Source: Agelas oroides (taxonomy: Eukaryota > Porifera > Demospongiae > Agelasida > Agelasidae). From it: 64,000 nucleotides of DNA. The stretch's first letter is position 1. Every line of letters begins with the position of its first letter. The position numbers were made by a program, and so were the translations under genes. Positions 1 through 64,000 of the stretch are shown piece by piece. Under the pieces are notes generated by a model. The model saw nothing but the letters and a program-made list of their open reading frames with translations, had not been told where the DNA came from and searched no databases. Location: assembly GCA_949130485.1 (NCBI GenBank), contig OX422183.1:23915702-23979701 (forward strand), read 5' to 3'.

Positions 1-129
1 TTACACTGGGCTTGGTTTATAGCTAGCTGTTCCAGTGCACCATAGAACAATAGTGTTTGAATTTTATAATTGCAGTTGGTTGTCATATGGATCATTCTAG
101 TGTCACATGTGGGCTTGTCGTTCTCACAG

Positions 130-3100
130 AATCCCCTAATACGACCAACTCTTGGCGTTGAATCCAGTGATGCAGTTAGTAGAGAGCTACTACAGGGCCT
201 TGGAGAAATCATTGCAGAGGACACAAACAATATCTTAGTTCAGGTAATTACATGTGGTGAGATGTACATAACCTGAGTAATCTCACTCTTGATGTTGTTC
301 TGCCTCTGTGGTTGGATATAGGATTTTGAATCTAGACACCTACTTAAGCTGTGCCAGGGTCAGCACAGCTGCACACGTCACCCAGCCTTTGGCCTGACCA
401 TTACTTTCTTGAACCTTCTTCTGTTGACACAATCACTGACAATAAAACATGAGACTTTAATTTGGCATTGGCAAAGCAACCTGCTGTGAACTGCTAATGT
501 ATCTGGAACCAGAGAAAGCATTACAGCTAGAGCTGTATACCTAAATCATGATTGTTGAGACTGGTTGTTACTTTCTGCATCTTGATGTACCAGATCATCT
601 TTCTTCAAGTTCCTCTCTAACTTTCAAAAGTGCTTGGATGTTAGTGGCAGTTTGCTACCAGAATGGCCTCCAAAGCAATCTAGGCAGGGCTACACTTATG
701 GTCACACCTGTTAGAAGGCATTGGTGTTTTTTTCCTTCTTTTTTTTCAAGACATCACTAAATCAGGCAAATAATTTTAGCAACCAATTCTTGTTTTCAAC
801 TGCAAAATGCTAAACAAAATGGAGAAATTTGACATCACAATTATCATTCCATTCATTGAGTTGTGAAAGCTTGTTACTAAAACCTTGTGTAATCTTCTCA
901 TGTGGTGACGTTACTTTTGTAGTATACAGGTAATACTTAACATGCAAATGTTAAGTGTCATGTTTGGTTATGAGCCACCTAAAAATGGTAGCAGTCACAT
1001 TATAATATTGTCTTGTTAGCAAAAATGAAGTATTTTACCTCAGTGGCCTATGGTGTCTCGTTACCTTGCTTATTCTCCACTTCATCCTTGTTTCTGTTGC
1101 AACAGGTGGGTATTATTTTCCATATACTGAAACATACTTGTAGATTCTGTTTTATAGCCCACAGGGAGTTGTAAAACGATATTTTCTATTAAGCTACCTT
1201 GTTTACAGTGTATGTTTACTAATAACAACAAGGACCAATCAGGTTGGAGAAAATAACACATAACGCATGTTAGTCTGGGATTTACAGTAACCACCCTTGC
1301 TCTCATATCCATTACAAAACAGATTTCTGAGGCTACTCCTTTAAACACACAGCAGCATTGGCAGTGAGCATCTATATCAAGACAGCGTATTCCTCAGAGG
1401 CTTGATGTTATTTACTGTAAACAACAGTAGGTGCTCATGAATACAGATGTGTTTTTGCTGAGAGAACAAGAAGGTATTGGGTTCGAATCCCAGCTGGATC
1501 CCGGATTTTTTTCCGTGGATTTATTTCTCGCTCTCTCAGTAAAAAACATCTGTACAGTGTATTCCTCTTTACTCACAGGGGCATTTTGGTATAGGAGGAC
1601 CATTTGATCCCCTGAATACCACTTTACCACTATGGGAGGCATCAGGAGTCCTTCCTGTAAATCGGGTGAGTGTTTTTAAAGTGGTAATTATACTGTAAAC
1701 CTAGAAATATACAGGTGCAGCAGACCAAAGAAAGTCAGGAACTTAACAGTGATTATAGAAATAGTGAACACTCGTGCTTGGTAATAACTGAGGTGGGGCT
1801 AGTTATAAGCACTACAGTTGCAAAAGTTACTCAATTAACCACTCACATGCACCACACGGTAGCCTTGTTCCCAGTCCCCAACTCAGCTTTTCTTTGCTTG
1901 CAGTAGCTACAGAAACGTGGAAGTAGCCTGATACATAACCTGAAGTGAAATGACATCGTGTATGTTGTAAGGTGGTAGAAAGCACTTGAGGAAGAAGAGT
2001 GAAAATACCAGGTATTGCACCACACATCTAGCTAGTTTGGGAGTGACTATCATACACAATAAAGATTAATCTGAGTTAACATAAGGAAGTGGACTACGCA
2101 TGCGCAGTTTAATTACAGCAGTGAATGAATGGCGCATGAAATTTTGGTTGGCTAACAACATGGCCTCCTGCAAGTCTGTGGTTAAATCTCTGAATATCAC
2201 AGTGAAAAAGTTCGTTCCTATACCATATTTGTCTATTATGGAGCTACTACTATCATTTGGTGTCAGTACTGAGCTGCAAAAGGATGAATTTGATGGTAAA
2301 CTCAAATGCGGTTGTTCCGCTGACCAGGTCAACTGTGCTCTGAGAGATTACTTGTTTGAGGATGCCCTGAAGCTGAATCTAGCCTCTGATGGTGACTGTC
2401 TTGTCATGCGTAGGAAGTCATATTCTATGTCAGTCAAAGATAAGCATGCAGAGGACATATGGATGCTCGTTGAGATGATACAGAGGCATGAGAACCTCCC
2501 TCGGACAATCCTGAAGAATGGCAAGCGGAGTAGAGGCAAGTTTATTCGCTCTCGGACCAAGGAGAGGGATCACAGCAGAAAGGAGTCTGGAGGGAACACT
2601 GATGTGGGTGGAGCCAGTCGTAGAGAACATGATGCGTTGGTCAGATCCAGGGTGAGTGGGGAGGCTGTTAACGTGCAGATTGGTGGGGTGGAATCGGCAG
2701 GGTCGGGGTCTCTGTTGGGGAGGGGGGGGGACATGTGAATCACAGTCTGGGGTCTTCGAGTCCTCTGTTGTGCAAAGTATTAATTCTTTGAAGGAACAAA
2801 TGAGTGTGCTTCAGGCTGGTCTCAAATTCTTCATGTTCTTATAAAGTCAAGTCAGAATAAATGAATCTGATGTTGCTACTGTATTGTCCAACAACAGAAA
2901 GGATGGGTGTTTTGTGGTTAAGTGGCGTGAGAAGAGCAATTCCTCCAGGAGATCAGCTGTTGTTGTACAAGAGAAGGCTTTTGGGTCCACAGACAACCTG
3001 AAATTGACGTGCTGGAACTGTAGAGGATTGTCATCCAGTCTGCCTTACATTTGTTCTCTGATAGAAGAAGGCTCTAGGATCCTTGTTGTCTCCGAGCACT

Positions 3101-6100
3101 GGCTCTGGCCATATGACTTGTACAAGCTAGGTGAGATCCACACAAAGTATGACGCCATTGGGAAAAGCGATGGGAGGTTGAATCCAGGGAGCGGTGGCAG
3201 CAGAGGTTTTGGTGATCCTCTGGCACAAGGGTATTGGCGCAGCGCCCATCTCAGGAATCAACTCAGATAGAATCTGTGGTATTAGGTTCAAAATCAATGG
3301 AGATGACAACTCCTTTTTTCAGTAGTAAGTGTATACCTTCCCTGCATTGATCAAGGTGTGGACTGTTACAGAGAACATCTGGTGGAGTTAGAGCATGTCA
3401 TGAGTGAGTCGCGGCTACTGGGTCCTGTAGCTGTTCTGGGAGACTTCAATGCTCATCTTGGTCTGCTGAAGGGGGAGTCACAGAGTCTGCAGGGGGTCCT
3501 TTTGCAAGAGCTGTTGGATAGATGAGAGGTTAATGCTGTATCTCAGGGGTCCCTGGCATCTGGTCCTACCTACACCTATCACAGTGGTGATGTGCGAACC
3601 ACAGTGGATTACATTCTGATGGATGTGGAGTCCATCAATGACCACCTCATGTGTCACCCATGAAATGGCGGACCTGAACACATCTGATCATTTGCCCCTG
3701 ACTGCATCTCTGGTTTACTCTACAGTCCCAAAGCATGAAGCCACTGAAAATGAAAATGCAATGCCATCCCGGATCGATTGGGCTGAGGCTGAAAGGAATG
3801 GTGCAGTATTGGCCTTCTCAGCTGAGATAGGTCACAAGTTAGAGCCTCTATTCAGCAAGCTTTATGATGACCCTAGTCAAATAGGGGCTGAAATTGAGCA
3901 GGTCGCTGGTATACTTCAAAAGTGTGCTGGTAGAGCACTGCCCTGTGTTCAACCAAAGAAAGGCAGGAGGTGATGTGATGACGTTCTGAGTAGTCTCTGT
4001 GCTAAGAGCAGGCAAGCTAGGTTAGAGTGGAAGAGAGAGCTGGTTGTCCCACAGAAAGTCCACTTCATCTTGAGAAGAACAGATTGAGAAATGCTGTCTG
4101 AAAGAGTCAGATGGTGTGCTGCCAAAGCTGAAAGGCTAAGAACACAGTGAAGAGAGAGGATGTTCGCTGAGCAGAATAGTAGGAGATTCAGAACACCAGG
4201 GAGAAGCAAGAAACTCTTCATTACCATAGGAGACCTCAACCATAGCCCTGATCTTCTCCTCCCATTCTTGGTTGTTTTTTTCCTTTACGGAGGAGCAAGT
4301 ACAGTTCTTGGGTTCACTGGTAGAGAGATCGGTGTCGAGAGCGCTCTAGGCACCGTGGGAGAATACAGACCCTCTGCCGTCCGCTGACTCGGCCAGTGCC
4401 GACTGAAGAGGTGAGCGTCACCTGTTGCCTGTGATGCTAGAGCACGCTAGCCTCGTTCCCAGGCCCGCACCCAGCTTCCGTCGCTTGCAGTACGGTTAAG
4501 CGGGAGAGGGCCTGGGAACGAGGCTAAGAGCACGCTACTGCCGAAGCAGAGCACCTGGGCGGGGTGCAGGCGCTTCCATCGGGGACCAGACCTGGTCAGG
4601 AGTGGGGACTACCGCTGGTGGCATAGCTGGCTTGGCAAGGGCACCAAGCATGGTGCTGGGCCAATACCTTACTGCGTGCTGGGCCTTCCAGGTGGGCTCA
4701 AAAGAAAAGCATGGCGCGCGCGTGCCGTGGACCAGCAAGCTGGCACGGCGGGGTCGCGCGCCCGGAAAGCAATTAGCCACCGGCATGGGCGGGCACGAGG
4801 TTGGAGCACAGGTCTCCCAGGGCGAGGGGCAGGGCACTCCACTCGTGAAGTGATCATAAAGTGGGGGGTTAAGGTGGAGCCCTTCTCAAATCTCACAGAG
4901 GTGGTCAAGTGTGAATTTTAAGGAAGTGGTTAGCGAGTGGTGTTGTATGTGTTACCCACTCTAGGAGCAACACGGTTGGGGACCCTGCTGGACCCCAGTC
5001 AGTTGAGCTGGGTGGTTAGGGTGGGGGTGGGGGACCAGCCAGGGGATGCATCGGGAGCGCTGGAAGAACATCTCACGGAACAGTTGAAGATGGCGGTAGA
5101 TGAAGAATCTGGGCAGCCAAAGCCCATCAAAGCCCCACAGCACTTCCTGGCAGCACCTGCCCTTCCCACCATAACCTCTAAGCTGGCCCCAAAAATTTGG
5201 GACCTGGAGTTTGTGGAGATGGAGGAGTTGCAGCCCATGAATAGCATTAGCCCATTCGGTGTTATACCAAAAGGCCACACACCGGGGAAGTGGCGGTTGA
5301 TAGTTGACCTTTCCAGTCCCAAAGGTGGGAGTGTGAATGATGGCATACCCCCTGTCGTGAGTGGTGCTCACTGTCGTACATGAAGGTGGATGATGTGGCA
5401 AGACATGTGGCACAATTGGGCAGAGGAGCTCTATTGGCAAAGATGGATATTTATCAAGCGTACAGGATGGTCCAAGTTCACCCAGACAACAGGGCATTGC
5501 TGGGAATGAGGTGGGATGGAGGGGTTTACATAGATACCAGGCTACACTTTGGGTTAAGGTCTGCACTGATAATATTTACTGCGGTTGCAGACGCATTGGA
5601 GTGGTGTATTCGGACCCAGGGGGTGACGTACATACGCCACTATCTGGACAACTTCATCACAGCGGGCAGTCCAGGCTCAATGGAGTGTGCAGCGAAAGTC
5701 CAGCCAAAGTCCACACCAAACTTGGATTATGCAGTTTGGTGGTGTTTTGGAGCAGGCCATCGAAGGGTGAGTTATGGTGGCCTCAGCAGGTGAGCAGACT
5801 GTAGGTTAACCAAGTGTTGACATGTGCTTGCCTTTTTTTGTCTTTCTTCAGCCTTCGCTGCCTTCTCTTCCTTTCTCTTTTTCAGGATTTTCCTGTGCCT
5901 TTTCTTTCTTCCATTGCTTGCTTGCACTTCGCTTTCAGCTCAGCTTCTGCTCTCCTTTTCTCTGTTTCTCTTCAAGAACAGATAGAGGTTGTGAGCTGGT
6001 CAACACATGAAATCCAGACACTCTTTGTGAGGCTTTACTAGTTCTCTTGGGTGTAGGGACATACTGAACCAAATACTTAGATATAACCCTGAGTTCAGAA

Positions 6101-9100
6101 CTAACCACACTGCTGCCAGAGGAGGGGTAGAGGGGAGGCTGCTACTAGGAGAGGGCATCACCGAGGTGGAGGGGAGACTGCTGCCAACAGAGGATATCAC
6201 CGAGAAAGGGGGACGATTGCCGCCAGGAGACAGTGTCATTGAGGAGGAGGGAAGATGGATGTCAGAAGAGGGTATCACCGAGGAGGAAGGGAGACTGCTG
6301 CCAAGCACTGCGGAAGTACTGACAGGTTTAGTACTTGAGGCAGTTTGCAAGGACTGTGACTGTGTGGTGCTTGTGAGGTTATCACAGACTAGTTAATGAG
6401 GGTGAGAGAGAGGTACATGTGCAAAAGCATCAACAATTGAAGGAACTTCACTGTCAAGTGTATGAACACTTTCAGGATGATGCCTCAACCATGCTAGGTA
6501 ACGAGGATCGTATAAGTCGTAACCTTCGTAACTCGTTGCAAACCTGTTGTCTTCCTCTGGCATGAAGTCAAGTACATGTTCTCCTACTGAATCATCTTTT
6601 TCCATTCCTGACAAGATTTCATCACTGTCACCTGAAGTAGCTTCTCATGTAGTACCATTTTCCCTAGCTACATTTGGTGTGTGTGTATGGCAATTGCATC
6701 AGGATTGAAGGGATAGACACTAGACACCACATTTTTTAAACCCTGAGACAATATCACTATATGGCTGGGGTGTTGTTGCATGAACTTGTAGCACAGATCA
6801 CCCCAGTTGTGTTTCAGTGGCCCAAACAGACATGTGCCAAAAGGTTGTTACTCATGTGTGGTGTGTGGTGGGAGGCAGAGCACATTAACATGTTCTTTGG
6901 CAAAGCGAATTGTTGATGGGTTACAGCTACTGTTGCTGTTGGATGGTCATAGTTCACACTGTAACCCATCAACAGTGGCCAGGAACCAACTGCGAGCTTG
7001 AGGAAATGATCTGTCAGCCAGCCATGAAACAGCTCCGAATCTATCCATCCGTTACTACTCAGGCCATAAGTAGTTCTCAATCAGTCCAGTCATGATTCAA
7101 GCATTTGGCATCAAATATGACAAACAGAGGGATTGATTGACCGGCTGCATTAATACACCCAACAACAGTAACCTGCTTCTTGTTCCCAGAGACTCGATAA
7201 CAAACTTTTTCTTGCCATCTTCTTGCAATGACATTTGGAGGTCTGTGATCGAGTGGGACGCCCATTTCGTCAACATTGTAAATCTGTCCTGGGCAGTTCA
7301 TCAAGTTATGCTGTTTCAGGGTTTCTTCAAGGGACTTGAAATAGTCTTTTTTTTTTGGTTTCAATGTCCAAGGCTTCCATACGAACATTAGCAGTTGTAT
7401 CTCCTCGTTGCAGAGTAAGGTTGGGTCTTCTTTCCAAAATATGACAAAACTAACCATCGGATATCTTCTCATCCTGCAAGACCCCCTTCTCTCTTGCTAC
7501 TGCTTCAACTATCAATTTTACCTCCTTTCGTGTTTTGCCATAGCCAACCTTGGCTACTTCCGTTAAAAAGGCTTCCAATTCTTCTTCTTCAGCAGACGTC
7601 AAATAAGTACTAGGCCCTGACTCACCCCTTCACACGATCTTGCAAAATGCTCCTGGGCACATCGTACATAGTTGCAGCCTGCAGCAAGCTTATCCCACCC
7701 TTTACAGCTTCAATGGCACTCAACATACTTTCATCTGTCCATTCTCTTCTGCGGGAACTCCTTTGCCTTTCCAGCAATACCGGCAGTGCAGACAGTGACT
7801 GTGGCTCAAACCTGTCTAACAAAATTGCTTACTCCGTGAGAGATTATCATACATAATCTCCTTTGCTTAGCTACATGGCATCGCTATTGTTTTCTGGGGA
7901 GAAAACAGTTTAGTTTACCTTTAAATACCTGAGAGCTAGTTACCTATAACCGAGAATACTGTCAGACATGTCCTACACTCCGTAATCTATTTGATAACCT
8001 TTTGTATACAAGTGTGTCGACATTTGGTCAGCGTGGTGCCGATAATAGGTACATGCTGATAATTCAGTGGCGGGTCTAGAAATTTAGAAAGGGGGGTTGA
8101 GTCACAGGCGCGCGAAGCACGCTGGAAAATTTTTGGGTTGCCACGCCCACTTTAGGTCACGTGAACGCATTCATACAAAATATAGCTGGAAGGCCGAACC
8201 GAGGGGTCCGTCACAAAAGAAATCTCGTACACTTTCCGACAGTGTTGTTTTAGTTAACTATAGCTTTAACTAAATACATTTTAGTATGGCCTTTTTAAAA
8301 TTTAGTTAACCAAAATTACAACTAACTAAAATTTTTTGCTAAGCTGGGAACTATAACTAAAATATCCAAGAACATACAAGAAGAAACCTGTCGGAAGAAA
8401 TCCAAACTGAAATCCGGAAATCCAAACTGAAATCCAGAAATCCACTGTGAAATCCAGAAATCCACTCTGAAATCCGAAATCCACGTGAAATCCAGTGGAT
8501 TTCGAAATCTCGTACGCCGAGGCGCGCCGTGGCGGACCCCTCGGGCCGAACTGAATATCTCGAAGCAACTCTAGGCCTAGTCAAACGTCTGGAGATCAGT
8601 AAGGAACTGATACGTGAGTGTGTAACTGTGCCTGGTTGTTGTTGCTGCATGCCACTGCTGCATAATCATTTGATGGACTCGTGCAGTTATGTACGCAAAA
8701 TACATTACTAGCCGCCAAAGGGGGGTGCATTTGCACCCCCCTTACCCCCCCTAAATCCGCCACTGTAATTGGTCACTTATGCTACACAGAGTTAATAATC
8801 CAAATATAGAACATCCAGTTATGCCTACCTAGCAGCCACTCAGTATGTGTCAACTGTTAGACTATTGTCTGTGCAGTATCATGGAGTTATGGAAGTAAAC
8901 TACTAGCTAGATGTTAGCTACCACCAATGATAAATAGTATTCAAAAGTTAATATTGCTGGAGAGCCCTATATAACTTTGCAGAAGGAAAGATCTCTAATT
9001 TATAAATAGGACATAATTATCAGCTCACAAATCAACAGCAAAATGAAACATGTTGGACTGGAAACCCAGTATTTCCATAATCAGTCCACCTCAAGGATTA

Positions 9101-12100
9101 CTGTGGGAAACCTAGCACAATTAATTTGAGACATTTCCAATTGTTTCAGACATTGTTCCATAGTGTTCACTTACGTGAGAGAGAGATGGGGATCTACAGA
9201 GACAGAGGAATATCCATTACACATTGCCCTGTTTCCAACATGTAGTAAGTTTCCAATGGTCCTTGATGCCAGATTAGCTAGGCACTTTGTGATAATTATG
9301 TATGTATACATTTACCGTAGTCTCACAAAAGAGCGCCCATGGGTGGAGCACCTTACAAGCCTGGCAAAGAGGGGGGTGGGTGCTCTTTTAAGTGTTTCTG
9401 CATTTAACCACTAAAGAGCACCCATGTATGCTTACAGCGACCCACAAATTCGCCGAAGTATTGGACAAACAATAACGTACGACGGAGCCGCGGGCCTTGG
9501 ACGCTCACATTTAGATGGCACGCAACACTCTGAACGGCAAAACACCACCCTGAGCGCGGTGTGACTAGCAAGCATGGCCCCATTAGCTGGCTACGACGCA
9601 AAGCCACCCTTCAGTAAAGTGTAACGCGAAGTTTTCTTACCTCAGACATGCAAAGTGTTTGACGCTGTGCTTCTCAACACTCCACGAGTGTGCTCAGATT
9701 AGCCACACAAAGCGCGCTCCAGGGTGGGTGCTCATTCAAGTAAACATTGACCCTATACAGGAAATTGGACCAAAAGTAGGGGTGGGTGCTCTTTTGTGAG
9801 ACTACGGTATATACCTTCAATATAGTTCCCATAAAGTACTGTACAATGTCATACAGTTTCAGCTTGCTTTAGTTTTCTACTAACAGCTTTCTACTAACAA
9901 TTTGTAAGCTCTCGGTATCATTCCCAGGCAAGTTCTCTTTCAGGTTTTTCATTTACCAGTTGCTTACTCTCTTAATCCAAAGTGTAGCAAGTGGAATTCT
10001 TGATGTGCGGAAAATGCTCAATTTTGGAATCAATGTTTGCTTAGGAACAGGTAGGCTATTACAGTACAGTCTGCAACTAGCTATGTATACGTAGATGGTG
10101 GAGTATAATCTTAGAAACTCTAACATAATAAATGGCCAGTTTGCAATTGATTCTTATGTATGTCACTGTGTTGTCTGTCATCTGAAGTTAAATCAGGGTA
10201 ACAGGTCCATTATGTAGCACACAAGCTGTTGTCCTGCAAGCAACTGTATGTAGAAAATATGTATATGAAGTTAGCTGAGGCATCTGCATGTAGGCAATGC
10301 TGCCTGAATAGCTTGTTTTCTGCTCCTCTACCAAGGGATCCATGTGGTTTAGCTCTAAGAGAATTGCATGTACATTCTGGGTCCAAATTCCATCCTGGAT
10401 CTGAGATTTCCCACTCTCCTGACACTTTCATAACTGTTCACAAAAACTACTGGTCAATACAATAGCTACACAACATAGGAACCATATGGCTGGTCAGACC
10501 ATAGCTGGACCAGTTTTCAGCTGACTTGCTCTACTTAGCAATGTATCCATGTTCATCTTGGATGTGTTGTTGTTCCCAGACTAGATTGCCAGGTTAGTCA
10601 TTGCCATGATTGGTTGTGCAAAAAAGTGCACACAGCAACCTTCAGCTACCTGTTTGAAGGTGAATTTTGATGAGAGTGCTTCCTGACCACTAAAATGAAG
10701 GTGTGGAAATTTTGCCGTGCTTTACGTGCAAACAGCCTGACCATCCTCAACTTGCTTCTGGCAGGCCTGCACAAGGACAAAGTATTCTAAGTGGCTGTGT
10801 ATTTTCAATGTGGCTGGTGCCAGATGTGATAAGTGAGCATCACTGTCAACTAGATGAAATATGCTCATATCCTTCTGCAGATCCTGGAGCTGGATACTCC
10901 TTTTCCATTCTTGATGTTATGAGAGTAGCCCAACTTGCTTCCCGTGAACTCAGCAGGAACATCAGTAAAAACCTGCCTGCTGACTACACACCACTCACCC
11001 TTGCAGAGGTGTTCTACATGGCCACCATGGGAGGGGCACGAGGTATCAACCTGTCATACTTATAAGTGGTCTCTCCAAAACGTGGTCCCCATTGACCATC
11101 GATCCATAGCAGAAACAATACCATATTTCCTCAATCAGACACCGTGGCTTTTATTTTTTCGCTGTTTGTTTTGGTGTGGCTACTAATTAAAGGTGGTGTC
11201 TATTACTTTGAAAAGCGGATATCAATGACGGCATACTAAGGTACATACTGGTGATGCAGCTACGCCTACAGCTATGAAGCCATTCATGCCGCTAGGCAGA
11301 CACTCTACTTCTCAGCAGCTAACCACAATGCGATGACTGATAGACACTGGCAGTAGTACGCAAATCTGCTGTCAGTGGTAGAAACAAATTGATTGCTCAC
11401 CTACACACAGCTGTAGTAATTAAAGCATGTATATAACTAGGTCAATGTGCTAATTCCTAAAGAACAGTGTGGGATGATAGCTAGAGGTCTAATCAGTTTA
11501 GTCCAAAGCTTTTAAATAGCGCCAAAATGACTAGAGGATATCCATAGTCAACTAATTGATTGCCAGTATACAATTAGTGACTAGTTGGCTATTGGCACAT
11601 CAACTTCATGACTTTAAATTCTGACAGAACCTGGCCGTCTTGTGTGACACTAGTATGTGAGTACATATGGCTGACCATTATAGTGTCACTACGACAGTAT
11701 TGACTATAGTTGTCGAACAAACATTGTAGTCAACAACCAATTGTAACTGACTAATTGACTTATTAAACCACCACAACAATATATTATAGTTTCTACAGCT
11801 ATTAGAGCATGCAAGGACAGATTTTTGATCACTTTTATGCAGCAACTGGCCTTGGTGACACAGTTGGAAATTTTGAGGTATGCATCACTGAAACCTCAAT
11901 AGTAAACTCTTTGTAGTCATATATACTCATGGTTACAGAATGCATGGTACTATGAAGTGAAGTAACTCTGTTTCAGGTTGGAAAGCAGTTTGATGCTCTT
12001 CTGGTTGATACCAGTGTTGCAGCGTTTGATACATTTGAAAGTGACACCAGAAATGTAAGCAAAGCTAACTTAAAGCTGGTTGTTAAAATTTAAAGCCTTT

Positions 12101-13514
12101 CTGTGCAGAATCAGTCCCAGCACCCACAGCCATAAAACAAAGAAGGGGTAGGGGGAGCCTGGAAGAGAGACTGGTGCTATAGTCCATGTACAGCAGATTG
12201 CAGAAGTCGAGCAAGCTGAACAGTGGAAAACCACTAGATGTATGAATCTGATTGTCTTTCCAGCCTCAGCATGCCCTTTCCTCTACACAATAAACTAGTG
12301 AGATAATTCATCATTGTGGGGCAAGCCTGAGCAAGCAGCAAACTGCTGAAGCAAACTTTCCACTGTACATTCGGCTGTCATCTGTGGCTCGCAGCCAGCC
12401 TTGTCGCGCGATGGTCAGACTGATAGCATTATACCTAGGTTTATCCGTAAGTAAGTTGCCATGCGTGCTGCAAATGCATTCAGCTTGAGTCATGTTTGCT
12501 CTCTCTTTCTCGCCGACACTACATGCAGTAGCCCTTCACATGGCTGAGCTGAAGTACACGTTAACGTGGAAACTCAATCTTCAGGTATTATTTGAATGCG
12601 CTCATTTGAAATTTACGGTAAGTGGTTGGTCCAAGCAAACAAGCAAGCAAACACACACACGCATGCGCAATGCAGACATGCTAGTGTGGGGCTTTCTCAG
12701 GCATGCCCCAATTAATTGTAGATTTCCACTGTCTGCCACACTTGTTGCAAGACTTCTGCAATATGCTGTATTTTCATACCAATCTCAAATCGTGCAGAAA
12801 AATTTTTTTGAGGCCGACTAATTTATCATAGTAGATCGTCACTGCAACACACTAGTATGGATTTGAGGTCTTGCTAGGTTCCTGACTTTTTAGAATATGT
12901 GCACAGTGGATTCCAATTAAGATACAATTCAACAAGACCGTAAGCAAGTAAGTAGGTAAAGCCCATCCATGAACTGATTGAGACTAAAGTTGAGCTCCAG
13001 CGACTGCACACTAAGTTCCACACATTTGTCTCTCTATACATACAGGACAAGATTCAGAAGTTTCTTTATCTGGGTATGTCACTAGAAACAGCAACATACC
13101 TCTTCATTTAGCTCAATTGCCCACTCATGCTTCAGTGTAGCAAAACAAAGTAAAGGATGATCTATGCATGGCATCAGATGCAGAGAAGTTATTTCTGCAG
13201 AAGTTCAGGACAGTTAGTAATGTACTATGCAGTACCTTGGATCTAACTTCCCTTTCATGTTTGCATCAAGGAATCTGGTGAAACTGTGATGCTCCTGTAG
13301 ATTGGTTAAATATTATGTTCAACTCAACTTTCATGCCCTTCAAAAGTGTAAATATGCAATTTTTGTCTCGCTAACATCCTCAGGTGATCACAGAAACATC
13401 CTCAAAGTGTATGTTGCTGGCAGGGAGTCTCTTACACGTCCTCCTAAAAAAGGTGCACTTGAAACTCTTTTCCTAGTGCAGTTTAAAGTTTACTTCACAC
13501 CATCCTTAGAATGA
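130..13514 (+). CDS. GDA: Guanine deaminase (C-terminal part, 9 exons; 5' end outside window)
   Basis: Guanine deaminase converts guanine to xanthine and is normally a cytosolic zinc enzyme. Exons read from splice sites with matching phases: 130-243, 1579-1665, 9150-9244, 9983-10050, 10881-11042, 11843-11877, 11977-12054, 13046-13073, 13384-13514. Recognisable blocks in order: ELLQGLGEI, a VQGH junction (the IQSH zinc histidine of the family), ISITHCPVSN, CLGTDPGAGYSFSILD (metal aspartate in GTD), ATMGGARATGL, VGNFEVGKQFDALLVD, QKFLYLGDHRNI and VYVAG. The N-terminal HxH zinc motif and the start codon lie upstream of the window. The stretch between VQGH and ISITHCP is poorly conserved, so exons 2 and 3 rest mainly on phase-compatible splice sites. 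Intron 2 (1666-9149) is filled with transposons. The last exon may instead end at a phase-1 donor at 13453, which would join it to the Ig-like exons downstream. The family call is secure; exact ends of exons 1-3 are less so. Confidence 0.82.
244..1578 (+). other. Guanine deaminase intron 1, no gene seen
   Basis: AT-rich intronic sequence with donor CAG/GTAATT at 243 and acceptor TCACAG at 1578. I see no conserved coding block on either strand. The stretch around 1480-1500 contains a tRNA B-box-like sequence, described separately. Confidence 0.55.
1430..1545 (+). repeat. Possible tRNA-derived SINE fragment
   Basis: GGGTTCGAATCCCAGC at about 1478-1493 is a near-perfect RNA polymerase III B box with its T-stem. 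No full tRNA cloverleaf can be drawn and the A box is weak, so a SINE relic is more likely than a tRNA gene. Similar B-box-like stretches occur near 14,190 and 34,655. Confidence 0.35.
1857..1911 (+). repeat. Half copy of the TAGCCTCG MITE family
   Basis: Starts TAGCCTTGTTCCCAG and continues with the internal CAGC...TTGCTTGCAGTA segment shared with the intact copy at 4448-4526. The right terminal repeat is missing or unrecognisable. Confidence 0.5.
2100..2738 (+). CDS. ORF1-like protein of the LINE
   Basis: This is an open frame of 212 codons with a basic C-terminal half (KNGKRSRGKFIRSRTKERD) and a Gly/Ser-rich tail. In another frame just after it, residues SINSLKEQMSVLQAGL could form a coiled coil, a common ORF1 trait. 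I recognise no family domain with certainty. Its role as a nucleic-acid-binding ORF1 is inferred from its position directly upstream of the endonuclease region. The start codon is uncertain because the element is decayed. Confidence 0.4.
   Translation: MRSLITAVNEWRMKFWLANNMASCKSVVKSLNITVKKFVPIPYLSIMELLLSFGVSTELQKDEFDGKLKCGCSADQVNCALRDYLFEDALKLNLASDGDCLVMRRKSYSMSVKDKHAEDIWMLVEMIQRHENLPRTILKNGKRSRGKFIRSRTKERDHSRKESGGNTDVGGASRREHDALVRSRVSGEAVNVQIGGVESAGSGSLLGRGGDM
2989..3970 (+). pseudogene. LINE APE-type endonuclease and linker, decayed
   Basis: The frame opens with LKLTCWNCRGL, the N-terminal strand of the exonuclease/endonuclease/phosphatase fold in LINEs. VVSEHW (the usual catalytic-glutamate block), VAVLGDFNAHLG (GDFN block) and TYTYHSGDVRTTVDYIL (SxxDYI block) follow. 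These blocks sit in more than one frame because of frameshifts near 3185 and stops near 3525 and 3660, so it is not functional. The open stretch ending at 3973 (LEPLFSKLYDDPSQIGAEIE) looks like the linker before reverse transcriptase. Confidence 0.72.
4439..4535. mobile_element. Intact TAGCCTCG MITE (79 bp) with 9-bp target duplication
   Basis: The element occupies 4448-4526. It starts TAGCCTCGTTCCCAGGCCC and ends with the exact reverse complement. It is flanked by the direct repeat AGAGCACGC at 4439-4447 and 4527-4535. The interior shares the TCGCTTGCAGTACG segment with the copy at 41333. There is no coding capacity, so it is non-autonomous. A 9-bp duplication is typical of Mutator-like transposons, but I see no transposase to confirm the superfamily. 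Confidence 0.88.
4540..5793 (+). mobile_element. DIRS-like retrotransposon fossil (reverse transcriptase part)
   Basis: Around 4940-5660 there are reverse-transcriptase blocks characteristic of DIRS-type tyrosine-recombinase retroelements: SPFGVIPKGHTPGKWRLIVD, SVNDGI, ALLAKMDIYQAYRMVQVHP and GMRWDGGVYIDT. The GC-rich stretch upstream (4540-4900) may belong to the same element. No recombinase domain and no split terminal repeats are visible. The copy is broken, with several breaks, and incomplete at both ends, so it appears old. It lies directly after the truncated LINE inside guanine deaminase intron 2. Confidence 0.72.
6120..6312 (-). repeat. Tandem repeat of about 40-45 bp in the transposon tail
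   Basis: Four or five imperfect units share GAGGGTATCACCGAG and GGGAGACTGCTGCCA motifs. On the minus strand they encode Ser/Pro repeats such as SSLPSSSVIPSS. This is probably the low-complexity C-terminal tail of the pogo transposase. Confidence 0.6.
6911..6974. repeat. 16-bp inverted repeats flanking a flipped 32-bp segment
   Basis: TGTTGATGGGTTACAG at 6911-6926 is the exact reverse complement of 6959-6974. The 32 bp between them (6927-6958) encode the pogo LLLDGHSSH block on the plus strand, whereas the rest of the transposase reads on the minus strand. The arms also form a perfect hairpin stem. Confidence 0.85.
8060..8770. mobile_element. CAGTGGCGG-type MITE (701 bp)
   Basis: The element spans 8065-8765. 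It starts CAGTGGCGGGTCTAGAAATTTAG and ends CTAAATCCGCCACTG, and both sides carry TAATT (8060-8064 and 8766-8770), a likely 5-bp target duplication. Inside, 8395-8500 holds a degenerate tandem repeat built on CTGAAATCCAGAAATCCA. No transposase is visible. The superfamily is not determined. Confidence 0.75.
9313..9809. mobile_element. TA-flanked TIR element (493 bp)
   Basis: CCGTAGTCTCACAAAAGAGC at 9315 is matched by its reverse complement ending at 9807, with TA on each side. This fits a Tc1/mariner-superfamily MITE. It lies in the 738-bp intron between the third and fourth guanine deaminase exons. The open frames inside show no recognisable domain. Confidence 0.8.
10051..10880 (+). other. Guanine deaminase intron, no feature seen
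   Basis: Ordinary AT-rich intronic sequence between the CLGT exon and the DPGAGYSF exon. I find no conserved coding block, long repeat or TIR element. Confidence 0.5.
11120..11370. repeat. Dispersed repeat shared with CHK1 intron 4
   Basis: Segments such as CGGATATCAA and CAGCTAACCACAATG, and the run GATAGACACTGGCAGTAGTA, recur at 41,170-41,320 and 58,260-58,415 in the same orientation. Parts of the flanks (ACCATATTTC, GTGGCTACTA) also recur near 41,600 as inverse matches. This looks like an old MITE family whose ends are not clear. Confidence 0.5.
12055..13045 (+). other. Guanine deaminase intron, no feature seen
   Basis: Contains no conserved frame. The open stretch 12492-12821 begins with plausible residues but soon runs into low-complexity sequence, and I do not support it as a gene. 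Confidence 0.45.
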
Positions 13515-13594
13515 TGGTGTGTAGTGAGTGGCAATTGTACGATAAGTGGAATATTGTGGGATATTGGTGTTTGATGTTGCACTTCATTTTGCAG

Positions 13595-16158
13595 GACAAG
13601 CAGTGAACCTTATCAATGACAGCCCAAGGGTGGAAGGAAGCAACATCACTGTGGATCTTCGGACTGACCATTCTGTCCAATGTAGTATAAGGCTTGCTAC
13701 AATGTCTTCTTCCCTGAGAGATTGTGAGTCCCTGAGTTTTCTCTTGCATTTGGTGTATAGCTATAGTGTACTTATAGTGTAGAGGCCTCTGAATGTTATA
13801 TAGCTATAGTGTAGAGTCCTCTGAATGTTATATAGCTATAGTGTACTTATGAATGTTCAGCTGTAATCTGCCTTACACTTACACTCTGTCACACTATATA
13901 TACATACTACCTCCTAACCAGTATGTTGAACTATGTATTATAATACTATATTTGTACAAACAATTTGACTGGACATTTCCACAGTTCACCACTACAGATG
14001 TTAAACATCTACCTAGCTCTTGCATTACTACAAGATCACTGCACTCCTGATGTATTGTAGCACCATCTAGCTAGTGTTTATGCAGCAAATTCTAACCTAA
14101 TATTCTAGCTGGATCCTAGGGTTTGAAATTTCTTTCTTTCTAGCTGCGATACCGGGCTAGCTGTTAATGGTGTATGCTATGGGGAAAGTTTTAGGCTCGA
14201 ACCCAGCCTTTCCTTTCTGGATTATGTGTTGCACCTTTGGAGAGAAAATCTGCATGGCAAAAATTAGGATGTAACGGCTGTTTCAATAAAAGAGCTGTAA
14301 GACAAAGGGTAGGCTGGTTTCAAAGCTAGTGGAAAAAGTAAAGTCTCAAGAACTACATTATTCAGTTCGTATGCATTTTCCATTTTCAACATTCCACACA
14401 CTCTTGAGAAGGTTCATCAACTTCATTCAGTTTCACCAATGTGACTCCAGATGATACCAAACCCTATATCATGCGTGTGGTTGTCATGCCGAACACTGCA
14501 GGGAGTATAAAAACCACAATTAGAAGGCAGATCTGGATGCCTGGTAAGAAGCTAGGAGTATTTTGAACAATGTGGACTTCCTCACTTGTATAATTATGTA
14601 CACAGAAAGGTGATTGAAAATTAGGCAAATGCATTAATTACCATTCTCTACCATTCATCCTATATGGAAACAGCAATCATGAAGCTTAGAGACATCTTGT
14701 TGCAAGAATTATTCTCATAATTAGTCTAGGAGGTAAATTTATGTACTGCCACCACCAATGGCAGTTTGTTGCAATGTAATTCTATTTAAGCTCACTATCA
14801 ATCACCGATCAGCTGTTGTCAGAGCGATGATAGTTTTGCTTTGTGATATCTTTCAGACATTAGTAGCCCACATTGTATACATGTCCATGGTGTCGATCGA
14901 TGCGGACATCTGAGTGTTAGATTTACACAGAACAGCCTCTACCTTGCAATTGCTTTTTCATTGAATACAAACTTGTTCAATGATCACTGAGCCATAAAAT
15001 TATTATTAATGTCTTGGCTGACTGGCTGACTGCATGTGTTCCTGATATGGGGTGTGTGGTCAAAAGAGGTCCATACCAGACTGAGTTTGAAGGGATGGTA
15101 AGGCAATATAGGGTAGAATATCTCCAAGGGAGATGGAGGGGAGGGCACATGCTTCTGGTGCCCACAGTTCTGCTGCTTACAAACATAGAACAACCAGAAA
15201 AACTAATCTTATAACAGCTCTAGTAAACCCACAATGTTTGATTTTCCTACACAGCAAATCCCAATACATGCACTGTACATCTAATCAATGATGGAGTGAC
15301 TGTGAATGGGGAGACTGCTACAGTTGAGTTTGCTGGCTCAGGACCTGCTACTTCCTTTCAGTGCAGTCTTGATCGCCAGGGTTTCTCTCCATGTGAGCTG
15401 TGCAAGTTACATGGAAGTAACAACAATGTTAATAAGCACTGCAGTTTCTTTATGAATTTAGGAAGAGTAAAGTGCCCCATGAAAATGAATATTAAGACAT
15501 TTTTGGAGTAATTTTATTTCACATAGAAAACCACATGTACAGTGTTGTTTTTTTCAAAGTGCACAGTATTTGTAATGTCAGCAGAGTAGATAGCTATCTG
15601 TCCTCAAAGACTGAGAGACTACGTACAAGTGCTTTCGCTTGCCAACATCTTGAAAAATGAATTAAAAATTGGATGCTTATAAATGCAATATTTCAGCCTA
15701 TATGTAGTTGGGTCTCATCAGTGCAGTAAAATATTTATATAGACACATACGTGATATATAAAGCGTCTTGCATTCAAGGTAGGCTATAATCATAATGAAA
15801 CTGATAAGTCAAGTAGCCATTTTAAATTTTTTGTTTGCAACAAAATATTTGCTTTCTAGATAACCTTGTTGAGGCAAGTTGCAACAACAGTAACAATAAT
15901 GCTAAATAGCCTCCTACAATAATCATTAAAGTTTTATTTTTGGTAGTCTATGATGGAGTGTGTGGGCCTTATGTCTTGCAAACTGCTCAAAACAATGGAA
16001 CACAAAACCCAAAACTCCCACTTGGTGGATGTTCTCCCAATGCAGGCAGTAGTCCTCACACTTTCATGGGGCTCACAGCAGGAAGTCACTCTGTGAAGAT
16101 AAGACCAAGTGGCTGTGGAAGAAATCGACGATCAGTTTCTGCATCCTTTGTGGTGTGA
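13595..16158 (+). CDS. Extracellular Ig-like repeat protein (at least 4 exons, 5' end unresolved)
   Basis: Exons joined by phase-1 introns: 13595-13723, 14412-14543, 15255-15392, 15947-16158 (stop TGA). The product contains two diverged Ig-like modules with the spacing F/VQCS...C followed by FTNVTPD or GLTAGSHSVKIRP, a pattern seen in extracellular repeat domains of invertebrate adhesion and lectin-like proteins. Each exon pair encodes one module. The final exon carries three cysteines and ends SVSASFVV. A polyadenylation signal lies 122 bp after the stop. No start codon or signal peptide was found; the first exon begins in phase 1 only 80 bp after the guanine deaminase stop, so it either has undetected 5' exons or continues from the deaminase transcript. 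Exon structure is well supported; function is unknown. Confidence 0.65.
14140..14225 (+). repeat. Possible tRNA-derived SINE fragment
   Basis: TAGGCTCGAACCCAGCC near 14190-14206 resembles a B box with flanking stem, and CCGGGCTAGCTGTTAATGG upstream resembles a decayed A box. It lies in an intron of the Ig-like gene. No cloverleaf forms. Confidence 0.35.
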
Positions 16159-16279
16159 GGCTGATGCTCTTTGCTTAGCAATAACTATGACTTGTAGGTA
16201 CACTGAAGTTGCTTCTTTTATGAGGTTTTGTTATGCATGCATGTATGTACTTGGTAGAGTGCAGGACTTTGCTACAGGA

Positions 16280-16285
16280 AATAAA
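16280..16285 (+). terminator. Polyadenylation signal AATAAA
   Basis: A canonical AATAAA 122 bp after the Ig-like gene stop codon, the most likely 3' end of that transcript. Confidence 0.6.
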
Positions 16286-16378
16286 AGTGACTTGAACTGA
16301 CGTATAATAATGTTTATTAAATTAGCCAAGTTACCAGGGTGCAAGCAACATGTTTTAGTTCAACTGGGAGTTAACAGT

Positions 16379-17053
16379 ACCGTATTCTACGTATTATCCG
16401 CCCACTCCCTTCTTCGGCCAAAAGTTATGTGGAAGGGTATTTATTGCCGAGCGCCTTAGCGCGAGGCTACTAATCGTGCAGTGTAGTCAGTTCGCGTTTG
16501 TATGTATGTATGTATATATATACCGTCACACTTAAATTTTCGCGGTTCATTCCATCCGCGAAATTTTTTTAACGGTTGACGGTTACAATATGGACGAGCG
16601 CCTGGAGCGTTCCTAGCGTTTAGTCTGCTACCAGGTATCGGGAGAACCAAGTATCGCTGGCTGTAACGTTGTGGCTGTCAGGAGTAGTCGTCGATCGGAC
16701 ATTTACCTCGGGAGGTGTGGACGTGCGCGCGCGCAAGCTTATTCGTTGATCCCTGCCGCGTAAATGTTTTAATTCGCGTGTTAAATTTTCGCGGTTGGTC
16801 TCAACCGCGAACACCGTTTATTTTAACAGCGAAATTTTCCCGATCTACAGTATGTATGGTTATTCTCTGCTTGATTTTTCAATGATTTGTTTACAGTCAA
16901 CAAAAGACTAAGTACATAATCACATAATTGTAGCTGAACTTCCTGGGTGGACGGATACTACATCGCGTTTACCAAAACGACGTATTATCCGCCCACCCCC
17001 CTCTTTCAGCTAGCACTTGTGGCTCGCCCATGGGCGGATAATACGTAGACTAC
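16379..17053. mobile_element. Nested TIR elements
   Basis: TCTACGTATTATCCGCCCA at about 16387 is matched by its reverse complement ending near 17050. A third copy (CGTATTATCCGCCCAC) at 16979 makes 16979-17048 a palindrome by itself. A second element at about 16523-16850 sits inside, with AAATTTTCGCGG-type ends. Both look like Tc1/mariner-type MITEs (CCGTA start). Ends are eroded and target duplications are unclear. Confidence 0.6.
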
Positions 17054-17069
17054 TAAAACACTATTATAG

Positions 17070-17158
17070 ATGGTGGCTCAAGAAGTCACTGTATAAAGAT
17101 AGTACCAAGTGGCTGTGAAGAGAATAAATGACACATTTCTGCATCTTTTTGTGGTGTG
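17070..17158 (+). pseudogene. Partial duplicate of the last Ig-like exon
   Basis: The stretch from GGCTCAAGAAGTCACTGT to TTTTTGTGGTGTG matches the end of the terminal exon (16068-16158), including AAGTGGCTGTG, TTTCTGCATC and the TGTGGTGTG stop region. The frame is disrupted (ATAAAG replaces GTGAAG; an in-frame TGA appears early), so it is a pseudo-exon. It begins within about 20 bp of the right end of the nested TIR element at 16379-17053. Confidence 0.7.
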
Positions 17159-17503
17159 TAAGGAGTCAAATACTACTGTTATTGGAATGCACAAGAATCT
17201 TTTTAGCATTGCTGTTTGAAAAATTGGAGGATGGATTTCTTCAAAGTTATACACATGAAAGTGCCACCAGACCACTACAATATGTTGCATGGCACATCAA
17301 AGAGACACCTTCCGTTGTTGTTTCCTGTTGCCGCCATGGGAAAATGTAATGAATCTTAATATAGTGCCATCATGGTCACATGACCTCATTAATTCATGAG
17401 TCAGAATTGAGCCAATCTGCGATTCCAGGTGTTACAACCCTAATGTTTTATTATGTGAGTATGGTTCTGTCATGAATGTGTGATGTCTCTTGTATTACAC
17501 ATC

Positions 17504-17505
<2 letters not shown>

Positions 17506-17538
<33 letters not shown>
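17506..17538. repeat. (GT)n microsatellite
   Basis: Uninterrupted GT dinucleotide run of about 33 bp. Confidence 0.95.
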
Positions 17539-17539
<1 letters not shown>

Positions 17540-17540
<1 letters not shown>

Positions 17541-18655
17541 TTGGTGTGAAACTACATTACAGCTACATATATGGAACTGCTGACCACCTGGTAGTTGTAG
17601 CTCATGCAATTAATGGTCAGAGTACAAGCAGCTCAAGCCAGGGTCCCTGGAATCAATTCGCGGTAACTGAATGACAAATTTCACTTTTCAATGATGTATT
17701 TACCTGGATGGGGTTCTGGGAACTAATCTAGTAGCTATCTTCACTAGCTAGTGAATGACTATTAATCAATTTTGTGATCAACAGATGATGTAACAATAAT
17801 ATTACAACAGTCATGTTATCATGTACAATTGGTGTACATATATAGAGATGTGTGCAAGTGGTCACTGCACACTTGAGTATATGTGTTCAGATTTATTGTG
17901 CAAGTTTTAGCTATGACATTAATATGTAGTGTGAGTATAGGTATTACGATTTGACAAGATCTTAGCCCAGTATTTTATCTGTAATAAAACACAGCAAAAG
18001 TGGTCATCCTCTGGCATAATGTAAACAGGAGTTGAAATTGTTTGTTAGCAACTGTTTGTAATCACAATCACAGTGATTGTAAAACACTAACACAACACAT
18101 TATGATGTCCAAGATGTCCCAAAGCTGTGATGTAATTTTCTCTCTGCATTTCAGCCTAGAGTATCCCTAATCTTGTCAGTAAACAGGGTGGTTCTCCTTC
18201 CGATCCACTGCATGAAATCATTGTCGGCTACATGGTTAGAAAGCTGAGTTGTTTTTCTGCGTATAATGCAATAGATCCACACAAGCAAGTCTGACATAAT
18301 TATGTGAGGATCATGCCTAGTGGGGCCAGATGTATCACTTCACTAGACAGGCTGCAATCCACTCAGATGAAATCACAGGCTGTCAATATGTAGCCTCATT
18401 CCCAGACTGTGCATGTGGGAACGAGTCAATGTGCATCTTCCTGGCAATCATTTACTATACTACATCTGTTCCAGGTGCATGATCTTTTATCCTGAGGCCA
18501 ACTTTGTACATTTAACTATAATGGTCACATGTCATCCAGATTGTTGTGTTATCATAGCTGGAATGCATTTCACATGTAACAGAGACACTAGTGTCAATGA
18601 TGTGGATGTATGTATATAGTATGTGTAAAATGTGGACTGATTAGAGAACTGTACA
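17540..18655. other. Intergenic region, no gene seen
   Basis: Ordinary AT-rich sequence downstream of the Ig-like gene. A lone TAGCCTCATTCCCAG half-element occurs at 18391. I see no coding block. Confidence 0.5.
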
Positions 18656-18669
18656 ATAGGCAGCACAAA

Positions 18670-18694
18670 TGGGGGGGGGGGGGAGGGGGGGGGT
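18670..18694 (+). repeat. Poly-G tract
   Basis: About 24 bases, all G except one A, followed by TAGTAGAGTC. Similar G-runs lie at 26184-26201 and 27703-27715. Confidence 0.9.
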
Positions 18695-18884
18695 AGTAGA
18701 GTCATTTGCCCCCGGGAAATTCAATGCATGGGGATACAACCATTCACAGTTGTCCACAGTTATGGCGGTGGTATGACCATCCCTTTCATTTATAGATACT
18801 GCATACACAAATTGACACTGCTGCAGCCAGGTAGCATCACCTAGGCCAACTGACTTCACACAGCCAGATCAGAGCTCCTGGTGA

Positions 18885-19480
18885 AACCATTGAGAACTAC
18901 TGAGAACTACTGAGAAATATTGAGAACCGCTGAAAACTGAGAACAACTGAGTACTCCTGAGAACCATTGAAAATTACTGAGAACTGCTGAGAGAACTATC
19001 GAAAACTCTGCAGTTCTCAGTAGATCTCAGTAGTCCTGAGTAGTTCTCAATGGTTCTCAGGAGTTCTACTGAGAACCACTGAGAACCACTAAGAACTACA
19101 CAGAACCACCGAGAACTAATGAGATCTACTGAGAACTAATGAGAACCACCTATATTCGTAGATAAATGGCGGCCCTACGAACCACTGAGAACTTCTGAGA
19201 ACCATGCACTGAGAACTATTGAGAACTCTTGACAGCCACTGAGAACACCCAAGACCCACTGAGAACTATTGAGAACTCTTGACAGCCACTGAGAAGTGAG
19301 AACCACTGAGAACCACTGAGAACCATACACTGAGAACTATTGAGAACTCTTGAACACCCAAGACCCACTGAGAACTTTTGAGAACCATTATAATCCTACT
19401 AAAAATCACCCAAGTCCAAGAAGACCCTAAAACCATTACGTATTGAAAACCACTGGGAACATTTGACAATCACCAAGAGC
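18885..19480. repeat. Degenerate ACTGAGAAC minisatellite with an internal inversion
   Basis: About 600 bp built from ACTGAGAACYAYTGAGAAC-like units of roughly 10-13 bp. From about 19010 to 19065 the motif appears as its reverse complement (CAGTTCTCAGTAGATCTCAG and AGTAGTTCTCAATGGTTCTC), after which the original orientation resumes. Later units lengthen to about 35-60 bp blocks (GAACTCTTGACAGCCACTGA is repeated). Confidence 0.85.
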
Positions 19481-19760
19481 TAGCTACCAAGAAGCACTCG
19501 AAGTTACCATATTGCCTTTATACCTTGGCAAAATTATTTATTACAAACGTTGTTCATGCATATCTCTCTTCTGCATCAAGTGCATGGTGTTACCTAGTTA
19601 ATATTCCTCCCTGAGGGGTAGTCTTGCATATAAATTGTTCTCAAAGGCAATATGTAAAGCAACAGCTAGGGAGGGATAGAATTTTACTTGCAGCCAGGTG
19701 GAAAAAACTGTTATACAATTCTGGGAGGCTTGCACCACTGATGCCACCCTCCCCCGTTTC

Positions 19761-19764
<4 letters not shown>

Positions 19765-19834
<70 letters not shown>
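19765..19834. repeat. (AC)n microsatellite
   Basis: Uninterrupted AC run of about 70 bp. Confidence 0.97.
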
Positions 19835-19836
<2 letters not shown>

Positions 19837-20066
19837 CATAAAGGCCTATACTGAGAGAATACATCATAATTATTTCATGAAGTATAGTCGTAACTGTAAC
19901 ATTCTGAGTGACTTGTACAGAATGAAGTGACCCTGCTGGTATAACAATGTAACAGAAGTGATGGACTAAAAAGAACTGAAGGGCTGTGAGTGAACAAGCT
20001 GCGAATGTTCACATGGGTGTGTCACCTTAGCTTGTTTACTTTCCAAATGTGACAGTTGTTGCAGGG

Positions 20067-23000
20067 TCAGTTTACGGGTGGAGGAGAAGGTGAACCAGCA
20101 GCCCTCGGTTCTACTGAATATGGTACATTCATATTACTAGTACTAGTCTGCGAATAAGGGTGAGGAGATCCTGTTGCCCCAGGTTCCATTGTATTCATAT
20201 CATGATGCTCACTGCCTGGTGAACTCGACTCTCCTCTGGGTAGTTTGTGCACTGGTGTTGTTGGCTTCTTCTTGGTGGAAGGTGACCCAGGTCCTAGTGC
20301 TATGGACGATGTCATCCTGTTGTTTCTAGCCCTGATGCAGCAAATTACAGTGATGAGTACAAGAAAAATGAGAAGGGAAAAGACGACTACACCACCAACA
20401 GATACACCAATGATTCCAGTCATTCCAAGCGCTAGAGGTAATAAAAGAGAAAATGAGAAGAATAATGCAGTGCATGTAAATACACTTAGATATTTCTATG
20501 AGGGTCAAATGCTTAAGCGGAGGAAGAAATACACTTTCAAATACCATAGATCCTCAAATAGACACTGCGGCTACTATTATATTTTGCTGCTATTTTAGTA
20601 CAGTTGCTATTTGAGGTTGGCATCTAATTGTGCAGATACCAGCTACATGTCCCTATATGTCAACTATACAGCTAGACGGATTGTGGGACAGATATACTGA
20701 AGCTGGCCACCATGCAACCATTGATAGAGGGTGCAAGCAGTATGTGCAGTCTCCCAGATCACTGTAAGTATAAATGGTAGAAACCAGTTGCCAAACATGA
20801 ACTGCCCCAAATACACATACAGAGATGTGGTTCGTTGAATGTTCATACATTGGAAGCATTTGGGCAGGGAAGAATGTCTGCATGTAGCCGGAGGGGACAG
20901 ATGAACTACATGCACTTTCTGCATATTACTCACCTGCTGTAGAAAAGTTAGGCAGCTCTAAATGGAAGAAGAAAGAAACCAGTTGTTCAATTATTGCAAC
21001 TATTAATACCTGTGAACAATTTACAAAAAAATTGTAATGTAGATTTTACACGGTGTACATAGTATTCAGTTGTCTTTATACATGATTGTGTGGCAACTGC
21101 TAGCAAGAAGCCATTTTAGGACCAACGTGTGGATGAGATCTAAGCTATGGGACCAAGAATGGGTGCTCTCTCATGAGGTACCCCTCGCATGTATTTGTAA
21201 ATGCAGAAAGCCTCGTGCACACAGCAGAGCCTGGCAACTATTGTTGATTGAGGCAGATTCTAAGTGATAGCTATATAAACTGCAACAGCTACTTGATGGT
21301 ACGGTAGTTGTTGAAAGGCCTTTCATGGAAAGTCAGTACTTAGCTTTTCTTCAGTAAGGTACAGTCCAGAACTGACAAATGAGGGAGTTCAGTTAGGGCA
21401 GACAGACTGTAATACTCACAAAACAGTGCAAAAACTGCTGAGTGAGGTACACCGAGCTCACTTACTTGTTCAGTAGCATTATCTACAATTTGCTGAGATG
21501 ACGAGCATTGAAAGTCAAACTGATTGCTTATGCCAAGCTCGCTCACTTGCTAAGTAGTGTCATCCATGATTGAGATTATGAGCATTGGAAATCAAGCTTA
21601 ACATTTATGCCAAACTCGCTTACTGCTTAGTAGCGCTATATGTAGCATGGAGCTACATCGACTGCTTACTCAGCAGTGATGAAGAGCACGTGTGCCTATA
21701 GACTTGCAGGGGGCCCCTGGGAGCCAAAAATGTGACTTACGTTTGACATTACATGCAGGGCCAACAACCTAGCAAGCCTCTCTACGTTTACACCATGCTT
21801 ACACTATGCTATATCATGACTACCAAGCCTCGCTATGCTTTGCTGTGCTCGGCAAATATTGACTTGCAAAAATTGAAGTACTGTATGGTACTCTAAGCCT
21901 CTGACAGACTGCCTTTGAAGTACCATAGATAGCCAGAGGGAATGCTAAGTATAATGACTGTCTTATGGTACCAAATAACCTCCTTCCAGGCCATTCCCAA
22001 ACTTTATCTCAAGTGGCTGTAGGGTGGCCTGAGAATGAGGCTATGGTACATAGGCAACAAATTCTACTATACCCTAGGCATTAGACAAAGCAGAACACAC
22101 TTCAACCAATATCAGCTGCACTGCATGCATACAATTTCATACCTAAGCTCGGGGAGTAAGTGATAATACTGATGCCGCCACTGTTCATAGCAGCCACGCC
22201 CACTGTATAGGTGCCCCCTTGGCGAATGTCAGTGATGGTAAGGTTTGTCGTGGTGTTGTCTGCTGTACTGATATTTTGGAGTGAGTTCCTCGACAGACCA
22301 TAGAAGACGATATACCTCTCCACTGGAGTCATGACCTCTGGTTCAATCTGTGAGAGCTGGAGGGAAATGATAGCTACATTCATATTGTGGCTTGTTGCAT
22401 AGGTGGATCAAAGTACCGCTTCATACCACATCTGCCATACTAAGCTACCAGAGGTACTGTATCTTGACATCACAAGAGCTATATCTCTGACATCATACAC
22501 TGATAGTGTAAAGCAGCTAAATTTGGGCTTGGAGTTTTACCTGTACAACAAGAAGAAGACACCAAGAACCACCAGAAGTTACTTTGCTGCTTAGAATGGG
22601 TTCGTTTCAAACATGCCACAAATTAGTTACTGTACTTGTCACTGGTATCCACTGTTCGCTCATGTGCTTAGTAAGACCTGGATTCTGCAATTTTGTATGG
22701 CTTCCTGCGACTTTGAGGCGAAGCGACGGTGCTCAAACTCGGTCTTACCAAGCACATGCGCAAACAGTGGATACCAGGCCCTTTACATTTATCCGAACCT
22801 TCACTTATCCGAACCCCTCAAATAATGATACTCATAGAAATCTTGTTGTGCATTAAATGGAAAGTAATCACATTCAAATCGTGTTGTTTCACTTATCCAA
22901 ACATTTCAATTATCCGAACACTCTTTGGTCCCAACTTGCTTGGATAAGTGACCTTCCACTGTACTTGTAATATTTAAATTTGTTCGCACCTGCTGAGAAA

Positions 23001-26000
23001 GATGTCAATTCTTAAGGCTAAAGTACCAACACGTATCCATGTATGTTAGCCTTATTTGTAAATGTGAGCATTAAAATATCATACAAAATCAGTACTCCAT
23101 TGCTGGATCTACGTAAATACATGTACAAAGAGATTACTACTGACAAGTGACCAATAGCTGTCATTTGAAACATTTTCCGTATGTGCATTTGTGGTGCTGC
23201 TCTATTGCAAAATGCTTACAAAACAGAAGGTTACCTTAACAGAAGGTTACCTTCAAAAGCTCTGAGGTCTTTTGCATTCTGTAGCTACATTTGCAGCACA
23301 GTCACGGCACAGGTAAATGGTTTTTGAAATGCAACACAGCGTCATTAGAAACAAAAAAAAAAAAAGAAAAAACATTATCAATTTGTACTGTCTAATTGGT
23401 CAGATTCAAATTCACTATGGACAAGTACGGTACTTGTCTTTAATACTGACAAGTGACTAAGGTACACTGTAGTTTGCAAACATGTTGGCAGATGGGTGGC
23501 CTCTTTCAACATGTACCAGCAATTTCATTGTAGCCAATGGGATTTGTGGGCCCAATATTGCCAACCACAGAGGTGGGTGGTTGATAAACTGACTTGCCCT
23601 GTGTGTATGTATGCACAGCTGAATATATGATAACACAGCCACAAGTTACTGAGGTCAGGCACTGCTGTACAAAATACAATTATAGGAAAACATTGACATT
23701 TTGACTTAGACTTTTACTAACCATGATGCATATACATGTACCTGTTCAACCGGATTATAAGCTGGTTGGCTGGATATAAAACCGGTCCAGTATATATGAA
23801 GTCAAAAAGCGGGTCAATAAGCCAGCGTACATGGTCAAAAAGCAGGCCCGCACATGTGCTGGATGGCTTAGCACCTCGTGCGCATGGTCAACTGTCTATC
23901 ACGTGTACTGTTAATTTTAAGCTACTGGAAAGAAGCTGCGAAACACAATCTGGGAACGAGGCTAGTCAGTTCTTTTTCATGTTAGTCTTAGCTTTACTTG
24001 TACGTTAGTCTCGCAAGCGAGACCCAACGAACGCCAGCATGGATCGCTTTCAGTATCTGATCTGTGCTGACATTGGTTGGGTCCCATTTGAAAGACTACA
24101 TGTACTTGTATGCTTCTGTAAATCGTTTGGCCAGCTTTCATGCCGTTCGGGCTGCTTGTAAGCCATTTAGCCGGTTCCAAGGTGTGTGTGTGTACAAATC
24201 TCATAGCCAGTTTCATGCAGTCGTAGCCAATATAAACATTAGGAAATCTCCCCTAAGTGTTTACACAATCAAAACTGATTCAGAACTTAAGTTCCGAACC
24301 ACCTTTCATGGGGAAGGTAGTACGCCATAATTTTTCTACAAAAGGCCACCCTGGGATTTCCCTACCTTTTTACTAGAGGTAAGTACTCTAATGAGTAACT
24401 GTACGTAATCCTTGTTGAATTGCCAGTTGTATATATAGCATGTGGAGGTCTGACAGATCACATGTGCTATGTACTAATGAGAATCGGAAATGCTCTTGAT
24501 GGGTTTGGGAGGTTTGTGCAGTGCTCAAGGCGTCTCGCCAGTCAAAGAAACATTCCACACTATTGCGACCTCCAAACAACATTAATGTGGCTGTTGAGAG
24601 CTAGATGAATGAGTGATCAACCAATTAGGCAGTTGAAAATATCCCCCAACCAAGTGAACCTAGCAGGCCAAAAGTGTCTGATGACCAGAAATCGCTGTTG
24701 AATCAATGGAATGTAGTAGGTTAGCAATGAACTTGGCAATCAGGATCACGTGTCAATGTATATAATGTCATTTGTGTCGGACCTCCTCTGGGGTGTATAG
24801 AAACAAGGTACAAACCCAGTTGATAGTTGATATTGCTTCCAGCAATGTTGTGTTGGAAAGGGGAAATTGATGTGGGTACTTGGAGGGTTTGAGAGGATGA
24901 TGTGGTTACATACTTATATACTTTGTGAGTATGCAAGTGTGTGTTGAGTAGAGATTGTGGCATAGATAGTTGAGGATGGTATGTGAACAATCAACAAACC
25001 ACATCTAAACAATCTGGCAATGCTTTACGTCCACATTAGGAAGTGAGTAAAAATTGTGTGCTATGATCGGTTCTACTTCCTAATAAGGTCATGCTCTAGC
25101 AGCCGTGTGTCCTATGCATTACGTACATACATGTATGTATGTCTGTCAGTGGGAAAGCAAAGCTACTAGCGTCCAAAGGTGTGCATTGTCAGCTACTACA
25201 TAAGTCAAAACATTGAAGCTTTCCCAAAATTTACATGCAATTTGGTAACAGCTAGCGAAGCCTTTTTTGGTTAGTTCATGTATGTATATGCACAGCAATC
25301 AGTGAACTTTATAAGCCTCTCTATTTTACTCTGTGAAACTTAGTCAACACTCTGGCAAAAGATTTCGATTTTGTATGTGCTTGAATTAGAAGTCCCTCAA
25401 ATTTTCTGCTGTCTGGTTCAATTAGAGAGATGAAAAACTTATAAAAGAGATGTTCAGAGAGTTAGAGTGTCCGTTATTCTCCAACATTCTTAACTCTGCA
25501 GTTAAGAATGTCGGATAGTATCTATGCAATCCAAGACTCATATTCCATATTTTGTGCATCAAATTTAATGGTGACTAAATATTATTTGCAAAGGGCCAAT
25601 AGTGGTGGCTGCTAAAGGCAGACTCACTCTATTATGGCCCCTACTTCTATATACTAGCTAGTTAATTCATTTTATGTGTAATAAGAGATTAGGTTCATTC
25701 CCAGGCCTTCACCCAGCTTCTGTCACTTGCAGTACTGACCCTCTCCTGCTTTTCCATACTTGCATGTGCAGTGATGAGAAGCTGAGCAAGGCCCTAGGAA
25801 CGAGTTTAGCATCGAACAATAAACTACAGTAGGAATTCAGTCATTTATCCAAACACGTTCGGACTGGAGGGTGTTCGGATAACTGAACGTTCGGATAGCT
25901 GAAACGTGAGAAACAATACTATTTGAATACGAATCAGATAACTAATGCGCAGCAAAATCTCTATGAATATCATTATTTTGGGGTTTCGGATAACTGAAGA

Positions 26001-29000
26001 TTTGGATAACTGAAGTTCGGATAAGTGACTTCCTACTGTATCTAATAATGGCTAAAAATGTTAGTCTCATTACATTTTTTCATTGTAAGTCACGGTTACT
26101 TACAGTCCATGAGACAGTGATGGAAGAACTGGATTCACCTTCTTCTGCAGTGGCACTAACATTCTCGGGACGGAAGGGTGCTGGGGGGGGGGGGGGGGGG
26201 AGAGCAGAGACAAGGAGGGAGAGGAATCAAAAGCGCTTAATACAATGTATTGATGATGACTGGAGCATTCAGTCGAAATGTCGGCAAGTTATCTTCCGAG
26301 CTCAAGTTGGTAACAGATAACCTTCTCTCCATTTATGCAGAAGCCAACTGAGAAGCCACTGAAAGTAATACACTCTATTGAAGGTTTTTCTGTGACTCTA
26401 GGTATCTCTACGAAACCGAGAACTAGTACCGTATAGCGGGAAACTTTCGAGGGAGAGAACTTTAACGAATTTTGAGGTTTTGTAGCTATTCGTGAAAGTT
26501 TGGGGGGGGGGTGGCGTCTTTTGGCGGCGACACTAGTGAGCAATTCACAAAACTTTTCTCCGCAAAAATCTTATTTTTCGCCAATTCGCGAAAGTTTTCT
26601 CCCTTGAAAGTTTCCCACTATACTGTATGTGATCACTTCCATGTTGTATACACAAAACTGTGTACTCTTTCGTAGTGCTGTCTAAAGTGCTCTGTTACAT
26701 AAACTTGGACAGTTTGTTTTTCAAAACATGCATGCACACATCCCCTCCTTGTAATAATGATGGCTACAATTCGAGTGCTATGAGCTACTGCTAGATGCAT
26801 ACATGCATCCAAACACTTACCCTCCGATCTGACAGTATAAGCATCCAACTCTTCTGATCGCACCCCTTGTCCGTACGCATTCCTCGCAAACACCACCACA
26901 CTGTACCTCCTCCCGGGTGTGAGATGGAGAAGGTCCACTGTAGTGTCATTTCCCTCCAGTGGCACTTCGAATGACCTCCCACCTTGCTCTGTCACTAGCA
27001 CTGTGTAGCCCAGGACAGGGGCGTCACTTGGGACCGGGGCGGGGCTCCATTTCAGCGTGAGGGAGTAGAGACTCTGTTCTAGTTGTTCCACTGTCACTGC
27101 CAAGGGTCGGCCATCTGGGTGGGTGGGTAGCAGAGAAGAGGAGGTGCATGATAATGTGCAAAATATACAGTGGACACAAACTTAAAATGAATAAACACAT
27201 CATACAACACACACAATCTTAGGTTGTATGTTTAAGGTTCAACCAATGGATATCATATTTGCAGGTATACCGTAGTGTCCCGCTAATACGCCCCCTTCGA
27301 AAATACGCCCCCCCCCTCTTTTCCGCCAAAGTTCCTGCACAGGGTAGTTTGACTCGTTATAACGCCCCCCCGGTGAGCGTCTTCTGGAACATCAAAACTA
27401 CACGTGCTTACTATACGTTGCAAGTGCGTTCAGTAAGACTATAGTCGTCTCGCTGCCACTCTTGTGCAAGAAATACCAGCAGACTCTGGAAATTTCCTGT
27501 GGTACATGACCGACAGTGTTGCCGTTCTTGAGGACAGCTACAGCGAAGTCGTCGTGAATGTTATTGACCTCGCGTTGAACTGGCAGCTCTTCTCCGATGT
27601 AGGGAGACCACGCAGCTTTGTAAACGTGATGTCCGCGAACAGTACTCTCGATCCTGAAAGTCGTCGCCATAGTTAGTTGATAGGAAAGGCATTGATTTCA
27701 TAGGGGGGGGGGGGGCTTATAGTCGAGACTAATTGCATCCTCGAATATAAGCCCCCCCCCCACTTTAGGCGGGATGTAGTGTACAAAATGGGGGGGCGTA
27801 TTAACGGGACACTACGGTAGTTTTTACCTGTGAACATGAATGTGGCCGTCCCCAAGTAGAAATCGAAAATTAGTTTTAGCATTTGTGGCAGGCAGTCTTG
27901 GGTATATAGAAATCGAACCAATATTCTGTTGCATATTTCAATTCGGTCCATTACAACTAAGGATTGTTCTTTTTTTAAAAATTTTTTTTTTATTTATATG
28001 AGTTTTGTACAACACCAGGAGTGTATACAAGGGTGAAGCCACCTAGCGATGCGGCTAATATAAAGGCTGCCCAAAACAAACAGTGAGAATACAGAAACAA
28101 GACAAACAAAGATGGCTTAACAGGGAGTCACAATTGTCATGCCATCTCCCGGTGACAAACCTAGCTGCGAATTTTTGAACTGATTGTTGACATGGATAGC
28201 ATAGTTGGGGTCCCAAAGGGAAGAGCAATAGTCAAGAATGGGTAAAACTATGTTCTTAACTAGTTACATGAAACCATTGTTCCCAAATTAGAATAGCATT
28301 AAATCAACAACACATCTACTCTACAGTTGGGTTACATGTACTGGATAATATCTTCTGTGTCCTTTTAATGAAGATGAGATTGCAGATTTACACACTGATT
28401 TGTCTCAGGCCCTCCCTCACAGCCACACAGCCTACCTCCCACAAAGAGCCTTGTTCTTCGACTACGCAGCAGGGTGTGGTTGTTCCTCATGATGATGCAC
28501 TGGTAGGTCGTCCCGGAGTCCTCCAGCTTGGTCGGGTTCACCTCAATCCCGATTACCATTCCCTCATGATTGGCCCAAGCGCGGTGACGTGGAGGAGGAA
28601 AATAAATGTCCATGAAGCGTTGGTTTCGGTACAAGGTTGTGTCGATCACTTGTTGGTTGTCATTGTCATCTGTCATAGCGGCTTCACAGGGGAAGAGAGT
28701 GACACGGTCCGGGTAGGAGTACTGGTACTCGGGAGGCTCAGAGAGAAACTGGTATTCTGGTGTGTGTGTATGTGTGTGTGTGTGTGTGGATGTGTAATTA
28801 CAACACATGAAAGGAGTTTTGTACATTTCAGCGAGTTTTTATAAACCATGTACTGACAATTTCAAAAACCCCATAACTAAAGGATGGACATTGAGCAGTA
28901 CAAAACTGAATGTATTTGTACTTTCTTGTTAATTATATAAGTTCCATTCATTGATCATGAGTGACAGCACCACATACTCACAAAAAAACTGGGAAGCCTT

Positions 29001-32000
29001 ACAAATTTACATGAATGAGTAGATGATGAGACGGCAGAAAGAAATGTGTGGGCAAACTAGAATTCACAATAGTGTATACAAGTGTATACTGGAAGACTTT
29101 CGCACAAAAATTGCTTCAATTTTTACATGTCATTAATTCTAAACGTTTCCTTCCTGAGGCAGGGACACCATGGCACTAACAAACATCCAGTCAGGTTGGA
29201 TGTCCAATGCTTCCACTTGGCTGTGCACTTATTTTAATTTGTGTCTTGTAAACATAACCTGCAAGAATTCTCCAGTAAAATGTAGTTAACTTTTTCACAT
29301 ATTTAATTTTCCTTGTTGCTTGTTCCACACAGTGGTAGACTGCTAGTCTCGTGCAAGAACAATGGCCAATCAATCAACCAACCACATCACACTGATAAAA
29401 GGTACAAAGCCACACAGTGCACAGGATGTGTTTTGGTTAATGCTAGGCCTGATCAGCAGTGCTGGGGTAACTGGGAGATCGGACTGCTATCTCATGCAAG
29501 ACATAGTCGGATGTGTACATGGACCACCGACATTGTGACACAGACTGCTGACTAACTAGCAGTGACCAGAGACAGTCACACTAGTAGCCATGTTTTACAT
29601 AAACATGAATAACACTCTGGCAGTATGTAAACATGTATCCTAAAACCTGGTACTGTTGTCTTTCTGTACCTATGCAGTTGGATAGCCAGTTTGTGATGGT
29701 TGACAGTCCAAGCTGCCTCAAGATACTGAATGAGAGGCTGTGTGCTCACAGACAGCAGTCCTAGCTTTGTGGTCGTGTGTCATAGAGCTTCATGCATGGG
29801 GACCTGCATGAACAATCAACTAACCACATCTCACTTATAAAAAAAATAGGCCTAGATATTATGTCAAGTCACCCACTGGGCATGTACCTGTGGTAAGGAC
29901 TGCTACGTTGTACACAATCTGTGGGATCAGCACTGCACTTTGCTTAGGCTGACCCCACAATCATCAATCATCTGTCTAGTCTAGCTGCCTGCACTTGTGT
30001 CAACTTATGTTAGGGAACATGGTGTGCTGCCAGGTTGTCAGGCACCATAGACCACAAGAAACATACTGGAGACCCACTGACTGCCAAAACTGCAACTATG
30101 AAATTGGCACTTGGTAGTCCAGGTCATAACCATATACACAGACACATCCACATGCATATCTTGGCAGCTAGCAAAGTTACCCATAGGACTTGTTTGTGCT
30201 TATTGTACGCTGGTTGCTAAGAGCATTTGAAAGCAAGTGTTGTGGGCGTCTTTCGAATGCCCTTCAAGGATACTCTCAAGTAAGATCTTTTTCACTCTCA
30301 CTGCACGAAACTGGCTAGTAACAAGGTTAGCCTCGTACCTAGCAAGCAGAAAAATGCTAAGAGACTAGCAACAAGCTGCATTGGCTATATAGCTGCATCC
30401 GATTTGCCAGGGGCGCATGACACCCTAGGAACGACCATGATATAACAGGCATATCATGTCAGTATCTGCATGCACTGCGCACTGTGAGAGGAGGGAGGAC
30501 ATGATGTCATGATGTCATGACGTCATGATGTAGTGACAATCAGTGAGCTCTGATGACATTCCAAGGGCTAGAATCATGCATTGTACACTGGTGATTATCT
30601 GCTATGCACATATTGTCATTGTCAATATTCATGATACATAGTCCAGCCCCTCAGCCACAGAAATGCTCTAAGTACCACAAGATTTCTGCCAAGTTACATT
30701 TGCATTCAAACCTAGTGAACAGACTCCCAGAAATAGACTCCAAAAGTAATGGAGAAATAAAAATTAAAAGGAGACAGTAGTTAATGTCAGCTGTTGTTGG
30801 TGGCTAATTTCTGGCCATTACTATGTGGTTGCTATAGAATACAGTGCATTATATTTTATATACAAAGTCTTGTAACTTGTATCCTGTGAGCATAAAGTAC
30901 AGGTAACTTTATTCGCCTGGGATTAGGCACATGTATATATTTGTATGTGCATCCTAAACCGCTCAGCATTGTGACAGTTGGATGGGTCAACGATAGTGAC
31001 AGCTAGTCCGACAACAAGCCAGCGCAAGGAAGCCCCGACAACAGCCTCAAGTGGTCGCGCTTTGTGGTCATGGTGGCTACCAAGGCAAGCTTTGAGGCAG
31101 GAACACACTTTACGGACACATTTTTTCAACAGTGCTGTTGGAAAACAGCTGGAAATGTCATGGCATGATGTGGTTCTCCTTGAATTCTCACAAGGCTTTT
31201 CCACTTGGCCCATTTTTGGACTGGCTTTTGTCCTCTTAATGCAGTGTTGAACGTTGTAATATTTGCAGCTACGAATAAATGGATTGTTAACTACTACAGG
31301 TACCTGAGTAGTTAGGCTACTACTGCAGCCGTCAAAAAACAGTCGCGTTCACAAATAAACATACTGCTGACATAGCAACACACTGAAGTGCATGCGCAAG
31401 CAGGCTAGAAGCTACATATAGTTGCTTGGGCTTTAGTTGATATATAAGTGATACTGCCCTTGGGCAGTGATCTACTAATATAAAGCCCTCGTGACCAGTT
31501 AATAACTATAACGTACATGTCGAGTATAGTACTCTCTACAAACAAATGCCATTGTAGCTCGAGTTTATCGGAAAGAAAACAATATATGCAGAGTATACCA
31601 CTGATAACTTATGTGTAGTACTCCCTACATATATAGTATATGTAAAAGAAAGAGGATGTACGTATAGTCAGCCCTTCAGGTCCAAAGCTCCAAAGAGGGG
31701 TAGTTTAGAGGAGCAAAGCTGCCAAAGCTGCCAATAGCTGTCGTGGGGGTGCAAGGGTGTGCCGCTGTGTGAGTTTGATGTCAAGTGGAGAACACGACAG
31801 TGTGTGCAAACTGAGGGGGCAGTGTAGGTTCTGAAGTGTACATACATTGAATGAAGACTTGATGTATCTGCTGGATGCAAGCCAAGGTTATAAAACATGA
31901 GTTATAAATATTATTAACAGAAGTGTTTACCATATAGTGCAATAGTCTCAACATCCTACAGAGTCACTTCAAAGTTCAAACCTTAAAGCTTTATCATTCA

Positions 32001-35000
32001 GCAAGGTTTAAAGGACTTTAAATTTATAATTCTTAATAAATAGAACCTGCTACTCAGGCAACACAAACGAATGGCGCTGACCCTAACTCTCCTACTGAAG
32101 GAAACAGGTTATCTAATACTGTACATGTAGGTTGCCAAAATGTATAATTTGCACAAAACAAGATTGCATAACATTATTCACAGTGCTGCTTATCAGCCAT
32201 CGAGTATCATTCCCACCCGTTGCAATGTTGTCGATTTACAGGGACCTCACTCACAAGCGGAAGGTACTGACAGTACCTTAAGCCTGGCTCTACCCACAAA
32301 CACAGTACAAGAACATTCACGATACAACAGCCATGAGAAAAGTGAGAGAGGTCCTGAGATTCTTAGACACAACATGGTGCAAGACAATAGTCCAATAGCT
32401 TCACAACCTGAAAGTTTAGGTCTGCACTGAATGAGCACTGAGGTTGAACCCTGGCCCTGGCCATTCAGTAAACAGGAAATTACACAATGTTTTGCAGTTG
32501 TATTTCCTTCATGATAGGACTGCCTTATCTACCTACCATACATGTTTTACAAGAAAGAAAGTCAGGCAGCGTCTTTTACCTACGTAGCAATCCCCATCTC
32601 CTGGTCGAACCAGTGAGGCCTAGTATTTCACTGCCTTCCCTTATGCACATAACAAACACAAGGCATATAGTTGGCAAAATGGCACAAGATGTAGGGATGG
32701 TGTGAGTATTGTGGTGTCATTCCCATCTTGTTTGGCTGGGTTTTTTTAGGATTCTGTCCCCCTTGTTTTCATTTGGCTTTTTTGCGATTTCAAAACATGC
32801 ATCCCATTGACCCAACAAACGTTGCATAATATCTAGATCTGTTATTTGCAGTGATATGTGGTTCATTGAGTGTTCGTGAATGTTTACATAGCTGTATTTG
32901 CTGAATTTTGCTCGCCAAATACTAGCATGAAGTGGAATAGGTGGAGGCAATTATTGAATATGGCAGTGGGTTGCTAGTAGACACTCTATAAATAACCCAG
33001 ACAGAACAGCATCCACCCTTCATGGGACTTCGTCCGGAGAATTTAAAGATGATGTAGAACAGCAGGAGGCACACACATAGACAATGTTCACCTGTGCAGT
33101 GCTATAATTATTGGTTAGCAATCATTGCCACTCCCCATTTTCACCTCCACATATCTTGTTATTCATGTTCAAAGTTTTGGTTGCTAAGCAACAGCCCACA
33201 ACTAGGCTCTGTACAGTTCCATATTTATGCAAGTATGAACAATCAATGAACCACATCTCCCTAAAAAGAAGGTCTAGATGTTATGCAAAGTCACCCACTA
33301 CACAGGACACGTTTTGGCCAATACCAGGTCTCATCAGCTGAGCTGGGGTGACCAGGAAATGGGGACTGCTATCTCATGCATAGTATGCAGTCAGGTGACT
33401 GGCCTTATCCTAAAGTTGATAGGAGCTCCTTGAAAGCACTGTTCTTTGTGTCCTTCTGCGCTTCCCTTGTCATCATGACTCATCAATACTGAACTCCCCT
33501 TGTAGTATCGTCAACACCGCATTTCAAAGCACAGCCAGGAAGATCTACATGTACCTTTGACATACCTAACTGTCAACAACACAGCACAGCAGCTGGGAGT
33601 GAACTCTCACCACCTCAAAGCACGTGTACTAACACACCTGTAAAAGACACTCCGTGTGCATGCACAATGTACACATGTATGTATAAGGCCTTCACTGTCA
33701 TCATTTCAAGTGTCCCAGGCCTCTTTGAAAAATCTTTTTCAAACAGGTTCAGGAACGAGGCTACATTTCACAGTACTACATGACAAGTTGGTACTGGGGT
33801 GAGCCGAGTCAGGCAGCAGCACATAGTCTATTCATGTAACTTTGCAGCAGGACTCAGAGAGTAGCTAGCTATGCAGTGTTACCCCTCCCTGGGCATCTAT
33901 GATCAAGTATGGTTGACTGACACACAGTGCTATAAGTCTAGCATTCTGTTGACCTATACCATCTGTGTGCATCGCGATCATAGTTGTTACAATCATACAG
34001 TTGTTACAATCGTACAGTTGTTACAATCGTACAGTTGTTGCAATCATACAGTTGTTATAATCGTACAGTGGAACCTCTCCATACAAACACCTTTGGAACT
34101 AAACAAACGTTTGTCCCTCTCCATACAAACACCTTTGGAACTAAGCAAACGTTTGTCCTGACTAGTGAAGTGTCCTTAATTCAGAGGGACAATGGTATGT
34201 ATCTATGTTTATGAAGTTGAAGCATGTTCTGATTAGCAATGTGTCTTCAATTCAGGGGTGTCCATTACGAGGGCCAGGATTCACAAACAAAGGCAGCACA
34301 CACCGGAGAGTAAACGTCAGATGTTCAAGTGTCAAGTTACTGCTATTAGCAAGAAAGCCTGCAACATCACCATCAGTTCTACGTACATCTTACCAGTGTT
34401 CACATCAATCTATACTCTATGAGGCTATCACCTTCTAAGGATCAAACGTAATGTTCACAGTCTACATACAAGTCTACATTGCAAGGCACTTCAATGCACT
34501 CTACAGTGTACAATGTTCAAAGCACGTACAGAAGATACATGTATGACCATATGAAACATCTTGCCTCAGCTTGAAAAAAAGACATGCTTGATGTTACGTA
34601 CATCTGCATGAGGCAAACGAGAAAAGCAGCAGTCAACTGGAAATCTGGGGCCCTGGGTTTGATTATTAGCAACTGCCAGCTTTTTGCTTTCTTCTTACTC
34701 ACCTCACAACATCAAAATTAATGTGCCCTAGATACAGATGCCAGGCAGAGGCTAGCATCAAACACAACATTCACAACACATAGTCTACATGGGTGGACCC
34801 CTGAATGTTCTGGAAGCTACCTTCTATCATTTTCTGTATCTGTTAGTGTAGTGCCTAATCAAGGTGGTCAGTGGTACTTGTAGCTCCTCCTGATAATGTG
34901 GTTTACAAAACCATGGTATTGTACACACAACCAGACTACATGACACTACTATGACTTTCACTATTGGTTGGTGTTGGCAGATTCTGGGTTGTTGTAAGGT

Positions 35001-36713
35001 ACTAAACGTTCATCCACTCACCTCAGCTAGAACTTTCTCGTGATCTTAATTCCATGTTGTGCTGTACAGCATTTACAGTACAATGTATGTCAGTGGCAAT
35101 GTGTGTGGTATCAATTAAAAGCCCCACAAATAAGTAAGCATTTACATGGCTCTTTGAATCACATAGCAGTGATGTTTTGCCCGATTCAAAACATACAAAA
35201 ATGCCTCGTTCCGATTGCTACTACCTCATTGTACACCAACACAGCAAACATTTTCCATTTTCTTCATAATCTCTAACGTGATGACATTTCATGAAAAGCT
35301 CTATATAGCACTCTCGCTATGCACTATTATATACAATATACACTTGGCATGGTCCCTGAATGCCTGGTCCCCCTAGACACAGCAACTTCACGACACAAAG
35401 AATACATCCGGGGCTTTGTCTACCGTACATGGGTGTAGTCTTATTTCTGATACGTCAAAGTATGTCGTCAAACACTTAGTAACATTGGGTCCAGAGAGAT
35501 CCTAACGTTCCCATGGTTGCACAGCTGCATAGTTGCACTGTGTGCTACTACATCCGATAATTGAAAGGTCTGTGGTACATGAACACGTGATGCACAGATT
35601 GAGATAATCTCATTTGTCCACCACTTTCAGCCTTACAAATGCTACTAGCCTTGTGCCCCCACAAAAAGAAACACAAGGTAACAATACAGTTCACCTTTGA
35701 TTATCTAAACAGCTCTGATATCCAACACTTCAGCTTGCATAACATAAACAACAATAATGTAACCTTGATTATCCGAGCCTTTGATCATCCAAAAGTTTTA
35801 GCCTGATCCCAGCTAGTTTGGATAATCGAGACTGGACTTTAGGCAGATTTGGGAACAAGAAATTTATACTTACGTATTTTAGCTGTGCTGTGAAGAGTGG
35901 TGTCAAAATTTGCTCATTTAGGACACCCTACTTGAAGACTTATTTCCATAGATGTACAGACAGGGTAGGAAATGAACATACTTTGACCAAACTAGAGCTA
36001 CACTATGCTGATATTATCATAGGTCACTCACAACTAACAAGTGGTGGATCGCTAGTCTCGCAAGCCACACCCTTCATAGAGAGAGGAAAGGGTCTGGTCA
36101 CGCTGTAACTGACGAGCTATCACCAAGGAACGCAGCAGCACAATAAGATGCTGACATACACCAAACATGTTGTGACATAACTGCTACTCTATGACAACGG
36201 ATGCAATGTATATACGAAGAGCGCGGATCTCATTGGTCGCAGCAAGTTTCTGCCGTGGTGACAACTCAATGGTTGTAGCGTGACCCGACCCTTCCTCTCT
36301 CTGCAAAGTGTGTAGCTTGCAAGACTACAGTGAATTGCTTACTGTTTTCTTTTGCCTACCGAAGCATGTGATGAGATTGTATCAACATGCTTGATGTGAG
36401 ATTGTATCTCATATCAAGCATTTAGGTACAATGAAATACTTATTGTTTGTAATAATCACTCACAATTTTTTCATTTACTCAAAGGCCTAACTCAGATCGA
36501 GTATGCATGTCACTCTAAATATTTCATTCATACAGGAGCCTATCGTACTGTAACGGAGTCAACTACAAGCAGGTAGGGCTAACCATCCAGCACCCTTGAA
36601 GAACCGGGTGAAACTAATGTAACAAACTCACCTTCCTGGGCTGACACAGCGGCTACTAGTAGTAGTACAACCACGACATACAATCTCTGGCAGTGCGACC
36701 GAGCGGCGGCCAT
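20067..36713 (-). CDS. Single-pass Ig/FN3 surface receptor
   Basis: Exons on the minus strand: 36713-36632 (start codon and signal peptide MAAARSHCQRLYVVVVLLLV...SAQE), 28756-28436 (one Ig-like domain, with PCEAA and the DSGTTYQC strand-F motif), 27114-26821 (FN3 domain with LKWSPAPVP, GYTVLV, PGRRYSVVVFARNAYGQG), 22347-22143 (C-terminal half of a second FN3, ERYIVFYGLSRN and GGTYTVGVAAMNSGG), and 20431-20067 (transmembrane helix IIGVSVGGVVVFSLLIFLVL, basic stop-transfer RARNNR, Ser/Pro-rich tail of about 90 aa). The signal-Ig, Ig-FN3 and FN3-TM joins are all phase 1, typical of shuffled extracellular modules. One exon encoding the first half of the second FN3 must lie between 22348 and 26820 but was not found. 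The tail has proline motifs and no kinase or TIR domain. It is transcribed divergently from CHK1 copy 1. The ligand is unknown. Confidence 0.8.
20432..22142 (-). other. Receptor last intron, no gene seen
   Basis: Intron between the second FN3 exon and the transmembrane exon. It contains a reverse-orientation fragment of the GAACAATCAACGAACCACA dispersed repeat near 20,825 and diffuse AAGCTCGCTTACT-type repeats at 21,430-21,640. Confidence 0.45.
22643..22790. mobile_element. Short derivative of the TAGCCTCG/GGTATCCACTG element
   Basis: GGTATCCACTGTTCGC at 22645 is matched by an inverted copy ending near 22780 (GCGCAAACAGTGGATACC), and the interior CTTCCTGCGACTTTGAGGCG matches, in reverse complement, the interior of the 621-bp element at 38286-38906. 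The outer TAGCCTCG ends are absent, so this is an internally related, end-truncated member. Confidence 0.7.
22790..22962. mobile_element. Pogo-type MITE fragment (TTATCCGAAC ends)
   Basis: Carries CACTTATCCGAACCCC on the left and GGATAAGTGACCTTCCACTG followed by TA on the right, the typical terminal motif of pogo/Tigger-derived MITEs. The left end was lost next to the neighbouring element. Confidence 0.6.
22963..25686 (-). other. Receptor intron, repeats only
   Basis: Holds a poly-A stretch at 23350, a decayed inverted pair TAGTCTCGCAAGCGAG / TTTGAAAGACTA at about 24005-24105, and one fragment of the GAACAATCAACAAACCACA repeat at 24986. The missing FN3 half-exon should lie in this or the adjoining stretch, but I cannot place it. 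Confidence 0.4.
25689..25808. mobile_element. Diverged TAGCCTCG MITE
   Basis: Starts TAGGTTCATTCCCAGGCC, shares CACTTGCAGTACTG with other members and ends GGCCCTAGGAACGAGTTTA. The flanks show no clear 9-bp duplication, so it is an old copy. Confidence 0.6.
25825..26040. mobile_element. Pogo-type MITE (212 bp), intact ends
   Basis: 25827-26038 begins CAGTAGGAATTCAGTCA and ends TGACTTCCTACTG, with TA on both sides. The interior repeats GTTCGGATAACTGAA. These ends match the CAGTAGGAAG...CACTTATCC consensus of Tigger/pogo MITEs. The decayed transposase at 6000-7856 could be a relative of its autonomous partner (inference). Confidence 0.8.
26427..26627. mobile_element. TA-flanked MITE (197 bp)
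   Basis: 26429-26625 starts CCGTATAGCGGGAAACTTTC and ends GAAAGTTTCCCACTATACTG, with TA on both sides. The interior has CGAAAGTTT and TTCGCGAAAG palindromes. Its CCGTATAG end matches the first 8 bases of the HIRAN-carrying element at 55873-56377. Confidence 0.75.
27269..27819. mobile_element. TIR element carrying a HIRAN-domain fragment (547 bp)
   Basis: 27271-27817 starts CCGTAGTGTCCCGCTAATAC and ends with its near-perfect reverse complement (one mismatch), with TA on both sides as in Tc1/mariner-type insertions. It also holds C-rich and G-rich subterminal tracts (GCCCCCCCC, GGGGGG). The centre carries a minus-strand open frame for a HIRAN-like domain rather than a transposase. It lies in the receptor intron between the Ig and FN3 exons. 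Confidence 0.85.
27398..27670 (-). CDS. HIRAN-like domain fragment inside a TIR element
   Basis: This is a 90-codon open frame. The part VRGHHVYKAAWSP...GEELPVQRE, followed by DDFAVAVLKNGNTVGHVP and EISRVCWYFL, matches the HIRAN fold of HLTF/Rad5-type proteins, which binds 3' single-stranded DNA ends. The frame begins with ATG just inside the right part of the element and ends near the left subterminal region, so it is the domain alone without helicase or RING parts. Whether it is expressed is unknown. It may be a captured host fragment or a remnant of the autonomous parent's own domain. Confidence 0.7.
   Translation of the reverse strand: MATTFRIESTVRGHHVYKAAWSPYIGEELPVQREVNNIHDDFAVAVLKNGNTVGHVPQEISRVCWYFLHKSGSETTIVLLNALATYSKHV
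29366..29500 (+). repeat. Dispersed repeat (AACCACATC family), diverged copy
   Basis: Shares CAATCAACCAACCACATC, AGGCCTGATCAGC, GCTGGGGTAACTGGGAGAT and GGACTGCTATCTCATGC with the better copy at 52034-52181. A shorter piece follows at 29806-29880. Confidence 0.6.
29880..33230 (-). other. Receptor intron 1, no gene seen
   Basis: Long AT-rich intronic stretch. At 30,500-30,540 there is a small ATGATGTCATGACGTCATGA repeat containing a TGACGTCA CRE-like palindrome. The open frames at 30923-31250 on both strands overlap each other and show no domain. Confidence 0.45.
33237..33387 (+). repeat. Dispersed repeat (AACCACATC family), second copy
   Basis: Runs from GAACAATCAATGAACCACA to GGGGACTGCTATCTCATGC, about 150 bp, with the same internal order as the copy at 52034-52181 (TATGCAAAGTCACCCACT, CAGGACACGTTTTGGCC, TCATCAGCTGAGCTGGGG). 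Confidence 0.75.
33983..34068. repeat. Tandem repeat of 18 bp, five units
   Basis: Units of AGTTGTTACAATCRTAC type repeated five times, followed at once by a pair of about 42-bp units (CTCCATACAAACACCTTTGG ... CAAACGTTTGTCC) at 34075-34158. The latter, starting CAGTGGAACCTCTCC, looks like the end of a Tc/mariner-type element. Confidence 0.8.
34170..36050 (-). other. Receptor intron 1, no gene seen
   Basis: Contains a B-box-like sequence at 34655 (CCTGGGTTTGATTATT) and a decayed TTATCCGAG / GGATAATCGAG pair at 35770-35825, probably an old pogo-type MITE. No coding block was recognised. Confidence 0.4.
36053..36327. mobile_element. TIR element (275 bp) with arms of about 50 bp
   Basis: TAGTCTCGCAAGCCACACCC at 36053 and the continuing AGAGAGGAAAGGGTC are matched inversely by GACCCTTCCTCTCTC ... 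AGCTTGCAAGACTA ending at 36327. The arms are imperfect. Its ends are not flanked by an obvious target duplication. It lies in receptor intron 1. Confidence 0.65.
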
Positions 36714-37494
36714 CTTACACGTCTCAAACTGTCGTTTTGGACGGTTCAACAGCAGTTAGATACAGGAACAGTCAGTTTATGCAGGATCAGCCTGGATCTT
36801 GGACTAAGCCAACGAAATTTCTCCTTTCACCGTTGCAGCTGTCGACTGTAAAATTAAATATGCATATTGTGGTCACTATTGATGCACGTGGAACCGATGT
36901 TGTTCGACAGAAGCCACACTACATCCGCTTTCAGCCATAGAAGGACCACAAAGGACGGAGGAAGCAAAGCACAGCAACAACGGCTAGCCAGGTGTCAACA
37001 TTGCCACACAATTTGTGTATTCATCACATTCCTACAACAGCATAGCTGTAAATCGCAGTACAGTTTATGATGAATATGGCTGTAAATTGAGTGGCACTGT
37101 GGGCACGTTCTTTTAATAAAGTGGGAGTGGTACATGAAACAAGTGTGAATTCAGCTTAGTGATCGCAATTTGCAAACAAAGAAAGATTGCATCCTAACTG
37201 TGCTATGCCTTCACTGGGTGAAAGTGTTAGTGATAGCAGATGGGCTTGCTCATGTTGCTTGGTACTATACCGAGGTTGATACTTTTCAAGACTTCATGAA
37301 AATGAAGGGTGGAGCATGGCATACAGGCCGAATTATTTTTCACGTGATACGTCCGCGCCATTTGGCGGGAACTTTGACAGAGCTAGTGCGGTCATGATCG
37401 CCACTGTATGGTTGTCTGTACCGTGGCGTACTTCACCAAGCAAGGAAGAGAGGGATTAGCGAGTGAGTGAGTGGACAGAAGAAACTTGGAGGCC
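36714..37494. promoter_or_regulatory. Divergent promoter region between the receptor and CHK1 copy 1
   Basis: The start codons of the minus-strand receptor (36713) and plus-strand CHK1 (37495) are 781 bp apart with no gene between, so the two genes share a promoter region. An E-box CACGTG (37341-37346) and an E2F-type site (37361-37371) lie 124-154 bp before the CHK1 start codon. The part from 36767 onward is repeated before CHK1 copy 2; the first 53 bp, next to the receptor, are not. Confidence 0.65.
37361..37371 (+). promoter_or_regulatory. E2F-type site TTTGGCGGGAA
   Basis: A perfect match to the E2F consensus TTTSSCGC/GGGAA class, 124 bp upstream of the CHK1 ATG. CHEK1 is cell-cycle and E2F regulated in vertebrates, so this fits the gene's expected S-phase expression. 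Binding is inferred. Confidence 0.6.
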
Positions 37495-50206
<12,712 letters not shown>

Positions 50207-50707
50207 AAGAGCCCCCTTCATTATTTTCTTTCAATCATACATTGTTACTTATTTATCTCTCTTGTATCAGTGTTCATTCCGGATCCACCAGTGATCATGC
50301 AGAAATGAATTGGATCATATGATCAGAAATTTGTCATGAGGAGATTGAATCATGTGCTCTGGTCCAATAGTGATTATGAGGAAGAACTTTACCATTGATG
50401 TTGGAGTTAGGGAGGTACAGAAGACCAAAAGTGCCTCGAATTGAGAGAATAATTTATGCTCTAGTGAAGTTGAGGACGAGATCCATTTCATTCTTAGATG
50501 CCCTACATTAGCAAATGCGAAAAGCCAGACTCTCGCGACTAATTCAAATGTCAGTGCGTGCTACAGAAGTTGAGGTGTATGGGGGGATGCCAATGCCATT
50601 GAGCGATCGTGGGAGGAGTGCAAATGTGAAGTGGGAGGAGTGCTAGGTCGCGCGCCTGATTTTTCTGCGCATGCTCATCAGGTGTTAACCTTGGAGTTCA
50701 AGTCAAG
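50207..50707. other. Spacer between CHK1 copy 1 and the GIMAP-like gene
   Basis: CHK1 3' flank with no canonical AATAAA seen near the stop, the second copy of the 38-bp direct repeat (50451-50488), and the presumed promoter of the GTPase gene. Nothing else was recognised. Confidence 0.5.
50451..50488 (+). repeat. 38-bp direct repeat, second copy
   Basis: Identical to 49275-49312 (see there). Confidence 0.9.
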
Positions 50708-51925
50708 ATGGCCTCGCCTGAGGCCTCGTCATCCCCAAGCTTCCAAGGCTATTTTGATGTTCTGCTTCTTGGCAAGACCGGGATGGGAAAAAGCACCACT
50801 GGAAACAACATGCTGCTTGATGCTCCAGATGATCATGGAGATAGTCTGACGTCGTGGACATCCGCTGAGCATGAGTCACCGGCTGGACAGCAGGATGACG
50901 GAAACGACCACACGGCCGAGAACGCAGCAGCAAAAACCAAGGACGAGGAATCCACCTTTCCTTTTAAACAAAGTGATAAGTTTTCACCAGGCTCCACAAG
51001 CCTCGAATGTGCACTTTGCTCAAACGATTTTGCCAAACTTAGAATCTTAGATACCCCTGGTTTTCAATCATCGACTGCACTCCAAACAGAGGGGACTACT
51101 GCCTACCAGGCTAATCTCAGTATCATGCGCCAGATGCTACGCATTCAAGCACGTTATGGCCTTGTGTTTAATCGGGTTATGTACTTTCTACCTGTAAGAG
51201 GACCATTGGAAAAAGCTGATGCTAGCTTTCAAGAAGAAATCAAGGTCATGAAGCACTTCTTTGGGCATGAAATATTCCAGATAATGATTATCATAGCAAC
51301 CCGAGATCCGCGCCTAAGCCGCCAGGGAGTCGGTTTCAATGAAGAGGACATAAAAGAAACGCAGGAAGCAATAAAGTATGCATTTGATCTTGTATTTAAA
51401 CCAAAGGTGGGAGAGGAAGGTCCAGCTGTTCCACGACCCCCACTTCTCTATCTTCCCATCGGTGACAATGGTAATACAATATTGGAAAAGATAAAATCAA
51501 TTGAAGTAGTGAATAAGCACGGACTTAGACTTGATTTTCAGAAGGGCACTTGTGCTCGTTGTGCCCTGCGCATTTCAGTAGTATCAGGAAAAAAAGTCTG
51601 CTTTGTGGATGATGACAGCCCAGTTCAGGTATATGAAAAATCCAACTGCCACCCTCTCTTTTTGCCTAGGCATACCAAATTGACAAGAATCTTGGGAAGT
51701 GTGGCATACATCATAACCCTAGGAATCCCACGCCTGTTTGGAGCAAAGTGGCCATCTTTTTTCACTCCAGATGAATTCTGCCCAGCTTGCAACAAACAGC
51801 CTGGTGCACCAGGTTGTAAGCCAGTTCTGCAGCAATGCACAGTACGACTATCAAATGGAAAACCTGCCCCATTCCTTGTAGATCACAGCAGCAAATTTGA
51901 TGACGTACGTCTAGACAATCAGTAA
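50708..51925 (+). CDS. GIMAP/AIG1-like GTPase, intronless, 405 aa
   Basis: The frame is open from ATG 50708 to TAA 51925 without introns. A Walker A / G1 motif GKTGMGKST lies at residues 22-30 after a hydrophobic FDVLLLG strand, G3 DTPG at 115-118, and the IIIATRDP segment resembles the G4 region of AIG1 proteins. The AIG1 features after G3 (tyrosine/glutamine-rich helix, VMYFLPVRGPLEKAD) support the family. Residues 36-98 form a polar, low-complexity insert between G1 and G3. The C-terminal third has clustered Cys/His pairs (CARC, CHPLFLPRH, CPAC) that could bind zinc, unlike the coiled coil or membrane tail of vertebrate GIMAPs. In animals this family is linked to immunity and membrane-associated GTP-dependent assembly; its role here is unknown. 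It sits between the two CHK1 copies. The lack of introns suggests retrocopy origin or natural compactness. Confidence 0.82.
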   Translation: MASPEASSSPSFQGYFDVLLLGKTGMGKSTTGNNMLLDAPDDHGDSLTSWTSAEHESPAGQQDDGNDHTAENAAAKTKDEESTFPFKQSDKFSPGSTSLECALCSNDFAKLRILDTPGFQSSTALQTEGTTAYQANLSIMRQMLRIQARYGLVFNRVMYFLPVRGPLEKADASFQEEIKVMKHFFGHEIFQIMIIIATRDPRLSRQGVGFNEEDIKETQEAIKYAFDLVFKPKVGEEGPAVPRPPLLYLPIGDNGNTILEKIKSIEVVNKHGLRLDFQKGTCARCALRISVVSGKKVCFVDDDSPVQVYEKSNCHPLFLPRHTKLTRILGSVAYIITLGIPRLFGAKWPSFFTPDEFCPACNKQPGAPGCKPVLQQCTVRLSNGKPAPFLVDHSSKFDDVRLDNQ

Positions 51926-52033
51926 TCCTTATGACAAATCTTATAGTGGAATGTACTATACTTGTGAATACAATTATGACTGTGTAGCTTGTAATAATTA
52001 TGATTCTCATTTAAATGATATAAAAATAATATG

Positions 52034-52181
52034 CATGAACAATCAACGAACCACATCTCCCTTATAAAACAGGCCTAGATGTTATGCAAAGTCACCCACT
52101 GCGCAGGACGCGTTTCGGCCAATACCAGGCCTCATCAGCTGCGCTGGGGTGACCGGGAGATGGGGACTGCTATCTAATATG
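52034..52181 (+). repeat. Dispersed repeat (AACCACATC family), best copy
   Basis: About 148 bp from GAACAATCAACGAACCACA to GGGGACTGCTATCT, with GGACGCGTTTCGGCC and CTCATCAGCTGCGCTGGGG in the centre. Diverged relatives occur at 29366, 29806, 33237, 41095 and 58186, and on the opposite strand near 20,825 and 32,850. There is no coding capacity and no obvious pol III boxes. ATCTCCC and GGGAGAT near the ends are inverted. Confidence 0.75.
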
Positions 52182-52402
52182 CATGGTATTTGTAAGCAAG
52201 AAGCTAGCTGATGTATGTAAATTTAGAAACAGTTGTTCGCACAGATATAAAATGTATGGATTAACATACGTATGTGGTGGTGCATCACAGTTGACTTCAC
52301 TCATCAAAGCAAGTGCAAATGCAGATTTAACAAAAGTAGTGTGAAAGTATTTTGCCATTCTGCAATTCTATTCTGCCAGAATGACCAAATCTATAGCAGT
52401 AT

Positions 52403-52460
52403 GGAATGGTCTAGCCTTGTACCCAGGCTGCGTGGGTTGGGTATGAGGCTAGGAATGGTT
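52403..52460. mobile_element. Minimal TAGCCTCG MITE (40 bp)
   Basis: 52412-52451 runs TAGCCTTGTACCCAGGC to GTATGAGGCTA and is flanked by GGAATGGTC and GGAATGGTT, an 8-of-9 match that fits an old 9-bp target duplication. Confidence 0.75.
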
Positions 52461-53206
52461 AGCTTCCACACAGTGCAAAGTTGCATGCAAGGTATCAAGT
52501 GGGAAGTACCAACATCACCATAATTTTCAACTGTGAATCCATCATCAGATAGAGACAGCTTTGTATAGTTAATCCAATTGTCCCCACTTCTGTAGTATTG
52601 ATAGTCTTGTATTCAAAGGGAGTTGAAAGCAATTAACTGTACTAGAAACTCGTCCTTCAGTTAGCAGGTCATGCAAAACTGTCGCTGGAAGACATGCAGC
52701 AAAACAAAACACCAAACAAAAATCACATAGTCTGTATTGTGCCCAAAGATGTTGTGCAACATGAATCGTCACAGTACAATCTGTTGAAGTGTGCTCCCAA
52801 AATAGTCTCATTGCCATACTATTCAGAAAAGTCTGATGTTCTAGGTGACATTTGTCGCATGGAATGGTACAGTCGTTAAGCCAGCGGTCCAGATAATTGG
52901 ATTTTAAAGCAAGAACAGGAAGTGCCCGGGAGGCTTCATTCCAACGTGTAATTGAAGGGCTGAGAGGTAAAGTGGACTAACCCACATGTACACTTTTTTT
53001 CAAATCAACAGCTTAAAGTTGACATGCTGTACTAAATTCATTATCACTTTTATCAAACATTTCACCCCACAGACATGTTTAGCATCCCCAAAGAAGTCTT
53101 TCAAGTGAATAATTTGAAACCTTTCAACTGCAAATTTGATTACAGGATGACAACAACAACTCAACACCCACTCAACTTTACTACAGGAAGGTTCAGAGTT
53201 TAATCC
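52461..53206. other. Spacer, no feature recognised
   Basis: AT-rich sequence between the short MITE and the 3' end of the DUF7869-like frame. It may be the 3' untranslated part of that mobile gene, but nothing in it is diagnostic. Confidence 0.4.
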
Positions 53207-54030
53207 TCATCCTCTTCGATCATCCTCTTCACCCTCTTCAGCCTCATCACATGCAGCCAAGTTATTGTAAAATGCATGGTGGATAGGTGGAACATAGCAC
53301 AGCAGATCTTTTAGATCTTTTAGCTTTGCTGCTTTGATAGGCCGTGGGGCAGTGTAGAGAGGTGGCAAGTTAGGTCTTCCAATGTCAGAAGGGCGGCCTT
53401 TTCGCTTAGGGCGAATGTTGACAGTTTTCCACTCCTCCAAGGTATTCAGTGTATAGCGATACTTAAAGGAAAATGGAGAAGCTTTATCCACACGAATCCA
53501 GTGGATTTTGAACCATTCCACTTTGTCCCCATTGGTGTTAACTTTTCGATTCACAATCATTGCTTTTAGCGAGCTACTGGTGACAAAATCGGTCTGGTGC
53601 ATTCTTCGCACCTGAAATGCATTCTTCCTTCGTGCATTTTCAACCAGAGCACACCAGTCATCGGGGACAAAAAGAGATGATGCGCGACGTCTTGCCAACT
53701 CGATTCCCCCAAAATCCCGATCATTGGGGAGGTATGAATGCCCACTGACCATGAACTTGTGGTCAATAGTGGTATAGCTGTAGTTGTCATTACTGACAAC
53801 ATTAAGCCACAAGCAAACGGTATTGATGTTTTGGTTCTGCCCACCACAGCTGTCACTGTACATGATGAGGTGTGAGGCGTTTGTAGGATGGTCCTTTAGA
53901 TACGTCAAAACACAGGAGCCAACCTCCTTGGAACCCCTCGAAGCTTCACCCTCATGCCACATGTGCATGTAGCCTGTCCCAGTTCCGCAACAGTGAATTC
54001 CCAGATTGTAAGTCCACAGTTGTCTCTTGA
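53207..54030 (-). CDS. DUF7869-type protein, C-terminal part, truncated at the junction
   Basis: The frame reads on the minus strand from the 54,030 junction to a stop at 53207, about 274 residues, with no start codon of its own. Diagnostic segments: FKRQLWTYNLGIH, GYMHMWHEGEASRGSKEVGS, MYSDSCGGQNQNINTV, TIDHKFMVSGHSYLPNDRDF and the C-terminal VPPIHHAFY, all typical of DUF7869 proteins, which occur in many copies in invertebrate genomes and are thought to be mobile-element derived (RNase H/DDE-like fold; function unproven). SDSCGGQN and SGHSYLPNDRDF contain the conserved acidic residues. The C-terminus is acidic (DEAEEGEEDD). The N-terminal two thirds are missing because the second CHK1 segment starts at 54,031. 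It could be a transposase, but that is inference. Confidence 0.7.
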
Positions 54031-54624
54031 AACAGTCAGTTTATGCAGGATCAGCCTGGATCTTGGACTAAGCCAACGAAATTTCTCCTTTCGCCGTTGC
54101 AGCTGTCGACTGTAAAATTAAATATGCATATTGTGGTCACTATTGATGCACGTGGAACTGATGTTGTTCGACAGAAGCCACACTACATCCGCTTTCAGCC
54201 ATAGAAGGACCACAAAGGACGGAGGAAGCAAAGCACAGCAACAACGGCTGGCCAGGTGTCAACATTGCCACACAATTTGTGTATTCATCACATTCCTACA
54301 ACAGCATAGCTGTAAATCGCAGTACAGTTTATGATGAATATGGCTGTAAATTGAGTGGCACTGTGGGCACGTTCTTTTAATAAAGTGGGAGTGGTACATG
54401 AAACAAGCGTGAATTCAGCTTAGTGATCGCAATTTGCAAACAAAGAAAGATTGCATCCTAACGGTGCTATGCCTTCACTGGGTGAAAGTGTTAGTGATAG
54501 CAGATGGGCTTGCTCATGTTGCTTGGTACTATACCGAGGTTGATACTTTGCAAGACTTCATGAAAATGAAGGGTGGAGCATGGCATACAGGCCGAATTAT
54601 TTTTCACGTGATACGTCCGCGCCA

Positions 54625-54635
54625 TTTGGCGGGAA
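54625..54635 (+). promoter_or_regulatory. E2F-type site TTTGGCGGGAA, copy 2
   Basis: Identical to 37361-37371, 124 bp upstream of the copy 2 ATG. The E-box CACGTG at 54605-54610 is also retained, so copy 2 has kept the proximal promoter. Confidence 0.6.
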
Positions 54636-54758
54636 CTTTGACAGAGCTAGTGCGGTCATGATCGCCACTGTATGGTTGTCTGTACCGTGGCGTACTTCAC
54701 CAAGCAAGGAAGAGAGGGATTAGCGAGTGAGTGAGTGGACAGAAGAAGCTTGGAGGCC

Positions 54759-57700
54759 ATGAGCGAGAAAGGTGGGGAGAGGGTGTCTTTCGTGGAGGGC
54801 TGGGAGTTCATGCAGACCCTGGGAGAGGGAGCATACGGCGAGTGAGTGCTTCAGCTGTTAGTGGTTCCCCTTTTGTGAGTTCAAATGAACCTGTACCTTT
54901 GCACATGACATCACTACTTAGCAAATACGTTGTGACCCACACACACACACACACACACACACACGTACACACACACACACATGCACAGAGTGAAGTTGGC
55001 TGTACACAAGGATACAGCTGAGTGTGTTGCAGTCAAGATTGTGACTGTGAATGGGAAGGAGGGACTGACAGACGAGTGTCTACGCAAGGAGGTGGGTTGT
55101 GGTATACACTGCTTATGGTCAAATCACCTTTCCCCTTGCCTAAGATCCTTGAGGTTTACTACTAAAGTGTATAGCAGGTTTTTTGATCGAGGTATATATG
55201 TATTTCGCCGTAACAAAATTTGGCTATTTACTGTGGACTTCAGTATGACTAACTCAACATGTACATGTACTATACATGAATCTAACTAGTGAATTGGCAG
55301 TCTTATGATTTGTGCAACAAAAGTGGTTGGGGCTAGTTAGAAACCTGGGTTATGTACTACATACAAAAACATATCTGATGTTAGGCCAAGTAAAATAAAT
55401 TATTAATTTCTTATCCCCGTGGTATGCTCTTCAGCCGGCGTATGCAATCGTTTTATTTACAGCTACATGTTTATCAACAAATACGTAATGATATAAATTC
55501 ACCAGCTATATTACTATGGGTACAGCTCGGGTGTGCTCGATCAGGGAACACCTTTGCCAGACCAATATCAGACAGCTTCTGTTGTGGCATACATTGGGCG
55601 ATCTCCCCATAATCTCCTGATTGAACATGCTTGTCACACCAAAAATATTCCTCCTCCGCGTGCCTAATCTGGACTTATAAGTTGATGAGAAACTAATAAT
55701 TTATTTTACTTGCCTTATGAGGTGAAAACAGAGAAAAGTCCAATAATCAAATGCAATGCTCCACCACTTCGTGTACTACCACTGCATGAACTTGCATGGG
55801 TTTCATTCCTGTCCACTGCAAAAATAAAAAGAGGCAAAAGAAACACTGGAACTATGCGTCTGTGAAAGGTTACCGTATAGCCGGTTAATTTTGCGGGGTG
55901 CAAATTTTCGCGTTTTTCGCGAGTCGGGACCGATTCGCGAAAATTCTCTCCCGCGAAAATTTAGAAAGTAACACGTGAAAGAGACCGAGTGTCATTTTAG
56001 AAGTCTGTCGTTGTAAAGCAAAGTTCTAGATGTCTATCGTTTCCTGTGTCTTACAATATCGCTCCCTTCAGGGTTCAATACTGCCACTGCAAAAGGATCT
56101 TTTGCGTTTCTACGTTCCTGTGCACACTGTAGTTGCTCTCCAACTGTTGCTACCCAAACAGCGCTATATGTGTGGTAGCCTCGAACGCAGCTTTCTGCTT
56201 CAAAAGTCTCCATTGGTATCGTTCGCACGTTTTGCTTCTCGTTGTACATGTGCGCTAAATAGAAATTTATGACGACGCGCGTGTGACCGCGAAATTTTAA
56301 TTCGCGAAAATTTGTGCTGAGGCATCTTTTGAGCGATTCGCGAAAATTTGTACCCGCGAAATTAACCGGCTATACGGTATACAATAACTAGATGTTTGTC
56401 CAGCAGAGGCACTAAAGTATCAGTGGTATACACATATCTCCTTTGCAGATCTGCATTATGAAGATGTTACGCCACCAACATGTGGTCCGGTTCTTTGGCC
56501 AGCGGACGAGTGGTGATACTCGCTATCTCTTCTTGGAGTATGCAGATGGAGGAGAACTCTTTGACAGAATAGGTCAGTGATGAGGTCATACATGTCCGTT
56601 AATTAAGTTGACATACTTTGGTTAATCATGAAAGATTGTTTGTGTGTATTCTTTAACAATTAATACACACAAACCCTTAATGCCAAGCCGTTTCTGTTTG
56701 TGTATGTCAAAATTAACAGTACACATTCTTGTATGATTGAGGCATATGGTACAACAAGTAAATAATCCGATGAAACCGCTAGCACCCCTGCATATGTATA
56801 TGTAGCATCTGCGCCTGCTTTTTTCAGAGATGTAGATTATTGTATACGAAACTTGCATACACATGCACTGCTACCTTTATATAGAGTGAGTGACAGGATA
56901 AACACATAAACATTGTGTGTGTACATGCTGTGGGGGGGTCCTATGTGTCGGGTTGAGGTGTACAGAGGATGCTATGTTTCTGTGTTACAGAGCCAGACCA
57001 TGGAATGGAACCGGGACTGGCACATCACTTCTTCCTACAGCTGATGTCTGGAATGGTAAGTGTAAGTGCGACAGTACGTATATTAGGACAAAGGAACGTG
57101 TAATACATTCTAGCTTGCACTCCAACATGCTCACAGAACCTAGAGGTTAGAGCTGTTTTGCCTTAGTCTTTTAGAGAGTGCATGTAGTGTTACTTTTCAG
57201 AGAGTCGGTAGACTCTCTATGTAGGGATGGTGTGGACGCGCAATATATGCAATACGCAAAAGCCATATAACTTCACCAAGAGCGCATAAGAACGGGCGGC
57301 TAGAGTAAGAGCGTGTAACTCCAATAGAAGCCCGTAGTCCTGGCAAAATTATTGAACCGTACTAAAAATAGAACACCTGGTCACATGCGTGCTTAACAAC
57401 AATGCATAATGGCTTATGTCAACGCAGCGTGCGCAGGGCATGTTACTATTTTTAGTACTGGCGGTAAATCCGCCTGGTTTCGAAATTTATGTAGTTACAC
57501 GCTCTTACTCTAGCCGCCCGTTCTTATGCGCTCTTGCTTCACCACAAACACGCTAAAAGCTTATTTAAGCACCCAGGCTTCCTCTTTGAGTGCCTTTGTG
57601 ATCAGCAAGGCTCATATAAGTGGCCAAAAGCCACGCAAAAGACAGCTAAACGCAAAAGTATGCGGTCATGAAAGTGCCATTTTTCGTATTCTTTAATTCT

Positions 57701-60700
57701 TTAAAATTCTTTCTTTCTTTCTTGTTAATACCACTATGTTCAACAATGATATCTCGAAAACGGTTTGAGTACTCACCGTCATTTTAGCACAAAACTGATG
57801 CTTATCACAGTGCGGAGCTCTACGACCATTCAGCGTCTTCATAGCTTCAAATTCACTCTGGTCAATAAATGCCATTCACAACACTCTGTGGTTGCTGTCT
57901 GTTGCGAAGGATGCCAATTCCTAATTTTGTACGCATGGTCCCATGTGCACATGTAGTCTCGTTCCCAGGCCAAATAACATGATCATTGGTCTGATTTTTA
58001 ATGTTTTTTAAGTCTTGTGTATATAAAAGTGGAGACCAAAGACAAAGCAGGTAAATTTCCTATTTCTCATCCATTGCCCACGTTGATAGTTTGCATTTCA
58101 CTCTACAGAGCGCTATACAACTTTGTGGTAGCATTGGCAATCCTTCGCTCACCTCCCTGAATTGAATGCCAAACTAACTTCATGCATGCACAATCAAAGA
58201 ACAACATCTCCCTGGCCTAGGTGTTACGCACTGTGTGCAGGACGCATGCGCCAAGGGCACTCATAGCGGATATCAACAACAGCAGAATAGGGTACATGCA
58301 TACGATACAGCTTGGGCCTAGGGCTACGGAGCCATTTGCACTCAGCAGACACTCCACTTCTCTGCAGCTAACCACAATGTGATGAGTGATAGACACTGGC
58401 AGTAGTACACACAGTATCTCAGTCCTGCTGTCTGCCGTGAAAATGAGTCGTAGAACACACACAGCCCTAGTGCTAGCTTGGTGATCGTCGTCAGCAATTA
58501 TTTGTATGCATGTTTGTGCCCTGTGTGTAATACTGCGGTTACTATTCGAGGGCTGCATTTATTTTGCTCTGAGCTTTAAATTGTGTGGCTACTATTCGAG
58601 GCCAGCGTCTAATCAAAGAAATATGGTACGTAGTCAGCCTTTCTCGCCACGCCTTTAAAGCTCTGGAATGCGGCCACATTGCCTGAGTGTATGCATTGCG
58701 ACAGAAATGTACACTGTACCAGAACCCTGAGATACAGACCCCTTCCTATAATGGCTATGTGGTGTCCACCTTAGAGAGGATATGAAGAAATGTAGTTGTA
58801 GGTTCTACAACCAAACGTGTACATTCTACATTCACGCATAGCAAGTGATGTGCACATACTAGTCACCCACACCTTAATTCTTACATCTGTGTTTGTTGCC
58901 TTATACTGTGTGAGGAAGAAAGTGTACTATATTATTATATTGAAGTGCATGATTGTTTCTCCTGAATAAATCTCTGAGCTATATGTCTGACATCTTACCA
59001 TGTCTATCTCCCCAGGAATACTTGCATACCCGTGGGGTGGCTCACAGGGACATCAAGCCCGAGAACATACTTCTGGATGGATTTGGTCAGTAGTTAGTGA
59101 AGACGCACACCGTACAATAGTGGGCATTATTTGCAAGACAAAATTACACCTGAAAATTTAACCTAGAAAAAGTTTCTGTAATATTATGGATCATCATTCT
59201 GTTAGTGATGCAGTGGTACCGCAGGTGTGTGATGCTGTGGTACCGCAGGTGTGTGATGCTGTGGTACCGCATGTGTGATGCAGTGGTACCTCAGGTGTGT
59301 GGTGCAGTGGTACCGCAGGTGTGTGATGCTGTGGTACCGCAGGTGTGTGATGCAGTGGTACCGCAGATGTGTGGTGCAGTGGTACCGCAGGTGTGTGGTA
59401 CAGGTGTGTGGTACAGTGGTACCGCAGGTGTGTGATGCAGTGGTACCGCAGGTGTGTGGTGCAGTGGTACCGCAGGTGTGTGGTGCAGTGGTATCGCATG
59501 TGTGTGGTGCAGTGGTACCGCAGGTGTGTGATGCAGTGGTACCGCAGGTGTGTGGTGCAGTGGTACCGCAGGTGTGTGGTGCAGTGGTACCGCATGTGTG
59601 TGGTGCAGTGGTACCGCAGGTGTGTGGTGCAGGTGTGTGATGCAGTGGTACCGCAGGTGTGTGATGCAGTGGTACCGCAGGTGTGTGGTGCAGTGGTACC
59701 ACAGGTGTGTGGTGCAGTGGTACCGCAGGTGTGTGATGCTGTGGTACCGCAGGTGTGTGGTGCAGTGGTACCGCAGGTGTGTGGTGCAGGTGTGTGGTGC
59801 AGTGGTACCGCAGTGGTACCGCAGGTGTGTGATGCTGTGGTACCGCAGGTGTGTGGTGCAGTGGTACCGCAGGTGTGTGGTACAGTGGTACCGCAGGTGT
59901 GTGGTGCAGTGGTACCGCAGGTGTGTGATGCAGTGGTACCGCAGGTGTGTGGTGCAGTGGTACCGCAGGTGTGTGGTGCAGTGGTATCGCATGTGTGTGG
60001 TGCAGTGGTACCGCAGGTGTGTGGTACAGTGGTACCGCAGGTGTGTGGTGCAGTGGTACCGCAGGTGTGTGGTGCAGTGGTACCGCAGGTGTGTGGTGCA
60101 GTGGTACCGCAGGTGTGTGGTGCAGTGGTACCGCAGGTGTGTGGTGCAGGTGTGTGGTGCAGTGGTACCGCAGGTGTGTGATGCTGTGGTACCGCAGGTG
60201 TGTGGTGCAGTGGTACCGCAGGTGTGTGGTGCAGGTGTGTGATGCAGTGGTACCGCAGGTGTGTGGTACAGTGGTACCGCAGGTGTGTGGTACAGTGGTA
60301 CCGCAGGTGTGTGGTGCAGTGGTACCACAGGTGTGTGGTACAGTGGTTCCGCAGGTGTGTGGTGCAGTGGTACCGCAGGTGTGTGGTGCAGTGGTACCGC
60401 AGGTGTGTGGTGCAGTGGTACCGCAGGTGTGTGGTGCTGTGGTACCGCAGGTGTGTGGTGCTGTGGTACCGCAGGTGTGTGGTGCTGTGTCGGTGATCCT
60501 ATAGTGAATCCACTGCATATTGTGCATACTTCTCTTCTACTCCTCACTCTAGATGTGCTAAAGATTTCTGACTTTGGGCTGTCGACAGTGTTCAGGCACA
60601 TGGGCAAGGAGCGCAAGCTCAGCAGGAGGTGTGGCACCCCTCCCTACATTGCACCAGAGGTATGTGATATGGATTGTTTTGTGGGGTGAGCCTGAATGAA

Positions 60701-63700
60701 CCCAACACTATAGTGGGACTGCTTCATTGCTTACTTGCTGCTTGTGGCCATGCACATATTGTAAAATTTAAATGAGCGCATATATGTATACATTGCACGA
60801 AGCATCACTGCATGTTGTACACATCGGCGATGAGAGAATCACAGAAGTTCCAGCTAGTACAACGAATAGTTACTTGTATGTATTATTGTGAGTGTGTGGC
60901 TCCTACAGAAACATGTACACGATGTCAACTGTAAGAGAGAGAGAGGAGGGATTTTCGTTTTTACATGTGTACATAGGTGTATGCTGGTTTGGACTACCAT
61001 GCTGAACCTGCTGATGTGTGGTCGTGTGGTATTGTGCTGGTGGCATTACTGGCAGGAGGTGAGTGGAGCAGTGTACTGTTTGAGCCAAATTTATCTTATT
61101 GCTGTAGCCATACCTTTTGGGTTGAGCACAAGTCACTTAATTATCCGAACTTTAATTATCTGAACATGTTGGTTTACTGAATGCATCTAACAAAGCCACA
61201 CCCACTTTAATTATCTGAACATGTTGGTTTACCGAATGCATCTAACAAAGCCACACCCACTTTAATTATCTGAACATGTTGGTTTACCGAATGCATCTAA
61301 CAAAGCCACACCCACTTTTCTGGCTACTTTTGAAGTTGCTTTAGCGATTTAAATGGCTGATATCGAGTGTTTCAGGGCTCGCTCTACCCGTTGGGTGGCA
61401 GCTGAGGACACAGGATAACTTCTACAGGCAAGGCAGGTTTTGCAACAAGTAAGTTAACTCAATAACTTTCAATAACTGTCAAAGTGAGCTGCTGGGTACC
61501 ACATGTGCGGGAAGCTGAACGAAAGCCTATGGTTGTGTGCATTTTAGCATTTATAGTACATGCACAGTGTCCAGAAGTTCACTTTCAGACCCAGTAGAGT
61601 GAGGAGATTCGTATATCTCACACCAGTGACAGTGGCACGTCAGCAGCTCAGCAATAGCGGGTACAGGTTACATCATGTGGGCTGGCATTATCTATAATGG
61701 CGCCCTCTGTCATTCTTCAGTTATCCAAACATTTCAGTCATCTGAACACCCTCTGGTCCCTACGTGTTTGGCTAAGTGACTTCCTATTGTACACCCTGTA
61801 TATACTATACCCTTCACCCAGGTTGTATGGTAGGGAAAATGGCCTGGGAATGCGTCTAAAGTGTATATCTAAACACAATGCAGATTGTTTTCAACATGTC
61901 CATTGAGAAATATCTCTTTCACCGATTTTGGGGTAGCGTTATATTTGGTATACTATGTGAGACTATGTACCCACCCATCTTGAGCCCAAATCATTTGGCC
62001 TGGAAATGAAGGTGTAGATGATATTGGACATGTTTTCTGGGAGAGCTTTATCATCAGTGTTATGCTATTATGTGTATTCCATGACATCTCAAGACAGTGT
62101 ATGTAGTCTCATATACCCAGCTTGCATCTATTTAGTCTGGAATTGAAGCTGTTGGAACATGGAGTATGTGAGGTAGTTAAGTTGCAAGGTTCATTTACCG
62201 TTCTCTTTCCCACTCTGCAGAGCTACCCTGGGATGCACCAACGTCAGAGTGCCCAGAGTATCGTGAGTGGTGTGCTCAAAATTTTTTCTTCTCCCCATGG
62301 ACCAAGATCAGCAATGAACCCCTAGGTATTCTGTTTCATAAGGGAAACCTTAGGGCCATAATGGCCAGTATATACACATTAGTGGGTGGTAAGATTGGTT
62401 TAATCAACGGTGATTACTGTACGCTGTACCATATTCCAAAATAAGCCCACCCCCCTTTTTTGAATGAAGTTGTTGCAAAGGGACCTTTTCTCTTGAAAAT
62501 ACGCCGACCTATTTATGCTGTAGTACAAGCAGTTATGTTAAGCAAGAACCAACAGCTAGTACGGTGCAAGAGGAGGGACTATCAAAATAAAGGCATGCAG
62601 GCACTATGTGCATTACAAGAGAGGCATATTGCAGAATCACTGCATATCTAAAGGGCTAGATAAACTACACATAAGGCGGGGTGTACGGACTTTCAAAAGA
62701 ACTCTTGAAAATATGCCCACCCCTCTTTTTACATCGTTGTTGATTACATGCTGTAACCATATATGTGGCAGTCCCGTGTAGAAATCGAAGATTATTCAGT
62801 TGGTTGCGTATTTCGATCGCATCGCTGAACTTCCGTTAAGGGCGGGGCTCATACGCGCTTTGTAGACTCGATAGCTATTCATGCATCTACAAAGCGCGTA
62901 TGAGCCCCGCCCTTAACGGAAGTTCAGCAGTATGGCACTTTAAACACAGCGATGCGATTGAAATATGCGACGGAATAATCTTCAATTTCTACACGGGACT
63001 GCCACATATATGAACATGCATGTATATATGTAGTGATATTGACATGCATTTCTCCCACCCTGCTGCTATAGCGTTGCTTAAGAAAATCCTGAAACCCAAC
63101 CCAGCCAAGAGATACACCATTGAGAAGATCAAGAGTCACCTTTGGTGCAGAAAGTATGCTACTGAGCATGTATATACACATGTACCTTACAATGTGTGTC
63201 ACTGTGAGGAAAGGATAGACTATAAGGTTGTGGGTAGACTTTGACCACAAGTTGTGCAGAAAATAGATCCCTGTACATGTAAAATGAGAGAGTGGAGTAC
63301 ATATGTGTATGAAGGACTTCACAGCATCCGTGTAACTTCTGTGTTCCAACTTTTGTACTTGTAAAGACAGTGCATATATAGGTCTAGTGACTTAACTCAG
63401 AAATAGTGCATAGATAGGTCTAGTGACTTAACTCAGAAAGGCTATCAAGAGCTATAGTCGTTAGTATGCTGAGGGGGCTGGACAAGTGATCATGATAGTT
63501 TGCATTGTAGGAAGCACTTTAGAAAAATGTCAAATGTACCTTCTGTGCGTATGTGACGTGTGCATGCTGGCAAGTAGTTGTGTGTGGGGGCCAGAGGGCT
63601 GTGCAAGACTCTCCTCCCACTCCCTCACACCCCCAAACCCTATGCCACGTACAATATCCTGACTTCAGACCTGTCCTGGTCTATTATCTATTAACTCTGT

Positions 63701-63940
63701 CACTGCCTCTATTCTCTACCTACAACTCATAGCTCTCGTACAGTAGGTGCTAATGTTCTAGCCATTGCTCCTGACTGCCGCTTTCATTCCCCCCTCCCCC
63801 CCCCCCCCCCCCCCCCAAAGGTCCTACCCTGTGATTGACCAGTCCTCGCAGGAGGCTCTCACTATTGTGTCTCCCACACACCACCCTAACAAGAGAGTTA
63901 AGGTGGAGAGCTCTCCTCGATATGCAGACAGGAATGGAAG
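54759..63940 (+). CDS. CHEK1: Checkpoint kinase CHK1, copy 2, exons 1-10 (continues beyond window)
   Basis: Exons: 54759-54841, 54989-55091, 56449-56572, 56991-57055, 59016-59085, 60553-60659, 60977-61058, 62221-62325, 63072-63153, 63821-63940. All splice sites and phases equal those of copy 1, and the 941 coding bases encode the same protein: I count about 13 differences, all silent. The kinase domain is complete, with lysine 44, HRD and DFG intact. The linker, the rest of the SQ/TQ cluster and the KA1 domain would lie past 64,000. The copy looks functional. Its introns carry a HIRAN-bearing TIR element (intron 2), an expanded 24-bp minisatellite (intron 5) and a tripled 55-bp repeat (intron 7), and lack the two TAGCCTCG elements of copy 1. 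Confidence 0.93.
54938..54980. repeat. (AC)n at the exon 2 acceptor, copy 2
   Basis: Same position as in copy 1 but several repeats longer. Confidence 0.9.
55871..56379. mobile_element. TIR element carrying a HIRAN fragment (505 bp), copy 2 only
   Basis: 55873-56377 starts CCGTATAGCCGGTTAATTTT and ends AAATTAACCGGCTATACGG. It is flanked by TA on both sides; copy 1 has the empty site GGTTATACAATA (TA at 39248-39249), proving a TA target duplication as in Tc1/mariner elements. Subterminal CGCGAAAATTT motifs repeat on both sides. The centre encodes part of a HIRAN-like domain on the minus strand. Confidence 0.92.
56034..56249 (-). pseudogene. HIRAN-like fragment in the copy 2 TIR element
   Basis: A 71-codon frame contains [32 protein letters not shown] and AVLNPEG, which align with VRGHHVYKAAW, IGEELPVQRE...DDFAV and AVLKNG of the frame at 27398-27670. 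The later HIRAN segment (GHVPxxIS) is lost: after NPEGS the frame diverges and stops. It is a truncated domain and probably not functional alone. Confidence 0.65.
57277..57536. mobile_element. TIR element (260 bp), copy 2 equivalent
   Basis: Same element, position and CTTCAC flanks as 40144-40403, so it predates the divergence of the two segments. Confidence 0.85.
59207..60488. repeat. 24-bp minisatellite in CHK1 intron 5, copy 2
   Basis: About 1.28 kb, roughly 53 units dominated by GGTACCGCAGGTGTGTGG with variable GTGCAGT, GTACAGT or GATGCTGT spacers and several shortened units (GGTGCAGGTGTGTGGTGCAG). The 48-bp alternation seen in copy 1 is largely absent. The array ends 65 bp before the exon 6 acceptor. 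Confidence 0.96.
61149..61315. repeat. 55-bp tandem triplication in CHK1 intron 7, copy 2
   Basis: Three consecutive units beginning CTTTAATTATCTGAACATG and ending AAAGCCACACCCA. Copy 1 has a single unit at about 43847-43901. Confidence 0.92.
62760..63010. mobile_element. Foldback element in CHK1 intron 8, copy 2
   Basis: Same element as 45363-45631, with a deletion of about 20 bp in the left arm (the GCGTTCAAAGCGCCG part is absent), leaving asymmetric arms. Confidence 0.88.
63788..63816. repeat. Poly-C tract at the exon 10 acceptor, copy 2
   Basis: A run of C broken only by one T, directly followed by AAAG and exon 10. Confidence 0.9.
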
Positions 63941-64000
63941 GTAAAACTGTACAACTATGTTTCTGAGGTCACTATGTTCTATGTCGTCTATATAATGCGG

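Follow-up and report, generated by a model that had tools for sequence, protein, structure and literature searches.

Ends and reading frame of a short HIRAN element

A 64,000-nucleotide window of the Agelas oroides genome (assembly GCA_949130485.1, contig OX422183.1; the window is the whole stretch of DNA analysed) contains a short element whose terminal inverted repeats (TIRs) enclose a reading frame for a HIRAN domain. What kind of element is this, and how did it come by such a frame? An initial annotation, made from the sequence alone, had described a TA-flanked TIR element of 547 bp with a minus-strand HIRAN frame of 90 codons. The element is real (window 27270-27817, non-autonomous, minus orientation; Table 1) and its length is close to that proposed, at 548 bp between the TAs rather than 547. 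Its 26-bp inverted repeat has one mismatch (25/26) and TA on both outer sides. Dinucleotide shuffling of the window, repeated 60 times, gave no TA-flanked repeat (at least 85% identity, 150-1500 bp apart) longer than 18 bp, a length reached in one shuffle. The 14-base end motif alone is not significant in the window, where with up to 3 mismatches allowed it matched twice against an expectation of 1.86; the paired, TA-flanked 26-bp repeat is significant.

The 90-codon frame matches Pfam HIRAN (PF08797) with an E value of 1.2e-6 and 28.6 bits, over the curated cut-off of 24.7; the match spans residues 24-73 of the protein and 21-71 of the 96 positions of the profile. A sequence match to the HIRAN domain of human HLTF in the PDB was also found (E = 0.0027). 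The shuffles and the Pfam match together rule out a chance TIR or a chance frame. The domain had been called the fuller of two in the window, which does not hold, as the frame is shortened to 76 of 120 HIRAN codons with a 14-residue tail. The predicted structure of this shortened frame has a pLDDT of 45, from an alignment of two rows only.

Table 1. Positions of the two HIRAN elements and their parts in the window.
Feature	Position	Strand	Remarks
TA target dinucleotide, left copy	27268..27269	.	read off sequence
TA target dinucleotide, right copy	27818..27819	.	read off sequence
Left TIR, 26 bp, C end, CCGTAGTGTCCCGC	27270..27295	+	25/26 matches
Right TIR, 26 bp, T end, CCGTAGTGTCCCGT	27792..27817	-	ends at 27817
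Non-autonomous element, 548 bp; lacks about 112-1743 and 2005-2196 of L063 (2375 bp, HIRAN orientation)	27270..27817	-	
Open frame of 90 codons, N-terminal two thirds of HIRAN domain	27398..27670	-	
Stretch of the frame derived from parental HIRAN coding sequence, 76/120 codons	27443..27670	-	
Chimeric tail, 14 residues and stop, from 3' non-coding DNA of the parent	27398..27442	-	comparison with L040/L063
Joint of second internal deletion, about 193 bp gone	27443..27449	.	alignment to L063
Joint of first internal deletion, transposase gene gone	27702..27707	.	alignment to L063
Other short element (the first in the initial annotation), TIR CCGTATAGCCGG, deletion derivative of second pogo lineage	55873..56377	-	TIR 24/25

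Copies and ends in the genome

The genome searched comprises 259.3 Mb in 141 contigs. Matches to fn3, NACHT and Death domains met in the analysis point to an animal. The exact 25-base end motif occurs 484 times genome-wide and its reversed control 0 times. A HIRAN profile search returned at least 150 matches over the Pfam cut-off (150 of 402 candidates were scored, all above it). With the window protein as query, the rows scored (150 of 1238 candidates) were 91-100% identical, and with the element DNA as query at least 21 copies, that of the window included, covered query positions 1-548 at 89-100% identity (40 of 373 candidates scored). Further copies match the DNA of the window element in two blocks and represent a longer form.

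Among 100 ends listed, 80 make up 40 pairs and 20 are without a partner. Each of the 40 pairs listed joins one C end to one T end, and 37 are spaced 531-917 bp apart, the remaining three being spaced at 1545, 1599 and 9505 bp. Among the matches listed, HIRAN or the element itself lies inside 30 of these 40 pairs, and the end pairs of L060 and L061, beyond those 30, were found on reading to contain HIRAN.

Complete elements with a transposase gene

In L061, a copy of 1.6 kb, a pogo-type DNA-binding domain adjoins HIRAN. A search with this domain gave 31 matches. Besides L061 itself, just two of them were near-identical, each lying in an open frame of 455 codons and adjoining a HIRAN copy. These two are the complete elements L062 (620-2992, 2373 bp) and L063 (167-2541, 2375 bp), with 99.45% identity to one another. 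L060 and L061 had themselves been candidates for autonomous copies; L061 proved to be internally deleted and led to the parents. Both parents are TA-flanked and have 26-bp TIRs, of the C form at both ends and one base off the ends of the window copy. Each encodes a 444-aa transposase in an open frame and, read divergently, a complete 120-aa HIRAN protein. The initial annotation had argued for a HIRAN-carrying transposon lineage over chance capture, and the 484 end motifs together with HIRAN beside a transposase in the full-length copies bear this out.

The L063 transposase matches the Pfam families DDE_1 (7.4e-29), HTH_Tnp_Tc5 (1e-12) and BrkDBD (1e-6), and the parent transposase matches CENP-B in the PDB (2.6e-4). 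A catalytic triad, picked by motif, falls at D177, D286 and D323, with 36 residues between the last two. The parent HIRAN protein, tested with a reference that begins one codon upstream of the start, scores 34.3 bits against Pfam (2.1e-8, cut-off 24.7). The transposase frames of L062 and L063 are separated by 5 amino-acid changes and 1 synonymous change.

With a DDE_1 domain bearing a DDD triad, a TA duplication and a pogo-type N-terminal DNA-binding motif, this first lineage belongs to the pogo superfamily. Elements of the superfamily have one or two ORFs encoding transposases according to the section concerned of a pogo survey (PMC7386202). The Passer family, as the relevant parts of two papers have it, combines a TA duplication, a TIR below 30 bp and a single ORF for a transposase of 400-500 aa with BrkDBD and HTH_Tnp_Tc5, almost all members being DD35D in the survey (PMC9976928, PMC7386202). 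On that description, the first lineage resembles Passer in its TA duplication, 26-bp TIR, 444-aa transposase, BrkDBD and HTH_Tnp_Tc5 domains and DDD triad. It differs in the spacing of the last two catalytic D, with 36 residues in place of 35, and in adding a divergent 120-aa HIRAN gene to what in Passer is a single ORF.

Short copies are internal deletions

Nine short or shortened copies were mapped by alignment on the 2375-bp L063 element. L040 and L041 retain its positions 1-111 and 1744-2375, L043 and L044 1-157 and 1768-2375, L046 and L047 1-183 and 1833-2375 (the start of HIRAN being gone), and L061 1-323 and 1098-2375; L060 is a more complex rearrangement than a single deletion. There are four kinds of single deletion (111/1744, 157/1768, 183/1833 and 323/1098). 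The window copy has two deletions and retains 1-111, 1744-2004 and 2197-2375 at 97-99% identity. On this map, one deletion removed the transposase gene from the window copy, and a second took away the last third of HIRAN. Since deletion derivatives and their full-length parents are both present, comparing the two shows directly how the short copies arose. The initial annotation had taken the short HIRAN elements to be a transposon lineage as such; the HIRAN is indeed borne by transposons, but the short forms are deletion derivatives of elements that encode a transposase. The window element has the properties of a MITE, being short, sharing TIRs and target duplication with a larger element and having no transposase.

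Insertion at TA can be followed at L025, a copy located inside a repeat. Joining the flanks of this copy around a single TA gives 180 bases, and positions 1-180 are matched at 98-99% in all 40 places scored (of 1427 candidates), which gives the uninterrupted target and a TA duplication for L025.

We read the window element as a miniature, MITE-like derivative, formed by internal deletion, of a two-gene pogo-superfamily transposon in which HIRAN is a maintained accessory gene and the short copies are passengers, and we put the probability of this reading at roughly 85%. The L063-type transposase would move the short copies in trans by way of the common ends, inserting them at TA. In the copies read, which were mostly chosen by their HIRAN matches, the deletions preserved the HIRAN end, so that short copies would carry the HIRAN frame as a passenger, and the second deletion shortened the domain in the window copy. 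A degraded HTH_psq/DDE_1 pogo remnant at about 6.6-7.8 kb of the window was considered as a helper and set aside, as no TA-flanked repeats of at least 14 bp were found around it.

The same preserved HIRAN end could be expected if the miniature elements formed a lineage of their own, in which the HIRAN protein of the short copies promotes its own amplification and is kept through use. Such a lineage would also account for the open frames: no internal stop was present in 147 of 150 HIRAN matches listed, which include all HIRAN kinds of the genome, or in 149 of 150 listed with the window protein as query, proportions biased toward intact copies since the listings are ranked by score. However, L046 and L047 are without the HIRAN start, and nine listed rows including L046 have the same 22-82 span and 104-codon frame, so that a form without the start has probably spread. 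Moreover, the shortened window type reached at least 21 copies, which also speaks against an accessory role of HIRAN. There is no excess of synonymous change within families, and the openness of the frames may only reflect youth. We consider a self-promoting miniature lineage unlikely.

A second pogo lineage

The other short HIRAN element of the window (55873-56377) had been grouped with that at 27270-27817 as one lineage with two end types. Its HIRAN frame runs from 56213 down and is decayed, with one stop inside, and is 43% identical to the frame at 27398-27670 over 65 aa (E = 1.4e-11, within the window). The profile test upheld the HIRAN assignment of the latter frame, at 28.6 bits, and left the other at 16.4 bits, below the Pfam cut-off of 24.7. 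At least 19 copies, the element itself included, cover positions 1-443 or more of the query. Local DNA alignment of three parts of the two window elements was no better than with shuffled letters.

Bases 99-173 and 173-505 of this element match the two sides of a larger one, L070. In L070 transposase remnants lie on the plus strand at 566-4123, and HIRAN, at 4587-4252, is convergent to them. The outer 98 bases at one end of the short element were not found in L070, and of the HIRAN and Ulp1 parts described below HIRAN alone was matched there. A less decayed organisation is seen in L057, a TA-flanked element of 2976 bp with 41-bp TIRs that contains a HIRAN-Ulp1-like fusion gene and a convergent gene for a 482-aa DDE_1 transposase (4.9e-14). 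The L057 and L063 transposases share 24% identity (7e-18). The two window elements derive from two distant pogo lineages, and not from one lineage with two kinds of end. L066, a relative of 3027 bp with 45-bp TIRs, has the same arrangement as L057, and its transposase is broken across two frames. L067, whose terminal bases are mutated, is a decayed element of L057 type, and L056 has a HIRAN-Ulp1-like fusion gene with transposase remnants nearby. Like other pogo/Tigger-type elements, L057, L066 and L067 are of DDE_1 type with TA flanks and have TIRs of 41-45 bp; they differ from the elements in the pertinent part of the pogo survey by the convergent fusion gene (PMC7386202).

Pfam E values for HIRAN and for the peptidase family C48 are 3.5e-7 and 0.002 in L057, 4.1e-7 and 8.4e-4 in L056, and 3.3e-5 and 7.2e-4 in L066, whose HIRAN is just under the cut-off. 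The three C48 scores (18.4, 19.7 and 19.9 bits) are all just under theirs, 20.7. A search for the second-lineage transposase, with 88 of 334 candidates scored, gave at least 95 matches, which fall at 57 loci. At 23 of the 57 listed loci, HIRAN or Ulp1 was matched within 4.5 kb (both at 8, HIRAN alone at 9, Ulp1 alone at 6), and all 23 are convergent to the transposase, against 0.125 on average and never more than 2 in 200 shifted controls. This test used 135 HIRAN/Ulp1 rows, with 38 rows of first-family short copies left out and one such row kept. The other 34 of the 57 loci are without HIRAN or Ulp1 nearby among the matches listed.

The fusion in L057, L056 and L066 suggests a different use for the gene. 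HIRAN, with its Ulp1-like partner in the second lineage, could be a counter-host device that blocks or redirects fork remodelling or SUMO-dependent silencing by the host and has no part in the transposition reaction. Ulp1 or OTU domains are known in other DNA transposons, such as Ginger1 and Mutator (PMC2836005, in the portion that treats them), and an Ulp1-like protease domain carried by a transposon is a point of likeness to these, with the difference that in Ginger1, by the same account, the domain is within the transposase and in the second lineage it is within a separate HIRAN fusion protein. However, the free-standing HIRAN of the first lineage has no protease, and none of the three C48 matches reaches the cut-off. 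A counter-host device is the main rival to an accessory gene that works on DNA ends, and we regard it as somewhat unlikely.

A third lineage with long inverted repeats

An element of about 3.9 kb is nested in L048. Its inverted repeats of 519 and 531 bp are 95% identical and its ends read TA-CAGTGGAAC. It contains a transposase-like frame with weak matches to HTH_33 (0.0016) and DDE_3 (0.015), both under the cut-off, and a convergent 102-aa HIRAN gene (4.2e-12). The same convergent pair of transposase-like and HIRAN genes is present at L004, L006 and L008. At L005, L007, L009, L049, L050 and L053 HIRAN is present and no such transposase lies within the stretch fetched. HIRAN is linked to three types of transposase in this genome.

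HIRAN would be an accessory gene of transposase-bearing elements, present in two or more pogo lineages distant from one another and also in the TA-inserting, long-repeat lineage of L048. The gene order is divergent in the first lineage and convergent in the second, and a single acquisition is therefore not demonstrated.

Evolution of the HIRAN genes

Over 44 aligned codons the two window HIRAN frames differ at 17 first, 16 second and 35 third positions, which is the mark of constraint at the protein level. Values of dN/dS were 0.06-0.24 in the 16 between-family pairs with finite dS, which at 1.3-3.2 is near saturation. Pairs were required to have at least 40 codons and pN below 0.35, others being dropped, and the remaining between-family pairs reported were saturated at synonymous sites. 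Four near-copy pairs gave 0.31-0.77. A comparison of 29 first-family HIRAN copies with the parent gave 0-1 synonymous changes and 2-5 at the amino-acid level per copy, the neutral ratio being about 3.5, and the L060 copy has one nonsense change in addition. Within this young family there is no sign of selection, either in the HIRAN copies or in the two full-length transposase frames. Taken together, the between-family and within-family ratios indicate constraint over long times and not over the recent burst. Judged by these codon comparisons, HIRAN is under purifying selection between lineages.

This bears on an alternative raised by the initial annotation, namely that unrelated short elements captured an HLTF-like exon of the host separately and recently. 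The host repair protein HLTF contains a HIRAN domain, and host exons do get captured by transposons. Against such captures, elements of three lineages that have a transposase also contain HIRAN, third positions are close to saturated between the two window frames (35/44), and a genome search with the HIRAN fragment of human HLTF, in which 150 of 240 candidates were scored, gave a single weak match (E = 0.0043). In a tree of 18 HIRANs the window types group together, apart from HLTF and the third lineage, as a phylogeny of the frames had been proposed to decide; the support is weak (80/57) and several branches are very long. The excess of third-position over first- and second-position differences and the one weak HLTF match leave recent host capture unsupported, and we consider it very improbable. 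No relatives were found in collections of phages, plasmids and viral contigs, and the genome contigs searched gave one bacterial HIRAN protein, from Prevotellaceae.

Possible role of HIRAN in transposition

The structure of the 120-aa HIRAN was predicted from 18 paralogues with a pLDDT of 88.2 and a pTM of 0.83. In the alignment of the 18 sequences N37, D40 and V46 are invariant and Y17, R33, E34, V44, G54 and H55 nearly so. In the published part concerned with HLTF, R71E prevents binding of 3'-OH ends and N90A,N91A serves as a HIRAN mutant (PMC11366124). The sponge proteins resemble the HLTF domain in matching Pfam HIRAN and, within the region aligned, in retaining Gly-His and the pair of Asn residues (Asn90 and Asn91 are both kept in the window frame, and N37 in 18/18). 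They differ in being free-standing at 120 aa or fused to an Ulp1-like domain, and in having Ala at the position of Arg71, which may count against 3'-end binding.

By analogy with HLTF, the likeliest job of HIRAN may be to bind single-stranded DNA with 3'-OH ends, to which we give slightly less than even odds. At transposon ends, excision gaps or forks, such a protein would help transposition or steer repair. More tentatively, HIRAN could be a recurrent accessory gene of TA-inserting transposons, which no fewer than three distant lineages of transposase in this one genome took up or kept, either on its own or joined to an Ulp1-like protease, since a protein that binds 3'-OH ends helps cut-and-paste elements to deal with ends, gaps or replication forks. 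HIRAN might instead act as a regulator or repressor of the transposase encoded beside it, perhaps by sitting on cleaved ends. It is a separate gene with its own reading direction, and short copies could supply competing HIRAN protein; the high copy numbers argue against strong repression, and we think such a regulator improbable, even more so than a self-promoting miniature lineage.

In the survey parts concerned, pogo-type elements are described as encoding transposases only, and HIRAN is here a second gene. The initial annotation held the lineage to be undescribed, and no HIRAN transposon is described in the literature searched (titles and the beginnings of abstracts, with Repbase and subscription papers outside its scope), earlier descriptions being possible. 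No paper in that literature has pogo, HIRAN and transposase together as whole words, and 'HIRAN' and 'Ulp1' are absent from the main text of a survey of pogo-like elements (PMC7325037). Such transposons may be the source of stray 'HIRAN domain' gene models seen in the genomes of animals. A HIRAN gene that is constrained between lineages and occurs in three lineages of one genome offers a testable lead on how transposons handle DNA ends, forks and repair. If HIRAN does prove to be a recurrent accessory gene, it would represent a class of transposition co-factor not described before in eukaryotes.

Other features in the window

The features described here are collected in the table below. The degraded transposase scored 7.5e-9 for HTH_psq and 0.0068 for DDE_1, the latter under Pfam's curated cut-off, and a search of its surroundings for terminal inverted repeats (TIRs) found none. 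No HIRAN match lay within the 493-bp element, and HIRAN was likewise absent from the 197-bp element, whose ends are similar to those of the HIRAN short elements in L064 and L068, two stretches fetched from the host genome. Elements with ends GGCCAAGTAAAATA (window 38116 and 55384) lie close to the duplicated stretch.

Features in the window and in fetched stretches of the host genome (L, local coordinates; C, contigs)
Feature	Position	Strand	Details
Degraded pogo-type transposase	window about 6600-7830	(-)	HTH_psq and DDE_1 matches, several frames
493-bp TA-flanked element	window 9315-9807		25-bp TIR CCGTAGTCTCACAA, 24/25 matched
197-bp TA-flanked element	window 26429-26625		ends CCGTATAGCGGGAAA
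Duplicated stretch	window 37467-38021 and 54936-55289		same long frame and CA-type repeats in both
TA-inserting elements	L048 1458-5380, L004, L006, L008		convergent HIRAN gene
Best Pfam HIRAN match of genome search	L002 1510-3238 (C20:4532695-4535934)		1.9e-13 for frame
NACHT/Death-domain gene region	L064 703-2679 and 2733-3500 (C8:7249800-7253300)		with HIRAN short element

HIRAN frames elsewhere in the genome

All four long-repeat elements carry a poorly classified transposase, to which the HIRAN gene is convergent, and the inverted repeats, measured in L048, are about 530 bp long. In L048 the long-repeat element is itself nested within a different HIRAN short element, which ends in CCGTAGGCGCCGG.

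L025, a copy related to the 548-bp window element (27270-27817), has inserted into a repeat found at C1:1704685-1723139 and elsewhere, with a tandem spacing of about 1657 bp and 1427 first-look candidates in the genome.

The unnamed HIRAN protein of L002 adjoins a second long open frame without a Pfam match, and no HLTF-like helicase was found within the stretch fetched.

The NACHT/Death-domain gene region contains a 713-bp HIRAN short element (L064 778-1490). Its HIRAN frame has no stop up to the element end and runs on into the Death-domain frame, with Pfam matches to HIRAN (1.5e-4, under the cut-off) and Death (7e-5); the neighbouring frame matches NACHT (1e-13). This HIRAN may have been exonised.
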